DNA of 64,000 nucleotides from Thermoflexus hugenholtzii (GTDB lineage: Bacteria; Chloroflexota; Anaerolineae; Thermoflexales; Thermoflexaceae). The DNA lies in contig NZ_CP076326.1 of assembly GCF_018771565.1 (NCBI RefSeq), forward strand, positions 2,232,001-2,296,000. The letters run 5' to 3'. Below are positions 1 through 64,000 of this stretch, piece after piece. The first letter of the stretch is position 1; the number at the start of each line of letters is the position of its first letter. Under the pieces are notes generated by a model. The model was not told the origin of the DNA and made no database searches. It was given only the letters and a program-made list of their open reading frames with translations. Position numbers and translations under genes: made by a program.

Positions 1-25
1 GGGATCCCGGACGGAGCCATGGGGG

Positions 26-1744
<1,719 letters not shown>

Positions 1745-1848
1745 GCCGACAAATTCCGAAGAGAAGCGATCTCCAGAGCGGGGCCGCGGCCGGGGGTGGA
1801 GTTGTCCTGCGATTTTAGACACACCCCAGCGCCGGTGAAGTCTCCTCT

Positions 1849-1876
1849 TTGAGCACAACCTGGGGTAACATAAATA
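1849..1876 (+). promoter_or_regulatory. possible promoter of the era-truB-ribF operon
   Basis: TTGAGC at 1849-1854 and TAAATA at 1871-1876, spaced 16 bases, lie in the only AT-rich part of the gap before era. The match to sigma-70 consensus is modest. Confidence 0.3.
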
Positions 1877-1939
1877 AATGGCGTCCTTTCCGGACCCTGG
1901 CCGACAGGCCGATCTCAGCGAACCGGAGGCGTGAGCGCT

Positions 1940-2950
1940 GTGAACGTCCATCCATCCCAGGAGCCCGAGCCCTCGATCCCGGGGATCCCGGAATACGAGG
2001 AGGTCCCCCCGGGCCATAAGGCCGGCTTCGTGGCCATCATCGGCAAGCCCAACGTGGGCAAGTCCACCCTGCTCAACGCCTACCTGGGGACCAAGATCGC
2101 CATCGTTTCCCCGAAGCCCCAGACCACCCGCCATCGCATCCTGGGCGTGCTGACCCGGCCCGACGCCCAGGTGATCTTCATGGACACCCCGGGGATCCAT
2201 CAGCCCTTCCACAAGCTGGGGGAGTATATGGTGGAGGTGGCCCGCCGGGCCATCCCGGACGCCGATGTGGTGGTCTTCCTGGTGGACGCCTCCCAGTGGC
2301 CGGATGAGGAGGATCGCATGATCGCCGAGCTGCTGAAGGAGCAGGCGGCGGATAAGCCTGTGATCCTCGCCCTGAACAAGATCGATCTTCTGAAATCCGA
2401 CCGGGAGGCCCACTTGGCTGCCTACCGGGCCCTGGCCCCTACCCCGCCGGACGCCGAACCCCCTTTCCCCTGGGAGGAAGTCCAGATCTCCGCCATCCGA
2501 GGGGATAACCTGGATCAGCTGCTGGAACGGATCATCGCCCATCTCCCGGAGGGGCCCCGCTATTACGACCCGGAGATGCTGACGGACCAGCCGATGCAGA
2601 TGATCGTGGCGGAGCTCATCCGGGAGAAAGCCCTGCTCCTGCTGCGGGAGGAAGTCCCCCACGGGATCGCGGTGGAGATCACCGATTGGGTGGATCGCAA
2701 CCCGAACCTCACCTACATCGCCGCCACGATCTATGTGGAGAAAGAGACCCACAAGCCCATCGTCATCGGCGAGAACGGGCAGATGCTCAAGCGCATCGGG
2801 GCGGCGGCCCGTCAGGAGATCGAGGCCCTCCTGGGCCACGCCGTTTACCTCGAGCTCTGGGTGAAGGTCCGCAAGAACTGGCGGCGGGATCCGGAGCAGC
2901 TGCGCCGCCTGGGCTACGCCCTCCCCCGGGAGCGCAAAGGACGCCGTTGA
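1940..2950 (+). CDS. era: GTPase Era
   Basis: Era is an essential GTPase that binds the 3' end of 16S rRNA and acts in 30S ribosome assembly. Numbering from the upstream GTG at 1931, the G1 motif GKPNVGKS lies at 38-45, DTPG at 85-88 and NKID at 149-152. A C-terminal KH domain carries the IGENGQMLKRIG signature. Two in-frame GTG codons are possible. GGAGG at 1925-1929 touches the first (1931) but sits 10 bases before the second (1940), so 1940 is preferred. The acidic, proline-rich N-terminal extension of about 30 residues is longer than in E. coli Era. It is followed closely by truB, suggesting one operon for RNA and ribosome functions. Confidence 0.95.
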   Translation: MNVHPSQEPEPSIPGIPEYEEVPPGHKAGFVAIIGKPNVGKSTLLNAYLGTKIAIVSPKPQTTRHRILGVLTRPDAQVIFMDTPGIHQPFHKLGEYMVEVARRAIPDADVVVFLVDASQWPDEEDRMIAELLKEQAADKPVILALNKIDLLKSDREAHLAAYRALAPTPPDAEPPFPWEEVQISAIRGDNLDQLLERIIAHLPEGPRYYDPEMLTDQPMQMIVAELIREKALLLLREEVPHGIAVEITDWVDRNPNLTYIAATIYVEKETHKPIVIGENGQMLKRIGAAARQEIEALLGHAVYLELWVKVRKNWRRDPEQLRRLGYALPRERKGRR

Positions 2951-2961
2951 GGAGCCCGGCG

Positions 2962-3852
2962 ATGAAAGGGCCCGCAGGCCTGCTGGTGCTGGACAAACCC
3001 CAGGGCTGGACCTCCCACGACGTTGTGGAGCGGGTCCGGCGGTTGACCCGCGTCCGGCGTGTGGGCCACGCCGGGACCCTGGATCCCCTGGCGACCGGGG
3101 TGCTGGTGATGCTGATCGGGCCGGCCACCCGGCTGGCGGAGTTCCTGCTCCGGCACGACAAGCGTTACCGGGCCACCCTCCGCCTGGGGATCGCCACCGA
3201 CACGGGAGACGCGGAAGGACGGGTCCTGTTCGAGCGGCCGGTGGCGATCTCGCGGGAGGCCTTCGAGGAGGTCCTGCAGGCTTTCATCGGGGAGATCGAT
3301 CAGATCCCCCCCGCCTTCTCCGCCATCCGGATGGGCGGGGAGCGGCTGTATGAGAAGGCCCGCCGGGGCGAGCCGGTGTCTCCCCCGCCGCGCCGGGTGC
3401 GCATCGACGCCCTGCGGCTGGTGGAGTGGAACCCTCCATGGGCGGTCCTGGAGGTGGACTGCTCCGCGGGCACGTATATCCGCGCCCTGGCCCGGGACAT
3501 CGGGGAGCGCCTGGGATGCGGAGCCCATCTGACGGCGCTGCGGCGCCTGGCCAGCGGGCCCTTCACCCTGGCCGACGCGGTCCCCTGGGAGGCCTTCGAG
3601 GCCGCCGCCCGGGCGGGATCCTGGACGGCTTACCTGCGCCCGGTGGGGGAGGCATTGCCGGACTGGCCCCCGGTGACCCCGGGCGAGGCGCTCCTCGTCC
3701 GGCTGCGCCACGGCCAGGCCCTCCCGGCGGCCGCGCTCCCCCATCCCGGCCCCCGCCTCCGGGTCCACGGGCCGGACGGGGAGCTGATCGCCCTGCTGGA
3801 GCGGCGGGGGGACCGCTGGCAGCCCGTGCGGGTGTTTCCGGAGGATCCATGA
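2962..3852 (+). CDS. truB: tRNA pseudouridine(55) synthase TruB
   Basis: TruB converts uridine 55 in the T-loop of tRNAs to pseudouridine. The 296-residue protein has the family motif GHAGTLDPLATGVL with the catalytic Asp at position 41, followed by the conserved RYRA segment and the CSAGTYIRALARDIG motif. A PUA-like C-terminal region follows. The start ATG at 2962 has GGAG at 2951-2954. The reading frame continues upstream without a stop, but that part overlaps era and is not conserved. The stop overlaps the upstream ATG option of ribF (ATGA at 3849-3852), which points to translational coupling. Confidence 0.95.
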   Translation: MKGPAGLLVLDKPQGWTSHDVVERVRRLTRVRRVGHAGTLDPLATGVLVMLIGPATRLAEFLLRHDKRYRATLRLGIATDTGDAEGRVLFERPVAISREAFEEVLQAFIGEIDQIPPAFSAIRMGGERLYEKARRGEPVSPPPRRVRIDALRLVEWNPPWAVLEVDCSAGTYIRALARDIGERLGCGAHLTALRRLASGPFTLADAVPWEAFEAAARAGSWTAYLRPVGEALPDWPPVTPGEALLVRLRHGQALPAAALPHPGPRLRVHGPDGELIALLERRGDRWQPVRVFPEDP

Positions 3853-3881
3853 GCAGGGAACCGGTGGGAAAGGAGCCGCGG

Positions 3882-4829
3882 ATGCGTTTCGTCCAGGATC
3901 TGGAGGAGGTGGAGCCGTTCCCTTCCGTGGTGACGGTGGGCGCCTTCGACGGCGTGCACCTGGGTCATCAGGCCCTCATCGCCCAGGTCGTGGCCATGGC
4001 CCGGGCGACAGGCGGGCGCGCCGTGGTGGTCACTTTCTTCCCGCACCCCGCCGTGGTCCTGCGCGGGGAGACGCCGTTCTACCTCACGTCCCCCGAGGAG
4101 AAGCGGCGCTACATCGCCCGCCTGGGGGTGGACCTGCTGGTCCAGCTCCCCTTCACGCCGGAGACGGCCCGCATCCGGGCCGCGGCGTTCGTGGAGCAGC
4201 TGGTCCGCATCGGCATGCGGGCCCTCTGGGCCGGCCCGGATTTCGCCCTGGGCTATCGGCGGGAGGGGACCCTGCCCGTCCTGGAGGCGCTGGGCCGCCA
4301 GCACGGCTACACGGTTCACGTCGCCATGGAGTTCCATCTGGGCGGTCGCCCGGTGCGCAGCAGCCGGATCCGTGAGGCGCTGCGGCAGGGGGACGTGCGC
4401 GCCGCTGCGGAGTGCCTGGGGCGTCCCTTCGCGGTCAGCGGAGAGGTCATCGCCGGGGCCGGCCGGGGGCAGCGCCTGGGCTTCCCCACCGCCAACCTCG
4501 CCATCTGGCCGGAGCACGCCCTCCCGGCGGACGGGGTGTATGCGTGCTGGGCGGATCTGCCGGAAGGGATCCGCCGCATGGCGGTGGTCAACATCGGGGT
4601 CCGGCCCACCTTCGATCAGAGCCAGGAGCGCATCGTCGAGGCCCATCTGCTGGACTGGCACGGCGATCTCTACGGCCGGCGGGTGACGCTGCACTTTATC
4701 GAACGCCTGCGGGAGGAGCGCCGGTTCCCGTCGGTCGCGGACCTGGTCGCGCAGATCCATCGGGACGTCGAGCGGGCCCGCGCGTTGCTGGAGGCGATGG
4801 CGCCGCCCGTTCCCATCGAGGCGGAGTAG
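3882..4829 (+). CDS. ribF: bifunctional riboflavin kinase / FAD synthetase RibF
   Basis: RibF phosphorylates riboflavin to FMN and adenylylates FMN to FAD. The N-terminal FAD synthetase domain shows GAFDGVHLGHQ at 20-30 and a PHP motif in TFFPHP near 51-56. The C-terminal riboflavin kinase domain shows LGFPTAN at 199-205. Length (315 residues) is typical. The ATG at 3882 is preferred because AGGAG at 3871-3875 lies 6 bases upstream and the protein then begins like other RibF proteins. An in-frame ATG at 3849 overlapping the truB stop is the alternative and would add 11 residues. Confidence 0.93.
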   Translation: MRFVQDLEEVEPFPSVVTVGAFDGVHLGHQALIAQVVAMARATGGRAVVVTFFPHPAVVLRGETPFYLTSPEEKRRYIARLGVDLLVQLPFTPETARIRAAAFVEQLVRIGMRALWAGPDFALGYRREGTLPVLEALGRQHGYTVHVAMEFHLGGRPVRSSRIREALRQGDVRAAAECLGRPFAVSGEVIAGAGRGQRLGFPTANLAIWPEHALPADGVYACWADLPEGIRRMAVVNIGVRPTFDQSQERIVEAHLLDWHGDLYGRRVTLHFIERLREERRFPSVADLVAQIHRDVERARALLEAMAPPVPIEAE

Positions 4830-4870
4830 CGCGGCATGACCGCTTCCGGATCTCCCTGCGGAGGCAAGCG

Positions 4871-5440
4871 ATGAACACGCTGAACCGCGTCCTGGTGGTG
4901 TTGATGATCCTGCTGGCCATCCCGCTCTGCAGCGTGGTCCTCATCACGCCGGTGGAGCTGGCCCGCCTGCTCCAGGCCGGCCTGGGGAATCTGGCGGAGA
5001 GTCTCAGCCAGATCCGCCCTGAGATCCGCTATGGGGTGGGGATCCTGCTGGCCCTGGTGGTGGACGCCCTGCTCCTCCTGTGGCTGGTGCTGGAGGTCCG
5101 GCCCCCGCGGCGGATCATCCGGGTCCCGGGGGTGAGCGGGGCGACGGTGGCCGTGGCCGTGGATTCCATCCGGGAGCGGCTGCGGTATCATCTGGATCAG
5201 CTGGCCGATGTGATCGAGGTGCGGCCCCGGGTGATCCCGCACCGGGACGGGCTGCAGGTCGAGCTGGATGTCCTCACCGCGCCCGAGGTGGACGTTCCCC
5301 GCAAGGCGGAGGAGATCCTGCAGATCGCGCGGGTGGTGGTGGAGGAGAAGATGGGCCTGCGCCTGCGGGGCCAGCCGGTGGTCCGCATCCGCCATGCTCC
5401 CTATCCACGGGGGGAGCGGCGCCCGCCGGCCTCGGCCTGA
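4871..5440 (+). CDS. AmaP/Asp23-like membrane protein
   Basis: The 189-residue product has two N-terminal membrane segments (about 5-27 and 55-77). A soluble C-terminal domain follows, resembling the Asp23/Gls24 fold as found in alkaline-shock membrane anchor proteins (AmaP). The pattern of a basic RIIRVPGVSG segment, a long helix and VEEKMGLRLRG supports this. The role in this organism is unknown; in Firmicutes, AmaP anchors Asp23 at the membrane. It lies 41 bases after ribF and 19 bases before scpB, probably in the same operon. Confidence 0.65.
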   Translation: MNTLNRVLVVLMILLAIPLCSVVLITPVELARLLQAGLGNLAESLSQIRPEIRYGVGILLALVVDALLLLWLVLEVRPPRRIIRVPGVSGATVAVAVDSIRERLRYHLDQLADVIEVRPRVIPHRDGLQVELDVLTAPEVDVPRKAEEILQIARVVVEEKMGLRLRGQPVVRIRHAPYPRGERRPPASA

Positions 5441-5459
5441 TCGGCGGCGTGAGGGTCTT

Positions 5460-6074
5460 ATGGATGGAAATCGGATGGAGTTCGGGAGGTCGGGAGCCGT
5501 GACCGAGCCGGAGCGGGAATGGTTCCCCCGGCCGCTGATCCAGCCCAACGGGGAGCTCTCCCTGGAGGCGCGGGTGGAGGCGTTGCTGTTTGTCGCGGAG
5601 GAGCCTCCTTCCGTCGCTCAGCTGGCCCGGGCTCTGGAGGCCACCCCGGAAGCGGTGGAGGAGGCGCTGCGGGGGCTGGCGGAGCGCCTGAAGGATCGGG
5701 GGCTCCGGCTGCAGCGGAAGGGGGATCGGGTGCAGCTGGTGACCGCGCCGGAGGCGGCGGAGGACGTGCGCCGCTTCCTGGGCCTGACCGCAGGCCCGCG
5801 GCTTTCCCCCGCCGCCCTGGAGACGCTGGCCATCATCGCTTACCGCCAGCCCATCACCCGCGCGGAGATCGAGGCCATCCGCGGGGTGAACTGCGATGGG
5901 GTGCTGCGCACCCTCCTCGCCCGCGGGCTGATCGAGGAGGTCGGGCGGTCGGAAGGGCCGGGCCGCCCCATCCTTTACGGGACCACCTTCCTCTTCCTCC
6001 AGCATTTCGGGCTGCGTTCCCTGGAGGACCTCCCGCCCCTGGATGGGGCGAAGGAGGGCGCCTCCGCTACGTGA
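5460..6074 (+). CDS. scpB: segregation and condensation protein B
   Basis: ScpB is a winged-helix protein that bridges the SMC-ScpA condensin complex in chromosome segregation. The family core VEALLFVAEEP, the region around LETLAIIAYRQPITRAEIE and GRPILYGTT near the C-terminus are all present. The ATG at 5460 has GAGGG at 5451-5455. A GTG at 5499 with GGAGG at 5485-5489 is a good alternative that would remove 13 residues. No scpA lies next to it. The stop overlaps by 8 bases the stop of the convergent nucleotidyltransferase gene. Confidence 0.9.
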   Translation: MDGNRMEFGRSGAVTEPEREWFPRPLIQPNGELSLEARVEALLFVAEEPPSVAQLARALEATPEAVEEALRGLAERLKDRGLRLQRKGDRVQLVTAPEAAEDVRRFLGLTAGPRLSPAALETLAIIAYRQPITRAEIEAIRGVNCDGVLRTLLARGLIEEVGRSEGPGRPILYGTTFLFLQHFGLRSLEDLPPLDGAKEGASAT

Positions 6075-7053
6075 AATCGATGCTGGAGGAGTCCCCCACG
6101 TTGAAGCGGCGGAACCGTCCGCCCACGTAGGCGTCGCGGCCGATGAGGGATCCTTCCAGGATGGCGTTCACGATGCGCGCCCCGCTGTCGACGATGGAGT
6201 CGCGGATGATGGCGTTCTCGATGAAGCAGCCGTCCGCGATGGTGGCGTAGGGGCCGATGACCGCGTGGCGGACGTGGGCGGTGGGGGAGATGAAGACGGG
6301 TGGGATGATCACCACCCCCTCGCGCTGGGCCTCCCGGGAGTTGTCGTGGCCGTGGGCGAGCAGGTAGCGGTTGGTCTCCAGCACCGCCTCCGGCGTCCCG
6401 CAATCCACCCAGACGTTCACCTCGCGCACCCGCAGCCGCTGGCCGTATTCCAGGAAGATGTTCAGGGCGTCCGTCAGGAAATACTCGCCCCGGGTGCGGA
6501 TCCCTCGGGCCATCAGCTCCTCGCAGGCTTTCACCAGCAGGGGGCCGTTGCGGATGTAATACATCCCGATCACCGCCAGGCGGTTCTCCAGGCTGGCCGG
6601 CTTCTCCACGAAGCGGGTGACATAGCCCCGGGCGTCGAGCTCCACCACCCCGAAGCGGCGGGGATCCTCCACCTCCTTCACGAAGGCGATCCCATCCGCA
6701 TCTTTCGGATCCAGGTCCCGAAGGTCCGCCTCGAAGAGGGTGTCGGCGAAGATGATCACGATGGGGCCGTCGATGTAGTCCCGGGCCAGCCAGAGGGCGT
6801 GGGCCTGGCCGAGGAGCTCCTTCTGCTCCACGTAGCGGGCGGGGAGGCGATAGGTGCTGTCCACATACTGCTGGATCTGCTCGCCCAGGTAGCCCACGAT
6901 GAAGATGTATTCCTCCGGGTTGAGGGCGGCCAGCTTCTCCAGGATGTAGCCCAGGAAGGGCTTGCCGGCCACGTTGATGAGGGGCTTCGGCTTGCTGTAG
7001 GTGTGCGGCCGCAGCCGGGTCCCGAACCCGGCCACCGGGATCACCGCTTTCAT
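6067..7053 (-). CDS. sugar-phosphate nucleotidyltransferase
   Basis: This enzyme would couple a nucleoside triphosphate to a sugar 1-phosphate. The N-terminal Rossmann-like domain has the signature GFGTRLRP at residues 9-16 and a later EKP motif (RFVEKP). The C-terminal part (about 245-328) is a left-handed beta-helix with hexapeptide-like repeats. This architecture resembles glucose-1-phosphate thymidylyl- or mannose-1-phosphate guanylyltransferases; the exact nucleotide and sugar are not readable. The ATG at 7053 is preferred over the adjacent upstream GTG (7056) because GGAGG then lies 7 bases away. It is separate from the sugar-transport operon downstream of 7124. Confidence 0.85.
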   Translation of the reverse strand: MKAVIPVAGFGTRLRPHTYSKPKPLINVAGKPFLGYILEKLAALNPEEYIFIVGYLGEQIQQYVDSTYRLPARYVEQKELLGQAHALWLARDYIDGPIVIIFADTLFEADLRDLDPKDADGIAFVKEVEDPRRFGVVELDARGYVTRFVEKPASLENRLAVIGMYYIRNGPLLVKACEELMARGIRTRGEYFLTDALNIFLEYGQRLRVREVNVWVDCGTPEAVLETNRYLLAHGHDNSREAQREGVVIIPPVFISPTAHVRHAVIGPYATIADGCFIENAIIRDSIVDSGARIVNAILEGSLIGRDAYVGGRFRRFNVGDSSSIDFT

Positions 7054-7123
7054 CACCGGACCTCCAGCGGAAGGTAGGGGTTTTCATCTTAGCCGAAGCC
7101 CGCCGGAAGGGGAAGCCCATCCC

Positions 7124-8365
7124 TTACCCGGCTATCAGCTCCCGCAGGAGGGCGAGCTCGTCCCGGAGGCCCCGGGTGCAGAGGAAGTGGCGTCGCACAT
7201 GCTCCCGCCCGCGCGCCCCCATCGCCTGCCCCTCCTCCGGATGGGAGAGGAGATAGAGGGCCTTCTCCGCGCACGCCGCAACGCTGTCCACCAGGAATCC
7301 CGTCTCCCCATCGCGGATCTGCAGAGGGATCCCGCCGGTCCGGCCTCCGATGACCGGTTTGCCCTTCCACAGGGCTTCGGTCACCGTCAGCCCGAACCCC
7401 TCCCGCAGAGATTTCTGGATCACCACCGCGGCTGCCCGCTGGAAGGCGTTCACCTCCCAAGCCCCCACCCCATGGAAGTTGTGCAGCACGTGGAGGTCCG
7501 GATCCTCCCCCGCGTGCCGGAGCGTGCGGTCGTAATACCACCAGCCCTCCGGGTCGTCGTGGGCCATGGAACCCACCAGGGCCAGCTGGACCTCCGGCCG
7601 CTCCCGTTTCACCAGGCGATAGGCATCGATCACCCCGATGGGATCCTTCCACGGATCAAAGCGGGAGACCTGGAGGAGGAGGGGCCGCTGGGGGTCCACC
7701 CCGAAGCGGGCGACGATGGCGCGAGCTTCATTCTCCTTCATCGGGGCGTTCTTTGGGGAGAGGGGATCGATGGTCGGCGGGATGAAGGCCACCCGGCGGA
7801 CCGGGAAATCCGGCCCCACGTATTCGGCCATGGTGAAGATCGCCGCGTCGTAGATGGAGAGATAGGGGAGCAGGAAAGACCAGAAGGGCGGATGTGGGGT
7901 CCGGGTGTCGATGTGACAGCGCCAGATCCAGAGCCGGGCCCCCCGCCGCTCCCGGAACGCCGGGATGCCGGCCGGCTGGGGGTCGTGGATGAAGATCACG
8001 TCGTAAGCTCCTTCCAGCTGCGCGGCGTTGCGCCGGTTCCCCTCCCGCCAGATCTCCTGCATCTCGGGAGGGAAGGGAAGCTCCATCCCTTGCAGGCCGT
8101 TATGCATGGCCTTGGTGACCCGGAAGAAGGCCTCGTCGCCATGGATCACCCGCCATTCCGCCTCCAGGCCCAGATCACGCAACAAGGGGATGTGGGTGCT
8201 CAGGATCTCCGCCACGCCGCCGCCGAAGGCGGTGGCGTTCACATGCAGCACGCGCATGCCGCGCAGCGGCGCGGCCAGCTCCCGCAGCGCTTCGACCTCC
8301 TCCTCTCCCACCACCGGACGCAGCGCGTCCAGGGAGCGGGGCGTCACAGACACCGGCTCGTGCAT
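7124..8365 (-). CDS. treT: trehalose synthase (TreT-type) GT4 glycosyltransferase
   Basis: TreT-type enzymes make trehalose reversibly from glucose and a nucleotide-glucose. The 413-residue protein has an N-terminal domain opening with the VLHVNATAFGGGVAEIL motif seen in TreT. A C-terminal GT-B domain carries the EX7E motif (SLREGFGLTVTEALWKG). The ATG at 8365 has AAGGAG upstream. It is the last gene of a LacI - binding protein - permease operon, which recalls archaeal and Thermotoga trehalose/maltose loci. The operon context supports trehalose rather than general glycosylation, but substrate specificity is inferred. Confidence 0.8.
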   Translation of the reverse strand: MHEPVSVTPRSLDALRPVVGEEEVEALRELAAPLRGMRVLHVNATAFGGGVAEILSTHIPLLRDLGLEAEWRVIHGDEAFFRVTKAMHNGLQGMELPFPPEMQEIWREGNRRNAAQLEGAYDVIFIHDPQPAGIPAFRERRGARLWIWRCHIDTRTPHPPFWSFLLPYLSIYDAAIFTMAEYVGPDFPVRRVAFIPPTIDPLSPKNAPMKENEARAIVARFGVDPQRPLLLQVSRFDPWKDPIGVIDAYRLVKRERPEVQLALVGSMAHDDPEGWWYYDRTLRHAGEDPDLHVLHNFHGVGAWEVNAFQRAAAVVIQKSLREGFGLTVTEALWKGKPVIGGRTGGIPLQIRDGETGFLVDSVAACAEKALYLLSHPEEGQAMGARGREHVRRHFLCTRGLRDELALLRELIAG

Positions 8366-8424
8366 CGCGGGCTCTCCTTGCAGGGGATAAGGCCTGGGAG
8401 GCGCCTGCGGGCCCTGCCCCGGGC

Positions 8425-9255
8425 TCATTTCAGCGTCCATCCGATCAGGCCGCGGATGTAGTAGCGCTGGAGCAGGGCGAAGACCAGGATGGGCACGCTC
8501 ATGGTCAGGATGGAGGCGGCGGTGAGCACCCCCCAGTCGATGTGATATTGCCCTCGCAACAGCGGGATGCGCTGGGTGGCCACCAGCTTCTCCGGATCGT
8601 AGATCAGGATCAGGGCCATGAAGAAGTCGTTCCAGGCCCAGGTCAGTTGCAGGGCGGCCGCCGAGGCCAGGCCGGGGAGGCTCAGGGGCAACACGATTCG
8701 GGTGAAGATCTGGAACCGGCTGGCCCCGTCCAGGCTGGCCGCCTCTTCGATCTCCGGAGGCAGGGTGGAGAAATAGTTGCGCAGGAAAAGGGTCACCCAG
8801 GGCAGGGCCCACGCGGTGTGCACCAGGATCAATCCCGCGTAATGGTTGATCAGCCCCAGATCCCGCAGGAACCGGAACAGAGGAACAGCCACCATCTGCT
8901 GGGGGATGGCCATCAGCAACACGATGACCAAAAAGAGCGGATCCCGAAGCGGGAAGGGGAAGCGCAGCATGGCGTAAGCGGCCATGGCCCCGATGAAGAG
9001 AGGCAGGATCGTGGAAGGAATCACCACCAGCAATGAGTTGCGGATCCCCTGGCTCATCGGCGCGGTGGGATGGTTCCAGGCTTTGACGAAGTTGTCCAGA
9101 GAGATGGTGAAGGAAGAGAACTGCCACCAGCCGTGGATCAGTTCGCTCTGGGGGCGCAGGGCGCTCATCAGGATCCCGAGGAAGGGGACGATCCAGGCCA
9201 GCCCGATCCCCCAGGCCAGGGCGTTGATCAACAGCTCCCGTCCCCATCGCCGCAT
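8425..9255 (-). CDS. sugar ABC transporter permease, MalG type
   Basis: This six-helix inner-membrane permease is one of two in a carbohydrate ABC importer. The 276-residue chain shows the EAA loop EEAASLDGASRFQIFTRIVL at about 187-206, which contacts the ATPase. The N-terminal WIVPFLGILMSALRP segment is typical of the MalG/UgpE class. It begins 6 bases after the MalF-type gene and is followed 59 bases later by treT. No ATPase gene is present in this cluster, so a shared MsmX/MalK-like ATPase elsewhere is expected. Confidence 0.9.
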   Translation of the reverse strand: MRRWGRELLINALAWGIGLAWIVPFLGILMSALRPQSELIHGWWQFSSFTISLDNFVKAWNHPTAPMSQGIRNSLLVVIPSTILPLFIGAMAAYAMLRFPFPLRDPLFLVIVLLMAIPQQMVAVPLFRFLRDLGLINHYAGLILVHTAWALPWVTLFLRNYFSTLPPEIEEAASLDGASRFQIFTRIVLPLSLPGLASAAALQLTWAWNDFFMALILIYDPEKLVATQRIPLLRGQYHIDWGVLTAASILTMSVPILVFALLQRYYIRGLIGWTLK

Positions 9256-9261
9256 GGCCGC

Positions 9262-10173
9262 TCACTCCGAGGACCTCAGGGTCCGCACGAACCAGAGGCC
9301 GACGATCAGGGTGAAGAGGCTGAGCATGGTCGCCACCGCCGCCGCCCGCGGGAACTCCAGGGCGCGGAAGGCGTAGAAATACATCTGGAGGGCAAGCACC
9401 ATGGTGGCCCCGCCCGGCCCGCCCAGGGTTGCCGTGTAGACGATGTCGAAGATCTTCAGCTCCCAGAGGATGGTCATGGCCACGATGACCATGGTGACCG
9501 GTCGGAGGCTGGGGACCGTGATATACCAGAACTGTTGGAGGGGGCCGGCCCCGTCCACCGCGGCGGCCTCGTAGTAATCCCGGGGGATCGTGGCCAGGCC
9601 GGCGCTGTAGAGGATCATGCTGAAGCCGGCCCAGAGCCAGACCGATCCGAGGATGAGGGCGGGGAGCGCGGTCTCCGGATAGGCGGTCCAGCTCCGTCCC
9701 AGCGCCGTCAGCCCCACCGCCCGCATGATCGCCGTCACCACCCCCGCGTTCTCATCGAACAGGAAGCGGATGATCACCCCGCCCACGATCATCGGGGTGA
9801 CCATTCCCAGGAAGATGACCGACTTCAGGAAGGTGGCCCCCCGGGCCCGCTCCAGCAGCACCGCCAGGATCAGGCCCAGCCCCACGGTAAGGGGGAGATG
9901 GAGCAGGATCCAGACGGCGTTGTGCACCAGGGAACCCCAGGGCGGCGGCCCGGGGGGGAAACCGGCGAGGTTCAGGGTGTCCGAATCGGAGAGAACCTCG
10001 ATGAAGTTCCTCAGGCCGACGAAAGCGCCCCGCTTGTCCGTAAAGCTGAGGGCGACCGTCTGCATCGCGGGCAGGACGATCAGCAGGGAGATCAGGGCAA
10101 GGGCGGGGGCGGTGAACGCCAGGAACGCCCCCCAGCGCCGTATGCGCTCCCATCGAACGCGATGGAGCCTCAT
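9262..10173 (-). CDS. sugar ABC transporter permease, MalF type
   Basis: This is the partner permease of the importer, with 303 residues. An N-terminal helix follows a basic cytoplasmic tail, and the EAA loop YEAAAVDGAGPLQQFWYITV lies at about 198-217. It belongs to the MalF/UgpA class by the region around SFTDKRGAFVGLRNF after the first helix. It is separated from the binding-protein gene by a 76-base gap that holds a 12-bp perfect hairpin. Together with its neighbours it imports an unidentified sugar, possibly a disaccharide given the adjacent treT. Confidence 0.9.
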   Translation of the reverse strand: MRLHRVRWERIRRWGAFLAFTAPALALISLLIVLPAMQTVALSFTDKRGAFVGLRNFIEVLSDSDTLNLAGFPPGPPPWGSLVHNAVWILLHLPLTVGLGLILAVLLERARGATFLKSVIFLGMVTPMIVGGVIIRFLFDENAGVVTAIMRAVGLTALGRSWTAYPETALPALILGSVWLWAGFSMILYSAGLATIPRDYYEAAAVDGAGPLQQFWYITVPSLRPVTMVIVAMTILWELKIFDIVYTATLGGPGGATMVLALQMYFYAFRALEFPRAAAVATMLSLFTLIVGLWFVRTLRSSE

Positions 10174-10211
10174 TCGCTCCCCTCCCCTCTCGGGCGGCCC
10201 GCCGGATCCAG

Positions 10212-10241
10212 GAGGGGAGGGCCCGCTCAGGCCCTCCCCTC
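10212..10241 (-). promoter_or_regulatory. intergenic hairpin between binding-protein and permease genes
   Basis: A 12-bp perfect stem (10212-10223 with 10230-10241) closes a 6-base loop. No T-run follows on the minus strand, so it looks more like an RNA-stabilising or partial-termination element than a full terminator. Confidence 0.6.
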
Positions 10242-10249
10242 GCCTGCTC

Positions 10250-11512
10250 TCACTTCGTGGGGAACTTGGCGTCCAGCTGCCGGAGCACGCTGTCCAGGGC
10301 CTGGGGGCGGACCCAGAGGAGCTTCATCTGATCCCAGAACAGACGTTGCCAGTCGCCACCCACGGCGTCATCCAGGTCCGGCACCGTCGGCTGCTCCACT
10401 TTGGCCAGCGCCTCCGCCAGGGCGCGGTCCGCCGGCGGGTAGACGTCCGGGGAGATGTCCTTGCGGCCGGCCAGCTTGCCACCCTGTTTGGCCCGGACCT
10501 CCATCCCCTCCTTGCTGATCATGAAGGCGATCAGCTGCTTGGCCGCCTCCACGTTCTCGCTGTATTTGGGGATGAAGGCCCAGTCCGTCCCGCCCACCAC
10601 GCCGCGGGCTCCGGGCAGGGTGAAGACCCCCAGATCGTTGGGATCCTTCACCATGCCGGTCAGCCAGTTCCCCATGAAGAACAGGCCGTATTCCTCATTC
10701 CACCAGAGGTCGATGGCCTGGGTCCACTCCACCGGATCGCTGAAGTATTTGCCGAGGAGGGGCACCAGCCGCTCGGCGAAAATGGATCGGACCTGGGGGT
10801 CGGTGAAGCGGACCTTGCCGGCGATGAGGTTCTGCTGGAGCTCCGGCCCGCCGAAGGTGATCAGGAAGTGCTCCACGATGTCCCCCACCGGCCAGCCCAC
10901 GCCGTCGCCGGTGATGATCGCCTTCTTGATCCCAGGGATCGCCGAGATCTTGTCCAGGAGAGCCAGGAACTCCTCCCAGGTGGTCGGCGGCTGCAGGTTG
11001 TGCTTCTGGAAGAAGGACTTCTTATACCAGAAGCCCGGCTTCACCCACAGGACATATGGGACGGCGTAAACCCGGCCGTCCACGGTGGTGGGCTGGAGGA
11101 CAAACTGGTTCGCCTCCTTCTGCCACAGGTCCGTGAGATCCACCGCGTGGTCCTTGTTCTCCCGGACCCACCACTCCCACATGAAGATCACATCGCCCGG
11201 GGCCTGCTTCGCCTCGAATTGGGGCGGCAGGACCTGGGAGAGGTCCTCCGCGCGGTAGATCCGATACTGGATCTTCACGCCCAGCTTCTCCTCCGCAGCC
11301 TTGAGGACCGGGAGGAACTGGTCCATCTCCGCCCCCGCCCACGGGCCGATGACCGTCAGGGTGGGGATCACCTTGGTGACCTCGACGGTTTTCTCCACCG
11401 TCCGCTCCACCACCCGGGTTTCCACGATGCGTTCGGGGGTGGGGGTGGCCGCCGGCACGCATGCGCTCAGCGCGAGCATCAGGACCACGAGGGCCAGACC
11501 GATGCGCTTCAT
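10250..11512 (-). CDS. sugar-binding lipoprotein of ABC importer
   Basis: This is the extracytoplasmic solute-binding protein (family 1, MalE-like) of the importer. It has 420 residues with a lipoprotein signal ending at Cys18 (LMLALSAC), followed by a short Thr/Pro linker and a charged RIVETRVVER stretch. The mature domain begins with LTVIGPWAGAEMDQF and contains many aromatic residues expected in a sugar cleft. The ATG at 11512 has AGGAGGTGGAGC directly upstream. It overlaps the lacI stop (ATGA), so the two genes are translationally coupled. The ligand cannot be read from sequence; the treT neighbour suggests a glucose-containing sugar. Confidence 0.88.
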   Translation of the reverse strand: MKRIGLALVVLMLALSACVPAATPTPERIVETRVVERTVEKTVEVTKVIPTLTVIGPWAGAEMDQFLPVLKAAEEKLGVKIQYRIYRAEDLSQVLPPQFEAKQAPGDVIFMWEWWVRENKDHAVDLTDLWQKEANQFVLQPTTVDGRVYAVPYVLWVKPGFWYKKSFFQKHNLQPPTTWEEFLALLDKISAIPGIKKAIITGDGVGWPVGDIVEHFLITFGGPELQQNLIAGKVRFTDPQVRSIFAERLVPLLGKYFSDPVEWTQAIDLWWNEEYGLFFMGNWLTGMVKDPNDLGVFTLPGARGVVGGTDWAFIPKYSENVEAAKQLIAFMISKEGMEVRAKQGGKLAGRKDISPDVYPPADRALAEALAKVEQPTVPDLDDAVGGDWQRLFWDQMKLLWVRPQALDSVLRQLDAKFPTK

Positions 11513-12552
11513 GCTCCACCTCCTGCGCCACAGGATTGACGGATGATCAGCCCGGTGGCCAGCCGGATCTCCTGCGTGGGAGGCCTTCCCTCCTCGATCC
11601 ACCGGAGGAGCAGGTGGCCTGCGTGGAGCCCCAGCTCCTCCGCCGGCAGGTGCACGGTGGTCAACGGGGGATCCACATAAGCGGAGAGGGGAACATCGTC
11701 GAAGCCCACGATGGCGATGTCCTGGGGGATGCGCAGGCCGCGGCGCCGGATGGCCTGCAGGGCTCCGAAGGCCACCACGTCGCTGGCCACGAAGACGGCT
11801 GTGGGGGGATGCGGGAGCCGGAGCAGCTGCTCCATAGCCGCCGCGCCGCTGGCCGGGGTGAAGGCGCCGAAGGCGACCCATGCCTCCTCGTAGGGCAGAC
11901 CGGCCTCCTCCAGGGCCTGGCGATAACCCAGCCAGCGCTCGTAACTCGCCGTGTAAGAGAGGGGGGCGTTGGTGATCAGCCCGATGCGCCGGTGGCCCAG
12001 GCGGATTAAATGGCGAACCGCCTCCGCCGCGGCCTGAACGTTGTCCACGTCCACGGAGGGGATCGGGGTGTCGCTCAGGCGGCCCAGGAGGACGACGGGG
12101 GTCTCCTGGCTCCAGCGCGCCAGCCACTCCCGATCCTCAAAGCGAGGCCCGGAGAGGATCAGCCCATCCACCCGGCGCTCCTGAAGCAACGCCACCGTCT
12201 CCTCCGGGGGGTGATCCGGGGAGAGGGGGAAGATCAACAGATGAAAGCCCGCCTTTCGCAGCACGCGGCTCAGGCCGCGGAGGACCTCGGGGAGGAAGGC
12301 ATCGGCGAAGACCTGATCGGGGGTCTGCCGCAACACCAGGGCGATCACCTCCGCGCGCCCGCGCACCAGATGCCGGGCCGCCGCGTGCGGGCGATAGCCC
12401 AAGCGCGCCGCCGCCTCCCGCACCCGCCGCCGGGTCTCCTCCGGGATCCGAACGCCCACCACCCCGTTGAGCACCAGCGAGACCGTGGTGCGGGAGACCC
12501 CCGCCAGACGGGCCACATCCTCCGCCGTCGGAGCCCGCCGAGGCTTCCCCAT
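11509..12552 (-). CDS. LacI-family transcriptional regulator
   Basis: This is a repressor-type regulator with an N-terminal helix-turn-helix at about 9-29 (AEDVARLAGVSRTTVSLVLNG region) and a hinge helix near 55-62. A periplasmic-binding-like effector domain follows. At 347 residues it has normal length. It is the first gene of the sugar operon, with a near-consensus promoter and a symmetric CACGTG-centred site just upstream, so it very probably represses itself and the transporter and treT genes. The effector is presumably the imported sugar or a derivative. Archaeal treT loci use TrmB regulators instead. Confidence 0.92.
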   Translation of the reverse strand: MGKPRRAPTAEDVARLAGVSRTTVSLVLNGVVGVRIPEETRRRVREAAARLGYRPHAAARHLVRGRAEVIALVLRQTPDQVFADAFLPEVLRGLSRVLRKAGFHLLIFPLSPDHPPEETVALLQERRVDGLILSGPRFEDREWLARWSQETPVVLLGRLSDTPIPSVDVDNVQAAAEAVRHLIRLGHRRIGLITNAPLSYTASYERWLGYRQALEEAGLPYEEAWVAFGAFTPASGAAAMEQLLRLPHPPTAVFVASDVVAFGALQAIRRRGLRIPQDIAIVGFDDVPLSAYVDPPLTTVHLPAEELGLHAGHLLLRWIEEGRPPTQEIRLATGLIIRQSCGAGGGA

Positions 12553-12586
12553 CTTATCCCCTCTGCCGCGGGAATCCGATCACTGG

Positions 12587-12598
12587 TAACACGTGTTA
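12587..12598. promoter_or_regulatory. LacI-family operator candidate
   Basis: A perfect 12-bp palindrome, TAACACGTGTTA, sits immediately downstream of the -10 box of the lacI operon promoter. LacI-family operators are typically symmetric with a central CpG, as here. Binding would block transcription start. Confidence 0.75.
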
Positions 12599-12606
12599 GC
12601 ATCCTC

Positions 12607-12635
12607 ATGTTAATCCCTTCAACTCAACTTGTCAA
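12607..12635 (-). promoter_or_regulatory. sigma-70 type promoter of the lacI-sugar-treT operon
   Basis: On the minus strand TTGACA (12630-12635) and TAACAT (12607-12612) are separated by exactly 17 bases. This is the best consensus promoter in the window and lies in an AT-rich stretch. Transcription should begin near 12600, inside the operator. Confidence 0.8.
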
Positions 12636-12698
12636 GTGATATTTTTCACAATATGGTCGTTTTCGATGATAAAAGGTCCCCGGGGGATCCGGTGGGGG

Positions 12699-12728
12699 TT
12701 GCGAAGGGGAGGCCGGCGCGGGTAAACT
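12699..12728 (+). promoter_or_regulatory. possible promoter for the FecE-like ATPase
   Basis: TTGCGA at 12699-12704 and TAAACT at 12723-12728 are 18 bases apart. Both match consensus only in part. Confidence 0.3.
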
Positions 12729-12759
12729 GAGTCTCCGAATCGCTCCGGGAGGGGAGAGG

Positions 12760-13527
12760 ATGCTGCGCGTCGAGGGCCTCCGGGTGGCGTATGGGGAGCG
12801 AGTGGTGATCCCGGGGTTGAGCTTCACGGTGGCGCCGGGGCAGGCCCTGGGGTTGATCGGCCCCAACGGGGCCGGCAAGACCACGGTGATCCGGGCCTTA
12901 AGCGGCGTGCTCCCGCTTCAGGGCGGGACGATCTTCTGGGAGACGGTGCCCCTCCACGCCCTGCCGCCGGAGCAACGCGCCCGCTGGGTGGCGGTGGTCC
13001 CCCAGGGGGCGACGTTGCCGGAGGCCTTCACCGGCGAGGAGGTCGTCGCCTTCGGGCGAACCCCCTATCATCCCTGGCGGGGCCCCCTCGCGGATCCGGA
13101 TCATCTCCCGATCGCCCGGGCGATGATCCGCACCGACACACAGGCCTTCGCGGAGCGCCGGGTGGAGACCCTCTCGGGAGGGGAGCGGCAGCGCCTTCTG
13201 CTCGCCCGGGCCTTCGCCCAGACCCCCCGTATCCTGTTGCTGGACGAGGCCTTCGCTCACCTGGACCTGAAGTATCAGGTCCGCCTGCTGCGCATGATCC
13301 GCCGCCTGCTGCAGGAAGAAGGGATGGCGGGAGTGCTGGCGATCCACGATCTGCATCTGGCGGCGCGGTTCTGCGACCAGCTGCTTCTGCTCCGGGAGGG
13401 CCGGGCCCTCGCCGGGGGTCCGCCCGAGGCGGTGCTCCAGCCCGCGCTGCTGGAAGCTGCCTACGGGATCCCGATGCGGGTGGAACGTCATCCGGAGGCC
13501 GGCTGGCTGATCTGGCCGGCGCTATAA
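12760..13527 (+). CDS. ABC transporter ATP-binding protein, iron-siderophore/cobalamin type
   Basis: This cytoplasmic ATPase of 255 residues resembles the FecE/FepC/BtuD class. Walker A GPNGAGKTT lies at 34-42, the signature LSGGE at 138-142 and Walker B LLLDEA at 159-164, with the switch His in AIHDLHLA. The family normally works with a FecCD-type permease and a periplasmic receptor, but neither is adjacent, so it is an orphan here. The ATG at 12760 follows GGGAGGGGAGAGG. Its stop overlaps the convergent PHP gene by 6 bases. The substrate is unknown. Confidence 0.85.
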   Translation: MLRVEGLRVAYGERVVIPGLSFTVAPGQALGLIGPNGAGKTTVIRALSGVLPLQGGTIFWETVPLHALPPEQRARWVAVVPQGATLPEAFTGEEVVAFGRTPYHPWRGPLADPDHLPIARAMIRTDTQAFAERRVETLSGGERQRLLLARAFAQTPRILLLDEAFAHLDLKYQVRLLRMIRRLLQEEGMAGVLAIHDLHLAARFCDQLLLLREGRALAGGPPEAVLQPALLEAAYGIPMRVERHPEAGWLIWPAL

Positions 13528-14166
13528 ACGGCGCCGCCACTTCGCCCACGTGGAGAGCAGATGCACCCAGGGAGGGCTGAGGCGGCGGGTGAGGCGCGCG
13601 TGCGACAGGGCCTGCCGGAAACCCTCCGCGTCCTCAAAGGGCGGCAGCGCCGTCCACGCCCGCCCGAGCTCCCAGGCGGTGTGGGCGTCGCTCCCGGAGA
13701 ACCCCGGCTTGCCGAAGCGGGCCGCCAGCGCCGCCGCGCAGGCGTTGTCGCCGGGGAAAAGGCACCGCGCGTTGAAGACCTCCACCGCATCGACCAGGGG
13801 AAGGATGGCCTCCGCCGTCCGCCGGCCCACCGCTGAGCCCCGGGCCCGATCGCATGGATGGGGGAGGGCCACCACCCCGCCCTGCTCCCGGATCCGCTCG
13901 ATGGTCTCCAGCAGGGGGAGGCCCTTAGGGATCTCCCGTTCGATGAAGTAAGCCAGCACCTCGCCTTCCCGGGTCCGGATTTCCTCCCCAATGATGATCC
14001 GCTCCGGCGCCTTCTCCTTCAGCCGCAATGCCCCCTCGATGGTGTTGTGATCCGTCACCGCCACCCGATCCAGCCCGCGGCGCCGGCAGATCTCCAGGAA
14101 CTCCTCCAGCTCCAGCAGGCTGTCCGGGGAGTAACGGGTGTGGGCGTGCAGCTCAACGCGCCACAC
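13522..14166 (-). CDS. PHP-domain phosphoesterase
   Basis: PHP proteins are metal-dependent phosphoesterases. The first motif HAHTRYS appears at residues 7-13, followed by VTDHNTIEG near 37-45, a mid-protein His in LPHPCDRA and a C-terminal GSDAHTAWELG. These supply the usual metal ligands. At 214 residues it is a minimal stand-alone PHP domain similar to RNase AM/YciV-like enzymes, but the substrate is not readable. The start is a GTG at 14166 with GGGAGGA upstream. It overlaps the end of cmk by 14 bases, so they are probably co-translated. Confidence 0.82.
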   Translation of the reverse strand: MWRVELHAHTRYSPDSLLELEEFLEICRRRGLDRVAVTDHNTIEGALRLKEKAPERIIIGEEIRTREGEVLAYFIEREIPKGLPLLETIERIREQGGVVALPHPCDRARGSAVGRRTAEAILPLVDAVEVFNARCLFPGDNACAAALAARFGKPGFSGSDAHTAWELGRAWTALPPFEDAEGFRQALSHARLTRRLSPPWVHLLSTWAKWRRRL

Positions 14167-14860
14167 GGGAGTCCTCCCGGCATCGGGCCTCGATGAGCGC
14201 CACCACCTTCCGGAACACCTCCTCGATGTCCAGGGCGGTGGTGTCCAGGACGACCGCGTCGGGGGCCGGACGGAGGGGCGCCACCTCCCGCCCCTGATCC
14301 AGCGCGTCCCGCTGCCGCATGGCTTCCAGGACCTCCTCGAAGGAAACCGCCTGCCCCCGTTCCCGGAGCTCCTGATATCGCCGTCGCGCCCGGGTCTCCA
14401 GATCCGCGTCCAGGTAGATCTTCAGGTCCGCCTCCGGGAGAACGACGGTGCCGATGTCCCGGCCGACCATCACCACCCGCCCCCGCAACCCCAGCTGGCG
14501 TTGCCGCCGGCTCAAGGCCTGGCGGACGCCGGCATGGGCGGAGACCTGGGAGACGGCGGCGTCCACCTCCGGCCGCCGCAACTCCCACGTGACATCCTCG
14601 CCCTCCACGATCACGGTGTAAGGACGGCCATCCGCCACGGTGGGGGGCTGGATGTCCAGCTCCAGGGTCTCCGCCAGACGGGCCAGGGCCTCCGCGTCCT
14701 CTGGGGAGATCCCCCAGCGCAGGGCAGCCCAGGTGACCGCCCGATACATCACCCCGGTGTCGATGTAGGTGTAGCCGAGATGGGCCGCCAGCCGCTGGGC
14801 CAGGGTGCTCTTCCCCGAAGCGGCCGGCCCATCAATGGCGATCCGCAACGGCGTCCCCAT
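14153..14860 (-). CDS. cmk: cytidylate kinase
   Basis: Cmk phosphorylates CMP and dCMP to the diphosphates in nucleotide salvage. The P-loop GPAASGKST lies at 11-19, followed by the conserved YIDTGVMYRA motif at about 31-40 and GRDIGTVVLPEADLKIYLDA in the second half. A lid-like RRYQELRERG segment follows. The 235-residue length is normal. In many bacteria cmk precedes rpsA or plsC; here it is followed by the PHP gene instead. Confidence 0.94.
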   Translation of the reverse strand: MGTPLRIAIDGPAASGKSTLAQRLAAHLGYTYIDTGVMYRAVTWAALRWGISPEDAEALARLAETLELDIQPPTVADGRPYTVIVEGEDVTWELRRPEVDAAVSQVSAHAGVRQALSRRQRQLGLRGRVVMVGRDIGTVVLPEADLKIYLDADLETRARRRYQELRERGQAVSFEEVLEAMRQRDALDQGREVAPLRPAPDAVVLDTTALDIEEVFRKVVALIEARCREDSRVAR

Positions 14861-15015
14861 CGCCGAACGTTCCCCGCTTTCCCGGATTTTCCCTCACATC
14901 GACGACTGAGGTCACCGCGGGCCTGCGGCCCACCGTCCGCCTCCGCCGAAGCGCACGAGGTGACCTTCCTCCAGGATTCTACTCGAACGCACCTCTTGCC
15001 CGGAATCCGGGAGCG

Positions 15016-15630
15016 CTATCGAGGGCGCCGTCCCCAGCGGTCCAGGGCCAGGGCCCCCAGGATCCCCAGCAACAGAAGGGCCTCGATCAGCCGCCACGGC
15101 GAGGGCCAGAAGGGCGGCGCGGAGGGAGAAGGCGCGGGCGCCGGGGGAATCGGCGTCGGGGACGCCACGGGGGTTTCGGAGGGAACGGCCAGGCCGAACA
15201 GCGGCGCGGGAGTGGCCTCCTCCGCTTTCGGGGCACGCAGCGCCGGGGCCTCCGCGGGAGCCATGGGGGCCAGGGCCGTGGGGAGCGGAGCGGTGGCCTG
15301 CCCCAGCGTCCGCGCGAGATCCAGGCCCAGCACGAGGAGGAACACCGCCGCCATGGCCCACGCGGCCCGGCGGAGCCACCCGACCGGACGGGGAGCCGGG
15401 GCGATGTCTTCCGGCCGCAGCGCGAGAGGACGGGGCGCCGGGACCCGCGGCATGGCCCGGAGGGCCTGCACCGTCCATCGCAGGGTCTCCCATGACCGGG
15501 CGCACGCGGCGCATGCGGCCAGGTGGCGCTCCACCCGCGCCCGCGCCTCGGGATCCAGGCGGCCGTCCAGATAGAGCGAGAGCCGCTCCCGGACCCACTG
15601 ATGTTCATCGAACCGGAATCGAACGGGCAT
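15016..15630 (-). CDS. zinc-finger anti-sigma factor, membrane-anchored
   Basis: The N-terminal domain has the ZAS-type H-x3-C-x2-C motif (His36, Cys40, Cys43) that clamps an ECF sigma factor. A membrane segment lies near 90-108, followed by an Ala/Pro/Thr-rich region of about 60 residues. A second hydrophobic helix sits near the C-terminus (LIEALLLLGILGALAL). This suggests a protein with both ends in the cytoplasm. It starts 17 bases after the sigma gene, the usual arrangement for a cognate pair. The stimulus is unknown. Confidence 0.85.
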   Translation of the reverse strand: MPVRFRFDEHQWVRERLSLYLDGRLDPEARARVERHLAACAACARSWETLRWTVQALRAMPRVPAPRPLALRPEDIAPAPRPVGWLRRAAWAMAAVFLLVLGLDLARTLGQATAPLPTALAPMAPAEAPALRAPKAEEATPAPLFGLAVPSETPVASPTPIPPAPAPSPSAPPFWPSPWRLIEALLLLGILGALALDRWGRRPR

Positions 15631-15647
15631 CGAGGTTTTCCCCTTAT

Positions 15648-16256
15648 TTAAGGACGAGCCCGGCCGGGCAAAAGTTCCCGGTGGGCGAGCAGGAAATCCC
15701 GCACCCGCATCCGGGCCCGGCTCAGGCGCGATTTGACGGTCCCCAGGGGCACCCTCAGGATCTCTGCGATCTCCTCGTAGGAGTATCCTTCGACGTCGGA
15801 GAGCACCAGGACGATGCGTTGATCCTCCGGGAGGGTCTGGATCGCCCGGTGGAGGAGCTCCGCCAGCTCCCGACGCTCCGCGTAGAACTCCGGCCCCTCC
15901 ACCGGGGGCAGGGTCATCTCCGTCTCCGGGGTCTGGTCCGCTACGAACAGCGCCTCCAGGGAAGCCTGAGGCCGGCGGCGCCGGCGGCGTAGCTCATCGT
16001 AGCAGGCGTGGGTGACGATGCGCATCAGCCAGGCGAGGAAGGATCCCCCGCGGAACCCCTGGATCCCCCGGAAGGCCGAGATCAAGGCCTCCTGCACCGC
16101 GTCCCAGGCGGAATCGTGATCGCCCATGATCCGGAAGGCCACGTTGTAAAGACGGTCCTGATAGGCCCGGATGAGGGCGTTGAAGGCCTCCAGGTCGCCG
16201 GACCGGGCGGCCTCGATCAGCCGGCCTTCTTCGGAAGGAGGGAGGGAGGCGCTCAT
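15648..16256 (-). CDS. ECF RNA polymerase sigma factor, SigW/RpoE type
   Basis: This group-4 sigma factor has 202 residues. Region 2 includes AYQDRLYNVAFRIMGDHDSAWDAVQEA, read as two parts (residues about 31-57). Region 4 includes LPEDQRIVLVLSDVEGYSYEEIAEIL with the helix-turn-helix ending in GTVKSRLSRAR. The sequence is closest in style to SigW/RpoE-like envelope stress sigma factors. It is paired with the anti-sigma gene directly downstream. No autoregulatory promoter was recognised. Confidence 0.92.
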   Translation of the reverse strand: MSASLPPSEEGRLIEAARSGDLEAFNALIRAYQDRLYNVAFRIMGDHDSAWDAVQEALISAFRGIQGFRGGSFLAWLMRIVTHACYDELRRRRRRPQASLEALFVADQTPETEMTLPPVEGPEFYAERRELAELLHRAIQTLPEDQRIVLVLSDVEGYSYEEIAEILRVPLGTVKSRLSRARMRVRDFLLAHRELLPGRARP

Positions 16257-16271
16257 CGTGCCTGCGTTCGC

Positions 16272-16955
16272 CTAATCCGTGAACCGGTATTTGATAAGGG
16301 TCCACAGGGCCTTCAGGCCGTCGCGCAGGGGGCGGATCTTCTTGCCCTCTTTGAACTCCCGCCCGTAGTAGGAGATGGGGACCTCGAAGATGCGGTAGCC
16401 TCGCTTGAGGACCTTGGCGGTGATCTCCGGCTCGAACTCGAACCCCCGGGCCCGCAGGGGGATGTTCCGGATCACGTCGGCGCGGAACACCTTGTAGCCG
16501 GTCTCCATATCGCTCAGGATGGCGTCGTAGAGCAGGTTGGTCACCATGGTGAGGAACTTGTTGCCGATCATGTGCCAGAAGAGCATGGCCTTGCGCGGGC
16601 CCAGGAAGCGGGAGCCGTAGACCACCGCCGCCCGTCCCTCCTGAATCGGGCGGATCAGCTGGGGGTAGTCTCGCGGATCATACTCCAGATCGGCGTCCTG
16701 GATCAGGAGGATGTCCCCGGTGGCGTGGGCGATGCCGGTCCGCACCGCCGCCCCTTTCCCCATGTTCCGCTCGTGGAAGATCACCCGGATGTCCCCGTTG
16801 CGGGCTTCCTCCTGGAGGATCTCCCGCGTCCCGTCGGTGGAGCCATCGTCCACCACGATGATCTCGTCCGCCAGGCCCACCGCCCGCACCTGTCTCAGGA
16901 TCTCCCGGATGGTGGCCCGTTCATTGTAAACGGGTATGATCACCGAAAGGCGCAC
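16272..16955 (-). CDS. family 2 glycosyltransferase, dolichol-phosphate mannosyltransferase-like
   Basis: This GT-A enzyme of 227 residues starts with LSVIIPVYNERATI and has VVDDGSTDGT (about 35-44) and the DXD-like QDADLEYDP near 87-95. The ETGYKVFR motif is typical of polyprenyl-phosphate mannosyl/glucosyl transferases that make lipid-linked sugar donors. It has no membrane segments of its own. The start is a GTG (16955) with GGGGGAAGGG upstream. It is divergent from a GT4 gene, and a GT39-like membrane transferase that could use such lipid-linked sugars lies nearby at 18210. Confidence 0.85.
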   Translation of the reverse strand: MRLSVIIPVYNERATIREILRQVRAVGLADEIIVVDDGSTDGTREILQEEARNGDIRVIFHERNMGKGAAVRTGIAHATGDILLIQDADLEYDPRDYPQLIRPIQEGRAAVVYGSRFLGPRKAMLFWHMIGNKFLTMVTNLLYDAILSDMETGYKVFRADVIRNIPLRARGFEFEPEITAKVLKRGYRIFEVPISYYGREFKEGKKIRPLRDGLKALWTLIKYRFTD

Positions 16956-17038
16956 CGCCCTTCCCCCTGTTCTGGATTCTTCGCCTCATTTATACCATAG
17001 ATGCGATCCAGGATGAGCCGGAGAGAAGGGAGGTCTCC

Positions 17039-18196
17039 TTGCGGCTGGCGCTGATCACCGGCGAATATCCGCCGCTCCCCGGCGGCGTGGGGGACTACAC
17101 CCGCGAGCTGGCCCGGGCCCTGCAGGCCCGGGGGCACACGGTGGCGGTGTGGACGGACCGGCGGGGCATGGGGGAGGCCGGCTCCCCGGTGCCGGTCCAT
17201 CGGGTGGTGCGCCGGTGGGACCTCACCGCCTGGTGGGCGCTGGGGCGCTCCCTGCGGACCTGGCGGCCGGAGGGGGTGTTGCTGCAGTATCAGGCCGCCG
17301 CCTACGGGCTGGGCGGGGCGATGAACCTGTGGCCGGCCCTCGCCCGACGCTGGATCGGTGACGCGCCCCTCGTGGTCACCTTTCACGACCTCCGGGTCCC
17401 CTATCTCTTCCCGAAGGCGGGCCCGCTCCGGGAGTGGAGCATGCGCTTCCTGGCCCGCGCCGCCGATGGGGTGATCGTCACCAACCACGAGGACGAGCTC
17501 CGGCTGCGCGCCCAGGGCCTCCGGGCCCTCTGGCGGATCCCCATCGGCAGCAACATCCAGCCTCCTCCCGACCTCCCGGATCCCCCGGAGGCCCGGCGGC
17601 GGCTGGGGCTTCCCGTTGACCGGCCGCTGGTGGGCTTCTTCGGCTTTCTCCATCCATCGAAAGGTTTCGATGTGTTGCTGGAGGCCATCGCCAGGCTCCG
17701 CCAGGAGGGGATGGCGATCGGCCTGGTCCACATCGGGGCCTCTGTGGCGCCCAGCGATCCCAGCCAGCGGGGTTACGCGGCGGCCTGTCGCCAGCGGATC
17801 CGGGAGCTGGGGCTGGAGGATGCGGTGTGGGAGACCGGCTACCGTCCGCCTGAGGAGATCTCCCTGGCCTTCGCCGCGGTGGAGGTCTGCGCCCTGCCCT
17901 ATCGGGACGGGGTCTCCTTCCGCCGCGGCACCCTGATGGCCGCCCTGGCCCACGGGCGGGCGGTGGTGAGCACCTTCCCCCGGGTCCCGATCCCCGAGCT
18001 GCGGGAGGGGGAGAACATCCTCCTGATTCCCCCGGAGGATCCGGCGGCCCTGGCGCGGGCCCTGGGCCGGGTGCTGGCGGAGCCGGAGACGCGCGCCCGT
18101 TTGGAGGAGGGGGCGCGACGGCTGGCCGAAATCTTCGCCTGGGAGCGTATCGCCGCGCAGGTGGAGGAAGTCTTCCGGGCGCTGCGCGCTCGTTGA
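17039..18196 (+). CDS. family 4 glycosyltransferase
   Basis: This retaining GT-B glycosyltransferase of 385 residues opens with LALITGEYPPLPGGVGDYTRELA, shown here in its Gly-rich acceptor-domain form (residues 3-19 and on). The C-terminal donor domain holds GFFGFLHPSKGFDVLLEA and a degenerate EX7E region around SFRRGTLMAALAHG. The acceptor and donor are unknown. The start is a TTG at 17039 with GGGAGG at 17028-17033, 5 bases away. It is followed 13 bases later by the membrane GT39-like gene, so the pair probably acts in one polysaccharide or glycolipid pathway. Confidence 0.85.
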   Translation: MRLALITGEYPPLPGGVGDYTRELARALQARGHTVAVWTDRRGMGEAGSPVPVHRVVRRWDLTAWWALGRSLRTWRPEGVLLQYQAAAYGLGGAMNLWPALARRWIGDAPLVVTFHDLRVPYLFPKAGPLREWSMRFLARAADGVIVTNHEDELRLRAQGLRALWRIPIGSNIQPPPDLPDPPEARRRLGLPVDRPLVGFFGFLHPSKGFDVLLEAIARLRQEGMAIGLVHIGASVAPSDPSQRGYAAACRQRIRELGLEDAVWETGYRPPEEISLAFAAVEVCALPYRDGVSFRRGTLMAALAHGRAVVSTFPRVPIPELREGENILLIPPEDPAALARALGRVLAEPETRARLEEGARRLAEIFAWERIAAQVEEVFRALRAR

Positions 18197-18209
18197 GGAG
18201 GAGGAGCCG

Positions 18210-20390
18210 ATGCATCGGAGCCGATGGCTGGCATGGCCCGGAGCCGCGTTGCTCCTGCTCGCGCTGGCCTTCGGGCTGCGGGTCTACCGTCTGGACGGCC
18301 CGAGCCTGTGGTATGACGAGGCCTTCAGCATCGCCCTGGCCCGCTCCGGGGTCTGGCAGCCCCTGGAAGCGCATCCTCCCCTCTTCTATCTCATCCTCCG
18401 GCTCTGGATGGCTCTCGCGGGCTCCTCCGAGTTCAGCGCCCGCTTCCTTTCGGTGGGCGTGGGGGTGTTGACCGTGGCCCTCTTCGGGGCGGCGGCGGCC
18501 CGCCTCGGGCGATCCCCATGGGCAGGGCTCCTCGGGCTGGCCCTGGCGGCCACCCTCCCCTTCTGGATCTGGGAGTCCCGCGAGGTCCGCATGTATTCGG
18601 CCCTGGGGATGTGGACGGCCCTGGCGCTGTGGATGGAACTCCGGGGCTGGCTGGGGGGGACCGCCCTCGCGGTCCTGGCCGGGGTCTACACCCATTACGC
18701 GATGCTCTGGATGGTGCCCGGGTGGCTGTTCCTCCTCGGGGCGCGCGGGCGGGCTCGCTGGCCGTGGGCGCTGATCATCGCCCTGGGGGCGGCTCCAGGG
18801 GCCCTCCACGCCCTGTGGGTGGGTCAAACCCAGGGGGCCTTCTGGCCGGGACGGCTGGATCTGATCCGGGCCCTGGGGACCCTCGGGCAGGCCCAGGCGT
18901 TGCAGGCCCGGATGGCAGGCCTTCTTCCACCACCGGGCTCCCCGTGGCTTCCGGGCCTGATCGCCGGAGCCCTCCTCCTCGTCGCCGGCCTCCTGATGGG
19001 GATCCGCTCGCGGGCGATACGGGTTCGATGGGTCTGGCTCAGCCTCCTCCCCCTCGCCATCGGGCTGGGCCTGCTCTACCGCAGCCCCAAGTTCCACCCG
19101 CATTATTTCATCGGCGTGACGGTGGCCTTCTATCTGGCGGTGGCCCTGGGCTGGGCGGAAGGGACCCGGCGCGCCCGCTGGGCCCTCCTGCCCGGATGGC
19201 TGGCCTGGGGCCTCTTCGTCGGGCCGGCGCTCCTCTGGGCGCTGGGCCACGCGGAGCAGACCAAGGACGACTGGCGAGGGGCGGTGCGAACGGTGGAGGC
19301 CCGGCGAGGGCCGGGGGAAGCGGTGGTGCTGGTGAGCGGGTTCGCCCTCCCGGCCTATCAGGTCTACGCCCGGTCCACCATCCCGGTCCCGCTCCCCGCG
19401 GATCCCGTGGCCGATGTGCGCCACGTGCTGGACTATGAGACAGTCACCCCAACGCTGAACGCCGTCCTCTCCGGGACCTCGGGAGCGTGGCTGGTGCAGT
19501 GGGGGGATGAGATCAACGACCCTGCCCAGGTCGCGGCGGCAGCCCTGGACTGGGTGGGGGATGAGGTGGAGACGTGGACCTTCAGCGGGGGGATCCGGGT
19601 GCGACGGTTCCTCTGGGGAAGCTTTCGGCCGCTGCCTGCGGAGCCGGAGGCCCTCTTCGGTCACGCGGGCCAGCCCATCGGGTCGAACCTGCGCTGGCTG
19701 GGTTACGGCCTCCCGGGAGGGGAGCTCCCCATCGATCGCCCCCTTCCGGTGATCGTGGGATGGCGAACGACCGGGCCCCTCCCGTCCGGGTTGCGGACTT
19801 CTCTCCGGCTGGAGCGGGAGGACGGCACGGTGTGGGGGCAGTGGGACGGGGCGCTGGGGGGCGAGACGTGGGACACGGCCCGGTGGCCGTATCCGCGCAC
19901 CATCCTGGCCCGCTATGAGGTGATGGCCCAGGTGGGGACGCCCCCCGGGCGGTATCGGCCGCGCCTGGTGGTCTACCGGGGCGGGGAGGTCTGGCTGGAC
20001 GCCCGGCTGAACCCGGTGGTCCGAGCGGCCCCGTCGCGTCCCTATGAGGATCCCCGGTGGGCGGAGCCGCCGCGGGCCCGATGGCCGGGCCTGGCCCTGA
20101 CCCACGTGGATCTCGAAGGAGAGCCCCGCGCGTGCCGGACGCTCACCATCGCCCTCTGGTGGCGGGTGGAGGGGCCGCCTCCGGCGGCCTGGGTGCGGGT
20201 TCGCCTCGGGGAGGCCGAGGGGGTCTGGCCGTGGAACCCGGCGCAACCCGAGGCGATCTGGCAACCGGGGGAGCGATGGCGGGTCCGGTATCCGGTGCCG
20301 GTGCCCTGCGCCCCGGGGCGTTATCCCCTGGAGGTCGCCGTCGGGGAGGAGAGCGGGCAGACGGTGGGGATGGTGGAAGTGAGGCCCTGA
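18210..20390 (+). CDS. GT39/PMT-like membrane glycosyltransferase with C-terminal beta domain
   Basis: The first 330 or so residues hold about ten membrane helices. The catalytic-style motif WYDEAFSIA (Asp-Glu near 35) lies in the first external loop and HPPLFYLIL follows, both characteristic of PMT/ArnT-type enzymes that use lipid-linked sugars. The remaining 390 residues are soluble and rich in beta-strand, Trp and Pro, resembling the extracytoplasmic domain of Chloroflexota homologues. Total length is 726. The preceding GT4 gene is 13 bases upstream. The acceptor (protein, lipid or glycan) cannot be told. Confidence 0.75.
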   Translation: MHRSRWLAWPGAALLLLALAFGLRVYRLDGPSLWYDEAFSIALARSGVWQPLEAHPPLFYLILRLWMALAGSSEFSARFLSVGVGVLTVALFGAAAARLGRSPWAGLLGLALAATLPFWIWESREVRMYSALGMWTALALWMELRGWLGGTALAVLAGVYTHYAMLWMVPGWLFLLGARGRARWPWALIIALGAAPGALHALWVGQTQGAFWPGRLDLIRALGTLGQAQALQARMAGLLPPPGSPWLPGLIAGALLLVAGLLMGIRSRAIRVRWVWLSLLPLAIGLGLLYRSPKFHPHYFIGVTVAFYLAVALGWAEGTRRARWALLPGWLAWGLFVGPALLWALGHAEQTKDDWRGAVRTVEARRGPGEAVVLVSGFALPAYQVYARSTIPVPLPADPVADVRHVLDYETVTPTLNAVLSGTSGAWLVQWGDEINDPAQVAAAALDWVGDEVETWTFSGGIRVRRFLWGSFRPLPAEPEALFGHAGQPIGSNLRWLGYGLPGGELPIDRPLPVIVGWRTTGPLPSGLRTSLRLEREDGTVWGQWDGALGGETWDTARWPYPRTILARYEVMAQVGTPPGRYRPRLVVYRGGEVWLDARLNPVVRAAPSRPYEDPRWAEPPRARWPGLALTHVDLEGEPRACRTLTIALWWRVEGPPPAAWVRVRLGEAEGVWPWNPAQPEAIWQPGERWRVRYPVPVPCAPGRYPLEVAVGEESGQTVGMVEVRP

Positions 20391-20454
20391 ACGGGCGCGC
20401 GGGGATGTTCCCTTCCCATCGGTCGTCCAGCGTGGCCGTTCAGCCAGGCCGCTT

Positions 20455-21435
20455 CTACCCGCCGATCTGGCTCATCACGCGCGCGGTGGGGATGACGCCT
20501 TCGGGGAGGCCGTGGCCCCAGGGCTTGCGCCAGATGGCGGCCCGGATCAGGGCCTTCAGCTCCTCATCATCGGCGCCGCTGCGAAGCGGCGTCCGCAGGT
20601 CCACCTCATCATCCCGCAAGAGACACAGGCGGAGCCGTCCCTCCGCCGTCAGGCGGACCCGGTTGCACTGGGCGCAGAAAGGCTCGCTGACCGGGCTGAT
20701 GAACCCCACCGTCCCCACCGCCCCCCGGATGCGATACACCCGGGCCTCGCCGTCCAGACGGCCGTCGCCGACCGGCTCCAGCGGCCCGAATTCGCCCTCC
20801 AGGACGCGGATCATCTCGGCGGTGGAAACCACCGCCTGCTGGGCGAAGGGGGCGACGTCGGCGAAGGGCATCACCTCGATGAAGCGGACCTGCCAGGGGC
20901 GGCTCAGGGTGAGGGCGGCCAGGTCGATGACGTCTGAATCGTTATAGCCCCGAACCACCACGGCGTTCAGCTTGATGGGGGTGAGCCCGGCGGCCTCGGC
21001 GGCCAGGATGCCTTCCCACACATCCTCCAGCCGGCCCCACCGGGTGATGCGGCGGAACTTCTCGGGGTCCAGGGTGTCCAGGCTGACGTTGACCCGTTTC
21101 AGGCCGGCGCGGGCCAGGGGCTCGGCCAGGGCCTTGAGGCGCAGGCCGTTGGTGGTCATGGAGATCTCCCGGATCCCGGGGAGGGCAGCCATCCGGGCGA
21201 CCAGCTCCACCAGATGGGGACGGACGGTGGGCTCCCCGCCGGTGAGGCGGATCTTGTCGAAGCCCAGCTCGGCGAAGAGGCGGGCCAGACGGATCAGCTC
21301 GTCATCGGTGAGGAGCTCCTCCCGGGGGAGGAAGACCATCTGCTCCGGCATGCAATAGACGCAGCGGAGGTTGCAGCGGTCGGTCAGGGAGATCCGGAGA
21401 TATCGGATGTGACGGCCGAATTGATCCAGAACCAT
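20455..21435 (-). CDS. moaA: GTP 3',8-cyclase MoaA
   Basis: MoaA is the radical SAM enzyme that starts molybdenum cofactor synthesis. The N-terminal cluster motif CNLRCVYC places Cys at 21, 25 and 28. The C-terminal cluster region is CAQCNRVRLTAEGRLRLC, with a third Cys after 13 residues, and the chain ends in the diagnostic Gly-Gly. The length of 326 is typical. moaC and moaE are not adjacent, but mobB (51963) and moeA (63199) are in the same window. The ATG at 21435 has a GGGGGGAG ribosome site. Confidence 0.96.
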   Translation of the reverse strand: MVLDQFGRHIRYLRISLTDRCNLRCVYCMPEQMVFLPREELLTDDELIRLARLFAELGFDKIRLTGGEPTVRPHLVELVARMAALPGIREISMTTNGLRLKALAEPLARAGLKRVNVSLDTLDPEKFRRITRWGRLEDVWEGILAAEAAGLTPIKLNAVVVRGYNDSDVIDLAALTLSRPWQVRFIEVMPFADVAPFAQQAVVSTAEMIRVLEGEFGPLEPVGDGRLDGEARVYRIRGAVGTVGFISPVSEPFCAQCNRVRLTAEGRLRLCLLRDDEVDLRTPLRSGADDEELKALIRAAIWRKPWGHGLPEGVIPTARVMSQIGG

Positions 21436-21486
21436 ACTCCCCCCTTCGGAGGGATCCTCCGCCTGCCCCCGGGCCCTCTCGCTCCT

Positions 21487-21516
21487 ATTCTACCCCGGTG
21501 GAGGCGGATCTGTCCA
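21487..21516 (-). promoter_or_regulatory. promoter candidate for moaA
   Basis: On the minus strand TGGACA (21511-21516) and TAGAAT (21487-21492) are 18 bases apart, about 50 bases before the moaA start. Each box has five of six consensus bases. Confidence 0.5.
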
Positions 21517-21602
21517 TACAGGGAAAGGCCGTCTGCGAACGCGGGCATGCGGGGCCTCCGGACCGGATTCATGGACGGTCCCTTCCGGGGCGGGGCAGGC
21601 CC

Positions 21603-22835
21603 TCACCCGGCCGGGCGCCGCAGGGCCGGAGCGGGTTGGGGAGCCAGGGCGCGATCCCGGGGGGCGAAGGCCAGATACTGATGGAGGGTCCCCAGCCCAT
21701 ACAGCGCGGCGGTGCCGAGGAGCATCGCGGTCAGGCCGTAGCGGGCCTGCAGGAGCCCGGAGAGGGCGGCCCCGATCATCCAGCCGGCCTCCCAGGTCAG
21801 GTTCAGGATGCTGCTCACCGTCGCCCGCTCGGCCGGAGGGGTCTGCTCCATGCAAAACTCGGTGAAGAGCGGAGAAGCCATGTTCATCAGCGCCCCGCGC
21901 AGGATCATGGCCAGGGCGGCCAGCGGGGCCTGATCCGCAAGGGCCATCCCGATCAGGAAGACCACCGACAGCCCCTGGGTGAGGGCCACGGTCGGGATGC
22001 GCCCGATCCCACGAGCCAGGGCCGGGGCCAGCAACGTGGCCAGCCCGGTAAGGGCGGAGGCCAGGGCGAAGAGCGCGCCCAGGATCTCATCCGGCAGCCC
22101 GTAACGCTCGTGGAAATAGACGTTCAGGAAGGGGATGCTGAGGGCCGCCCCGATCCCCATCAGGAGGTTCGGGACCGCCATGTGGAAAACCGGTGCCCGC
22201 AGGGGTCGCCCCTGGCCGCGCATCGGCCTGGCGGTCATCGGAGCGCGAGGGGCCTCCCGGATGGCGAGCAGCGGCCCCAGGGAGGCGAAGTCGATGAGGG
22301 CGGTGAACAGGATGGGACCGGCGTAGGGCGTCGGCCCCACCGACCCGAGCACCCGGAAAAGATCCGGCAACGCGCCCCCTGCCAGCTCGCCTGCGAAGCC
22401 GGCCCAGAACAGGACCGCCGAGGAGAGGGCGAAGAGGGCCGCCCGTTCCGCCTCAGAGGCGTTCTCCGCCAGGAACGGCGCGTGGGCGATCACGAACAGG
22501 TTGTATCCCACCCCGATCAAGCCCACGCCCAGCCCGAGGGGCAAGGGGCCCGTCCCCAGGCCCACCCCGATGGTGCCCAGGCCCATCAGGAGGACGCCCA
22601 GGAGCATCGCCGGCCGACGGCCGATCCGATCGATCCACCGGCCCGCCGGCAGGCCGATCCCCAAAGCCAGGGCGGAGGGCAGGGCGTTCAGCAGACCCAG
22701 GAGCTCCCGGGATCCGCCCCCCTCCAGCACATGCAGGTTGAACCAGAGACCATAGATGGCGCTGCTGAACCCATGCAGGGCCAGGGCGATCAGGAAGAGA
22801 CGAACGTTCCGGTCGAAATGTCGAAGCCCGCGCAT
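21603..22835 (-). CDS. MFS transporter
   Basis: This is a 410-residue major facilitator protein with about 12 hydrophobic segments. The loop between helices 2 and 3 shows the MFS signature in the form GRWIDRIGRRPAMLLG. A central cytoplasmic loop (about residues 190-215) is basic. The ATG at 22835 follows GGAGGG. Translation could start upstream at 22952, but that adds an unconserved basic extension that runs through a hairpin. The substrate is unknown; a drug or metabolite exporter is the usual assumption for such proteins. Confidence 0.85.
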   Translation of the reverse strand: MRGLRHFDRNVRLFLIALALHGFSSAIYGLWFNLHVLEGGGSRELLGLLNALPSALALGIGLPAGRWIDRIGRRPAMLLGVLLMGLGTIGVGLGTGPLPLGLGVGLIGVGYNLFVIAHAPFLAENASEAERAALFALSSAVLFWAGFAGELAGGALPDLFRVLGSVGPTPYAGPILFTALIDFASLGPLLAIREAPRAPMTARPMRGQGRPLRAPVFHMAVPNLLMGIGAALSIPFLNVYFHERYGLPDEILGALFALASALTGLATLLAPALARGIGRIPTVALTQGLSVVFLIGMALADQAPLAALAMILRGALMNMASPLFTEFCMEQTPPAERATVSSILNLTWEAGWMIGAALSGLLQARYGLTAMLLGTAALYGLGTLHQYLAFAPRDRALAPQPAPALRRPAG

Positions 22836-23327
22836 CTCCGCTTCCCTCCGGAGGCCCGACCCCCCAGGGGGTCGGGCAGGGATGAGGCCGAGAGGACATC
22901 CGAGACGCTCACGCCTCCAGCGGTTCGCGGCGCGCAGGACCCAACGGCTCACCCGGAAACGACCAGCCCGCGAAACGAGGAAAAGCCCTGCCGGAGCTTC
23001 CCCGAGGCGCTCCAGAGGAGATCCATCCCCATCCTACCACACGCGCCTCAGAATTCCGTAAGAGCCCAGTGGATCCACGAGGCCAATATTCCCGAATTGT
23101 TTTGCGTATATATTGCACTATATCGAAATTTTCGCTGAAACATTCGCGAGAAATACGCCGAATATGAGCGCTTTCGCGCGATATTACAAAGTTCAAACAG
23201 AGAAATGGGAGCGGTGGGGGGCGGGGGTGTTGTCCGGTGGGGGGAGGGGATCTGTCGTGGAGGCGGGGATCAGGTTATAATGGAGGGGCTCCGGTCGGGA
23301 GCGGGAACCTTTCGAGGGAGGAAAGCG
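22836..23327. other. 490-bp gap with a 5'-UTR hairpin and an AT-rich island
   Basis: No gene is visible. An 11-bp stem (22854-22864 with 22867-22877, very short loop) lies just upstream of the MFS ribosome site on the minus strand. The stretch 23101-23200 is about 39% GC, far below the surroundings. Its role is unknown; it could hold promoters or be a foreign remnant. Confidence 0.5.
23276..23281 (+). promoter_or_regulatory. -10 box upstream of secG
   Basis: A perfect TATAAT stands 47 bases before the secG start. The -35 region (23253-23258, TGTCGT) is weak. Confidence 0.5.
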
Positions 23328-23564
23328 GTGGCTACGGCGTTGAACATCGCGCAGATCCTGCTGGCGATCGCCCTGATCGCCATCATCCTGCTGCAGGCCG
23401 GCTCCTCGCAGCTGGGAGGGGTGTTCGGCCTGGGGGATGTGGGAGTGCCCCGGAAACGGCGGGGCCTGGAGCGCACCGTCTTCAACCTCACGATCTTCCT
23501 GGCCGTCCTCTTCCTGGTCCTGGCGGTGGTGAACGTGATCGTGACCGGCACCCCCACCGGCTGA
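23328..23564 (+). CDS. secG: preprotein translocase subunit SecG
   Basis: SecG is the small accessory subunit of the SecYEG translocon. The 78-residue protein has two membrane helices (about 3-21 and 50-72). They flank the conserved LLQAGSSQLGGVFGLGD segment, typical of the Gly-rich SecG loop. The start is a GTG at 23328 with GGAGG at 23317-23321. The frame is open further upstream, but that region has no homology. The gene ends 9 bases before the oligopeptide-binding protein. Confidence 0.9.
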   Translation: MATALNIAQILLAIALIAIILLQAGSSQLGGVFGLGDVGVPRKRRGLERTVFNLTIFLAVLFLVLAVVNVIVTGTPTG

Positions 23565-23573
23565 AGGAAGGCG

Positions 23574-25250
23574 ATGGCCACCCGTCCACGTGATCCCACC
23601 CTGGCGCGCGGGCTCTACTTCCCCCTGATCCTCCTGACCCTCACCGCCCTCGGCCTGGGGACGATGATGCTCTCCCTCATCCTGCGGGCGGGCGTGGAGA
23701 CGGTCCCGGCCCGCGGGGGACATTACACGGAGGCGATCGTGGGTCCGATCACCACCCTGAATCCCCTCCAGGTCCAGCCTGGGGATCCCGAGGGAGAGCT
23801 CACGCGCCTGATCTTCAACGGCCTGGTTCGGCTGGACGAGCAGGGGCTTCCGGTGGGCGACCTGGCCCAGCGCTGGGAGGTCTCCGAGGACGGCCTGCGC
23901 TACACGTTCTACCTGCGCCCGAACGTCCGCTGGCACGACGGGGCTCCTTTCACGGTGGAGGACGTGCTCTTCACGGTGCGCCTGCTCCAGTCCGAGGAGC
24001 TGCCCGGTCCGCCGGAACGGGCCCGTCTCTGGCGATCCATCGAGGTCGTCCCGGTCAACAGCCTGACGGTGCAGTTCCGGTTGCCGGAGCCCCTGGCGCT
24101 TTTCCCCGATCTGCTGACCTTCGGGATCCTGCCGGCCCATCGCCTCCGCGACGTCCCGCCGGCCCAGCTGAACACCCATCCCTTCCACCTGAACCCCATC
24201 GGCACCGGGCCGTATCGGGTGGAGGCCGTCCGCGTCGAGGAGGGGCGGATCCAGCAGATCGTCCTCTCCGCCAACCCGCAGTATTTCCGGGGTCCGCCGC
24301 TGCTCGAGCGCCTCGAGTTCCGGATCTTCCCGGACACCCGCACGGCCCTTCAGGCTTACCGGGCGGGGGAGGTGCAGGGCATCGCCCGGATCTTCCCCAC
24401 GGATTTGGATCAGGTCCGCGCCCTGCCCTCGCTGAACCTGTTCTCCGCCGTGCTCTCCGGTTACGAGGCCATCCTGCTGAACCACGCTTCTCCCCTCTTC
24501 CGAGAGGCCGAGGTGCGGCAGGCCCTCTGGCTGGCCCTGGATCGCCAGCGGCTGATCGATCGGTTCCTGGCCGGCCAGGGCGTGGTGGCGGACAGCCCGA
24601 TCCCGCCGGGGAACTGGGCGCGCCATCCCGCGCTCCCGCCGGTCCCTTATGATCCGGCGAAGGCCCGAGCCCTTCTGGAAGCACGGGGATGGGTGATCCC
24701 GGAGGGCGGGACGATCCGGCAGAAGGGGGATCAGGTGCTCCGGTTCCGCCTCGCCGCGAGCGCGGATGGCTTCCATGAGGTGCTGGCCCAGGAGATCGCT
24801 CGACAATGGGAGGAGATCGGGGTGAAGGTGGACGTCGATCCCATCCCCGGGGATCTGGTGGGACAGGTGCTGGCCCCTCGCCAGTTCGACGCGGCCCTGG
24901 TGGAGATCATGGTCCCCGGGGATCCGGACCCTTACCCGCTCTGGCACGAGACGCAGGTGGAAACCGGGCAGAACTACGGGGGGTTCCGGGATCGGGACAT
25001 CAGCGAGGTGATCGAGGAGGCCCGCCGGGTCTTTGACATCGCCCGCCGGCGGGAGCTTTACTGGCGCTTTCAGGAGCTCTTCCAGAAGAAGGCGCCGGCC
25101 ATCCTGCTCTACTATCCGGTTTACACGTTCGCGGTGGACGAGCGGATCTCCGGGATCCAGGTGGGGGCGTTATTGAACACCCCGGCGGACCGCCTGGATG
25201 GGATCACCGGATGGTATACCCTGGTGCGGCGACGGATCATCGTGCGATAG
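23574..25250 (+). CDS. ABC transporter substrate-binding protein, family 5 (peptide type)
   Basis: This extracytoplasmic binding protein of 558 residues belongs to the DppA/OppA class. An N-terminal hydrophobic helix (about 15-38) acts as signal or anchor; there is no lipobox Cys. The mature part shows LTRLIFNGLVRLDEQG and LAQRWEVSEDGLRYTFYLR (residues about 80-120), the SBP_bac_5 signature. No permease or ATPase gene accompanies it, so it either serves a remote transporter or is a stand-alone binder. It is 19 bases before the thioredoxin-like gene and probably co-transcribed with secG. Confidence 0.87.
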   Translation: MATRPRDPTLARGLYFPLILLTLTALGLGTMMLSLILRAGVETVPARGGHYTEAIVGPITTLNPLQVQPGDPEGELTRLIFNGLVRLDEQGLPVGDLAQRWEVSEDGLRYTFYLRPNVRWHDGAPFTVEDVLFTVRLLQSEELPGPPERARLWRSIEVVPVNSLTVQFRLPEPLALFPDLLTFGILPAHRLRDVPPAQLNTHPFHLNPIGTGPYRVEAVRVEEGRIQQIVLSANPQYFRGPPLLERLEFRIFPDTRTALQAYRAGEVQGIARIFPTDLDQVRALPSLNLFSAVLSGYEAILLNHASPLFREAEVRQALWLALDRQRLIDRFLAGQGVVADSPIPPGNWARHPALPPVPYDPAKARALLEARGWVIPEGGTIRQKGDQVLRFRLAASADGFHEVLAQEIARQWEEIGVKVDVDPIPGDLVGQVLAPRQFDAALVEIMVPGDPDPYPLWHETQVETGQNYGGFRDRDISEVIEEARRVFDIARRRELYWRFQELFQKKAPAILLYYPVYTFAVDERISGIQVGALLNTPADRLDGITGWYTLVRRRIIVR

Positions 25251-25269
25251 CCTCTCCGGGAGGGGAAGG

Positions 25270-25782
25270 ATGGGGCCTCTGGAGGTGGTGAACCGTTATT
25301 CGTTCCTGGTTCTCGGGGGAGCGGCCCTGCTCGGGCTGGCCGTCGTGCTGGGGCTGCGACGCGCGGGCGGGATCGGCTGGGGGATCTGGCTCCTGCTCCT
25401 GATCGCCCTAATCGCCTTCGGGCTGTCCCGACGGGCGCAGCCGTCCGCGCCCTTCTTCTCGGAGGAGGAGATCGCAGCCGCCTGGCGGAGCGGACGGCCG
25501 GTCCTGGTCTACTGGTTCTCGAACTACTGACTGGGGTGCCTCTCCATCCAGCCTGCCGTGCGCAGGCTCGAGCGGGAGTGGCAGGGTGGAAAGGTGCTCT
25601 ACGTGGAGGCGCTGAGCCCGGCCGGGCGGGCCTTCGGCCAGCGGTGGGGGTTGCGGCTCACCCCCTCCCTCGCTCTGTTCGATGCCCAGGGCCGTCTGGT
25701 TCACGTCTGGACGGGCGCGACGACGATCCCGGGGGTGGAGGAGCTGGAGCGGCGGCTGCGGGAGCCCGGCGTCCCGGAGTGA
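25270..25782 (+). CDS. putative selenoprotein: membrane-anchored thioredoxin-like protein (UxxC) with in-frame TGA
   Basis: The frame begins with two hydrophobic segments (about 10-28 and 36-52) and then a thioredoxin-like domain. It reaches VLVYWFSNY, where a TGA codon (25528-25530, codon 87) stands, then continues in the same frame as LGCLSIQPAVRRLE and on to a stop at 25780-25782. The TGA replaces the first Cys of a CxxC motif, giving U/C-L-G-C. After it, coding quality stays high (GC-rich third bases) and a cis-Pro type TPS motif follows. A 7-bp hairpin lies 19-38 bases after the TGA. Read-through with selenocysteine would give 170 residues. Alternatives are a fresh nonsense mutation or a sequencing error. 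The ATG follows GGGAGGGGAAGG. Confidence 0.65.
25550..25568 (+). promoter_or_regulatory. candidate bacterial SECIS hairpin
   Basis: AGCCTGC (25550-25556) pairs perfectly with GCAGGCT (25562-25568) around the loop CGTGC. The loop begins 26 bases after the TGA and has G as its second base. Both fit the known features of bacterial SECIS elements. CTCC/GGAG (25542-25545 with 25575-25578) could extend a lower stem. Confidence 0.5.
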
Positions 25783-25803
25783 GGGGATCCTCCCCTCCTC
25801 CCC

Positions 25804-26439
25804 TTACCCTTCCGGCCGGAGGCCGGGCCATCCCCGCCGGCCCATCCACCGGGAGAGCTCCGTGGCGACCAGCCAGGCGCTGGCCTCGAAGAAGGCGTAG
25901 GTGCGGCGGACGGAATCCGCAGGGGCCGACTCCAGATCGGCGTTCTCCGCCACCCAGACCACGTGCTCCATCTCCTCGATGCGGTCCAGGACCTCCCCGG
26001 GCGTGCCCGGCACCGGGATGTCCGCGTAGGTGGGCCGGCGCTGGTGAGGGAAGGTCACCGCGTAATCGGGGAGCCGGGGCAGGATCCCCATGGCGATGTA
26101 AGCGTGGTGGAAGAAGAAGACCTGATCTCCGGGCCGGGCCAGCTGGAAGGCCGGCATGAACCGGAACCCGGCGGCCTCCCAGGCGGACCAGTCCATCATC
26201 ACCCGCTCCACCAGGGCGCGCAGCTCGGCGAAGGAAGGGACCGCGGAGGTCCGCAAGCTGAGGATGAACCCCTCCCGCACTTCGGAGAGGTGGTCCAGGG
26301 CGTGGTGCAGGGTGGCCTGGGCGTTTTCAGGGAGCGGCTCTCCCTGGATCCGTCGGGCGAGGGCCGCTTTGGTCTGTTCGGCCAGCCGCCCCAGCGTCTG
26401 GAGCGCCTGGAGACCTGCGCGCACATCCCACAGGCGCAT
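25804..26439 (-). CDS. hypothetical protein
   Basis: I do not recognise this 211-residue protein. It appears soluble and mostly helical, with a Trp/Phe-rich middle (around DWSAWEAAGFRFMPAF) and no signal peptide. Codon use matches the neighbours and a strong ribosome site (AGGAGGTGATGGCGG) precedes the ATG at 26439, so it is likely a real gene. It converges on the thioredoxin-like gene with a gap of 21 bases. Immediately upstream lies a decayed monooxygenase fragment. Confidence 0.7.
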   Translation of the reverse strand: MRLWDVRAGLQALQTLGRLAEQTKAALARRIQGEPLPENAQATLHHALDHLSEVREGFILSLRTSAVPSFAELRALVERVMMDWSAWEAAGFRFMPAFQLARPGDQVFFFHHAYIAMGILPRLPDYAVTFPHQRRPTYADIPVPGTPGEVLDRIEEMEHVVWVAENADLESAPADSVRRTYAFFEASAWLVATELSRWMGRRGWPGLRPEG

Positions 26440-26494
26440 CCGCCATCACCTCCTGAGCTCGACGCGCCGATCAACGGTGCCTGGCATGATGATC

Positions 26495-26929
26495 TTACTC
26501 CCCCAGGAGGGCGCGCGCCAGCCGCTCCGGTCCCTCCGGATCGTCCGGCTCGAGTCACTGAAGCATCACCCGGTAGACCCCGGCCTCCCCCAGCCGCTCC
26601 GCTTGTTCCTGAAGCGCAGCGGGGGTGCCGATCCGGATCCCTCGAGCGCGCAGCGCTTCCTCCGGGCGCCCTGCGCGCTTTCGCCGCGCCTCCGCCGGAT
26701 CCCGGCCGAAGATCAGATCGGTCATCCACGAGCGGCGCACTTCCTCGGGGCGCCAGCCTTCCCGGGCCAGGTATTCATCCAGGCGCGCGTTGAGCTCCTG
26801 GAAGGGCACCACACATCTCGTGTTCGCGGACCCGCCGGCCCGCTCCGGGGCCCAGGACCAGGCGCCCTCATGGTTCCCGGCGCCGGCATTGACAGCCGTT
26901 CGGCCCACGATTAATTTGAGGGGTGGCAA
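26495..26929 (-). pseudogene. C-terminal remnant of a luciferase-like monooxygenase
   Basis: The minus frame contains RLDEYLAREGWRPEEVRRSW and then IGTPAALQEQAERLGEAGVYRVMLQ (in two parts), matching the C-terminal part of LLM-class flavin-dependent oxidoreductases. It is interrupted by TGA (26555-26557), after which 19 codons (LEPDDPEG...) run to TAA at 26495-26497. Family members usually have Trp at the TGA position (MLQW). The catalytic N-terminal two-thirds is missing, and the sequence upstream dissolves into REP-like repeats. I read this as a dead gene. Confidence 0.7.
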
Positions 26930-26994
26930 TCGCTCTGAGGTTCAAACCTGAGCTGGGACAGGCGGGAAGAGGCCGGGAGCCGAACCGGTTTTCG

Positions 26995-27770
26995 CAGGAA
27001 CGGCTTCCGCCGCGACCCCTGCGCCGTCGAAGCCGAAGGGTTCGGGGCGAAAGCCCCCTCCGTAATCCGAAATTCATTTCGGCATCCATGTTTGTAGGAG
27101 CGGCTTTCGCGGCGACCTTTGCGGGATCGGGAAGACAGGGTTCGAACGGTAGGAGCGGCTTCAGCCGCGACCCTTTGTGTCATCGAAAACTGGAGGTCCG
27201 GAGTTGTCGAGGCGGCTTCCATTCCGACCATCTCATCATCGAAGACGGAGGTTCGGGGCTAAAGCCCCTCCTACAAAAATCGTCTTTTGGTAGGAGCGGC
27301 TTTCGCCGCGACCATTGCGTCATCGAAGACGGAGATTCGGGGTTGCAGGGACGGCCTTCACCAGGACCCTTTGCGGCCTCGAAGACAGGTTCGGGGCTAA
27401 AGCCCCTCCTACAAAAATCGTCTTTTGGTAGGAGCGGCTTTCGCCGCGACCTTCGCGTCATCGAAGACGGAGGTTCAGGGTTGCAGGGATGGCCTTCACC
27501 AGGACCCTTTGCGGCCTCGAAGACAGATTCGGGGCTAAAGCCCCTCCTACAAAAATCGTCTTTTGGTAGGAGCGGCTTTAGCCGCGACCTTTGCGTCATC
27601 GAGAGCCAGGGGTTTGGGGTTGTCGGGGTGGTGTCCGTTGTGACCCTTGCGTCATCGAAGGCGGAAGGTTCGGGGCGAAAGATCCTCCTACAAAAACCGT
27701 CTTTCGTAGGAACGGCTTCCGCCGCGACCCTTGCATCATCGAAGACGGAGGGCCCGGGGCGAAAGCCATT
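26995..27770. repeat. REP-like hairpin array, about 138-bp period
   Basis: At least six copies of GTAGGAGCGGCTTTCGCCGC-like sequence are present. Most alternate with an opposite-type element, GGGGCTAAAGCCCCTCCTAC. Left elements start at 27290, 27428, 27566 and 27706, giving a period of 138-140 bp. Each element forms a 5-bp stem with a 4-base loop. The look is that of REP/BIME elements known from gamma-proteobacteria and linked there to RAYT transposases. No RAYT gene is in the window and none of the ORFs crossing the array is credible. Confidence 0.85.
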
Positions 27771-27845
27771 CATTTCGACCGTCATCCCGTCCGGTGCCGA
27801 GGCCTCGCCCGTTCTCGGCGGGGTTTTCCAGTTTTTCCGCATGTA

Positions 27846-27867
27846 GGGCAACTGCTCGCAGTTGCCC
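27846..27867. repeat. perfect 9-bp inverted repeat
   Basis: GGGCAACTG and CAGTTGCCC flank the loop CTCG; flanking TGT/ACA extend the pairing with one mismatch. A related hairpin occurs at 34083-34104. It lies about 135 bases before the HtrA-like gene. Confidence 0.6.
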
Positions 27868-28001
27868 CACATATCCACCTGCTTAGAAAATCCGGAAGGC
27901 CCTGTGTTCTCGGGCGTCCGGATTGATTTTGAAAGCCGATCCCCTCGCGCCATCCGGGAATCCGGGAAGCGCGGAGCGCGGGAAGGTTGAGGTGAGGCCA
28001 A

Positions 28002-28946
28002 ATGACAACGCCCGAAGAGGAAGAGCTGGACGCTTACTCGCGGACGGTGATCCGGGTGGTGGAGCAGGTGGGCCCGGCGGTGGTGAGCATCCGGCCGGCG
28101 GAATCGCCCCGGCGCCGCCCGGCGGTCGAGCTGATGGGCTCCGGCTTCTTCATCACCCCGGACGGCTATCTCCTGACCAACAGCCACGTGATCCGCCCCA
28201 TCCGCCATCCGGAGATCACCCTCATCGATGGCCGCACGTTCCCGGCGCGGGTGATCGGGGAGGACCCCGTCACGGATCTGGCCGTGTTGCGGGTGGAGCA
28301 CGAGGGGACGTTCCCGGCGGCCCGGCTGGGGGATTCCTCGCGCCTGCGGCTGGGGCAGCTGGTGGTCGCCATCGGCAACCCCCTGGGCTTTCAGTTCACG
28401 GTGTCCGCCGGGATCATCAGCGGCCTGGGCCGGGCGCTCCAGGGTCCCGGCGGGCGGATCATCGAGGACATCATCCAGACCGACGCGGCCCTCAACCCCG
28501 GCAACTCCGGCGGCCCGCTGGTGGACAGCCGGGGCCAGGTCATCGGCGTCTGCGTGGCCACCCTTCTCGGAGCGGAGAACATCGCCTTCGCCATCCCCAG
28601 CCACACCGCGGAATGGGTGGCGGCGCTGCTCATCAAAGAGGGACGGATCCGCCGCGCTTACCTGGGGCTGGTGGTCCAGGTCCGCCCGATCCCCTGGCCT
28701 CCGGAGGCCGCGGGGCTGGAGATCGTGGAGGTGGATCGAAGGGGTCCCGCGGCCCGGGCCGGCCTCCAGGAAGGCGACATCCTGGTCCGGGTGGGGGACC
28801 AGCCGGTGAGGAGCCTGGGGGAGCTCCATCGCTTCCTGGCCCACTGGCCTCCCGGGCAGCCCCTCGCGGTTCACGTGCTGCGCCACAACCAGCTCCGCGT
28901 GTTCACGGTGATCCCCCAGGAAGCCCCTCCCCCGAGGCCGGAGTGA
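28002..28946 (+). CDS. HtrA/DegP-like serine protease with PDZ domain
   Basis: This trypsin-like protease of the S1C family has 314 residues. The catalytic triad is His62 (TNSHV), Asp92 (TDLAV) and Ser169 (NPGNSGGPL). A single PDZ domain follows from about 220 to 305. Unlike classic DegP/HtrA, there is no N-terminal signal or membrane helix, so as annotated it would be cytoplasmic unless an upstream start exists. Related leaderless S1C proteases are known in several phyla. It probably degrades or senses misfolded proteins. The kinase gene lies 101 bases downstream behind its own -10 box. Confidence 0.9.
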   Translation: MTTPEEEELDAYSRTVIRVVEQVGPAVVSIRPAESPRRRPAVELMGSGFFITPDGYLLTNSHVIRPIRHPEITLIDGRTFPARVIGEDPVTDLAVLRVEHEGTFPAARLGDSSRLRLGQLVVAIGNPLGFQFTVSAGIISGLGRALQGPGGRIIEDIIQTDAALNPGNSGGPLVDSRGQVIGVCVATLLGAENIAFAIPSHTAEWVAALLIKEGRIRRAYLGLVVQVRPIPWPPEAAGLEIVEVDRRGPAARAGLQEGDILVRVGDQPVRSLGELHRFLAHWPPGQPLAVHVLRHNQLRVFTVIPQEAPPPRPE

Positions 28947-28973
28947 TCCCCGTGCCTTTCGAACGTCCGAGCA

Positions 28974-28979
28974 TATAAT
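28974..28979 (+). promoter_or_regulatory. -10 box upstream of the kinase gene
   Basis: A perfect TATAAT lies 69 bases before the kinase start. No good -35 box is visible at the expected distance. Confidence 0.45.
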
Positions 28980-29047
28980 GGGATCCGGGACGGGCCCGGG
29001 GTCAGCGGCCCGCCGCTGAGATATCCTCCGTCTTCATCGAGGTGAAG

Positions 29048-30898
29048 ATGGCGGAGAACCTGTTCGCCGGAAGGTATCGCATCCTGGGCACGCTGGGCCG
29101 CGGCGGGTTCGCGGTGGTCTACCGCGCCTTCGACACCGTCCTCCAGCGCCCGGTGGCCGTGAAAGTGCTCCGCGACGATCGCCTCCGGGATCCGGAGCTG
29201 CGCCGTCAGCTGGAGGCGGAAGCCCGCCTCCTGGCCAACCTCTCCCATCCCAACCTGGTGACCGTCTACGACTTCGGATGGGAGAACGAGCAGCCCTACT
29301 TCGTGATGGAATACGTGGACGGATGGGACCTCAAGACCCTCATCCGGCACGGGGCGCCCCTGGCCCTCGACCGCGCCCTGGAGCTGTTCCTGCAGATCTG
29401 CGCCGCCGTGGGCTACGCCCACCGCAACCAGATCGTCCACGGCGACCTCAAGCCCCAAAACATCCTGGTCTCCCGCTCCGGGGAGGTGAAAGTGGCGGAC
29501 TTCGGGATCGCCGCGGTCCTGTGGTCCCGGGATCCCGATCGCACCACCTGGGCGACCCCGCAGTATCTCTCGCCGGAGCAGGCGGCCGGCAGCCCCCCCA
29601 CGCCGGCCTCCGACGTGTATAGCCTGGGGCTCATCCTCTATGAGATGCTCACCGGCCGCCTTCCCTTCGAGGCCGGCACGCCGGCGGAGCTGATCCAGGC
29701 CCATCTGACGCAGCGGCCGCCTTCCCCCCGGCGCTTCAACCCCTCCCTGCCGGAGGACGTGGCCGCGATCATCCTGACGTGCCTGGAGAAGGAGCCCGCC
29801 CGTCGCTACCGCAACGCCGACCAGCTGGCCCAGGTGCTCCTCCGCCGTCATCCGGCCGCCACGCCGGCCCCTCCGCCGGAGCCGGCCCGGGAGGCGACCA
29901 CCCGGCCGATCTCCCCGGCGCCCGCCTTGCCGGAGGAGCGAGACTGGGTGCTCTGGCTCCTCGGCGTGCTGGCGGCCCTGGCCCTGCTGGGCCTGATCCC
30001 CCTCTGGATCATGGTCTATCGGGCCTACCTGGGCGGCCCCTCCGGCCTTCCCACGCCCACCCCGCCCCCCACCATCGTCCCCACGGTCCAGGTCCCCGAC
30101 CTGCGGGGGCTGGCCGTGGCGGAGGCCCAGGCCCGCGCCGCCGGGCTCGGCCTGGGGTTCACCGTCGTCCGGGAGGTGGAGGATCCCCAGCAGCCCGCCG
30201 GCGCGGTGATCGAGCAGGACCCTCCGCCGGGGGCCGTCCTTCACCCCGGGGAGCCCATCCGGGTCACCGTCAACCGGGGCGGCCCGGTCTTCCCGGTGGT
30301 CAACGTGATCGGCTACACGCTGGACGACAACATCCTGAACGGCCTGCGCTCTTACGGATGGGACGTGCGGGTGGAGCGGGTGTGGAGCCCGGAGCCGCCC
30401 GGGCGGATCCTGGAGCAGACGCCGCCGCCGGGGGCCTTGCTGGGGGTGGGCCAGCCCCTCACCCTCACCGTCAGCGCCGGGACGCGGGTGGAGATCGGGG
30501 CCAACTTCGCCAACTGGGTGATGTTAGACGCCGCGGACCTGCCGCAGCGGACGTTCCGGCCTGGAGAGGTGGTGGCGGCGACGCTGGAGTGGCGCTCCCT
30601 GCAGCGGGTGGATCAGCCCCTGGTGATCTTCGTCCACCTCATCGGCCCGAACGGCCAGATCGTCGCCCAGCGGGACGCCCAGCCCAACCCGCCGATCCCC
30701 GCCTGGCAGCCCGGGCAGATCGTCCGCGACCCCCTGGCCCTGCCCATCCCGGGGAACGCCCCGCCCGGGACCTATCAGCTGCGCACCGGGCTTTACCCGG
30801 AGGGCAACCCGGCGGCCCGCGTCATCGTCCTCAGCCCGGGCTACTCCAGCGCGGTGAACAACAGCCTCCTGATCAGCGAGCTGATCGTCCGCCCGTGA
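29048..30898 (+). CDS. transmembrane Ser/Thr protein kinase with PASTA-like domains
   Basis: The N-terminal kinase domain shows GRGGFAVVY (17-25), VAVKV with Lys39, the catalytic loop HGDLKPQN with Asp133 and DFG at 151-153. The usual HRD Arg is replaced by Gly (HGD), so it may be regulated without activation-loop phosphorylation. A membrane helix lies near 290-315. Outside are a Pro/Thr linker, two PASTA-like repeats (VPDLRGLAVAEAQARAAGL and a second near 400) and a terminal beta domain of about 120 residues. PASTA kinases sense cell-wall precursors. The ATG at 29048 has GAGG at 29039-29042; a GTG at 29042 is possible. Confidence 0.9.
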   Translation: MAENLFAGRYRILGTLGRGGFAVVYRAFDTVLQRPVAVKVLRDDRLRDPELRRQLEAEARLLANLSHPNLVTVYDFGWENEQPYFVMEYVDGWDLKTLIRHGAPLALDRALELFLQICAAVGYAHRNQIVHGDLKPQNILVSRSGEVKVADFGIAAVLWSRDPDRTTWATPQYLSPEQAAGSPPTPASDVYSLGLILYEMLTGRLPFEAGTPAELIQAHLTQRPPSPRRFNPSLPEDVAAIILTCLEKEPARRYRNADQLAQVLLRRHPAATPAPPPEPAREATTRPISPAPALPEERDWVLWLLGVLAALALLGLIPLWIMVYRAYLGGPSGLPTPTPPPTIVPTVQVPDLRGLAVAEAQARAAGLGLGFTVVREVEDPQQPAGAVIEQDPPPGAVLHPGEPIRVTVNRGGPVFPVVNVIGYTLDDNILNGLRSYGWDVRVERVWSPEPPGRILEQTPPPGALLGVGQPLTLTVSAGTRVEIGANFANWVMLDAADLPQRTFRPGEVVAATLEWRSLQRVDQPLVIFVHLIGPNGQIVAQRDAQPNPPIPAWQPGQIVRDPLALPIPGNAPPGTYQLRTGLYPEGNPAARVIVLSPGYSSAVNNSLLISELIVRP

Positions 30899-30905
30899 GG
30901 GGCCT

Positions 30906-32723
30906 TCACGGCTCCCCGGTGCCGACCTTGAAGACCGCCCGCCAGGGCTGGTAGCGGGTGAACACCCGGTCCTCATAGAGGATCTGGCCGTTCCGCTCCA
31001 CCCGGCGCTTCACCAGCACGTCGGCCCCGTCCACCGCCCAATCCACCTGAACGACGTGGCCCTTCGGCAGGGTGGGGTCCTCCTCGTAGATGTCCGGCCC
31101 GTGGGGGACGATGTTGGAGACAAAAGGGCCCTCAATGGACACTCGGCGGCCGTCGTCCGCCCCGTAGATCGTGAAGGTGAGGATCCCCGCCTCGGGGTCC
31201 ACCTTCGCCGTGATCAGGATGGGGGTCTCCCGATCGTTGCGGAACTTGAAATCGGCATAGGGGCTGAAGATGGCCGCGTCCAGCCCGGGCCCGAAGGTCC
31301 GCTCATACCAGCCGACCCGATAGGCGTGAGGCCAGCGCTCCACGATGGGGAAGCCCCCGAAGAAGGCGGCGCGGAACAGAGTGGTGGAAACCTGACAGAG
31401 CCCCCCGCCCACGCCTCGGATCGTCCGCCCGTTGTAGATGATCAGGGCTTCCTCGAAGCCGGTATCCACGCTCACATCCCCCAGGTGGGCGTTGAAGGAG
31501 AACACCTCCCCCGGGGGGACGATGACGCCGTGCATCCGGGCGGCGCCCAGGGTGATGTTCCGCACCCGGGACGGCGGAGAGCCCTTGAAGTTCGTCACAG
31601 CCTGCGCGATCCGCCCGGTGATCCCCAGATCCTCCGCGGTCACGGTCTCCGGATAGCGCGGGGGGATCAGGGTGAGGGCGATGGGGACCTCCCGGGTGGG
31701 CCCGCGGAGGCTCTCCCGGATGCGGGCGATCGTGGTCGGGAGGTCCACCCGATAGCCCCAGCGGGAGGGCGCGATGGGGATCAGGCGGCGCGAGCCTTCA
31801 TCGAAAACGAAGCGGGCGTCCACGGGATCCGCCTGCAGGGTCTGCACGATGGGCGAGAGCCACTCCTGCAGGCGCTCCTCCTCCAGCCGGGCTTCCAGAT
31901 GGGGCGTAGGCGCCTCCACCCGCTCCAGGGCGATCATGCGGCCCAGCGCGGCGGGGGAGAGCTCCCACGGGCCGGTGGCGCTCAGGGGCAGCGTGACCGT
32001 TAACGTGTCCGTCGCAACGAAGAGATGGATCGGCCCCTCCAGCCATTGCGCCAGCTGCGTCCGCGCCGGCTCGACCTCCGTCAGAGAGGGGGGCACGGTC
32101 TCCACCGGGAGGGCAAGCGTCACGGGTTGCAAGGCCGAGAGGGCCTCCAGCAGGCGCGCCCGCGTGGCGCTGCGGTCCAGCCGGATCCCCGCCCGCGCGG
32201 GGATCACCCGGACCTCCCCCTCCCGGATCTCCAGGGCGGCGTCCTGCGGGGGGCGATCGATGGCGGTGGCCAGGGCCTCGATCTGCGCCTCCAGGCGTTC
32301 GAGCTCCACCACCACCCGTGGGGCCACCCCATATCCGGCCCACCAGATCCACAGGCGATCCCAGACGTCGAGCCATCCGCGGCCGCGGCCGGCCCGCATC
32401 GCCTCTTCCAGGGTGCCCGGGATGTCCACAGAGGCGCCCAGGTCCGTCAGCGAGAGGGTCCGCTGGAGCCCAGGGCCCTGGAGGGTCAGGAAAGGACGCT
32501 GGGGGTCCGGCAGGGTGGCCTGCCAGCGCGCCTGCGCCTCCGCTTCGGTGAGCCCACCCACCGGCACGGCGCCGATGAACACCCCGGGCCAGATCCGCCC
32601 GGCGTAGATCCACTCCAGCGCCCCCGCCGTCACCAGCCCCAGCCCGAGGATCAGCAGGAGGACGGCGGCCGGGAAGATCGGGAAGGCGCGTGGGGTCCGA
32701 ACGGAGGCCGCCTGCTCGGCCAT
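30906..32723 (-). CDS. VanW family protein with peptidoglycan-binding-like domains
   Basis: This 605-residue envelope protein has one N-terminal membrane helix (about 15-38). A long region with two PG_binding_4-like domains (about 55-330) follows. The VanW core from about 380 is recognisable by FSFNAHLGDVSVDTGFEEA and GVGGGLCQVSTTLFRAAFFGG, shown in its conserved parts. The C-terminus (about 520-605) looks like a G5-type beta domain. VanW function is unsettled even in vancomycin-resistance clusters; a cell-wall role is likely. It is the last of three tightly packed genes. Confidence 0.88.
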   Translation of the reverse strand: MAEQAASVRTPRAFPIFPAAVLLLILGLGLVTAGALEWIYAGRIWPGVFIGAVPVGGLTEAEAQARWQATLPDPQRPFLTLQGPGLQRTLSLTDLGASVDIPGTLEEAMRAGRGRGWLDVWDRLWIWWAGYGVAPRVVVELERLEAQIEALATAIDRPPQDAALEIREGEVRVIPARAGIRLDRSATRARLLEALSALQPVTLALPVETVPPSLTEVEPARTQLAQWLEGPIHLFVATDTLTVTLPLSATGPWELSPAALGRMIALERVEAPTPHLEARLEEERLQEWLSPIVQTLQADPVDARFVFDEGSRRLIPIAPSRWGYRVDLPTTIARIRESLRGPTREVPIALTLIPPRYPETVTAEDLGITGRIAQAVTNFKGSPPSRVRNITLGAARMHGVIVPPGEVFSFNAHLGDVSVDTGFEEALIIYNGRTIRGVGGGLCQVSTTLFRAAFFGGFPIVERWPHAYRVGWYERTFGPGLDAAIFSPYADFKFRNDRETPILITAKVDPEAGILTFTIYGADDGRRVSIEGPFVSNIVPHGPDIYEEDPTLPKGHVVQVDWAVDGADVLVKRRVERNGQILYEDRVFTRYQPWRAVFKVGTGEP

Positions 32724-32724
32724 C

Positions 32725-33291
32725 TCAGATCCTCCCCAGCCGGCGGGCCGCCCAGGTCAGGGCCACGATGCTCTTGGCGTCCCGCAGGCGTCCATCCTCG
32801 ATGGCCTCCCACAGATCCGCCCAGCGCAAGGGGACCACCCGAAGCGCTTCATCGAACTCCGGATGAGCGGGACCCGGCGTCAGATCGCGGGCGAGGAAGA
32901 GGACGATCTCCTCGGTGCTGTAGCCGGGCGTGGGCCAGATGGTCCCCAGCCGCTCCCAGCGGGCGGCCTGATAGCCGGTCTCCTCCGCCAGCTCCCGACG
33001 GGCGCACGTCAGCGGATCTTCCCCCGGCTCCAGGGTGCCGGCGGGGATCTCCAGCGAGACCTGACCCACGGCGTAACGGAACTGGCGGACCAGGACCACG
33101 CGCTCGTCGTCCAGGACCGGCACGATGGCGACGGCGCCGCGATGCTCCACCACCTCCCGCAGCGTCGTTCCCCCGGAGGGCAGGCGGACCTGGTCCACCC
33201 GCAGGTTGAGGATCCGGCCCTCGTAGATCCTCCGACTCTCCAGGGGGACCTCGGCAGCGATCGGATCCATGCGTTCCGGAGACGTCCCCAT
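32725..33291 (-). CDS. NUDIX hydrolase, ADP-ribose pyrophosphatase type
   Basis: The NUDIX box GX5EX7REUXEEXGU occupies residues 85-107 (GTLEPGEDPLTCARRELAEETGY region). The upstream VVLVRQFRYAVGQVSLEIPAG is the hallmark of ADP-ribose pyrophosphatases, which cleave ADP-ribose to AMP and ribose 5-phosphate. Length is 188. The ATG at 33291 lacks a clear ribosome site; translation is probably coupled to the LysM gene 3 bases upstream. An internal ATG at 33270 is an alternative. One base separates its stop from the VanW start. Confidence 0.9.
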   Translation of the reverse strand: MGTSPERMDPIAAEVPLESRRIYEGRILNLRVDQVRLPSGGTTLREVVEHRGAVAIVPVLDDERVVLVRQFRYAVGQVSLEIPAGTLEPGEDPLTCARRELAEETGYQAARWERLGTIWPTPGYSTEEIVLFLARDLTPGPAHPEFDEALRVVPLRWADLWEAIEDGRLRDAKSIVALTWAARRLGRI

Positions 33292-33294
33292 GGT

Positions 33295-33921
33295 TTATGG
33301 GCTGGGGATGATCAGCCGCTGGCCGGGGTAGATCGCGTTGGGGTTGGTGATCCCGTTCCGGGCGGCGATCACCGTCCACAGCATGTTGAACTTCAGCCCG
33401 ATGCGGAACAGGTTATCCCCGGGCTGGACGATGTAAACCCGCTCGCCCCCGGTGGGCGTCCCGGTGGCCGGCGCGGAGACCGGGATCACCAGCCGCTGCC
33501 CGGGCACGATGAAGTCCGGGTTGATCAGGTTGTTCGCCCGGGCGATGGCCTCCACCGTGGTCCCGTAGCGGAGGGCGATGCGGAACAACGTCTCCCCCGG
33601 CTGGACCACGTGGGTCACCTGGGCGGGCGGCGCGGCGGTGGGGGCCGGAGCGACCGGCGTGGGAGGAGGAAGCGGGGAGAAGAAGGGCGTGGGCGTGGGG
33701 GCGCCTTCGGGCATGATGGGGGTGACCGGCAGGAGCGTCGGCGTGGGCGGCATCGCGGGCGCGACCGTCGCGGTCGCCGTCGGCGCGCCGAAGAGCAACC
33801 CCGGAGGGGTTGCCGTGGGCACGGGGCCGGAGCGGGAGCGCGTGGGGCGGCACGCGGTCAGGGCCACCAGCGCCGCCAGGCCCAGCCAGGGCAAAGCACG
33901 AGGCATGCGCTTTCCAACCAT
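33295..33921 (-). CDS. LysM-domain lipoprotein
   Basis: A lipoprotein signal ends at Cys24 (LVALTAC). A Thr/Pro/Ala linker of about 75 residues follows, then two LysM domains. Each LysM is clear: HVVQPGETLFRIALRYGTT and YIVQPGDNLFRIGLKFN, both ending in PGQRL(V/I)IP. LysM binds N-acetylglucosamine polymers, so the protein probably attaches to peptidoglycan outside the membrane. It has no catalytic domain. It heads a three-gene operon with the NUDIX and VanW genes. The start has GGAGG 7 bases upstream. Confidence 0.88.
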   Translation of the reverse strand: MVGKRMPRALPWLGLAALVALTACRPTRSRSGPVPTATPPGLLFGAPTATATVAPAMPPTPTLLPVTPIMPEGAPTPTPFFSPLPPPTPVAPAPTAAPPAQVTHVVQPGETLFRIALRYGTTVEAIARANNLINPDFIVPGQRLVIPVSAPATGTPTGGERVYIVQPGDNLFRIGLKFNMLWTVIAARNGITNPNAIYPGQRLIIPSP

Positions 33922-34082
33922 GGGCGCCTCCTGCAGCTTCGCACTTCAGGATTTGCGGATCCGCCCCTCTCGCGGTGGACGGAATCCTCCGCGCGTGCGG
34001 ATGGATCCGGGAGAGAACTTGTTAAGAAGACTAACACGAGCAGGACGGGCGGGCAAGGGGGACGCCTCCTGCCCGGCGAGTC

Positions 34083-34126
34083 GGACAACTGCGAGCAGCT
34101 GTCCTGCGATCTTGGGACACACCCCC
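34083..34126. repeat. dispersed hairpin repeat
   Basis: GGACAACTG / CAGCTGTCC (one mismatch) around CGAG is followed by TGCGATCTTGGGACACACCC. The second half recurs at 1803-1827 before era (TGTCCTGCGATTTTAGACAC), and the hairpin resembles that at 27846-27867. Confidence 0.55.
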
Positions 34127-34301
34127 GGCGATCGTTATCAAAGACAAGCGCTCCCTTACAGGGAGATCGAGGGGTTATGTTCGAATCGAATGCGTGGGCG
34201 GGGCGACGGCGAAACCGCTGCCCTGCCGTTCCGTGGCCGAAAGCGATCATCCGACTGGAGCGCCTGCGCAAGCCCTGTCCGGGTTGGAATGGAGGCGCAG
34301 G

Positions 34302-34330
34302 TTGCATGGAGGATGGTTTCCCGTTACCAT
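34302..34330 (+). promoter_or_regulatory. promoter candidate for mtnP
   Basis: TTGCAT (34302-34307) and TACCAT (34325-34330) are 17 bases apart and end 33 bases before the start codon. Confidence 0.5.
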
Positions 34331-34363
34331 AAAAGGCGCTCACCCTGCACAAAGGGAGGACCC

Positions 34364-35245
34364 ATGGCGCGGGAGCCGGTGAAGCTGGCCATCATCGGGG
34401 GCAGCGGCCTCTATGAAATGGAAGCCCTGCGGGACGTGGAGGAGGTGCGGATCTCGACGCCCTTCGGGGATCCCAGCGACGCCATCATCGTCGGGACGCT
34501 GGAGGGGCGGCGGGTGGCTTTCCTCCCCCGGCATGGGCGCGGCCATCGGATCTCCCCCAGCGAGATCAACAGCCGCGCCAACATCTACGCCCTGAAAACC
34601 CTCGGGGTGGAGCGGATCGTCGCCGTCAGCGCCTGCGGGAGCCTGCGCGAGGAGTTCGCCCCCGGCCACGTCGTGGTGCCCGATCAGCTCATCGACGCCA
34701 CCAAGGGCAAGCGCGCCTACTCCTTCTTCGGCAACGGCCTGGTGGTCCACATCTCGATGGCCGACCCCTTCTGCCCCCACCTGAGCGAATACGTCTATCA
34801 GGCCGTGAAGGCGGTGGGGGGCACCGTGCATAAGGGGGGGACGTTCATCACCATCGAGGGGCCGAGGTTCTCCACGAAGGCGGAGAGCCGGGTGTGGCGC
34901 CAGTGGGGGGCGGACATCATCGGCATGACCGCGGTGCCGGAGGCCCAGCTGGCCCGGGAGGCAGAGATCTGCTACGCGGCCATGGCCCACGTGACCGATT
35001 ACGACGTGTGGCGGGAGGCCGAGGAGCCGGTGACCGCGGAGATGGTGATCCGGCGTCTGGCGGCCAACGTGGCCCTGGCCAAGGAGGCCATCCGGGTCCT
35101 GGCCCGGACGCTCCCGGAGGAGCGGCCGTGTGCCTGCGGCAGCGCCCTCCAGCACGCCTTCGCCACCGACCTCTCCCTCGTCCCCGAATCCCTCAAGCGG
35201 GATCTCGCCCCCATCCTGGGGAAGTATCTCCCCCCATCCGCCTGA
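34364..35245 (+). CDS. mtnP: S-methyl-5'-thioadenosine phosphorylase
   Basis: The enzyme cleaves methylthioadenosine with phosphate to adenine and methylthioribose 1-phosphate, feeding methionine and purine salvage. The 293-residue protein has the phosphate-binding GGSGLY (12-17), PRHGRGH and the GPRFSTKAESR substrate loop, with GMTAVPEA in the form typical of MTA-preferring members. Some relatives prefer guanosine or inosine, so specificity is inferred. Cys residues in PCACGS near the C-terminus recall thermostable archaeal homologues with CxC disulfides. AAAGGGAGG precedes the ATG. A strong terminator follows. Confidence 0.9.
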   Translation: MAREPVKLAIIGGSGLYEMEALRDVEEVRISTPFGDPSDAIIVGTLEGRRVAFLPRHGRGHRISPSEINSRANIYALKTLGVERIVAVSACGSLREEFAPGHVVVPDQLIDATKGKRAYSFFGNGLVVHISMADPFCPHLSEYVYQAVKAVGGTVHKGGTFITIEGPRFSTKAESRVWRQWGADIIGMTAVPEAQLAREAEICYAAMAHVTDYDVWREAEEPVTAEMVIRRLAANVALAKEAIRVLARTLPEERPCACGSALQHAFATDLSLVPESLKRDLAPILGKYLPPSA

Positions 35246-35261
35246 TCCGACCGGAACGCGC

Positions 35262-35289
35262 GGGCCCGGCTCTTTCGGGAGCCGGGCCC
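35262..35289. terminator. bidirectional rho-independent terminator
   Basis: An 11-bp GC stem (35262-35272 with 35279-35289) with a 6-base loop is followed by a T-rich tract on the plus strand. It lies between the convergent mtnP and L,D-transpeptidase genes and may serve both. Confidence 0.8.
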
Positions 35290-35299
35290 TTCGTTTGCT

Positions 35300-36364
35300 T
35301 TAGCGGTGCACCCACACGTAGGTGCCGGGGTTGTCCGGCGTGGCTCGCACCAGGGGCCGATCCCCGTAAGGCTCCGCCCACTCGTAGAGCCAGCGGGCGT
35401 CCCGCGGGGAGAGGTTCACACACCCGCGGCTGTGCGGGAACCCGAAGCGGTCATGCCAGTAGGTGCCGTGGAGGGCATATCCCTGATAGAAGAACATGGT
35501 CCAGGGGACGTCCTCCAGATAGTAGTAGCCGAAGATGTCCCCGTCCATTCGGGTCGCCCGCACCTTGACCTGGATCCGGTAGAGGCCGGTGACGGTGGGG
35601 GTCCACGGCCGCCCGGAGGAGATCAAGGTGGCGAACACCAGGCGATCCCCTTCATAGGCCGCCAGGGTCTGCTCGTAAAGATTCACCTCGATCCACTTGG
35701 CGCCGGGCGGGATCCCCTCCGGCCGTCGGGTGGGGAACACCAGGCCGACGGCCTGGGCCTTCACCCACTGATCCGGGCCGACCCGATACCAGACCTGATC
35801 GCCGATCTCGCGGGTTTCCTCCACGGTGATGCGCGTGTAGCGCCCTAACAGCGGGGCTTGCGGATCAGGGGCCCGGCCGGGCGCTGTGGAAGGCCGCGTC
35901 GCCTGCACGATCCAGCCGAAGGGGCGCGAGGGCGGCTCGCTGAACACCACGCCCTGGAATGCGGACGGCGCCCCGAAGGCCAGGTAGGCGGCGTCGATGT
36001 ATTCGTCCGGGTTGATCAGATAGAACACCTTCCCGCCCGCCTCGACCCGCCCGTGCACGCTCACCCACACGTAGCCGGCCGGAAAGACGCGGCGCGGCGC
36101 GCCTCCGTTGAGGGCTTCCTCCGGGGAGCGATAGGTCGGGGCGGGCGCCTTCACATAGGCGTAGGTGTAGGGCACCAGCGGCTCGGCCTGCTTCACCCCA
36201 CCCCCTCCAGGACGGCCTCCTTCCGAAGCGGGGCGGCCCGATATCGAGGCCGCCGTCCGCGGGAGACGAGGTCGGGGGCAGAACTGCGGATCCCCATCCG
36301 GCGGCACGCAGTCCGCAACGGTTGGAAGCATCATACCCATGAACAGCAAAATAAGGCCCCACAT
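35300..36364 (-). CDS. L,D-transpeptidase (YkuD domain)
   Basis: This enzyme would make 3-3 cross-links in peptidoglycan or attach proteins to it. The YkuD active site is His299 (ALHGTYWH) and Cys315 (SRGCVNLS), with the usual spacing. The N-terminus has a short hydrophobic stretch that could be a signal peptide. The region from about 65 to 215 looks like two SH3-like domains that may bind the wall. The 354-residue length is larger than minimal YkuD proteins. It sits downstream of an ECF sigma/anti-sigma pair, which could link it to an envelope stress response. Confidence 0.9.
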   Translation of the reverse strand: MWGLILLFMGMMLPTVADCVPPDGDPQFCPRPRLPRTAASISGRPASEGGRPGGGGVKQAEPLVPYTYAYVKAPAPTYRSPEEALNGGAPRRVFPAGYVWVSVHGRVEAGGKVFYLINPDEYIDAAYLAFGAPSAFQGVVFSEPPSRPFGWIVQATRPSTAPGRAPDPQAPLLGRYTRITVEETREIGDQVWYRVGPDQWVKAQAVGLVFPTRRPEGIPPGAKWIEVNLYEQTLAAYEGDRLVFATLISSGRPWTPTVTGLYRIQVKVRATRMDGDIFGYYYLEDVPWTMFFYQGYALHGTYWHDRFGFPHSRGCVNLSPRDARWLYEWAEPYGDRPLVRATPDNPGTYVWVHR

Positions 36365-36426
36365 GGTTCCCCCCGGCGGGTCGGTTCAGAGCTTCCGGGC
36401 GCTACCCTCGGGTGGCCCTCTCTAAA

Positions 36427-37560
36427 TTATAAACGTATCGAGGTGCCGGAAAGTTCCTGGACGCTATCCGGACGGAAAGGATGCGGATCTCCTCCGAGAA
36501 CCGGATGCCGGGGCCCATGGTCGGAGGAACGGGCGTCCGGCATCCCGGAAGACCGGCGCGAAGGTGCCTCGATCCCGGAAAGATCGAGGGGGAACACCCA
36601 TGGCCCGGGCAGCCGGAGCGGCTCGTCCTGTCCCCTGGGGTCCACGCCGATCAATTCCAGGATGCGCAGGGCACCGGGAGCCGGCGCGGCCGCGCCGGGC
36701 CTTGGGAAGAAGAAAACACGAAAGCAACCATCCCCCTCCTCCCGAACCGCTCCGCCATCCGGGAGCGGACGCCAGACGCGCCGGGGGTCCGGCGGCGGGA
36801 AACAGATCTGTGCCCGCACGCCGGAGGGGGCGATCACCGCTCGCTCCATCGTCATGGCGACCCCGTTCGCGACCACGGTCCGCCGATCCTCCCGGATCAC
36901 GCCGGGATGGACAGGGACATGGAGATCGAAAACGAACGGCCCTCGCTCCTCTCGAACACCGGATGGGAGGTCAATGGCGAGGCGCAGGCGCAACCGGAGC
37001 CGCAAGAGCTCCGGAAGCGGCGCATAAGCTGCGCTCTCGAAGGACAGGATGGAAGCCTGCTCTCCAGGAGGCAGCGCCATTTGCATTGCCTCCGAAGCGC
37101 CGATCAGCCCCTCCTCCATCTCCAGCGGAAATGACCGCCCAGCCTCGTCGGTTAGAAGGACCTCGGAGAGCGCAGCCCGCTGCCCGGGATCCGCGGGGCC
37201 CTGCACGCGATAGCCGATGCGGATGGAGCTCCAGTCCGCATAGACCCACTCCAGAAGCACCCGATAGCCTCCCTGTTCCTGTTGCAGATGCAATGGCTGA
37301 ACGGAGAGCGCCCCCTCCGGGCCTTGGGACAGCACAAAGGATTCCCACAGGCTTCCGGCGGAGGCGATGGCCCCGACAGCCAGCGCCACGAGGAGCAGCG
37401 GGATTCCCCAGGCAGGCCATCCGCTGAGCTTCCCGAGGCGAGCTTTCCGGGAAGCGGACGAAGCGATCCGCTCCCGGATAGCCGGCCAGAGATCCGGCGA
37501 GCGAGGGATTTCTTCCTCCGCGATTTCCCTTAACCATCGGGACAGCTCGCGCTCATCCAT
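36427..37560 (-). CDS. probable anti-sigma factor, membrane-anchored
   Basis: The 377-residue product starts with MDERELSRWLREIAEEEIP and a cytoplasmic segment. A single membrane helix (about 48-68) and a large extracytoplasmic beta-rich domain follow. It overlaps the ECF sigma gene by 8 bases, the usual position of the cognate anti-sigma. The overall layout recalls DUF4179-type anti-sigma proteins, although no zinc motif is present. The last 40 residues are unusually polar and may reflect a frame change near the end. The ATG at 37560 has GGGAGAGG upstream. Confidence 0.65.
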   Translation of the reverse strand: MDERELSRWLREIAEEEIPRSPDLWPAIRERIASSASRKARLGKLSGWPAWGIPLLLVALAVGAIASAGSLWESFVLSQGPEGALSVQPLHLQQEQGGYRVLLEWVYADWSSIRIGYRVQGPADPGQRAALSEVLLTDEAGRSFPLEMEEGLIGASEAMQMALPPGEQASILSFESAAYAPLPELLRLRLRLRLAIDLPSGVREERGPFVFDLHVPVHPGVIREDRRTVVANGVAMTMERAVIAPSGVRAQICFPPPDPRRVWRPLPDGGAVREEGDGCFRVFFFPRPGAAAPAPGALRILELIGVDPRGQDEPLRLPGPWVFPLDLSGIEAPSRRSSGMPDARSSDHGPRHPVLGGDPHPFRPDSVQELSGTSIRL

Positions 37561-38143
37561 GGTCCTCTCCCTTTCGGTCCGGCGCGCCGGGGGATCCGAG
37601 GATGCCTCGCAGGCGGATCCGCCCTTCATACAGGTAGTGCTTCACGGTGCCTGTGGTGCATCCCATCAGCTCGGCGATCTCCTTCTCCGGGAGCTCGTGA
37701 TAGTAACGCAACACGATGGCGGTCCGCTGGGTTGGGGAGAGCAGCCCCAGAGCTTGCCAGACGCGTCGCCTTTGCTCCGCCTGCTCCGCCATCTGCTCCG
37801 GAGAGGGATGGGGATCCCCCCAGGTGGATTCCAAAGGATCCTCCATCTCCAAGAAGGAGGGAGAAGAGGCTGGAAGATGCCGATCCCGCCGTCCGGCCAG
37901 GCGCAGGGCCTCCCGGATGACGAGGCGCAGGAGCCAGGGCCAGAAAGGACGTCGAGGGTCGAACCGATGACGGTGTTCCCAGGCGCGCAGGAAGGCGTTC
38001 TGCACCGCGTCCTCGGCGTCCATGCGATCCCGCAGGATCAGATAGGCGGTGCGAAGCGCCCGCAGCTCATATGCCCGGACCAGCACCTCCAGTCCCTCCG
38101 GATCGCCCCGCTGCCACCGCTCAACGGCCTGGGCCTCATCCAT
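37553..38143 (-). CDS. ECF RNA polymerase sigma factor
   Basis: This group-4 sigma factor has 196 residues. Region 2 is seen in RTAYLILRDRMDAEDAVQNAF (as parts of residues 31-52), and region 4 in LSPTQRTAIVLRYYHELPEKEIAEL with the helix-turn-helix ending GTVKHYLYEGR. It is distinct from the sigma factor at 15648. It overlaps the putative anti-sigma gene and follows the secreted crystallin-like gene by 38 bases, so the three may form one regulated unit. Its promoter targets are unknown. Confidence 0.9.
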   Translation of the reverse strand: MDEAQAVERWQRGDPEGLEVLVRAYELRALRTAYLILRDRMDAEDAVQNAFLRAWEHRHRFDPRRPFWPWLLRLVIREALRLAGRRDRHLPASSPSFLEMEDPLESTWGDPHPSPEQMAEQAEQRRRVWQALGLLSPTQRTAIVLRYYHELPEKEIAELMGCTTGTVKHYLYEGRIRLRGILGSPGAPDRKGEDHG

Positions 38144-38181
38144 CCACCCATCCCTCCGGAGCGCGTGGTGAGGTCCAGTGT

Positions 38182-39006
38182 TCAGTAACCTCGCCGTGCG
38201 GAAGAGATCCGATCATTGAAGCCATAAGCCGTCAGATCCGGGACGCTCACGGTGAAGGTGCGGCGATCTCCCCCGTAGTTGATATGTTCAAAGTAAGTGC
38301 TGGCCCCTGCCCCGGAGGGGATCCAGATGGACGAAGTGATATCGTTAAAGTTGATGGCGCGGAAATCGTTGTAGTCATAGCACAGCGCGAAGTTCCGTCC
38401 TCCGTAATATGTGTGCTCCCACACTACCGCGTAATATGCGCAGGCCACCGGGACGACGGCTCCCTGGCGTCGCAGGGTTTCTACCGCCTCCGGATGAACG
38501 CCCGGCAGCTCCAGCCCGGTGGCCGCTGCGAGCTCCTCGTTTGTGCGGTAGCAGGTCACGATGCCCGGGCCCCGCCCATCATGGCAATGGGGTTCGATCC
38601 CCTGGGCCAGGAGCGCTTCAAAGGGAACCAGCTGCCCGTAATACCAGACCGGGACGTAGCGGGGGGAAGGTGTGGGCGTCGAACCGCCGTCCATGGCAGC
38701 CCGGAGAGCGCGGACCCTCTCGGGGTCTGTGTTCGGCAGGTCGAGCCCGGTCGCTGCGGCCAGCTCCTCGTTCGTGTCGTAGCATGTGATCACCCCTGGG
38801 CCGGCCCCGTCATGGCACTTCGGCTCGACGCCTCGGGCGATCAGCTCCCCGAAGGGAACCCACTGCCCCTTATACCACACCGGACGCGCCGGATCTCCCC
38901 AGGAAGGGCGCGTGGCCGCCCCCACGCTGAGAAGGGCCAGCGCTCCTGCTCCCAGGAGGGCCAGGCCCAAGCCCGCAACCCGAAGCCCTTGCCGGATACG
39001 GATCAT
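38182..39006 (-). CDS. secreted protein with duplicated Cys module and beta/gamma-crystallin-like domain
   Basis: A signal peptide (about 1-31) is followed by two copies of a module of about 65 residues. Each runs from WYKGQWVPF / WYYGQLVPF through CHDGxGPGxxTCY to TNEELAAATGL. The C-terminal 80 residues contain YYGGRNFALCYD and INYGGDRRTF with Trp and Tyr spacing like beta/gamma-crystallin Greek-key motifs, which in microbes often bind calcium. The protein is 274 residues and probably extracellular. I know no function for the Cys module. The ATG at 39006 has AAGGAGGTGGATC upstream. It lies upstream of the ECF sigma gene. Confidence 0.7.
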   Translation of the reverse strand: MIRIRQGLRVAGLGLALLGAGALALLSVGAATRPSWGDPARPVWYKGQWVPFGELIARGVEPKCHDGAGPGVITCYDTNEELAAATGLDLPNTDPERVRALRAAMDGGSTPTPSPRYVPVWYYGQLVPFEALLAQGIEPHCHDGRGPGIVTCYRTNEELAAATGLELPGVHPEAVETLRRQGAVVPVACAYYAVVWEHTYYGGRNFALCYDYNDFRAINFNDITSSIWIPSGAGASTYFEHINYGGDRRTFTVSVPDLTAYGFNDRISSARRGY

Positions 39007-39145
39007 GATCCACCTCCTTGAGGATCGTTTCCACCATGGAATACCCAGCAAGGGCGGAAAAGGTGGGGGCTGGGGGGCCAGATCCCGCGACGGGATCTGT
39101 CCGCCGGACGCGGCGAAAAGCAGCTTTAGAAGCCTTTCCGGAGCG

Positions 39146-40159
39146 TCAGCCTTCAAAGAGGCGGGCCAGCTCGTCCCGGGGGAAGGGTTGGAGAGGGATC
39201 CGCCGGCCCCCTCGCTCGATCCATCGCCCTTCCTCCGGCGGCCGCAGCTCGCCGATCAGGGCGGCCGGGCGCCCGGCAGCGATCAGCGCCTCCCGGATGG
39301 CCGGGGCGTCCTCCGGAGGGGCGGCGATCAGCAAGGAGCCTGAGGCCAGCAACCCCCACGGATCCAGCCCGTAATGGGCGCACAGCGCCTGGGTCTCCGG
39401 ATACACCGGCACGGCCTCGCCCTCCACCCGAAGGCCCAGGCCCGCGGCCTCCGCCAGCTCCCACAGCCCGGTGGCCAGCCCCCCCTCGGTGGGATCGTGC
39501 ATGGCGTGCACCCGCCCGGCGCGCTGGGCGATCCGGGCGTCCTCCACCACGCTGATCCCGGGGGTGTAAAGGAAATCGGCGCACCGCCGCAGGAATTCCT
39601 CCCCGAAGACCGGCAACAGCTCGGCGCGTTTCTCCCGGGCGATCACCGCCGTCCCCTCGATGGCGATGGGTTTGCTCAGGATCAACCGATCGCCCGCCCG
39701 CGCCCCCCGCGGCGTGATCAGGCGCTCCGCCTCCACCTCCCCCAGCATGAAACCGGCGAGGATCGGCCGGTCCAGCCCATAGGTCACCTCGCTGTGGCCC
39801 CCGATCAGGGTGATCCCCAGGGCCTCGCATGCGGCGCGCAGCTGCCCGAAGATCTCCTCCACCAGCGCCCGGTCCGTGCGCCCCTCCGGCAGGAGGAGGA
39901 TGGCCAGCATCCAGCGGGGGGCGGCGCCGGTGGTGGCGATGTCGTTGGCGTTGATCTGGACGGCATACCAGCCGATGGCCTCAGTGGCGAAGGTGATGGG
40001 GTCTGCCTTGACCACCAGGCATCGGTCCCCCATCTCGACCACGGCGGCATCCAGTCCCACTCCAGGCCCCAGACGCACCCGTGGGTCCGAGATGGGGTAA
40101 TCCAGCAGGCGCCGCATCCACTCCAGCGGGAGCTTGCCGACGGGCAAGATCTCCGTCAT
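39146..40159 (-). CDS. AIR synthase-related protein (HypE/PurM-like fold)
   Basis: The 337-residue protein has the two-domain PurM/HypE/SelD/ThiL fold. There is an N-terminal GVGLDAAVVEMGD with acidic metal ligands, VNANDIATTGAAPRWML-type core (here QINANDIATTGA), GGHSEVTYG and HAMHDPTEGGLATGLWE in the second domain. It lacks the C-terminal Cys of HypE and the N-terminal Cys/Sec loop of SelD. It therefore belongs to the uncharacterised AIR synthase-related group (COG1973-like) rather than a named enzyme. ATP-dependent activation of a small substrate is expected. The ATG at 40159 has GGGAGGTGAGG; the frame extends upstream only through the repeat array. Confidence 0.78.
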   Translation of the reverse strand: MTEILPVGKLPLEWMRRLLDYPISDPRVRLGPGVGLDAAVVEMGDRCLVVKADPITFATEAIGWYAVQINANDIATTGAAPRWMLAILLLPEGRTDRALVEEIFGQLRAACEALGITLIGGHSEVTYGLDRPILAGFMLGEVEAERLITPRGARAGDRLILSKPIAIEGTAVIAREKRAELLPVFGEEFLRRCADFLYTPGISVVEDARIAQRAGRVHAMHDPTEGGLATGLWELAEAAGLGLRVEGEAVPVYPETQALCAHYGLDPWGLLASGSLLIAAPPEDAPAIREALIAAGRPAALIGELRPPEEGRWIERGGRRIPLQPFPRDELARLFEG

Positions 40160-40189
40160 CTTCCCCTCACCTCCCGGGATAGATGTGTG

Positions 40190-40895
40190 CCGAATGAATT
40201 CGGCCTCCAGAGGCCTCCGGCCGATGGTCGGCCTGCGCCGACCAAAAAGGCATCCTTTGCGTCGGCGAAGGCCGACGCCCGGCGCATAGCGCCCGAAGAG
40301 GCCGATTTCAATCGGCGCGAAGGCCTCCGGCCGACGACCAGCCTGCACGCCGAATGAATTCGGCCTCCAGAGGCCTTCGGCCGATGGTCGGCCTGCGCCG
40401 ACCAAAAAGGCATCCTTTGCGTCGGCGAAGGCCGACGCCCGGCGCATAGCGCCCGAAGAGGCCGATTTCAATCGGCGCGAAGGCCTCCGGCCGACGACCG
40501 GCCCGCACACCGAATGAATTCGGCCTCCAGAGGCCTCCGGCCGATGGTCGGCCTGCGCCGACCAAAAAGGCATCCTTTGCGTCGGCGAAGGCCGACGCCT
40601 GGCGCATAGCGCCCGAAGAGGCCGATTTCAATCGGCGCGAAAGCCTTCGGCCCGCGGTCGGCCTGCGCCGACCAAAAAGGCATCCTTTGCGTCGGCGAAG
40701 GCCGACGCCCGGCGCATAGCGCCCGAAGAGGCCGATTTCAATCGGCGCGAAAGCCTTCGGCCAACGGTCGGCCTGCGCCGACCGAGAAAACCCTTCGCGT
40801 CGGCGAAGGCCGACACCCGGCGCATAGCGCCCGAAGAGGCCGATTTCAATCGGCATCAGGGCCTTCGGCCCGCGGTCGGAATGCGCCGACCGTTT
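40190..40895. repeat. hairpin-train repeat array 1 (160-bp and about 110-bp units)
   Basis: Three full 160-bp units start at GAATGAATTC near 40192, 40352 and 40512, then shorter units of about 110 bp follow. Each full unit is a string of short palindromes with 2-4 base loops: GCCGAATGAATTCGGC, GGCCTCCAGAGGCC, GGTCGGCCTGCGCCGACC, GTCGGCGAAGGCCGAC, GGCGCATAGCGCC and GCCGATTTCAATCGGC. There are no unique spacers. Long minus-strand frames through it are by-products of the repeat length. A second array is at 57962-59130. Confidence 0.9.
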
Positions 40896-41740
40896 CAGGC
40901 ACCGAAGGCCTCATACCGTCGGATCCCCAGCCGCCAGAGCAACGTCACCAGGGAGACCGCTACCGCCAGCCAGAGGATCTGGGCCAGGAACCCCTGCGCG
41001 ATGCGGTCCGGAGGGAGACGGCCCAGGAGCATCTCCAGGGGGAAGGAGAGCATCAGCGGGAAGGGCGTCCAGCGGAGGGCGTTCCGGATCCCCTCGGGCA
41101 TCAGGGCCAGGGGGATCACATAACCGGATCCCAGCGCTTTGATGAAGAACCAGACCTCATGGAAGGCCACCGCCTGGGAGGTCCAGAAGGCGGTGAGGCC
41201 GATGGCATACTGGAAGAAGAACTCCAGCAACAGGGCGAGGAACGTCGCCAGGAGGACCCGGACGACGTTCACAGGGGCGAGATCCAGTTGAGGGCCCGGA
41301 TACAGATAGAGGGCCAGGGCGATGGGCGGGCCGACCAGGAGGGCCTGCAGGGGGCGGGAGGCCAGGGTGCGCGCGAGATCGTAATGCAGCGGATGGAGGG
41401 GACGGAGCAGCCGCGCGCTCAACCCCCCGGTCCGGATGTCCCGGTTGAGCTCCCACACGATCCAGACGCCCGTCATGCGGCGCAGGAAGATCGCCGCCAG
41501 ATAATACCCCACAAAGGTCCCCGCGTCGAAGGAGCCGACGGGGCCCTCCCGCGCCATGGAGAGCCAAACAGCGAGCATCACCAGCGGCACCGCCCCCGAG
41601 AGGATCCAGATCAGGATCTGGATCCGGTATTCCAGGGTGCGGGCCCAGTAAATACGCAACAGCGTGGGATAGGCCCGCAGCGTGGCGGCCGCAGCGGCCC
41701 ATCCTTCCGAGAGCGTGGTGGGGCGCGGGGAGCCGTTCAT
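40895..41740 (-). CDS. ABC-2 type exporter permease
   Basis: This permease of 281 residues has about six membrane helices and belongs to the COG4587-like ABC-2 group. Features include an N-terminal cytoplasmic helix, WARTLEYRIQILIW at the first membrane entry and a conserved WELNRDIRTGGLSARLLRP loop. In relatives two permease genes (COG4587 and COG3694) follow the ATPase; here only one is present and its end abuts repeat array 1. It overlaps the ATPase gene by 4 bases, so it is translationally coupled. The exported substrate is unknown. Confidence 0.85.
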   Translation of the reverse strand: MNGSPRPTTLSEGWAAAAATLRAYPTLLRIYWARTLEYRIQILIWILSGAVPLVMLAVWLSMAREGPVGSFDAGTFVGYYLAAIFLRRMTGVWIVWELNRDIRTGGLSARLLRPLHPLHYDLARTLASRPLQALLVGPPIALALYLYPGPQLDLAPVNVVRVLLATFLALLLEFFFQYAIGLTAFWTSQAVAFHEVWFFIKALGSGYVIPLALMPEGIRNALRWTPFPLMLSFPLEMLLGRLPPDRIAQGFLAQILWLAVAVSLVTLLWRLGIRRYEAFGA

Positions 41741-42756
41741 TCCCCTTCCTCTTGCGATCCCGATTCATCGATCTCCAACGCGGAGGCCTCCGCGAACACC
41801 CGCCGGATGACCTCCTCGACCGGCGGCTCCTCGATGGCCAGGTCGGTGATCGGGAGGGCGGTCAGCATGGCCGCGGCGATCTCCGCCGTGCGGGCCCGCG
41901 GCACCCGCAGCTCCGCCCGGTGGGAGTTCAGGCTCAGCACCTCCCCATATGGGGAGAGAGCGCTGACGGGAAGGGGTTGGGCCATGGTCACCCGCACGAC
42001 GCGGTAGGGGGCCACCCGCTCCGCCAGCTCCTCCAGGTCCCCATCGTAGAGCAGACGCCCCCGGTGGATCACCAGCACCCGCCGGCAGAGGGCAGCCACG
42101 TCGGCCATGTAATGGCTGGTCAGCAGCACCGTCGCCCCCGTGCGGCGGTTGTATTCCCGGATGAACTCCCGGATCCGGGCCTGCATGGTTACATCGAGGC
42201 CGATGGTGGGCTCGTCCAGGAACAGCACCTGCGGTCGGTGGAGGAGGGCGGCGGCCAGCTCGCACTTCATGCGCTCCCCCAGGCTGAGCTTGCGCACCTG
42301 CTTGGTGAGCAATCCTTCCAGATCCAGCAGCTCGACCAGCTCATCCAGCGTGCGTCGGAACTCCGCCTCCGGGATCCCGTAGACCGCCTGGTTCAGCAGG
42401 AAGGTTTCAATGGCCGGCAGATCCCATAGCAGTTGCTGCTTCTGGCCCATCACCAGCGTGATCCGGCGCAGGAAGGCCCGCTCCCGACGCTGGGGGATGA
42501 ACCCCAGCACCCGGACCTCGCCGGCGGTGGGGTGCAACAGGCCCGCCAGGACCTTCAGGGTGGTGGTCTTGCCGGCGCCGTTCGGCCCCAGGAAGCCCAC
42601 GATCTCTCCGGGATCGATGGTGAACGAGATGTCCGCCACCGCCCGGACCACCCGATACTGCCGACGGAAGAAAGAGCGCACGGAGCCCATCAGACCGGGG
42701 GCCTTGTGATGGACGGTGTAGTATTTGTGAAGGTGGCGGACCTCAATGGCATGCAT
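41737..42756 (-). CDS. ABC-2 exporter ATP-binding protein
   Basis: This COG4586-type ATPase of 339 residues has an N-terminal extension containing SVRSFFRRQYRVVRAV, characteristic of the group. Walker A GPNGAGKTT lies near 58-66, the signature LSLGE in the middle and Walker B VLFLDEPTIGLD after it. The C-terminal 90 residues form the accessory domain. It pairs with the downstream permease. The Q-loop segment VMGQKQQLLWDLPA is a further mark of this family. Such systems are often annotated as antibiotic or daunorubicin-type exporters, but there is no evidence for the substrate here. Confidence 0.9.
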   Translation of the reverse strand: MHAIEVRHLHKYYTVHHKAPGLMGSVRSFFRRQYRVVRAVADISFTIDPGEIVGFLGPNGAGKTTTLKVLAGLLHPTAGEVRVLGFIPQRRERAFLRRITLVMGQKQQLLWDLPAIETFLLNQAVYGIPEAEFRRTLDELVELLDLEGLLTKQVRKLSLGERMKCELAAALLHRPQVLFLDEPTIGLDVTMQARIREFIREYNRRTGATVLLTSHYMADVAALCRRVLVIHRGRLLYDGDLEELAERVAPYRVVRVTMAQPLPVSALSPYGEVLSLNSHRAELRVPRARTAEIAAAMLTALPITDLAIEEPPVEEVIRRVFAEASALEIDESGSQEEGE

Positions 42757-42777
42757 GGGATCGATCCAGGCGTCGCG

Positions 42778-43281
42778 TCACGGGTTCTGGCCGGGATCCT
42801 CCGGCGGGGGGGACGCGGCCGGGGCGCGCGCTTTGTCTTCCTCCAGGAAGAGGAGCAACAGCACCATCCCGACCACGATGGCGCTGTCGGCCAGGTTGAA
42901 GACCGGCCAGAACTTGAAGTCCAGGAAGTCGGTGACGAAGCCGAAGCGCAGCCGGTCGAGCAGGTTCCCGAAGGCCCCGCCCAGCTGCAGGCCCAGGGCG
43001 ATCTGAACCGGCCAGCGGGCGGTGGCAAGCTGTCGGGTGTAGAGCAACAGGAAGGCGATGACCACCACCGCCACGGCGACCAGGACGGAGCCCCACTCCC
43101 GGAACAGGCCGAAGGCGATCCCCGTGTTGGTCACATGGGTGAACGTGAAATAGCGGGCCAGGGCCGGGATGGGCGCCCACGATTCATACAGGGCCAGGTT
43201 CTCCCGGACCCAGGCCTTGCTTCCCTGATCGGCGGCGAAGGTCAGGATCGCCACCGCCCATAACAACCTGCGTCGCCCCAT
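42778..43281 (-). CDS. lspA: lipoprotein signal peptidase
   Basis: LspA is the aspartic protease that removes signal peptides from prolipoproteins in the membrane. The 167-residue protein has four membrane helices. The catalytic motifs are GGAFGNLLDRL (first Asp) and FNLADSAIV (second Asp), and VTNTGIAFG is also conserved. The ATG at 43281 is preferred because GGAGGAGG lies 7 bases upstream; the in-frame TTG at 43287 is less likely. It supports the several lipoproteins encoded in this window. It lies 21 bases before the ABC exporter ATPase. Confidence 0.93.
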   Translation of the reverse strand: MGRRRLLWAVAILTFAADQGSKAWVRENLALYESWAPIPALARYFTFTHVTNTGIAFGLFREWGSVLVAVAVVVIAFLLLYTRQLATARWPVQIALGLQLGGAFGNLLDRLRFGFVTDFLDFKFWPVFNLADSAIVVGMVLLLLFLEEDKARAPAASPPPEDPGQNP

Positions 43282-43511
43282 CCGCAATCCTCCTCCACGC
43301 GCTGCATGGTTCCACGCAAGCCCCGAACGTCCGCCTCAGGGATCGAAGCCGCCCTCGCCGGGCGCGGGCAGGGCCCCAATCCAGGGAAGCGTCCACGGAT
43401 CTCGATGCGGATGCATGGATCCGATCTCCGAAGACCTTCGCACGCTCCCGCCCGCTCGTTCGCGCCCCTGTTCACGGACGGCCCCCGTCGCGCATCCCTC
43501 CCGCGTCCGGC

Positions 43512-43850
43512 TCACCGCTCCCGACGGGCCTGGCATTCCAGACAGAAGGCGGCGAAGGGGAGAGCCTTCAGCCGGGCGACCTCAATCGGCCGGCCGCACT
43601 CCTGGCAGATCCCATACGTGCCCTCCTCCATCCGTCGCAGGGCGGCTTCCACCTCGCGCAGGCGGGCCTCCAGGTGACGGCGCAGGGTTACCCGGGTCGC
43701 CTGATCCATCACATCGGTGGCATCATCGGCCATGTGATCATGGTAGCCGATGCCCTCCGGCGCCCGGGCATCCAGGCGCGCCAGCTCCTCCCGCAAGCGG
43801 CTCCGCTCCTCCTCCAGCGCTTGACGCAGGGACTCAAAAGGGATCGTCAT
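43512..43850 (-). CDS. DksA/TraR C4-type zinc-finger protein
   Basis: This small protein of 112 residues has an N-terminal coiled-coil hairpin (about 5-75) and a C4 zinc finger (Cys82, Cys85, Cys103, Cys106). This is the DksA/TraR/YocK architecture. DksA proteins enter the secondary channel of RNA polymerase. The coiled-coil tip here lacks an obvious DxxDxA motif, so it may not act like E. coli DksA. The ATG at 43850 is chosen by homology-like start; only a weak AAGGGG ribosome site is seen. The frame continues upstream without conservation. Confidence 0.82.
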   Translation of the reverse strand: MTIPFESLRQALEEERSRLREELARLDARAPEGIGYHDHMADDATDVMDQATRVTLRRHLEARLREVEAALRRMEEGTYGICQECGRPIEVARLKALPFAAFCLECQARRER

Positions 43851-44199
43851 CGGCCGCCCCTTTCTGCTCCACACAAGCCTGAGGATCAGACTTCTATGAC
43901 GCTTCGAAGGAGTTCGCATCTTAGGAAATTGTAAAACAAAACGGTGGATATGGATGCGGGGGAGCGGACCGCCGGATCGCCCCCCGTTGGATCCGCGCAC
44001 GGCCCTGCGAACCAGATAAGTCCGTGGGGAGGCGGTTCGGCTTCCCCCAGGAAGACGGCCGTGGCTTCTCCCTCCGGAGCGAAGGCGTTGATGTCAAAAA
44101 GATTTAACGATCCTTTTAAGAAACCGGGAAGGTCCCTTCACCCCGCTTTGAGGGGACGCCGGTAAGATGAGGGTGGAATCTCGGAGAAGGAGGCTGCAT
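43851..44199. other. 350-bp divergent intergenic region
   Basis: No gene is supported. It holds an AT-rich part (44095-44120) with TTAACG (44104) and TTTAAG (44115) spaced by 11 bases, a pattern reminiscent of PhoP-type direct repeats upstream of the phosphate genes. The promoter of the DksA-like gene should also be here. Confidence 0.4.
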
Positions 44200-44373
44200 A
44201 TGGAGACAGTGGTGCAGATCGATGAGCGGCTCCGGCAGCTCCGGGAGGAGCTCACCCGGATGGTGCGCAACGGGGAGGATGAGGAGGGGCTCCGCTTGCG
44301 ACGCATGCTGGCGGAGCTGGAGCGTCTGGAGGCGCTGCGTCGGGAGCTGCGGGCGTGGCGCCAGGCGGCGTGA
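44200..44373 (+). CDS. small coiled-coil protein
   Basis: I do not recognise this 57-residue protein. It is highly charged and predicted to be one long coiled coil (IDERLRQLREELTRMV and ELERLEALRRELRAW). The ATG at 44200 has AAGGAGG at 44187-44193, 6 bases away, which strongly supports translation. It precedes another small gene and pstS and may share their transcript. Confidence 0.6.
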   Translation: METVVQIDERLRQLREELTRMVRNGEDEEGLRLRRMLAELERLEALRRELRAWRQAA

Positions 44374-44407
44374 TCGGTTCCGATCGCCGATGACCCGGGA
44401 GGGAAAG

Positions 44408-44743
44408 ATGCGCCCCTCGGTGGCGGAGGAGTTCGCGGAGGGCCTGCCGGCGTGGGGCCGGCTGCAGCACCGGCCGGAGGGCCTGCAGCCCGGCTACGCC
44501 GATCTGGCCGATTTGCTGTTCGCCCTTGACTCCGGCTGGGAGATCGATCCGCCGGTTTATGCCTATGCGGAGGCCGGCTGGCGTCCTTACTACCACATCC
44601 TTCTCAAGCGCGAGGGGCGCTACGTGCTGCTGAGCCTGCCGGACACGGAAGCCCTCCGCGCGTTCTTGAGGGAGCAGGGGATCCGCGTGGAGGTGCGCGC
44701 CGCCGCTTCTCCGGCGCGCCGGGGGAAGCGGGGCTCGAAGTAG
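44408..44743 (+). CDS. hypothetical protein
   Basis: This 111-residue soluble protein is not recognised. It has a Tyr/Trp-rich middle (WEIDPPVYAYAEAGWRPYYHILL) given here in part, and a basic C-terminus. Codon use is typical of the region. The ATG at 44408 has GGAGGG at 44398-44403; an in-frame ATG at 44390 is possible. It lies between the coiled-coil gene and pstS. Confidence 0.6.
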   Translation: MRPSVAEEFAEGLPAWGRLQHRPEGLQPGYADLADLLFALDSGWEIDPPVYAYAEAGWRPYYHILLKREGRYVLLSLPDTEALRAFLREQGIRVEVRAAASPARRGKRGSK

Positions 44744-44866
44744 ATCTCCTCTCGCCGGGCCGGGTCGTCGCGCCGCGCATGCGGAGAAGCGATGGCCTGG
44801 CGCGGGGAGAAGAGGCGCCCGAGCTCCCTCCCCGATTCACTCCACCTAACTGATGGGAGGTGTGCG

Positions 44867-45901
44867 ATGAAATGGCGTTCCGTTCTCAGCAAGGCTGCGG
44901 CGCTGCTGGTGATCGCGGCGGCGGCGTGCCAGCCGGCGGCGACAGCGACTCCCCCGTCCCCTTCTTCAGCTCAGACGCCCGCCCGCCTGAGCGGCGAGAT
45001 CAAGGTCGACGGGTCCTCCACCGTCTACCCGATCACGGAGGCGGTCGGTGAGGAGTTCCAGAAGCTCCACCCCGACGTGAAGGTGGTGGTGGGGATCTCC
45101 GGCACCGGCGGGGGCTTCAAGAAGTTCTGCAACGGCGAGACGGACATCTCGGACGCCTCACGCCCCATCTTGCAGAAGGAGATCGACACCTGCGCCCAGA
45201 ACGGCATCGAATACATCGAGCTCCCCGTGGCCTATGACGCCCTCTCGGTGGTGGTCAACCCCCGGAACGACTGGGTCGCCTGCATGACCGTGGCGGAATT
45301 GAAGAAGATCTGGGAGCCAGACGCCCAGGGGAAGATCACCCGCTGGAACCAGGTGCGGCCGGAGTGGCCGGACGCCCCCCTCAATCTCTACGGCGCGGGC
45401 ACGGACAGCGGGACCTTCGATTATTTCACCGAGGCCATCGTGGGCAAGGCCAAGGCCAGCCGGGGCGACTACACCGCCAGCGAGGACGACAACGTCCTGG
45501 TTCAGGGGGTGGCCAACGATCAATACGCCCTGGGGTATTTCGGCCTCGCCTACTACATCGAGAACCAGGACAAACTGAAGGCGGTCGCCATTGACAACGG
45601 GAAGGGCTGCGTGCTCCCCTCGGAGGAGACGGTGCGGAACGGAACCTATCAGCCCCTCTCCCGTCCCCTCTTCATCTACGTGAGCCGCAAGGCCGCGGAT
45701 CGCCCGGAGGTGGAGGCCTTCGTTCGGTTCTACCTCGAAAAGGGCCCCGCCCTGGTCAAGCAGGTCGGATACATCCCGTTGCCGGATGCGGTTTACCAGC
45801 TGGCCCTCAAGCGCTTCGAGGCTCGCAAGGTGGGGACCCTGTTTAAGGGCGAGCCCCCGGTGGGACTGTCGATTGAGGACCTGTTGAAAGCGGAGCAGTG
45901 A
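44867..45901 (+). CDS. pstS: phosphate-binding lipoprotein PstS
   Basis: PstS captures phosphate outside the membrane for the PstCAB importer. It has 344 residues, with a lipoprotein signal ending at Cys21 and a Ser/Thr/Pro linker. The binding domain begins [16 protein letters not shown], and [13 protein letters not shown] and [10 protein letters not shown] supply the phosphate-contacting loops. The style is that of the larger SphX/PstS group. The start has GGGAGG at 44855-44860. It is followed by a 13-bp hairpin before pstC, which probably raises pstS mRNA relative to the rest. Confidence 0.94.
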
Positions 45902-45950
45902 AGCTTTCCGGGCGTCCGGGAACGGCCTGGATCGCCTATACTGGATATGG

Positions 45951-45988
45951 GCGAGGGGGCGGCGCCTTTGGGGATGCCGCCCCCTCGC
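45951..45988 (+). promoter_or_regulatory. intergenic hairpin between pstS and pstC
   Basis: A perfect 13-bp GC stem (45951-45963 with 45976-45988) encloses a 12-base loop, with no T-run after it. It sits where a partial terminator or mRNA-stabilising element would be expected. Confidence 0.7.
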
Positions 45989-46017
45989 AGGACCCTCCGC
46001 TCATGGAGCCGGGATCC

Positions 46018-46965
46018 ATGGGGCTGACTGCTCGCTCGGCGGTGGAGATCTCCGCGGCCCGCCTCCAGAGGGGCATGGCGGCCCGCTGGCGGGAATGGGG
46101 GGAGCTGGCCGTCCAGGCCCTTCTGTTCTTCGCGGCCATGGTCTCCGTCTTCACCACCATCGGCATCGTCGCGGTCCTCCTGGTGGAGGCCCTCCCCTTC
46201 TTCCAGCAGGTCTCTCTGAAGGAGTTCCTGCTGGATCCCCAGTGGACGCCGCTGTTCGCCCAGAAACATTTCGGGATCATGCCGCTGGTGGCGGGAACGT
46301 TCCTCACCTCGGCGGTGGCGCTGGCCCTGGCCATGCCGGTGGGGATGCTGAGCGCCGTCTATCTCAGCGAATACGCCTCGCCGCGAGTCCGGGCCGTCTT
46401 AAAGCCCGCCCTGGAGCTTCTGGCCGGCGTCCCCACCGTGGTCTACGGGTATTTCGCGTTGCTCACCGTTACGCCCCTTCTGAAGCGGATCATCCCGGAT
46501 CTGGAGACCTTCAACGCCCTCAGCGCCGGCCTGACCATGGGCGTGATGATCATCCCCCTGATCTCCTCCCTGAGCGAGGACGCCCTGTATGCGGTCCCTT
46601 CTTCGCTGCGGGAGGCGGCTTACGCCCTGGGTGCCACGCGCCTGGAAGTGGCGGTGCGCGTGGTGATCCCGGCGGCCCTCTCCGGGATCGCGGCCTCGTT
46701 CATCCTGGCGGCTTCCCGCGCCGTCGGGGAGACGATGATCGTGGCCATCGCCGCCGGGCAGCGGCCGACGCTGACCCTGGACCCCCGGCGGGCGATCGAG
46801 ACGATGACCGCCTACATCGTCCAGGTCAGCCTGGGGGACACCCCCCACGGCACCCTGGAGTTCCGCACGATCTTCGCAGTGGGCCTGGTGCTCTTCCTGA
46901 TCACCCTGGTCCTGAACCTGATTGCCATGAGGATCATTGAACGCTATCGGGAGGTTTATCGGTAG
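46018..46965 (+). CDS. pstC: phosphate ABC transporter permease PstC
   Basis: PstC is one of the two channel subunits of the high-affinity phosphate importer. It has six membrane helices, and the EAA loop [21 protein letters not shown] lies in the second half (shown in its core). The conserved [12 protein letters not shown] and [15 protein letters not shown] motifs are present. The frame is open from 45898, overlapping pstS, but that part runs through the hairpin. The ATG at 46018 with GGAG at 46005-46008, or the ATG at 46003, is more credible. It forms an operon with pstA and pstB. Confidence 0.92.
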
Positions 46966-46981
46966 GCCGGGAGGTGCGCGC

Positions 46982-47839
46982 ATGGGACATCGGCAACGGC
47001 GGGAGCTGTTAGGGAAGCTGTTCGAGGGGATCGCGCTGGCGGCCACGGTCTTCGGCTTGCTGGTCCTGGCTTTCCTGCTGCTCGATGTGGCCCGCCGGGG
47101 GCTGGGGGTGCTCTCCTGGTCCTTCCTCACTTCCTATCCCTCCCGGTTCCCGGAGCAGGCGGGGATCCGCTCGGCGCTGCTGGGGACCATCTGGGTCATG
47201 GCGCTGACGGCGCTCTTCGCGGTGCCCCTGGGGGTGGCGGCCGCCATCTACCTGGAGGAATACGCGCCCCGCAACCAGCTGACCCGGCTCATCGAGCTGA
47301 ACATCAACAACCTGGCCGGCGTGCCTTCGATCATTTACGGCCTGCTGGGGCTGGAGCTGTTCGTCCGGGCGCTGCGGCTGGAGCGCAGCATCCTGGCCGG
47401 CGCCCTCACCCTCAGCCTGCTCGTCCTGCCCATCCTGATCGCCGCCTCCCGGGAGGCGCTGCGGGCGGTTCCGATGAGCCTGCGGGAGGCCGCCTTCGCC
47501 CTGGGGGCCACCCGCTGGCAGGTGATCCGTCATCAGGTGCTGCCGGTGGCCTTCCCCGGCATCCTCACCGGGATGATCCTGGCCCTCTCCCGGGCCATCG
47601 GGGAGACGGCCCCGCTGATCACCATCGGGGCCCTGACCTTCATCGCCTTCGATCCCCGGAGCCCCTTCGACAAGTTCACGGTGCTTCCCATCCAGATCTT
47701 CAACTGGGTCTCTCGACCCCAGGCGGGCTTCCACGCCCGCGCGGCGGGGGCCATCCTGGTGTTGCTGGCGGTTTTGCTGTCTATGAACGGGCTGGCCATC
47801 TATCTTCGCTATCGCCTGCAGCGGCGCTATCAGTGGTGA
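46982..47839 (+). CDS. pstA: phosphate ABC transporter permease PstA
   Basis: PstA is the second permease of the phosphate importer, with 285 residues and six helices. The conserved [16 protein letters not shown] and [21 protein letters not shown] (EAA loop, core shown) occur in the expected order, followed by [15 protein letters not shown]. The ATG at 46982 has GGGAGGTGCGCGC upstream. The frame is open to 46937, but overlap with pstC makes that start less likely. The pstB start follows after 10 bases. Confidence 0.94.
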
Positions 47840-47849
47840 GGGGGAACGC

Positions 47850-48623
47850 ATGGAGGAGATCGTCCTGGAGACGCAGAACCTCACCGTCTACTACGACGGC
47901 CGTCCGGCCATCGAGGGGATCTCCATGAAGATCCCCCGCCGGCGGATCACGGCGATCATCGGACCCTCCGGGTGCGGCAAAAGCACCCTGCTGCGTTGCT
48001 TCAACCGGATGAACGACCTCATCCCCTCCGCCCGCGTGACCGGCCGGGTCCTGTTTGAGGGCCTCGACCTCTACGGCCCGGATGTGGATGTGGTGGAGGT
48101 GCGGCGGCGCATCGGGATGGTTTTCCAGAAGCCGAACCCCTTCCCCAAGAGCATTTATGAGAACGTGGCCTTCGGCCCGCGCATCCAGGGGATCCGGGAC
48201 CGACGCAAGCTGGACGAGATCGTGGAGCGCTGTCTGCGAGCGGCGGCCCTGTGGGATGAGGTCAAGGACAAGCTGCACCAGAACGCCCTGACCCTCTCCG
48301 GCGGCCAGCAGCAGCGCCTGTGCATCGCCCGGGCCCTGGCCACCGAACCCGAGGTGCTGCTGATGGACGAGCCGGCCTCCGCCCTGGACCCCATCGCCAC
48401 CATGAAGATCGAGGACCTGATGCGGGAGCTGGCCCGGGAATACACCATCGTGATCGTCACCCACAACATGCAGCAGGCCGCCCGGGTGAGCGATTACACC
48501 GCCTTCATGCTGGCCGGGGAGGATCGGGTGGGGCGGCTCATCGAGTTCGGGCCCACCCAGCAGATCTTCACCCGCCCGAGGGATCGACGCACGGAGGACT
48601 ACATCACCGGACGGTTCGGATGA
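47850..48623 (+). CDS. pstB: phosphate ABC transporter ATP-binding protein PstB
   Basis: PstB powers phosphate uptake. Walker [10 protein letters not shown] lies at 38-46, and the PstB-specific FNRMNDLIP follows directly. The signature [15 protein letters not shown] and Walker [17 protein letters not shown] are present, with [13 protein letters not shown] containing the switch His. At 257 residues the length is normal. It is followed 9 bases later by the ArsC-PhoU fusion, in the position where a stand-alone phoU is normally found. Confidence 0.96.
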
Positions 48624-48632
48624 GGAGGGTCG

Positions 48633-49802
48633 ATGAACACGCGGAAGCCGCGCGTGCTGGTGCTGTGCACCGGGAACGCTGCCCGCAGCCAGATGGCGGA
48701 GGGGCTGATCCGCGCCGCCCTGGGGGACCGGGTGGAGGTCTTCTCCGCCGGGACCCATCCGGCCGGCTACGTGCACCCGATGGCCATCCGGGTGATGCGG
48801 GAGATCGGGATTGACATCTCCGGCCAGCGCAGCAAATCGCTGTCCGAGTTCATCGGACAGCCCTTCGATCTGGTCCTCACGGTCTGCGACGATGCGGCCG
48901 AGGAGTGCCCGGTCTGGCCCGGCCAGGGCGAGCGGATGCATATCGGTTACCCCGACCCCGGCCGGCGGGCCTGGGACGAGGAAGGGATGCTGGAGGAGTT
49001 CCGCGAGGTCCGGGATCGGATGCGAGAGGAGCTGATCCCGGCCCTGCGGCGCTGGCTGGAGCGACGGGAGACGGAGCAGAGGATGCTTGACCGGGTGCCG
49101 GCCGGGGATTACCATACGGGCGCCAGGTCCGGAAAGGAGGGGCTGATGCAGGCGCGCGTGATGCTGGAGCGCGATCTGAGCGCCATCCGTCAGGATGTGC
49201 TGCGGCTGGGGGGGATGGTGGAGCAGGCCATCGATCGCTGCATCGAGGCCCTGAAGCGGCTGGACGTGGAGATGGCCCGGGAGATCATCGCCTTCGATGA
49301 GGAGATCAACCGGATGCGCTATCAGATCGAAGAGGCATGCCTGGAGACCATCGCCACCCAGCAGCCGATGGCCAGCGACCTGCGGGCCATCATCGCCGCC
49401 ATGTTCTGCGCCACCAACCTGGAGCGCATGGGCGACCACGCCAAGAGCATCGCCAAGCTCACCATTGAGATGGCCGACGAACCCCTGCTCAAGCCGCTCA
49501 TCGACATCCCCCGCATGGCCCAGATCGCCAAGGAGATGTTGCGGCAGGTCCTGGAAGCCTATGTGGAGCAGGATCCGGAGAAGGCCCGCGCGGCCGTGGC
49601 CCGGGACGACGAGGTGGACGCGCTGGACGAGCAGGTCTACCGGGAGCTGATCACGTATATGATGCAGGACCCGCGGACGATCTTCCGGGCCACCCGCCTG
49701 CTCTGGATCTCCCACAACCTGGAGCGCATCGCAGACCGGGTGACCAACATCGCGGAGCGGGTGATCTTCATGGTCACCGGGGAGCTGCAGGAGCTGAACT
49801 GA
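48633..49802 (+). CDS. fusion of thioredoxin-type arsenate reductase (ArsC) and PhoU
   Basis: Residues 1-150 form a low-molecular-weight phosphatase-like arsenate reductase. The P-loop CTGNAARS has Cys12, the resolving pair is Cys85 and Cys92 (TVCDDAAEECP) and YPDP supplies the catalytic Asp, as in thioredoxin-coupled ArsC. Residues from about 172 to 389 form a PhoU protein with two three-helix repeats (MERMGDHAKSIAKL-like NLERMGDHA and NLERIADRVTNIAE). Both active regions look intact. An internal ATG at 49146 has AAAGGAGG at 49133-49140, so free PhoU may also be made. The linker (about 150-171) looks non-coding in origin. PhoU restrains PstSCAB, while ArsC reduces arsenate that enters through it. 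Confidence 0.9.
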   Translation: MNTRKPRVLVLCTGNAARSQMAEGLIRAALGDRVEVFSAGTHPAGYVHPMAIRVMREIGIDISGQRSKSLSEFIGQPFDLVLTVCDDAAEECPVWPGQGERMHIGYPDPGRRAWDEEGMLEEFREVRDRMREELIPALRRWLERRETEQRMLDRVPAGDYHTGARSGKEGLMQARVMLERDLSAIRQDVLRLGGMVEQAIDRCIEALKRLDVEMAREIIAFDEEINRMRYQIEEACLETIATQQPMASDLRAIIAAMFCATNLERMGDHAKSIAKLTIEMADEPLLKPLIDIPRMAQIAKEMLRQVLEAYVEQDPEKARAAVARDDEVDALDEQVYRELITYMMQDPRTIFRATRLLWISHNLERIADRVTNIAERVIFMVTGELQELN

Positions 49803-49901
49803 GCCCGGGCGAGGCGAGGGGGACAGACAGGCGTTCTCCCTTAAAGGCGAACGGGGAGCGTTTATCTTCCGAAGGCGTTCTCTCGGGAACTCATTACGCG
49901 C

Positions 49902-50516
49902 ATGGCCTTCCACCGGCCTCAGGAGACCTGGAGAGCGGTTGCCGGAGAGCGCGAGCGGGGTGGGATCCGCCCCCGGCGTTTTCCCTTTTTGTTGTATCAG
50001 CGGCTGGCTCGCATGTATCGAGGCCCCGCGTGGTGGATCGCGCTCCTGGCCCTTGGGCTGTATTATCTCCCCCTGATCGCCGAGGTCAATTATCCCTGGC
50101 CTCCGGAACAGGACGCCCTGCTGCTGATCCTGGCGGGAGCCGCCCTGGGGGTCTGGCTGGTCCCGGAGATCGGCAGCCGGCTCTCCGGGGTGGAGCCCCG
50201 CCCGGAGGCCCTGATCTTCCGGGCCCCCTTCTTCGCGCTCCGGGTCTCCTACCGCCGGATCCGCGCCACCCGCCCCACCCGTTTCTCGGAGATCTTCCCA
50301 CGCCTCCCCTTTCGCCACCGACGGTGGGTGGAGCCCTTTTACGATCACACGGTGCTGGTGATCGAGACCGCCGGCTACCCCATCCCCGCCCGTTGGATCC
50401 GCTGGCTGCTGGGCCCTTATCTCTGCCTGCCCGAGGGCACCGGCTTCGTCTGCCTGGTCTCCGATTGGATGGCCCTGAGCCGGATGATCGATCACTACCG
50501 GGAGCAGCATCGCTAA
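49902..50516 (+). CDS. hypothetical membrane protein
   Basis: This 204-residue protein has two membrane helices (about 43-61 and 70-90), flanked by a basic N-terminus and a soluble C-terminal domain of about 110 residues. The latter has a Trp-rich end and could be a PH-like or YdbT-like domain, but I cannot assign it. Its stop lies immediately before the glycerate kinase region. No strong ribosome site is seen before the ATG at 49902. Confidence 0.55.
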   Translation: MAFHRPQETWRAVAGERERGGIRPRRFPFLLYQRLARMYRGPAWWIALLALGLYYLPLIAEVNYPWPPEQDALLLILAGAALGVWLVPEIGSRLSGVEPRPEALIFRAPFFALRVSYRRIRATRPTRFSEIFPRLPFRHRRWVEPFYDHTVLVIETAGYPIPARWIRWLLGPYLCLPEGTGFVCLVSDWMALSRMIDHYREQHR

Positions 50517-50562
50517 AATGGAGGGTGGAGGATCCACCTCTCTCTTCGAGGAGCGCAAAGGG

Positions 50563-51915
50563 ATGTCGGTCGAAAAGGAAGAGCACGCCCTTCGCCGGGA
50601 TGCCTTGCAGATCCTGCACGCGGCCCTGGGCGCGGTGGACCCGAGCGCTGCGGTCCGCCGGCACGTCCGCCGGGAGGGGAACCAGCTCCTCATCGAGGGG
50701 GAGCGCTTCGACCTGGAGCGCTACCGTCACGTGTTCGTGCTGGCCCTGGGCAAGGCCGCCTACCCGATGGCCTATGCCCTGCAGGTGCTGCTGGGCAGCC
50801 GCCTCGATCGGGGAGTCCTGGTGACCAAATACGGGCACCTGGCCGCCGCCCTCGACGAGCGCTGGACGGTGGTCGAAGCCGGGCATCCGGTCCCGGACGA
50901 GAACAGCGTGCGGGGCGCCCAGGCTCTGGCTGCCCTGGCAGAACAAGCCGGGCCGGAGGATCTGATCCTCTGTGCCCTCAGCGGGGGAGGCTCCGCCCTG
51001 GCCACGTGGCCGGTGGAGGGCCTCAGCCTGAGCGATCTCCAGGCGGTGACGGACCTGCTGTTGCGGGCGGGGGCCACCATCCACGAGCTGAACGCCGTGC
51101 GCAAGCATCTGGATCGGATCAAGGGGGGAGGGCTGGCCCGGTTCGCCTACCCGGCCACCGTGGTGACCCTGGTGCTCTCCGACGTCGTGGGCGATGATCT
51201 CTCGGTGATCGCCTCGGGTCCTATGGCCGCCGATCCGTCGACCTTCCAGGATGCCTGGCGGGTGCTGAACCGCTACGGCCTGCTCGAGCGCGTCCCCCTG
51301 CCGGTGCGCCTTCACCTGGAGGCCGGTCTCCACGGGCGGATCCCTGAAACCCCGAAGCCCGGCGATGAGATCTTCCAGCGGGTCTTCCATCACATCATCG
51401 CCAGCAACCGCCTGGCCGCCCGCGCCGCTCTGGAGGAAGCGGCCCGCCTGGGCTATCATCCGCTTCTGCTCTCCACGTTCGTGGAGGGGGAGGCCCGCGA
51501 GGTCGCCCGGGTGATCGCCGCCATCGCCAAGGAGATCGCCACCACGGACCAACCGATCCCCCGCCCGGCCTGTGTCGTCTGGGGCGGCGAGACCACGGTC
51601 ACCGTGCGCGGGAGCGGTCGGGGCGGACGGAACCAGGAGCTGGTGCTGGCAGCGGCCATCGCCCTGCAGGGCTGGCCGGATTGCGTGGTGGCCTCCATGG
51701 GGACCGATGGGATCGATGGACCGACGGACGCGGCCGGCGCCCTGGCGGACGGCGAGAGCGTGCACCGGGCTTACCTCCTGGGCCTGGACGCGATGGCCCA
51801 TCTGCATGCCAACGATGCCTACGCCTTCTTCGAGGCTCTGGGGGATCTGATCCGCACCGGGCCGACGGGGACCAACGTGAATGACATCGGGGTGTTGCTG
51901 GTGGGCCCGAAGTGA
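50563..51915 (+). CDS. glycerate 2-kinase (MOFRL/DUF4147 family)
   Basis: These enzymes phosphorylate D-glycerate to 2-phosphoglycerate. The N-terminal DUF4147 domain shows ALGKAAYPMA, SGGGSALATWP and the KHLDRIKGGGLA segment. The C-terminal MOFRL domain contains GGETTVTVRGSGRGGRNQE (core) and MGTDGIDGPTDAAGALAD. Length is 450. The ATG at 50563 has GAGGAGCGCAAAGGG upstream; an in-frame ATG at 50518 overlaps the previous stop. The gene is upstream of mobB. No other glycerate pathway genes are close by. Confidence 0.9.
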   Translation: MSVEKEEHALRRDALQILHAALGAVDPSAAVRRHVRREGNQLLIEGERFDLERYRHVFVLALGKAAYPMAYALQVLLGSRLDRGVLVTKYGHLAAALDERWTVVEAGHPVPDENSVRGAQALAALAEQAGPEDLILCALSGGGSALATWPVEGLSLSDLQAVTDLLLRAGATIHELNAVRKHLDRIKGGGLARFAYPATVVTLVLSDVVGDDLSVIASGPMAADPSTFQDAWRVLNRYGLLERVPLPVRLHLEAGLHGRIPETPKPGDEIFQRVFHHIIASNRLAARAALEEAARLGYHPLLLSTFVEGEAREVARVIAAIAKEIATTDQPIPRPACVVWGGETTVTVRGSGRGGRNQELVLAAAIALQGWPDCVVASMGTDGIDGPTDAAGALADGESVHRAYLLGLDAMAHLHANDAYAFFEALGDLIRTGPTGTNVNDIGVLLVGPK

Positions 51916-51962
51916 GCCGGGGCGCTGTTCCTCCTTTCGGATCAAAACGTGGGAGATCCGCC

Positions 51963-52481
51963 ATGCGCCGTGCTCCTCCTCCCTGGATCTGCATCGTCGG
52001 GCGATCGGGCGCAGGGAAGACGACGGTCCTCGAGGGATTGGTGCGGATCTTCCGGGAATGGGGGCTCCGGGTGGGGACGATCAAGCATGATCCCCACGGG
52101 GGGATGGAGTGGGATCAGGTCGGGAAGGACACGTGGCGGCACCGGGAGGCCGGAGCGGACCTGGTCATCGGCGTGACGCCGCGCTGGCTCTGGATCTCCC
52201 GGCGCCTCGAGCGCCCCCTCACCCTGCGTGACCTCGTTCAGGAGCTCCAGGGGGTGGATGTGATCCTCGTGGAAGGCTTCCACACGGAAGCCGCTCCCAA
52301 GGTGGAGGTGATGCGCTCGGAGACAGGGCTGGAGCCGGTGACCCAGCCGGGGGAGCACTGGGCGATCGTCTCGGATGTGCCCCTTGAGCTGGGGGCCCCC
52401 TGCTTCCGGTTTGGGGAGCTGGAGGAGCTGGCGCGGTTCCTGGCCCGGCGTCTGGGGTTGCCGGGAGCAACTCCCCGTTGA
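51963..52481 (+). CDS. mobB: molybdopterin-guanine dinucleotide biosynthesis protein B
   Basis: MobB is a GTP-binding accessory of MobA in making the guanine dinucleotide form of the molybdenum cofactor. The P-loop GRSGAGKT lies at 13-20, followed by VGTIKHDPHGGMEWD with the conserved KHD, and later VILVEGFHTEAAPKVEV. The 172-residue length is typical. The ATG at 51963 is chosen over a GTG at 51912 that overlaps the glycerate kinase. With moaA and moeA in the window, it indicates a complete cofactor pathway and molybdoenzymes such as formate dehydrogenase, which is often a selenoprotein. Confidence 0.92.
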   Translation: MRRAPPPWICIVGRSGAGKTTVLEGLVRIFREWGLRVGTIKHDPHGGMEWDQVGKDTWRHREAGADLVIGVTPRWLWISRRLERPLTLRDLVQELQGVDVILVEGFHTEAAPKVEVMRSETGLEPVTQPGEHWAIVSDVPLELGAPCFRFGELEELARFLARRLGLPGATPR

Positions 52482-52544
52482 GGATCCGCCGTCCCCCCTA
52501 TAGCCGCGAAGACGGCGATCCGGCCGGTTTACCTGGTGGGATCC

Positions 52545-52675
52545 AGCGCTTGAACAAGCGAATCGCTCCCGAGCCCGACGACCCGCATCAGGACAGGGTG
52601 GCGTGGCGCTATGTTTACGACCCCGAGAACCGCCTGGCCGTCGTCACGGACACCGTCTCCGGGCAAGGGGTATGA
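52545..52675 (+). pseudogene. orphan RHS/YD-repeat fragment
   Basis: The frame ends with YVYDPENRLAVVTDTVSGQG, a textbook YD repeat, and stops at 52673-52675. No toxin or further repeats are near. It looks like a leftover of an RHS protein gene, now about 40 codons. The open frame formally begins at a TTG (52478) overlapping the mobB stop. Confidence 0.5.
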
Positions 52676-52741
52676 GCCGAAACCGGCGGATCCGACGGCT
52701 CCGAAATCATTCTATGGACTCCATGATCCGTGTCCTCAGCC

Positions 52742-52770
52742 TTGACAGAGTGCGCGGATTGTGTTATCGT
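52742..52770 (+). promoter_or_regulatory. sigma-70 type promoter
   Basis: A perfect TTGACA (52742-52747) lies 17 bases before TATCGT (52765-52770). It reads into a region without a convincing gene that ends at the terminator at 52952-52981. Confidence 0.65.
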
Positions 52771-52776
52771 AGAGCC

Positions 52777-52981
52777 AGCCCGGTGGGCAGTCCATATCAT
52801 TTTACGGCAGGCTTCGTCGATGGCTCAGCCGGAGCATCCCCGATTCACCGCTTCCGATCCAGGGCTCGACCTCCTGCAGAGGCGAGCCGTTTCTTCCTAT
52901 CGATTCTCCACGGTTTCTCTAAAGAGAGCACGCTGACTTCGACGCCGGCCGGTCCGTAGGGGTATCCCCTGGGACTTTTTT
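52777..52981 (+). ncRNA. candidate small structured RNA of about 205 nt
   Basis: The segment starts about 7 bases after a strong promoter and ends at a rho-independent terminator. It holds a hairpin GGCTCG-CCTC / GAGG-CGAGCC at 52863-52888 and a smaller one at 52778-52788. The only in-frame peptides are short and lack ribosome sites. It matches none of the consensus motifs I can recall for SRP, RNase P or tmRNA. It could also be a leader for the tRNA region. Confidence 0.4.
52952..52981 (+). terminator. rho-independent terminator
   Basis: GTCC/GGAC (52952-52955, 52972-52975) and AGGGG/CCCCT form a stem followed at once by six T residues. Confidence 0.75.
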
Positions 52982-53020
52982 CCTATCCCGGTTGGGTAGG
53001 TTTTTCTTTACACTGAGATC

Positions 53021-53096
53021 GCCCCCTTAGCTCAAAGGGAAAGAGCGGCCGCCTTCTAAGCGGCGTGTCCGGGTTCGAATCCCGGAGGGGGCGCCA
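53021..53096 (+). tRNA. tRNA-Arg (anticodon TCT)
   Basis: A full cloverleaf is visible. The acceptor stem is GCCCCCT/AGGGGGC, the D arm GCTC...GAGC, the anticodon arm has loop CTTCTAA (anticodon TCT, decoding AGA) and the T arm is CCGGG-TTCGAAT-CCCGG. Discriminator G and an encoded CCA end are present. Length is 76 with CCA. A terminator follows. Confidence 0.97.
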
Positions 53097-53101
53097 TCCC
53101 G

Positions 53102-53144
53102 GCGCAGAGGGCTGGGTAGCAAACGGCCCTCTGCGCGCTTTTTT
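53102..53144 (+). terminator. rho-independent terminator of tRNA-Arg
   Basis: An 11-bp perfect stem (53102-53112 with 53126-53136) is followed by GC and six T residues (53139-53144). Confidence 0.85.
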
Positions 53145-53186
53145 GAAGGGCTCCGTGTTCGGGGCGAAGGAGAGAAGAACGGAGCT

Positions 53187-54170
53187 TTACCGGGGGAGCA
53201 TCTCCACGGCGCGGCGGGCTGCCCGCAGGTTGACCTCAGGGGCATGGATGGGGACCACGCAACCGGTGCCCAGGATGAAGCGCCGGCCTCCGGTCTGGGC
53301 GATGGCCTCCCGGGCCTCTGCGATCACCTGCTCCGGCGTCCCCTGGACCAGGGCCTTCACCCGGGAGAGCCCCCCGAGCACCGCCCCGGAGACCTTCCGC
53401 TGCGCCTCCGCCAGGGCCGGCGGGGTCTCCCGATCATGCCAGTTCCAGACCGCCACCGGGTAATCCACGAACAGATCGAACATCACCGCCTCGCCGTGCA
53501 GGTGAAGGAGGTTCAGCCAGGCCCCGCCCGCTTCCTCCAGGATCGCCTGATCATACGGACGGCCGAAACGCCGGTATTCCTCGGGCGAGAGCAGCAGATA
53601 CGAGGCGTGCTGCACGGCGTAGAAGATCCCATCCGCCCCCCGTGCGAGGGCAGCCCGGACGAAGCGACGGGTGCTCTCGGTGATCGTCTCCAGCCCTCTC
53701 TCCAGGGCCTTCGGGGCCTGGCGCAGATGCAGCAACAGCCGCTGGGAGCCGGTCAGGTTCTTCGCCTGAGCCAGGGGGCTGAACACGGTGACCACCAGGG
53801 GAACTTCGGGGAGGGCCTGCCGGATGCGGGCCACCGCTTCGAGGTGCTCCCCGAGGACCCCCCGCTCGGGATCCAGAACGGGCAACCTCGTCCAGTCCTC
53901 GGGATCCTGAACCGGGTGCCGGATGTAGCGTCGGGTCCCTTCGGTATCCCCTTCCCAGACGTCCTCTACCCCCCAGTCCCGGACGCAGTAGCTGGAGGCG
54001 GGGGTGATCTTGACGAAGTCGAAATCGAAGCGCTGCTGGAATTCCACCACCGCCTCGGCGAAGGCCCGGGGATCCTGATCCGCCACCGGGAAGTGGCGCC
54101 AGAGGGCCACCGGCGGGCGGTCCACGGGCTCGCCCCGGAGGGCCGCCTGGAGGCGCTCACGCTTCTCCAT
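53187..54170 (-). CDS. uroporphyrinogen decarboxylase-family protein (methyltransferase-like)
   Basis: The 327-residue protein has the UroD/MtaA TIM-barrel features: an N-terminal MEKRERLQAALRGEPVDRPP, a central FYAVQHASYL and LLHLHGE followed later by GTGCVVP. His/Glu and Cys could bind zinc as in cobalamin-dependent methyltransferases. It is not HemE, which would show a different N-terminal Arg motif. Many Chloroflexota encode several such proteins of unknown substrate. Its start overlaps the end of a small TPR gene by 14 bases, suggesting coupling. Confidence 0.8.
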   Translation of the reverse strand: MEKRERLQAALRGEPVDRPPVALWRHFPVADQDPRAFAEAVVEFQQRFDFDFVKITPASSYCVRDWGVEDVWEGDTEGTRRYIRHPVQDPEDWTRLPVLDPERGVLGEHLEAVARIRQALPEVPLVVTVFSPLAQAKNLTGSQRLLLHLRQAPKALERGLETITESTRRFVRAALARGADGIFYAVQHASYLLLSPEEYRRFGRPYDQAILEEAGGAWLNLLHLHGEAVMFDLFVDYPVAVWNWHDRETPPALAEAQRKVSGAVLGGLSRVKALVQGTPEQVIAEAREAIAQTGGRRFILGTGCVVPIHAPEVNLRAARRAVEMLPR

Positions 54171-54456
54171 CGGATCCTCGCAGCCGCTGCAGGTGAGCCT
54201 GGGTCAGGCGGGAGAGGATCTGGGCCTTGCCCCGGTCCTCTACCGTGGGAAGTAAGGCGAGGACCCTCTCGAAGGCGGCGATGGCGGTCTCCGTGCGGCC
54301 CGCCGCCTTCGCAGCCAAACCCAGGCCGTAGTAGGCGTCGATGGCGTTCCCATCCACCTCGATGGCCTTGCGGAATTCCTCCATGGCCTGCTCATAACGG
54401 CGCTGGGCATGCAGCTCCCATCCCCGATCGATGTGCGGCGCCGCGCGTTCCGACAT
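54157..54456 (-). CDS. small TPR protein
   Basis: This 99-residue protein consists of about two and a half tetratricopeptide repeats (GWELHAQRRYEQAMEEFRKA and AYYGLGLAAKAAGRTETAIA). TPRs mediate protein contacts. The ATG at 54456 has GGAGGAGAAGGAG upstream. Its end overlaps the UroD-like gene, so it probably helps that enzyme or its complex. The frame upstream of 54456 shows no conservation. Confidence 0.75.
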   Translation of the reverse strand: MSERAAPHIDRGWELHAQRRYEQAMEEFRKAIEVDGNAIDAYYGLGLAAKAAGRTETAIAAFERVLALLPTVEDRGKAQILSRLTQAHLQRLRGSDGEA

Positions 54457-54667
54457 CTCCTTCTCCTCCGGAGGGCTCTGCACGGTAAGCAGGTCTATTA
54501 TGACAGAACACAGGCCCCATCCCGATGTCCCCACCCAGTTCGTGAAATCCCAGCCGCTCCTCGCTCTCCAGCAGGGGCTCTACCCAATCCGGCCGCTCGC
54601 GATAGAGGGCCGCCCGCTCCCGGATCAGCCATTCCGACAGGGGAAGCGCTTTCCCGCCCATGAAAAC

Positions 54668-54753
54668 GTGAAAACGCGCCCTGCCGATCGATCCGCCCTC
54701 ATGGCCATTCGTGAAAACGCGCCCTGCCGATCGATCCGCCCTCATGGCCATTA
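54668..54753. repeat. two tandem copies of a 43-bp sequence
   Basis: 54668-54710 and 54711-54753 are identical except for the last base. Each contains GATCGATC and starts GTGAAAACGCG. Confidence 0.9.
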
Positions 54754-54757
54754 TACT

Positions 54758-54777
54758 CCTCGTGAGGATGGTATAAT
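54758..54777 (+). promoter_or_regulatory. -10 box with adjacent palindrome
   Basis: A perfect TATAAT (54772-54777) follows CCTCGTGAGG (54758-54767), a 10-bp palindrome placed between the expected -35 and -10 positions. It may be an operator. Confidence 0.45.
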
Positions 54778-54808
54778 ATCCCCGGCATCCTGGGTGGAGG
54801 TGGACCCG

Positions 54809-55384
54809 ATGGGCCCGAAGCGCGAGACCTACACCGTGGAGATCGCCGGCCTGGTCCGGCATCTCCCGCTGTTCGAGATCGCCCCCGGCGTGCGCATCGC
54901 CATCTTCAACATGCTCGGGGACACTGAGGTGGTCCTGGCGGCGGCCAAAGAGCTGGCCCGACGGATCCCCAAGGAGGCCGAGGTGATCGTCACCCCGGAG
55001 GCGAAGGCCATCCCCCTCGCCTATCAGCTCTCCATCGAAACCGGCCTTCCCTATGTGATCCTGCGCAAGAGCTACAAGCCCTACATGGGCGAGGCCCTGA
55101 GCGCCGAGACCCTCTCCATCACCACCGGCCAGCCCCAGACCCTCTATCTGGATGAGAAGGATATCGAGCTGGTCCGCGGCCGGAAGGTGGTGCTGGTGGA
55201 CGATGTGATCTCCACCGGATCCACCCTCCAGGCGATGCGCCTGCTGATGAACAAGGCGGGGGCCATCGTGATCGCCGAGGCCGCCGTGTTCACGGAGGGG
55301 GAGCGAGCGAAGTGGCGGCACATCATCGCCCTGGGTCATCTGCCCATCTTCACCGCCAATTCCAAGAACGCAAAGAAAGAATGA
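54809..55384 (+). CDS. purine phosphoribosyltransferase-like protein
   Basis: This 191-residue type I phosphoribosyltransferase resembles adenine phosphoribosyltransferase and related regulators. The PRPP-binding loop VVLVDDVISTGST lies at 127-139. An N-terminal ETYTVEIAGLVRHLPL region precedes TPEAKAIPLAYQLS. APRT would salvage adenine, including that released by MtnP at 34364; the exact base is not certain. GGAGG at 54796-54800 precedes the ATG. It is followed by the small zinc-ribbon membrane protein gene. Confidence 0.8.
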   Translation: MGPKRETYTVEIAGLVRHLPLFEIAPGVRIAIFNMLGDTEVVLAAAKELARRIPKEAEVIVTPEAKAIPLAYQLSIETGLPYVILRKSYKPYMGEALSAETLSITTGQPQTLYLDEKDIELVRGRKVVLVDDVISTGSTLQAMRLLMNKAGAIVIAEAAVFTEGERAKWRHIIALGHLPIFTANSKNAKKE

Positions 55385-55411
55385 GCCCGCGCCGTCTGTG
55401 AGGGGGAGCCG

Positions 55412-55795
55412 ATGCTGTTCATCCGATACCGTTACGTGCGCGTCTTCATCGCCTTCCTCGCCCTCCTGTGGCTGGGGATCTGGCTTGCGCTCCGGCCCCA
55501 GGGCCCGGCCCTCATCGGCATCGGGCTGGCCCTGATCATGACCGGGCTGGCCCTCATCGTCCCGCCCGGGGTTTACGCCTGGCTGATCACCCCGACCTGC
55601 CCGCAGTGCGGAGGCCGGCTCCGCTGGGCGGCGGTCCAGCCGGACGACCATGACCCCTATGTGGAGGAACTCCGGGTGGCCTGCACCCGATGCGGATGGA
55701 GCCGCGTGGAGTTCCGCAATCTGGTGAGTCCTCTCGTGGCCGGGCCGGCGTATCCGGAGCCGGGCATGGCGGAGGGCCGCGGGGCGGAGCGCTGA
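55412..55795 (+). CDS. membrane protein with zinc ribbon
   Basis: The 127-residue protein has two membrane helices (about 10-28 and 33-56), followed by a zinc ribbon with CPQCGG and CTRCGW pairs. I do not recognise a named family. The soluble domain should be cytoplasmic. It starts 27 bases after the phosphoribosyltransferase stop and may be in the same operon. Confidence 0.65.
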   Translation: MLFIRYRYVRVFIAFLALLWLGIWLALRPQGPALIGIGLALIMTGLALIVPPGVYAWLITPTCPQCGGRLRWAAVQPDDHDPYVEELRVACTRCGWSRVEFRNLVSPLVAGPAYPEPGMAEGRGAER

Positions 55796-55825
55796 GGCCC
55801 CCGGTTCCTGGAGCGGGGCGCTGGG

Positions 55826-55862
55826 CCCGGGGAGCGCAGAGCGGTTCTCCGCGCTCCCCGGG
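55826..55862 (+). terminator. probable terminator
   Basis: A perfect 12-bp stem (55826-55837 with 55851-55862) is followed by TCTTCT. The T-run is imperfect. Confidence 0.55.
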
Positions 55863-55903
55863 TCTTCTCGGAGCCGGGCGGGCATCCGGTGCCGGAGGCG
55901 GGG

Positions 55904-57025
55904 ATGATCCTGGTCGAGCTGGGGGCGATCTTCCTGGGCCTGGCCCTGGTCCACCGCCTGGCGCATCGCCTCGCCTTCTCCCCAATCCCCCTCGTCCTGC
56001 TCGTCGGCCTGGCCTTCGGCGAAGGAGGCCTCCTCGCCCTTCGGCTGAGCGAGCCCTTCGTCCGGACCACGGCGGAGATCGGCGCCCTCCTCCTGCTGTT
56101 CATGCTGGGCCTGGAATACAGCGGTCGGGAGCTGTGGGACGCGCTCCGGGCTCACTTCCCGGACAGCCTCGTGGATGCCTTCCTGAACTTCACGCCGGGC
56201 TTTCTGCTGGCGCTGACGTTCGGGTGGGGGCTGCCTCTGGCCCTCTTGATGGGCGGGGTGACCTTTGTCACCTCCTCCGGCATCCTCGCTCATCTGATCG
56301 ACGAGCTGGGATGGGAAGGCCGCGCGGAGGCGCGCGTGGCCGTCTCCCTCTCGATCCTGGAGGACCTGTTGATCGCCCTCCTGCTGCCGCCGGTGATGGT
56401 GCTCTTTTTTCGAACCAATGGGGTGGCCGTCGGGCCCCTGCTGCTGTCCCTCCTCTTGCCCGTCGCCGCCATGGGGATCGCCATTCGCTACGGCCAGGTC
56501 CTCAGCCGGGCCATCGATCACGAGAACGAGGCGGTGCTTCTGCTTTCCCTGTTCGGGCTGGTGCTGCTGGCGGGAGGGATCGCCCTGGCCCTTCGGATCC
56601 CGGCGGCCGTGGGGGCCTTCCTTCTGGGGATCGCGATCTCGGATCCGGTGAAAGAGCGGGCCCGGCAGCTGATCGGGCCGGTGCGGGACCTGTCCGCCAC
56701 GGTTTTCTTTCTCACCCTGGGCCTGCGCACGGATCCGGGGCTGCTCCTCCCCGTCCTGCCCCTGGCGGTCCTCCTCACACTGGCCACCGGGCTGACCAAG
56801 GGGCTCACCGGATGGATCGCGGCCCATCGGGCTGGGATCAGGGGATGGGCGCGTGCTCGGGCAGGGGCTCTCTTGATCGCGCGGGGGGAGCTCTCCGGGG
56901 TGATCGCCGGGCTGGTGGGCCTGACCCTGCCCACCGTGACTTTTGTTCCCCTTGCAACCGCATATGTGCTCCTCAGCGCGCTCCTGGGGCCGCTGGTGGT
57001 CCACCGGTTGCCCCGGGAGGGATAG
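55904..57025 (+). CDS. cation:proton antiporter (CPA2 family)
   Basis: This 373-residue membrane protein has about 11-12 helices and the CPA2 (KefB/NapA-like) signature. It shows LLLLFMLGLEYSGRELW in helix 3, GVTFVTSSGILAHLIDELG in the core and a later ILEDLLIALLLPP with the acidic pair expected for ion exchange. No C-terminal TrkA-N domain is attached. The ATG at 55904 has GGAGG 5 bases away; a GTG at 55889 would add five residues. It converges on the arginase gene with a 4-base gap. Na+ or K+ specificity is unknown. Confidence 0.85.
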   Translation: MILVELGAIFLGLALVHRLAHRLAFSPIPLVLLVGLAFGEGGLLALRLSEPFVRTTAEIGALLLLFMLGLEYSGRELWDALRAHFPDSLVDAFLNFTPGFLLALTFGWGLPLALLMGGVTFVTSSGILAHLIDELGWEGRAEARVAVSLSILEDLLIALLLPPVMVLFFRTNGVAVGPLLLSLLLPVAAMGIAIRYGQVLSRAIDHENEAVLLLSLFGLVLLAGGIALALRIPAAVGAFLLGIAISDPVKERARQLIGPVRDLSATVFFLTLGLRTDPGLLLPVLPLAVLLTLATGLTKGLTGWIAAHRAGIRGWARARAGALLIARGELSGVIAGLVGLTLPTVTFVPLATAYVLLSALLGPLVVHRLPREG

Positions 57026-57029
57026 CGCG

Positions 57030-57929
57030 CTACAGGATCTGCTGACCCAGCAGGGAGGCGAGCAGCTCCACGGCCAGCTCGGCGGTGCGGTTGCGCTCGT
57101 CCAGGATCGGGTTGATCTCCACCACATCCACCGAGCCCACCCGGCCGCTATCGGCCAGGATCTCCATCATCAAATGGGCTTCGCGATAGGTCAGCCCGCC
57201 GGGCACCGGCGTGCCCACCCCGGGCGCCACCTGGGGATCCAGGACGTCGAGGTCCAGGCTGACGTGGAGGCGCGGCCACGCCTTCAGGCGGGTGAGGGCC
57301 TGCCGGACCACCGTGGCGATCCCCAGCTCGTCGATCTCCCGCATGGTGAAAATCAGCATGCCGCTCTCCGCCATGGCCCGGCGTTCCTCGGGGTCCAGAG
57401 AGCGCACCCCGATGAGGACGACCTGTTCGGGCCGAAGCTTGGGCTCCGGCCCGCCGATCTGGATCAGGCGGGGGTGGCCCCGGCCGACCAGATGGGCCAG
57501 TGGCATGCCATGGATGTTGCCGGAGGGCGAGGTCTCCGGCGTATTGAAATCCCCGTGGGCGTCGATCCACAACACGCCGGTCGGCCCCGCCGCAGCGATG
57601 ATCCCGGCGATCGTCCCCATGGCGATGGAATGATCTCCGCCCAGGATGATGGGGAAGCGCCCATCCGCCACCGTCTCCCGCACCGCCTGGAACACCCGCT
57701 CACAGGTCTCGGCCACCGCCTCCAGGTGGCGCATCCCGCCGGGGCCGACGGCACGCACCTCCTCCGGGACCGGCACGATGATGTTTCCTCCGTCCTCCAC
57801 CTGGTAACCCAGGCCCTCCAGGCGGGCCTGCAGACCAGCGTAGCGGACCGCGCTGGGCCCCATGTCCACGCCGCGCCGCCCCTGCCCCAGGTCCATGGGC
57901 ACGCCCAGGATGCGAACCGGACGCCGCAT
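57030..57929 (-). CDS. rocF: arginase
   Basis: Arginase hydrolyses arginine to ornithine and urea using two manganese ions. The metal ligands are His100 (GGDHS), Asp123, His125 and Asp127 (DAHGDFN), and Asp226 and Asp228 (SLDLDVLDP). The [13 protein letters not shown] segment near the N-terminus separates arginase from agmatinase. The 299-residue length fits. The ATG at 57929 has GGAGGGGAG upstream. The frame stays open far upstream through repeat array 2, but that part is not protein-like. Confidence 0.92.
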
Positions 57930-57961
57930 CTCCCCTCCGTATCGTTCCCGTGATCGTGTCC

Positions 57962-59130
57962 AATGAATTCGGCCTCCAGAGGCCTTCGGCCGACGGTCGG
58001 CCTGCGCCGACCGAAGAATCCCCTTTGCGTCGGCGAAGGCCGACGCCCGGCGCGCAGCGCCTTTGAAGGCCGATTTCAATCGGCGCAGAGCCTCCGGCCC
58101 ACGGTCGGCCTGCACGCCGAATGAATTCGGCCTCCAGAGGCCTTCGGCCCACGGTCGGCCTGCGCCGACCGAAGAATCCCCTTTGCGTCGGCGAAGGCCG
58201 ACGCCCGGCGCGCAGCGCCTTTGAAGGCCGATTTCAATCGGCGCAGAGGCCTGCGGCCCACGGTCGGCCTGCACGCCGAATGAATTCGGCCTCCAGAGGC
58301 CTTCGGCCGACGGTCGGCCTGCGCCGACCGAAGAATCCCCTTTGCGTCGGCGAAGGCCGACGCCCGGCGCGCAGCGCCTTTGAAGGCCGATTTCAATCGG
58401 CGCAGAGCCTCCGGCCCACGGTCGGCCTGCGCCGACCGAAGAATCCCCTTTGCGTCGGCGAAGGCCGACGCCCGGCGCATAGCGCCCGAAGAGGCCGATT
58501 TCAATCGGCGCAGAGCCTTCGGCCCACGGTCGGCCTGCACGCCGAATGAATTCGGCCTCCAGAGGCCTTCGGCCCACGGTCGGCCTGCGCCGACCGAAAA
58601 TCCCCTTTGCGTCGGCGAAGGCCGACGCCCGGCGCATAGCGCCCGAAGAGGCCGATTTCAATCGGCGCAGAGCCTCCGGCCCACGGTCGGCCTGCGCCGA
58701 CCGAAGAATCCCCTTTGCGTCGGCGAAGGCCGACGCCCGGCGCGCAGCGCCTTTGAAGGCCGATTTCAATCGGCGCGAAGGCCTTCGGCCCACGGTCGGC
58801 CTGCACGCCGAATGAATTCGGCCTCCAGAGGCCTCCGGCCGACGGTCGGCCTGCGCCGACCGAAGAATCCCCTTTGCGTCGGCGAAGGCCGACGCCCGGC
58901 GCGCAGCGCCCCAAAAGGCCGATTTCAATCGGCGTGAAAGCCTCCGGCCCGCGGTCGGCCTGCGGGTTGAATGAATTCGACCTTGGGAGGCCTTCGGCCG
59001 ACGGTCGGCCTGCGCCGACCGAAGAATCCCCCTTTGCGTCGGCGAAGGCCGACGCCCGGCGCGCAGCGCCCCGAAAGGCCGATTTCAATCGGCGTGAAAG
59101 CCTCCGGCCCACGGTCGGCCTGCGCCGGTC
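57962..59130. repeat. hairpin-train repeat array 2
   Basis: This 1.17-kb array between the arginase and HAD genes is built from the same palindromes as array 1, with about six GAATGAATTC-containing units and shorter ones mixed in. Variants such as GGCGCGCAGCGCC for GGCGCATAGCGCC are common. One unit reads GGTTGAATGAATTCGACC (58965-58982), where changes on both arms keep most pairing. No unique spacers and no credible ORFs are present, though frames are open on both strands. Confidence 0.9.
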
Positions 59131-59183
59131 AAAAAGACCTCCTGATTCGCGCAGGCGCCTGGGCAACGCGTTGCGCCGCGCTT

Positions 59184-59852
59184 TCAATAGAAGCGCTCGA
59201 TGGGCCATCCCCGCCGGCGGGCCAGCCGGCGCAGCCGAAGATCGGGGTTCACCGCCACCGGATGGCCGACCCGCAGCAAGAGCGGGAGATCCGTATAGCT
59301 ATCCGTGTAGAAGTAGCTGCGGGAGAGGTCCACGCCTTTCTCCGCCGCGTAGCGCTCGGCCCAGTAGACCTTCCCCGGGCCGTAGCACGGAGGCTCCACC
59401 ACCCGGCCGGTGAGGCGTCCGTCCACCACCTCCAGGCGAGTGCAGAGATAATCGGGGATCCCCAGGGCCTCCGCCAGGGGGCGGACCACATATTCCGTGG
59501 CAGCGGAGATCAGGGCCACCCGATGTCCCCGCCGGCGATGGGCCTCGATCCGCTCCACGGCCCCGGGAGCGATATACGGCCGCACCCACTCCTCGAACCA
59601 GCGCCGGGTCTCCTCCCGGAAGGCGCCTTCATCGGCGCCGGCGATCATCGCCGTGAGGCGGGCGCTGGCCCGGGGGAACTCCAGCAACCCCAGATAATAC
59701 CGCAACGCCAGCCATAGGAACGTCCACCAGAGCGCCCCCGTCATCCGGCCGCTGCGACGCAGATAGCGCACCCACTGCCTCCCCGAGCTCACCGAGAGCA
59801 CCGTGTGGTCCACATCGAAGAACGCCGCGATCTCCCCGCCTTCCGGTTCCAT
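59184..59852 (-). CDS. HAD-IB family phosphatase
   Basis: This 222-residue hydrolase belongs to the SerB-like HAD-IB group. Motif I is FFDVDHTVL with Asp13 and Asp15, motif II lies around VALISAATEYVVRPLAEALG and motif III with the acidic pair is YFYTDSYTDLPLL. Relatives hydrolyse phosphoserine or related small phosphates; the substrate is unknown. The ATG at 59852 has GGAGG 8 bases upstream. It lies downstream of fabF, separated by a terminator-like hairpin. Confidence 0.85.
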   Translation of the reverse strand: MEPEGGEIAAFFDVDHTVLSVSSGRQWVRYLRRSGRMTGALWWTFLWLALRYYLGLLEFPRASARLTAMIAGADEGAFREETRRWFEEWVRPYIAPGAVERIEAHRRRGHRVALISAATEYVVRPLAEALGIPDYLCTRLEVVDGRLTGRVVEPPCYGPGKVYWAERYAAEKGVDLSRSYFYTDSYTDLPLLLRVGHPVAVNPDLRLRRLARRRGWPIERFY

Positions 59853-59897
59853 CCCGCTCGCCTCCCCGCCGCTTGGCCCCAGGGTCCCCCGAACAAA

Positions 59898-59927
59898 GAT
59901 CGGACGGAGGATCCTCTCCGTCCGATC
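59898..59927 (-). terminator. terminator after fabF
   Basis: A perfect 12-bp stem (59898-59909 with 59916-59927) is followed on the minus strand by TTTGTTC. It lies between the fabF stop and the HAD gene. Confidence 0.65.
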
Positions 59928-59958
59928 CGTTTCGAGATGTAGGGACGCGGTGATCTGA

Positions 59959-61206
59959 TCACGCGCCTTCCCAGCGCTTGAGCACCAGAACGCTGTTGTG
60001 GCCACCGAACCCGAAGGCGTTGGTGATGGCGATGCGCACCTCTTTGCGGCGGGCCTGATTGGGGACGTAATCCAGGTCGCACTCCGGGTCCGGGTTCTGC
60101 AGGTTGATGGTAGGGGGGATGATTCCCTCGCGGATGGCCATGACACAGAAGATGGCCTCCAGGGCTCCCGTGGCCCCGATCATGTGGCCAGTCATGGATT
60201 TGGTGGCGCTGACCGGGATCTCGTAGGCCCGCTCGCCGAAGACCGTCTTGATGGCCAGGGTCTCGGTTTTGTCGTTGAGGGGCGTCCCGGTGCCGTGGGC
60301 GTTGATGTAATCCACCTCCTCCGGGCGGATCCCGGCTTTGCGCAGGGCCTTGGCCATCGCCCGGGCCGCCCCCGCCCCGTTCTCATCGGGGGCGATGGGA
60401 TGGTAAGCATCGGAGGTCGCCCCGTAGCCGATGATCTCGGCCAGAGGTTCGGCGCCTCGGGCCAGGGCGAACTCCAGATCCTCCAGCACCAGGACCGCCG
60501 CGCCCTCCCCCATCACCGTGCCGTCCCGATCCCGGTCGAAGGGCCGGCACGCCCCAGCGGGGTCGTCGTTGCGGCGGGACATGGCCCCGATGCGGTCGAA
60601 GGCGGCGATGCCGATGAAAGTGATGCTGGCCTCGGCGCCCCCGGCGATGCAGACCCGGCAATCTCCGCTGCGGATCAGCTCGTAGGCGATGCCGATGGCG
60701 TCCGCCCCGGCGGCGCAGGCGGAGACCGTAGCGAAGTTGGGGCCTCGGGCCCCCAGCTCGATGGCGATCTGGGCGGAGGCGCCGTCCGTGATCACCATGG
60801 GGATGACGAAGGGATGGAGCAGGCGGGGGCTCTTGTGCAGGGCCGTCTCCACCCCATCGGCGAAGGTTTGGGCTCCGCCGATGGCCGAGCCGATGATCAC
60901 CCCCACCTCATCGGCGATCTCCTCGGTGATCCGCAGCCCAGCCTGGCGCACCGCCTCCTGGGTGGCGGCCACCGCGAACTGCTCGAACCGGTCCCGCCGC
61001 CGGGCCTCCCGGGCGTCCATATAATTCAATGGATCGAACCCCTTGACCTCGGCGGCGATGCGCACGTTCAGACCGGAGGCGTCGAAGAGGGTGATCGGCC
61101 CCACGCCGGAGCGGCCGGCGACGGCGTTGGCCCACGTGGTGGGCACATCCAGCCCCAGCGGCGTGATGGCCCCCATCCCGGTGATCACCACACGACGGGG
61201 CCGCAT
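59959..61206 (-). CDS. fabF: 3-oxoacyl-ACP synthase II
   Basis: FabF condenses malonyl-ACP with acyl-ACP in fatty acid elongation. The catalytic triad is Cys164 (VSACAAGADA), His304 (NAHGTGTPLND) and His341 (MTGHMIGATGA). The protein is 415 residues, normal for FabF. The ATG at 61206 has AGGAGGAGACGA upstream. It follows efp by 34 bases on the same strand. No other fab genes are close. Confidence 0.95.
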   Translation of the reverse strand: MRPRRVVITGMGAITPLGLDVPTTWANAVAGRSGVGPITLFDASGLNVRIAAEVKGFDPLNYMDAREARRRDRFEQFAVAATQEAVRQAGLRITEEIADEVGVIIGSAIGGAQTFADGVETALHKSPRLLHPFVIPMVITDGASAQIAIELGARGPNFATVSACAAGADAIGIAYELIRSGDCRVCIAGGAEASITFIGIAAFDRIGAMSRRNDDPAGACRPFDRDRDGTVMGEGAAVLVLEDLEFALARGAEPLAEIIGYGATSDAYHPIAPDENGAGAARAMAKALRKAGIRPEEVDYINAHGTGTPLNDKTETLAIKTVFGERAYEIPVSATKSMTGHMIGATGALEAIFCVMAIREGIIPPTINLQNPDPECDLDYVPNQARRKEVRIAITNAFGFGGHNSVLVLKRWEGA

Positions 61207-61240
61207 TCGTCTCCTCCTGTGATCAGGTTCCATGATGGAT

Positions 61241-61801
61241 TTAACCCACGCGGGTCACGTATTCCCCGGTTCGGGTGTCGACCCGGACGATGTCGCCCTC
61301 GTTGACGAAGAGGGGGACCCGGAGGCGATAGCCGGTCTCCAGCACCACCCATTTGTCGGCGCCCGAGGCGGTATCGCCTTTCACCCCCGGCTCCGCCTCC
61401 ACCACCCGCAGGTCCACCGTCACCGGCAACTCCACCCCCAGGGGCTCGCCCTCGTATTCCCGCAGAATCAGGGTGATCCCCTCCTTCAGGAAGTTCACCG
61501 CCTCCCCCAGCCGCTCGGCCGGCACCGGGATCTGCTCATAGGTCCGGGTGTCCATCATATAGTAGAGATCGCCGTCCCGATACAGGAACTGCACCTCCCG
61601 GTTCTCCACCCGGATGTCCTGCACCCGATCGCCTGAGAGGAACGTCTTGTCGATGATGGCCCCGGTGCGCAGGTTGCGCAGCTTGGTGCGGATGAAGGCG
61701 TTCCCCCGGCCGGGCTTGTGATGCTGATACTCCAGCACCTCATAGATCTGACCGTCCAGGATGAAGGTCGTCCCCTTCCGCAGGTCATTCACATCGATCA
61801 T
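61241..61801 (-). CDS. efp: elongation factor P
   Basis: EF-P relieves ribosome stalling at polyproline, which is relevant given the many Pro-rich linkers encoded here. The 186-residue protein has the three-beta-barrel layout. The functional loop reads HHKPGRGNAF, placing Arg32 at the tip where E. coli has the modified Lys34. An Arg tip is known in EarP-rhamnosylated EF-P, but no earP is visible, so modification is open. The C-terminal GDIVRVDTRTGEYVTRV is conserved. A transposon-like element sits directly upstream at 61853. Confidence 0.95.
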   Translation of the reverse strand: MIDVNDLRKGTTFILDGQIYEVLEYQHHKPGRGNAFIRTKLRNLRTGAIIDKTFLSGDRVQDIRVENREVQFLYRDGDLYYMMDTRTYEQIPVPAERLGEAVNFLKEGITLILREYEGEPLGVELPVTVDLRVVEAEPGVKGDTASGADKWVVLETGYRLRVPLFVNEGDIVRVDTRTGEYVTRVG

Positions 61802-61852
61802 CTCCGGTTCCCTCCCGCCGAAGTTCCCTGAATTCCCACTCCGCAGGTATTT

Positions 61853-63152
61853 AGGACTTACGCAGTTTCCTGCGCATTCCGGTCGTGGCCTTGGGTTTTA
61901 TCCCAAGGCCAGAGGACCGGCCACGGGGGTCGCCCACCGACCCCTGCCCCGGGAGCCCAAGCCCCCGAGGAATTCCACCCCCCTGCGGGCAATGTTCACC
62001 GCCGCCGCCTCGTGACGGCCCATCCTCGCCCCGCAAGGGCACGCCAAGGCGTGTCCCCTTAGCCTTTCACCCACCCTGCCGCATACCGGACACGCCCGGG
62101 ACGTGTTCTGTGGGTTCACGAAGATCAAGGGAACCCCGTAAAACCTCGCCTTGTGAACCAGAATGCGATGGAAAGTCATAATGCTCCAGAAATTGAGCAG
62201 ACGCTGCCGCATCCTCCTGGACTTTCCCTTCCCGATCCGCTCCTTCATCCCCTTCAGATCCTCCAGCACCAGGGCCGCCCGCATCCCCAGCGCCCAGGCG
62301 ATCAAGGCCAGGGCCAGATGATGCCAGAAGTTCTCCGTCTTCTCCCGGCGAATCCTTCGATGCTTGGAGGCGATCTTCTTTTTGGCCTTTGGGTTGTGCT
62401 TCCCTCTCGTCCCTTTGATCTCGCGCCGCAGATGGTCCCGGTTGATCTTCCCCACATACCCCGTGTCGATCTCCCGGATCTCGCCGGTGGAGGTCACGAA
62501 GGCCGTCAGATTCCCCTCGTTGCTGTCGATCCCGATCACCCCCTCCGGCTTATAGGGGATGGGATCCGGGAACTTCAGGGGGATGGAGAGGGAGTGGGCC
62601 GTGAGCGTCGGCTCCCCCATCCGCGCCCGCCCTGCTTTCCATTCATCCAGCAGCCGGCGATACTTGTGGTGAGGGCGGAAGGTGAGGATGATGGGCTCCG
62701 GATCCCGAGGGGAGACCGGGATCGTGACGGTCAGGAGCTCCCCGTCCCATTCAATTTTCACGGCCTGCTTGGTGAGATAAACCGATGGCCGCCGGATCTC
62801 CGGCCGGTCCGCCTGGGTCTTCCCCTTCCGCTGCTGGTTCCGGAAGCCGTGGACGATCCGGGCGCCGGATCGGATCGCTCCGTAGATGAGGTTGGAGTGG
62901 AGATCCGGATGCTGCGCGCGCAGGGAGGGATAGAGGGCCTGGATGATCGTGAAGGTGGCGGTTTTGCCGTTTTCCAAAGCATAATCAATGGCCTGCCGCT
63001 GGATGTCGGCGCAGGCCTCCATCAGGGCGCGGATCCTGGGATGCTCCTCGAATCGGAACCGCAGGCAGACCGTCGGCATCGTCGCCGCCTCCATCATGAT
63101 GATAACCCATCCGCCGCGTGGGGAGAAGGACGAATCCAACTGCGTAATTCCT
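61853..63152 (-). mobile_element. TnpB-type insertion element with 15-bp inverted ends
   Basis: The element is about 1.3 kb. AGGACTTACGCAGTT (61853-61867) and the reverse complement of AACTGCGTAATTCCT (63138-63152) match at 14 of 15 positions. Inside is a single TnpB-like gene. A 5-bp hairpin (61861-61874) and a 9-bp hairpin spanning the stop codon (61887-61910) sit at the left end. No tnpA and no clear target duplication are seen. Confidence 0.7.
61898..63079 (-). CDS. TnpB-like protein (IS200/IS605 OrfB family)
   Basis: TnpB proteins are RNA-guided nucleases of IS200/IS605 transposons. The RuvC-like domain shows IGIDSNEGNLTAF with Asp185 and VLEDLKG with Glu273. A zinc ribbon lies at Cys330, Cys333, Cys347 and Cys349. 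The third catalytic position, normally DRDxNAAxNI, reads GRHEAAAVNI, so the key Asp appears to be His356. The protein may be weak or inactive as a nuclease. Length is 393 from the ATG at 63079, which has GGAGG 8 bases upstream; an ATG at 63097 is also possible. Its 3' end lies in a 9-bp hairpin that could belong to a guide RNA. Confidence 0.85.
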   Translation of the reverse strand: MPTVCLRFRFEEHPRIRALMEACADIQRQAIDYALENGKTATFTIIQALYPSLRAQHPDLHSNLIYGAIRSGARIVHGFRNQQRKGKTQADRPEIRRPSVYLTKQAVKIEWDGELLTVTIPVSPRDPEPIILTFRPHHKYRRLLDEWKAGRARMGEPTLTAHSLSIPLKFPDPIPYKPEGVIGIDSNEGNLTAFVTSTGEIREIDTGYVGKINRDHLRREIKGTRGKHNPKAKKKIASKHRRIRREKTENFWHHLALALIAWALGMRAALVLEDLKGMKERIGKGKSRRMRQRLLNFWSIMTFHRILVHKARFYGVPLIFVNPQNTSRACPVCGRVGERLRGHALACPCGARMGRHEAAAVNIARRGVEFLGGLGSRGRGRWATPVAGPLALG

Positions 63153-63198
63153 GAGAAAATGGAAGACCGACCGTCAACGACCTGGCCCGGAGGGATCG

Positions 63199-64000
63199 AT
63201 GCCGGAGTTCTTCACGGTTCTCCCGCCCGATCAGGCGCTGGAGCGGCTGCGCGCTCACCTGAGCCCTTTGCCGGCCGAGATCCTCCCGCTCTCCGAGGCC
63301 CTCGGTCGAGCCCTGGCCCAGCCTGTCGTCGCCCCCGAGCCCCTGCCTGCGTTCCCGCGGAGCGCGATGGACGGCTATGCGGTGCGGGCGGCCGACACCT
63401 TTGGGGCCACCGAAGGCCTGCCGGCCTACCTGCGGGTGATCGGCGAGGTGCCCATGGGACGGGCCCCGGGGTTCGCCATCGGCCCGGGAGAGGCCGCCCT
63501 GATCCACACCGGGGGGATGTTGCCGGAGGGAGCCGACGCGGTGGTCATGCTGGAGCGGACCCAGCGGCTGGATGCGGAGACCATCGAGGTGTTGCGGCCG
63601 GTGGCCCCGGGGGAGAACGTCATCGCCATCGGCGAGGACATCCGGCAGGGGGAGATCGCCTTCCCGGCGGGCCATCGCCTGCGCCCCCAGGATCTGGGGG
63701 CCCTGGCCGCCCTGGGGGTGGCCCGCGTGCCGGTGGCCCGCCGCCCCCGGGTGGCCATCCTGGGCAGCGGCGATGAGATCGTGCCGCCTGACCAGCGGCC
63801 CCAGCCCGGCCAGGTGCGGGATGTCAACACCTTCTCCCTCATCGGCCTGATCCGCCAGCACGGCGGGGAGCCCCTTCCCTGCGGGATCTCCCCGGATCGC
63901 CTGGAGGTCCTGGAGGCAATGGCCCGGGAGGCCTTTGAGGCCGCCGATGTCCTGGTCTTCACCGCCGGGAGCTCCGTGAGCACGCGGGATCTCACCGCGA
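63199..64000 (+). CDS. moeA: molybdopterin molybdenumtransferase MoeA (5' part)
   Basis: MoeA inserts molybdenum into adenylated molybdopterin. The visible 267 residues contain the N-terminal AMDGYAVRAAD motif (about 57-67), the HTGGMLPEGADAVVM motif and RPRVAILGSGDEIV, which opens the MoCF-binding domain; SAGSSVSTRDL-like TAGSSVSTRD is reached at the edge. The gene runs off the right end. The ATG at 63199 has GGAGGG at 63189-63194. It is the third cofactor gene in the window, after moaA and mobB. Confidence 0.93.
   Translation, partial: MPEFFTVLPPDQALERLRAHLSPLPAEILPLSEALGRALAQPVVAPEPLPAFPRSAMDGYAVRAADTFGATEGLPAYLRVIGEVPMGRAPGFAIGPGEAALIHTGGMLPEGADAVVMLERTQRLDAETIEVLRPVAPGENVIAIGEDIRQGEIAFPAGHRLRPQDLGALAALGVARVPVARRPRVAILGSGDEIVPPDQRPQPGQVRDVNTFSLIGLIRQHGGEPLPCGISPDRLEVLEAMAREAFEAADVLVFTAGSSVSTRDLTA

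Follow-up and report, generated by a model that had tools for sequence, protein, structure and literature searches.

The gene at positions 25270-25782 of the window, the 64,000-nucleotide stretch of Thermoflexus hugenholtzii DNA that was analyzed, very probably encodes a selenoprotein with a thioredoxin-fold core; judged from the sequence data, the probability of this reading is about 0.92. A gene that seems to be broken by a stop codon would then specify a selenium-containing redox protein, and the same signal is found in dozens of related Chloroflexota species. The computations established the Sec codon with its SECIS element, the presence of the decoding machinery, the class of fold and the selection that extends across the UGA. 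A preliminary description of the sequence had proposed a selenoprotein, and the Sec machinery, the conserved TGA, the covarying SECIS and the purifying selection strongly support that proposal.

The reading frame and its UGA codon

Translation of the plus-strand frame at 25270-25782 revealed a single interruption, the TGA at 25528-25530, followed by the terminal TGA at 25780-25782 (Table 1). The preliminary description had placed an in-frame TGA at the position of the first Cys of a CxxC motif and had maintained that the same frame stays coding beyond it as far as a normal stop. Both statements proved correct, and the TGA is codon 87. In the read-through product, the motif surrounding this codon is FSNY-U-LGC. 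The gene is probably split or truncated by ordinary annotation, an expectation raised by the in-frame TGA, because the usual bacterial code splits it into two fragments. The host genome consists of one contig of 3,316,678 bases, of which the window spans positions 2,232,001-2,296,000, and is 98.6% complete.

Table 1. Positions of the selenoprotein gene, its parts and associated genes (window coordinates unless a contig is named)
Feature	Position	Strand	Basis
secG, at the head of the likely transcription unit	23205..23564	+	TIGR00810, 44.5 bits, above cut-off
SBP_bac_5 peptide/nickel-type ABC substrate-binding protein, directly upstream	23574..25250	+	gene order in four Thermoflexus loci
Candidate ribosome-binding site, purine-rich GAGGGGAAGG directly 5' of the ATG	25260..25269	+	sequence; inference
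Selenoprotein gene, 170 aa, ATG start, Sec at codon 87, stop TGA 25780-25782	25270..25782	+	read-through translation and homologues
Two predicted transmembrane helices, about residues 9-55, RR between them	25294..25434	+	hydropathy, K+R counts, AlphaFold
Thioredoxin-fold domain, about residues 61-165, cis-Pro-type TP at 131-132	25450..25764	+	Pfam (weak), PDB profile, Foldseek
Sec codon TGA; UxxC motif, residues 87-90	25528..25530	+	51 TGA and 6 TGC among 57 distinct genes
bSECIS apical stem-loop; stem of 7 bp, CGUGC loop (25557-25561)	25550..25568	+	conserved pairing and covariation
selD with its own in-frame TGA at the catalytic position, ASCAGUASKM (L057)	G000:C1:2801258-2802193	-	translation

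Selenocysteine decoding machinery

The genome was searched for the components of selenocysteine insertion, and selA, selB, selD and tRNA-Sec(UCA) were all present. The tRNA-Sec, with the anticodon TCA, scored 78.1 bits against a gathering score of 47. SelA and SelD gave 465 and 377 bits, respectively, while SelB gave 298 bits, or 326 once its C-terminal part, which lies in the same frame of 637 residues, was included. The TGA at the catalytic position of selD indicates a minimum of one further, independent Sec gene in this genome. The suggestion that the molybdenum cofactor genes fit a Sec-containing formate dehydrogenase was not upheld. The best match to the formate dehydrogenase alpha subunit in the genome scored 79.5 bits (cut-off 814), no frame matching that subunit has an in-frame TGA and no Sec formate dehydrogenase was found.

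SelA is present in 53 of 60 relatives, and its co-occurrence with the gene is uninformative because nearly all of these genomes possess it anyway. One genome that is 84% complete (G006) has the Sec form of the gene, yet no SelA was found in it, which is read as incompleteness of the genome.

Conservation of the UGA and selection on either side

Codon 87 was compared in 57 distinct genes from dozens of family-level groups across the Chloroflexota. It is TGA in 51 genes and TGC in the remaining six; neither TAA nor TAG, nor any other codon, occurs at this position, and the homologues thus have Cys or TGA exclusively. Among the 60 relatives, the same TGA was present in all eight Thermoflexus genomes in which the gene was found, the source genome included, and the TGA form also occurs in many other families of Anaerolineae. 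The protein of Thermoflexus sp. 629H.11 (L018) is 87% identical, and its gene has the same TGA.

A family profile (A1) made from 24 sequences was run against 400 genomes of the phylum and 298 of the class. With a threshold of E <= 1e-24, the gene was detected in 91 of the 298 Anaerolineae species, about a third. The in-frame TGA was present in 77 of the 93 matches from the class genomes. Within Thermoflexus, dN/dS ranged from 0.16 to 0.38 on the 5' side of the TGA and from 0.15 to 0.50 on the 3' side. Purifying selection is of similar strength on either side, and the related strains showed no decay of the gene.

The SECIS hairpin

A hairpin begins 19 nt 3' of the TGA. Its arms occupy 25550-25556 and 25562-25568, and 26 nt lie between the UGA and the loop, whose second base is G. 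These features agree with the preliminary description, which had reported a 7-bp stem, the loop CGTGC, 26 intervening bases and G as the second loop base. The published limits of the bSECIS are a loop of 3-9 nt, a stem of 4-16 bp, a minimum free energy <= -7.5 kcal/mol, a G within the first two loop positions and a distance of 16-37 nt from the UGA (PMC13188914). The window hairpin conforms to this model, with a loop of 5 nt, a stem of 7 bp, G in the second position, a spacing of 26 nt and an energy of -20.5 kcal/mol over 50 nt, and its pairing covaries among the homologues.

Single-sequence folding energy was tried and rejected as evidence for the SECIS (z = -0.17 against shuffles of this GC-rich sequence). 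The single-sequence evidence offered earlier was weak, because shuffled sequences are about as stable as the hairpin. The hairpin becomes decisive only in combination with comparative data, since the TGA is conserved in 51 of the 57 genes and the pairing covaries beyond the coding constraint.

The null model for pairing was obtained by shuffling synonymous codons within each gene, which leaves the protein and the codon usage unchanged. When the five core pairs were scored in the 51 Sec genes, 240 of 255 cells were paired, compared with 166.4 ± 5.2 expected and a null maximum of 183. All five core pairs were formed in 37 of the 51 Sec genes, where the synonymous shuffles predict 3.4. The mean folding energy of the Sec genes over 24 nt was -9.4 kcal/mol, as against -5.2 kcal/mol in the shuffles. 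The hairpin is absent from the six Cys genes, in which pairing did not exceed the null expectation (9 paired cells of 30; 9.7 expected).

In an alignment of 25 sequences, 92% of the cells were paired, two-sided changes were found in 25 cells (8.2 ± 2.3 expected) and the covariation score was 0.430 as compared to 0.206 ± 0.022. Sliding one arm by a single base caused the pairing to collapse. The loop starts with (N)GU in every case. This GU can be explained by coding too, because it sits in an invariant Val codon; the pairing of the stem, unlike the loop GU, is not explained by coding.

Fold, membrane anchor and orientation

AlphaFold, supplied with two sequences, returned one model clearly ahead of the other four, with a mean pLDDT of 71. 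N-terminal helices at residues 3-32 and 34-55, predicted with low to moderate confidence, are followed by the thioredoxin domain. The UxxC sits at the beginning of a helix (residues 88-103) and a cis-Pro-type TP is found at 131-132, as expected of the thioredoxin fold. Thioredoxins were on top when the PDB was searched with the family profile (best E = 2.8e-22), and a Foldseek search with the AlphaFold model retrieved thioredoxin 1 (E = 2.6e-6). Among the positions that do not vary across 24 aligned members are the Sec or Cys, its resolving Cys and the proline of the cis-Pro loop.

The best Pfam match of the window protein was Thioredoxin_2 (PF13098), at 21.8 bits with a cut-off of 27. The score for PF00085 was 20.5 bits, below the cut-off of 23.5, and no equivalog thioredoxin model of NCBIfam was reached (17.5 vs. 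96.8 bits). The protein belongs to a divergent, membrane-anchored thioredoxin-like family and is not a plain thioredoxin, which refines the preliminary description.

Some members of the family have one membrane helix and others have two. The loop linking the helices is positively charged in the two-helix members, most clearly in L035, L036 and L050. This charge points to an outside location of both ends and hence of the thioredoxin domain. In the Thermoflexus protein RR is found on both flanks of helix 2 and the charges are ambiguous. Judged by the counts of loop charges, it is moderately likely that the thioredoxin-fold domain faces outwards.

Gene neighborhood

The SBP_bac_5 gene ends 19 bases 5' of the selenoprotein ATG, and this order is kept in the four Thermoflexus loci examined. 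The Thermoflexus neighbors, secG and the ABC binding protein, gave no clue to function, and no gene of the thioredoxin system is found beside the gene in this genus. In a set of 40 loci from the family, genes for thioredoxin or thioredoxin reductase adjoin the family gene in eight. A canonical CxPC thioredoxin gene lies directly upstream in six of the 40 (G055, G025, G010, G050, G043 and G069). Thioredoxin reductase was found in three, 15 nt downstream in G016 and as part of a cluster in G010 and G073. One of the 40 loci has an OsmC gene, and ccsB, a gene of cytochrome c maturation, is upstream in one other. Since the eight loci with thioredoxin-system genes come from eight different family groups, a role in thiol redox transfer is supported, although the substrate is not fixed by this association.

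Short GC-rich repeats, GGTAGGAGCGGCTTTCGCCGCGACC... and AGGTTCGGGGCTAAAGCCCCTCCTACAAAAATCGTCTTT, also form an array in the window, at positions 26983-27767. The repeats are partly tandem with a 138-bp period, and their inverted-repeat character resembles that of REP elements.

Proposed function and alternative explanations

Codon 87 would be decoded as selenocysteine by SelB and tRNA-Sec with the aid of the SECIS stem-loop in the downstream coding sequence, giving a thioredoxin-fold protein that has UxxC as its active site, the customary cis-proline and an N-terminal membrane anchor. The product is predicted from these features to be, probably, a membrane-anchored, outward-facing thiol-disulfide reductase. 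The selenolate of Sec would attack a disulfide of the substrate, and the resolving Cys-90 would then release it as a selenenylsulfide. An outward-facing domain would need electrons from the cytoplasm by way of a CcdA/DsbD-type route. Tentatively, the cytoplasmic chain of NADPH, thioredoxin reductase and thioredoxin may supply them through such a membrane carrier to the domain. A single DsbD_TM/CcdA-like gene was found in the genome (G000:C1:314198-314722); at 27.4 bits it barely exceeds the Pfam cut-off of 27.1.

The possibility was considered that the selenoprotein has another function, as a membrane thioredoxin that faces the cytoplasm, a peroxidase-like enzyme or a protein that handles selenium or metals. 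The cytoplasmic TrxA and TrxB encoded beside the gene in some genomes, the OsmC gene in one and the weak evidence for CcdA are in keeping with such roles. However, the loop charges favor an outward domain, UxxC together with cis-Pro is the arrangement of a reductase or isomerase, and ccsB is paired with the family gene in one locus. Another function is accordingly the less probable choice, but it retains appreciable weight.

The decoding of UGA is in general limited by selenium, and the whole membrane anchor precedes the UGA. The codon could thus act as a selenium-sensing switch that yields an 86-residue membrane peptide without Sec and the full enzyme with it. The replacement of the codon by Cys in six lineages argues against a switch, which is considered improbable. 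Still less credible is programmed or leaky read-through of the UGA, with the insertion of Trp, Cys or another ordinary residue and the hairpin as the stimulator. Read-through can indeed be stimulated by downstream RNA structure, but the residue found in this column in place of the TGA is Cys in 6 of 6 cases, all components of the Sec pathway are encoded in the genome, together with selD as a second gene of Sec type, and the loop carries an invariant GU, as a target of SelB should. Although a lone in-frame stop is the picture of a recent pseudogene, and a nonsense mutation had been named as the main alternative, a decaying gene and a sequencing error were both rejected as having almost no likelihood, given the identical TGA in 51 distinct genes from dozens of family-level groups, with no TAA or TAG, the downstream purifying selection and the conserved SECIS pairing. 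Reassignment of TGA was likewise rejected, the TGA and SECIS being conserved and the same gene terminating at an ordinary TGA.

Relation to known selenoproteins

A Sec-containing thioredoxin (PF00085, UxxC) is listed as experimentally verified (PMC13188914). Like it, the window protein has a thioredoxin fold, a Sec that substitutes for the first Cys of the active site and a bSECIS within the coding region, but it differs in being membrane-anchored and in its divergent domain (20.5 bits vs. the Pfam cut-off of 23.5). The selenoproteins annotated as thiol:disulfide interchange proteins (PF13098, UxxC, WP_011366075.1; PMC13188914) belong to the Pfam family that the window protein matches best, though at 21.8 bits it remains below the cut-off of 27. 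The family resembles TxlA/HCF164, ResA and CcmG in its N-terminal anchor, thioredoxin domain and probable outward orientation, and has ccsB as a neighbor once. TxlA/HCF164, ResA and CcmG are Cys proteins. In contrast to them, the family has weak DsbE/ResA matches and no consistent linkage to cytochrome c maturation.

The "Trx-like 3" family of the GOS marine metagenome, reported in 2008, weakly matches cd02950, has a UxxC motif and comprises 212 Sec and 183 Cys sequences (PMC2398784). It is Trx-like, as is the window family, some members of which weakly match the cyanobacterial slr1796 model. The two may overlap. The Sec forms of the GOS family are about as common as its Cys forms; in most thioredoxin-like families of that survey the Cys forms are far more common (PMC2398784), whereas Sec is the majority state in the window family. 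Brachyspira Sec.1 and Sec.2 are thioredoxin-like selenoproteins of PF13192 that annotation had missed and that are clustered with a Cys homologue (PMC5330540). They too are bacterial thioredoxin-like selenoproteins, but they belong to another Pfam family and have CxU/UxC motifs.

In the 2026 catalogue of selenoproteins, Sec thioredoxins are listed along with many UxxC selenoproteins of Trx-like type, and the words Chloroflexota and Chloroflexi are absent from its text (PMC13188914). The window protein matched none of the NCBIfam selenoprotein models (June 2026). Weak matches to NF045694 (TsoB) were obtained with seven other members, the best at E = 8.6e-5, and weak matches to TIGR02187 (PDO_seleno_TRX) with three. 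The window family is not described in the parts consulted of the literature on selenoproteins in Chloroflexi, Chloroflexota, Thermoflexus and Anaerolineae. The chances are about even that the window family is an uncatalogued, ancestrally Sec family of the Chloroflexota that holds a selenolate active site outside the membrane and has changed from Sec to Cys repeatedly despite the presence of Sec machinery. If so, it would offer natural Sec/Cys pairs for asking why Sec is kept in bacteria.

Exchange of selenocysteine and cysteine

A maximum-likelihood tree was constructed from 56 members, 50 of them Sec rows. The six Cys genes represent six state changes, five of which are forced by well-supported branches. 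The simplest reading is that Sec is probably ancestral and has been replaced repeatedly by Cys, since the Cys genes are six separate changes and the Sec rows extend across the whole tree. This is probable and not proven, because the sampling profile was Sec-rich and the tree has no outgroup. At least one genome with the Cys form (G027) still has selA. The six independent replacements of Sec by Cys provide a natural experiment on when Sec repays its cost, and the pairs of Sec and Cys orthologues are ready for enzymology.

Departures from UxxC were also observed. Tandem Sec copies of the family gene occur in group f65, at L129:7164 and 7921 and at L127:7470 and about 8236. The second copy in L129 has UxxS (FSHYUAKS) in place of UxxC, and the second copy in L127 is similar. 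A UxxS member is also present as a single copy on the minus strand at L130:1636 (EVFSDTUGASLSAKP), where the SECIS pairing is intact.

Follow-up and report, generated by a model that had tools for sequence, protein, structure and literature searches.

Arrays of two-hairpin REP-like repeats in Thermoflexus and a single-copy Y1 transposase gene as their candidate partner

So far, REP systems have been associated with hairpins that carry a GTAG tag and with TnpAREP proteins of class 2. The REP, BIME and REPIN repeats, the TnpAREP proteins (RAYTs) and the REPtrons are treated in PMC2817692, PMC3116915, PMC6006769 and PMC8266576. Subclass 1.1 is characterized by W[TS] and Y[IV]ENQ, and TnpAY1 subclass 1.2 by the signature Y---Q--HH with WQ; subclass 1.2 has no REP in the table of Quentin et al. 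2018 (PMC6006769, consulted sections), where IS200-type ends are mostly lacking for it as well. According to the same paper, most TIRYTs belong to class 2. The CGTC-tagged repeats have no transposase, as stated in the consulted part of Di Nocera et al. 2013 (PMC3733652). Searches of the open-licence literature listed no study that links REP-like repeats to subclass 1.2 or describes them in Thermoflexus; in the available text of the Thermoflexus genome paper (PMC8129789), "transpos", "palindrom" and "mobile" do not occur, and the sole "RAYT" is an author's name.

The repeats described below resemble CGTC-tagged repeats and TIRYT/TIRtrons (PMC3733652, in part) in being short, palindromic and arranged in inverted dimers. 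They resemble REP, BIME and REPIN sequences in their many intergenic copies, inverted doublets and tandem clusters, and REPtrons in that one Y1 gene is flanked by its own repeats (three genomes) and that the repeat sequences vary from species to species. Unlike the repeats of REP/RAYT systems, the Thermoflexus arms have two hairpins each and conserved loops, and lack the GTAG/GTGG foot.

Anatomy and number of the repeat arms

The window is the whole analysed stretch of 64,000 nucleotides from Thermoflexus, a hot-spring bacterium of the phylum Chloroflexota, whose 3.32-Mb source genome is designated G000. A preliminary description of the window had reported a hairpin array and the recurrence of its palindromes 17 kb away. 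Both observations were confirmed, the former at 57962–59127 (array A) and the latter at 40189–40890 (array B). The features are as follows (window coordinates).

57962–59127, plus strand: array A, in which units of 159, 108 and 51 nt (F and R arms) form a mosaic that occupies the interval between two minus-strand genes
58116–58242, plus strand: complete REPIN of array A; F arm 58116–58171, spacer, R arm 58185–58242; single-stranded DNA fold z −5.68
58275–58401, plus strand: complete REPIN of array A; F arm 58275–58330, R arm 58344–58401; fold z −6.82
58452–58509, minus strand: R arm of a 108-nt unit of array A, preceded by no F-type A hairpin
58541–58666, plus strand: complete REPIN of array A; F arm 58541–58596, R arm 58609–58666; from the A-B composite scan
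58717–58774, minus strand: R arm of a 108-nt unit of array A
58807–58933, plus strand: complete REPIN of array A; F arm 58807–58862, R arm 58876–58933; from the A-B composite scan
58965–58982, plus strand: variant A hairpin of array A, GGTTGAA-TGAA-TTCGACC; C-G to T-A plus one wobble
59036–59093, minus strand: final R arm of array A; from the A-B composite scan
40189–40890, plus strand: array B, same family as array A; F arms start at 40189, 40349 and 40510, R arms at 40259, 40419, 40579, 40689 and 40799
57030–57953, minus strand: gene of the arginase family, bordering array A on one side (PF00491, 278.7 bits); open frame, start not fixed
59184–60146, minus strand: gene of a HAD-family hydrolase, bordering array A on its other side (PF12710, 148.2 bits)

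The basic unit is an inverted pair of about 126 nt composed of two arms of about 55 nt (F arm 55 nt, R arm 58 nt). Each arm contains hairpin A with the loop T-N(1-2)-AA, then a linker, then hairpin B with the loop CTNC; in the F arm these are GCCGAA-TGAA-TTCGGC, the linker GGCCTTCGGCC and GGTCGGC-CTGC-GCCGACC. The F and R halves are inverted homologs (alignment score 66.5, vs mean 16.4 and maximum 40.5 in 1000 dinucleotide shuffles), and the F–R unit is built like a REPIN or BIME doublet. Periods of array A reported by Tandem Repeats Finder include 159, 157 and 108 nt, the 159-nt unit being made up of two modules of 108 and 51 nt. Four REPINs folded as single-stranded DNA have z-scores from −5.7 to −7.2; a chance origin of the hairpins is excluded, since none of the 200 shuffles of each REPIN folds as well. 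A CRISPR was set aside as a candidate: the array units are contiguous palindromes, and variable spacers are absent.

An A-B composite was defined by an A stem of at least 5 bp with the loop T-N(1-2)-AA and a B stem of at least 5 bp with the loop CTNC, separated by a gap of at most 60. All composites of the window (7 forward and 13 reverse) lie inside arrays A and B. The window also contains a separate, unrelated array with a period of 138 at 26960–27790, made up of REPs of the classical GTAG type (GTAGGAGCGGCTTTCGCCGCGAC, together with its inverted form), and a perfect 43-nt tandem duplication at 54667–54752 that directly precedes a promoter-like TATAAT stretch.

A 263-nt query has 146 matches across G000. 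Profile searches of 31 genome stretches and the window yielded 431 arms in 37 clusters, with the F-to-R (F-first) polarity largely kept. An isolated 126-nt copy, F then R, occurs at G000:C1:634350–634475; single REPINs exist outside arrays as well. The GT[AG]G foot is missing: GTAG and GTGG are found at the 5' end of 0 and 2 of the 431 arms, and at the 3' end of 1 and 8, respectively. Therefore the repeats are filed as REP-like by anatomy and not as GTAG REPs. Of the 431 arms, 183 have CGTC at their 5' end, but it is paired within the stem of hairpin B rather than unpaired; this pairing, which is seen in the R arm, distinguishes the Thermoflexus arms from the CGTC-tagged repeats as given in the consulted part of PMC3733652.

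Covariation of the hairpins and history of the arrays

The odd unit at 58965–58982 reads GGTTGAATGAATTCGACC, and the other units read GCCGAATGAATTCGGC. It had been noted earlier that changes on both arms of this hairpin keep the pairing. This is correct for the change from C-G to T-A, which is two-sided, whereas the other change, from C-G to a T·G wobble, is one-sided; hence the variant carries one fully compensatory change of two. Both the C-G and the T-A forms, as well as C·A and T·G intermediates, are found in other arrays, and the T-A form is an inherited variant.

The covariation analysis covered distinct arms of G000 and its relatives, 193 of the F type and 250 of the R type, after leaving out arms below full length and F arms opening with the A hairpin of the neighbouring R arm (246 reduced to 193). 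In the F arms, 98.6% of cells are paired, compared to 94.7% after shuffling, and there are 164 two-sided cells, the shuffle maximum being 94. The respective values for the R arms are 97.9% vs 96.5%, and 54 two-sided cells vs a maximum of 12. Pairing in both types of arms exceeds that in all 500 shuffles, and slid partners pair far less. On the arm trees, paired columns change together on one branch 20 times at 1.58 expected (about 12.7-fold), 17 of these 20 co-changes leading from a standard pair to a standard pair; unpaired stem columns, used as the control, co-change 125 times at 34.6 expected (3.6-fold). The genome-wide check proposed in the preliminary description thus gave an excess of covariation over the shuffled, slid and tree-based controls, and the selection for structure suggested there is supported by it. 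Template-switch correction could be a partial source of co-change between the arms of an inverted repeat.

The array positions are old at the distance between G000 and its nearest relative G004, because 30 of the 32 G004 array loci examined have flanks matching an array locus of G000. The same holds for 3 of 11 loci in G001 and 2 of 10 in G008, the remainder being without a look-up in G000. At the site of array A, arms are present in G004 and absent from G001, G005 and G008; these three are the remaining genomes in which a single locus carries both flanks. At the site of array B, no arms were found by profile in G002, G003, G005, G006, G007 and G008, although by eye a remnant of some 45 nt can be made out in G006. 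This suggests that the arrays were gained on the G000/G004 side, for array B also including G006; repeated loss is a possible alternative. All examined arrays of the G004 draft are short, which may be due to assembly collapse, and differences in array length between the two genomes G000 and G004 were therefore left out of account. The intergenic DNA is too diverged for exact insertion junctions to be read, and no movement of the repeats was seen in the compared Thermoflexus genomes. At one further locus, G008 (L123) has a 1.3-kb array where only a remnant of 29 nt is left in G000 (L052, C1:1848304–1848332), the flanks being conserved.

The TnpA gene and its relatives

The domain PF01797 matches four places in G000. 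A TnpA of 144 aa is encoded on the minus strand at G000:C1:1827597–1828028, between two arrays and inside an arm cluster; it is present in one copy in the genome, compared to the 431 arms. Its orthologs in two other Thermoflexus species, G003 (82% identity) and G008 (78%), have arms on both sides. Beyond the gene and the arms, the DNA around tnpA of these three genomes gives no long match, so the genes occupy different chromosomal sites. The Y1 transposase with matching ends that the preliminary description proposed to look for is therefore present as a HUH TnpA flanked by arms on both sides. The mobility mechanism requiring hairpins, also raised there, is borne out in part: the Y1 gene is indeed flanked by the same palindromes, but the array sites are mostly common to G000 and its nearest relative.

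The catalytic motifs of the G000 protein are DHLH (HxH), WQ and YIQRQKEHH (Y---Q--HH). H-H, WQ, Y and Q are invariant in A1, and HH is nearly so; the variable position of DH[IV]H is occupied by L in G000 and by V, L, I, M or A in the relatives. The protein passes the model NF033573 (transpos_IS200; 58.3 vs the cut-off of 55). Unlike a RAYT, it fails the model NF047646 (REP_Tyr_transpos; 25.4 bits vs the cut-off of 80) and lacks the motif Y---NP, having YIQRQKEHH. Among 26 relatives, NF033573 matches all 26 and NF047646 matches 21 at E ≤ 0.001, the latter count following an E-value criterion and not a per-protein cut-off. An AlphaFold model of the ortholog from Thermoflexus sp. SKYG36 (pLDDT 90.7) has the TnpA proteins of ISDra2 and IS608 as its best PDB matches, and the REP-associated transposase 4er8 is a weaker match at rank 30. 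Thus the fold, the catalytic motifs, the NF033573 score and the PDB matches are like those of IS200/IS605 TnpA, but the Thermoflexus gene is single-copy, has WQ for W[TS], and nothing indicates that an element with fixed ends moves and carries the gene with it. The traits of subclass 1.1 (W[TS], Y[IV]ENQ, high-copy near-identical IS) are not seen in this protein with its WQ, YIQRQKEHH and one copy. It shares with subclass 1.2, as listed in the consulted sections of PMC6006769, Y---Q--HH, WQ, the length (144 aa, listed as about 148), the low copy number and homologs in Cyanobacteria; it differs from that listing in that most of the alpha-clade members considered here have flanking palindromes. 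We file it, by motif only, as a putative TnpAY1 of subclass 1.2.

No TnpA was found in the draft assemblies of G001, G004 and G006, which have arrays; hence tnpA is not needed to keep them. The ortholog in G051 (L109:4084–4506) has lost the HUH motif by a short deletion and is therefore probably dead, its flanking palindromes being still there. A true RAYT at G000:C1:304772–305101 (L063:1363–1929; NF047646, 121.5 bits) was ruled out as the partner of the arrays: its flanks are of the GTAG type, matching the repeats at 27148–27751 of the window, and the A-B motif is absent from them. G000 holds two separate REP systems. A RAYT-like Y1 domain (HVHVL ... YIENNP) at G000:C1:2865282–2865512 lies in frame within an open frame of at least 859 aa (L064:1–2577, minus strand), the remainder of which resembles a DUF1156-type methyltransferase; the domain is an in-frame insertion that leaves both parts readable.

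Relatives of TnpA were collected by a protein-only scan of genome contigs, 80 of 194 loci being kept. They span Chloroflexota (the main hosts in this sample), Cyanobacteria, Gemmatimonadota and Abditibacteriota. Near flanks contain 168 A-B composites in 66,980 bp (2.51 per kb) and the DNA at 1–2.4 kb contains 5 in 196,331 bp (0.025 per kb), a 100-fold difference in density; five shuffles of each near flank contain none. An A-B pair within about 400 nt is present on at least one flank of 68 of the 80 loci and on both flanks of 46. It is absent from 12 loci, 5 of which show it once 4-bp stems are allowed. The upstream composite mostly faces the gene, with A coming before B (48 of 79), whilst the downstream one is mostly inverted (50 of 79). 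This count is not blind, because the motif was defined after reading many of the loci.

A set outside these loci comprised 53 non-redundant ones, after 26 of 79 candidates had been dropped as repeats, near-copies of loci from the protein-only scan or sequences without a match. Here the A-B motif was found in 6 of 11 loci of the alpha clade (5 of 10 without G000 itself), in none of 34 loci of the beta clade and in none of 8 signature-less Y1 genes; the most divergent TnpA relatives lack it. Any repeat common to both flanks, at the 99th percentile of the control, was found in 9 of 10 alpha, 17 of 33 beta and 0 of 6 signature-less loci. Among the subclass 1.2 genes of the beta clade (loci L227–L304), repeats common to both flanks are thus frequent but of a type other than A-B, and some of the genes lack flanking repeats. 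In a tree of 127 proteins (3 of 130 were removed by the length or stop filter), all 72 rows labelled with the motif fall inside one branch of 86 rows, together with 14 unlabelled ones; its support is 98/87 in a tree with few columns whose bootstrap had not settled. The A-B motif test was weighted above the result of the mismatched-flank comparison (59 of 78), because the controls of the latter are confounded by repeats common to related species (control 95th percentile 30.5).

The consensus over the 68 loci is approximately GCGNN-T(G)NAA-NNCGC, then CT, then hairpin B, the stem sequences being unlike between phyla. In 52 of the 68 arms, a CT lies 6–10 nt behind the A loop, compared to a mean of 16.1 and a maximum of 27 after shuffling. 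CT is the cleavage dinucleotide of the E. coli TnpAREP (PMC8266576, in part), a match that we treat as a lead only. The genome of Planktothrix rubescens contains 26 matches to the arm that lies next to its tnpA.

Origin and possible role of the repeats

We consider it likely that the arrays are REP/REPIN-like, non-autonomous hairpin DNA repeats cognate to the single-copy HUH (Y1) TnpA of subclass 1.2. Strong hairpins in intergenic DNA with covariation between standard pairs could also be expected of RNA-level elements, that is, of transcript terminators, stabilizers or attenuators, the covariation then reflecting RNA structure and the link to the transposase being secondary; E. coli REPs do play transcript roles (PMC6006769, consulted sections). 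However, G·T wobbles favour one strand of the arm (91 vs 52 events; p = 0.0014), and this preference switches to the other strand from F to R arms within one array (Fisher p = 0.0018), which would not occur if a single transcript strand were functional. The switch fits recognition of one strand per arm better than a function of one transcript strand, mutation bias being a possible alternative source of the strand preference. Moreover, the arrays occur in all gene contexts (20 codirectional, 10 divergent, 5 convergent and 2 undetermined; indicative only, as a crude gene finder was used), and an Rfam scan of the window gave a tRNA as the sole match at the gathering score. We regard a role at the RNA level as very improbable.

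Equally doubtful is a plain satellite, whose arrays grow by slippage and unequal recombination and in one of which the TnpA gene merely landed. Local homogenization is indeed observed: R arms differ by 9.0% within arrays and by 13.2% between them (permutation minimum 11.3%), and the nearest neighbour of 92 of 159 arms is in the same array; therefore local duplication matters. What argues against the satellite is that TnpA orthologs lie within such palindromes at different sites in three Thermoflexus species, that relatives from other phyla share the architecture with unlike stems, and that single 126-nt REPINs are found alone. The repeats might instead be decayed or miniature IS200-type copies with PATE/MITE-like ends and not a REP system, given that TnpA passes the IS200 model, that single-strand transposases recognize end hairpins, and that G004 has at the site of the G000 tnpA a single REPIN with no gene, resembling a gene-less element. 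This is unlikely in view of the one TnpA copy per 431 arms in G000, the motifs WQ and Y---Q--HH in place of W[TS] and Y[IV]ENQ of subclass 1.1, and the inverted doublets formed by the arms, as in BIMEs.

We thus retain the REP/REPIN-like reading, and assign the repeats to the REP/REPtron kind as its variant and not as a separate category. By analogy with TnpAREP and IS608 (PMC8266576, in part), we infer that TnpA would bind the folded arm with its conserved loops T-N-AA and CTNC as single-stranded DNA, e.g. on the lagging-strand template, would cleave next to the palindrome, near its foot, and would move the REPIN in trans; local tandem duplication would then lengthen the arrays. On balance, we lean towards a GTAG-independent REP system, in which the subclass 1.2 clade owns a co-evolving two-hairpin repeat in several phyla, Thermoflexus being a case of its massive tandem expansion. 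The form of the clade's repeat is rather probably an A loop T-N(1-2)-AA, CT, a linker mostly of 11–25 nt and a B loop CTNC, and its hosts would seem to include Chloroflexota, Cyanobacteriota, Gemmatimonadota, Abditibacteriota and others.

If this is true, a subclass that had been linked neither to IS nor to REPs possesses a repeat family of its own in several phyla, and an orphan HUH subclass gains its substrate, with a distinct recognition logic based on two hairpins and conserved loops. It would also provide a new setting, including thermophiles, for how domesticated single-strand transposases sustain repeat populations.
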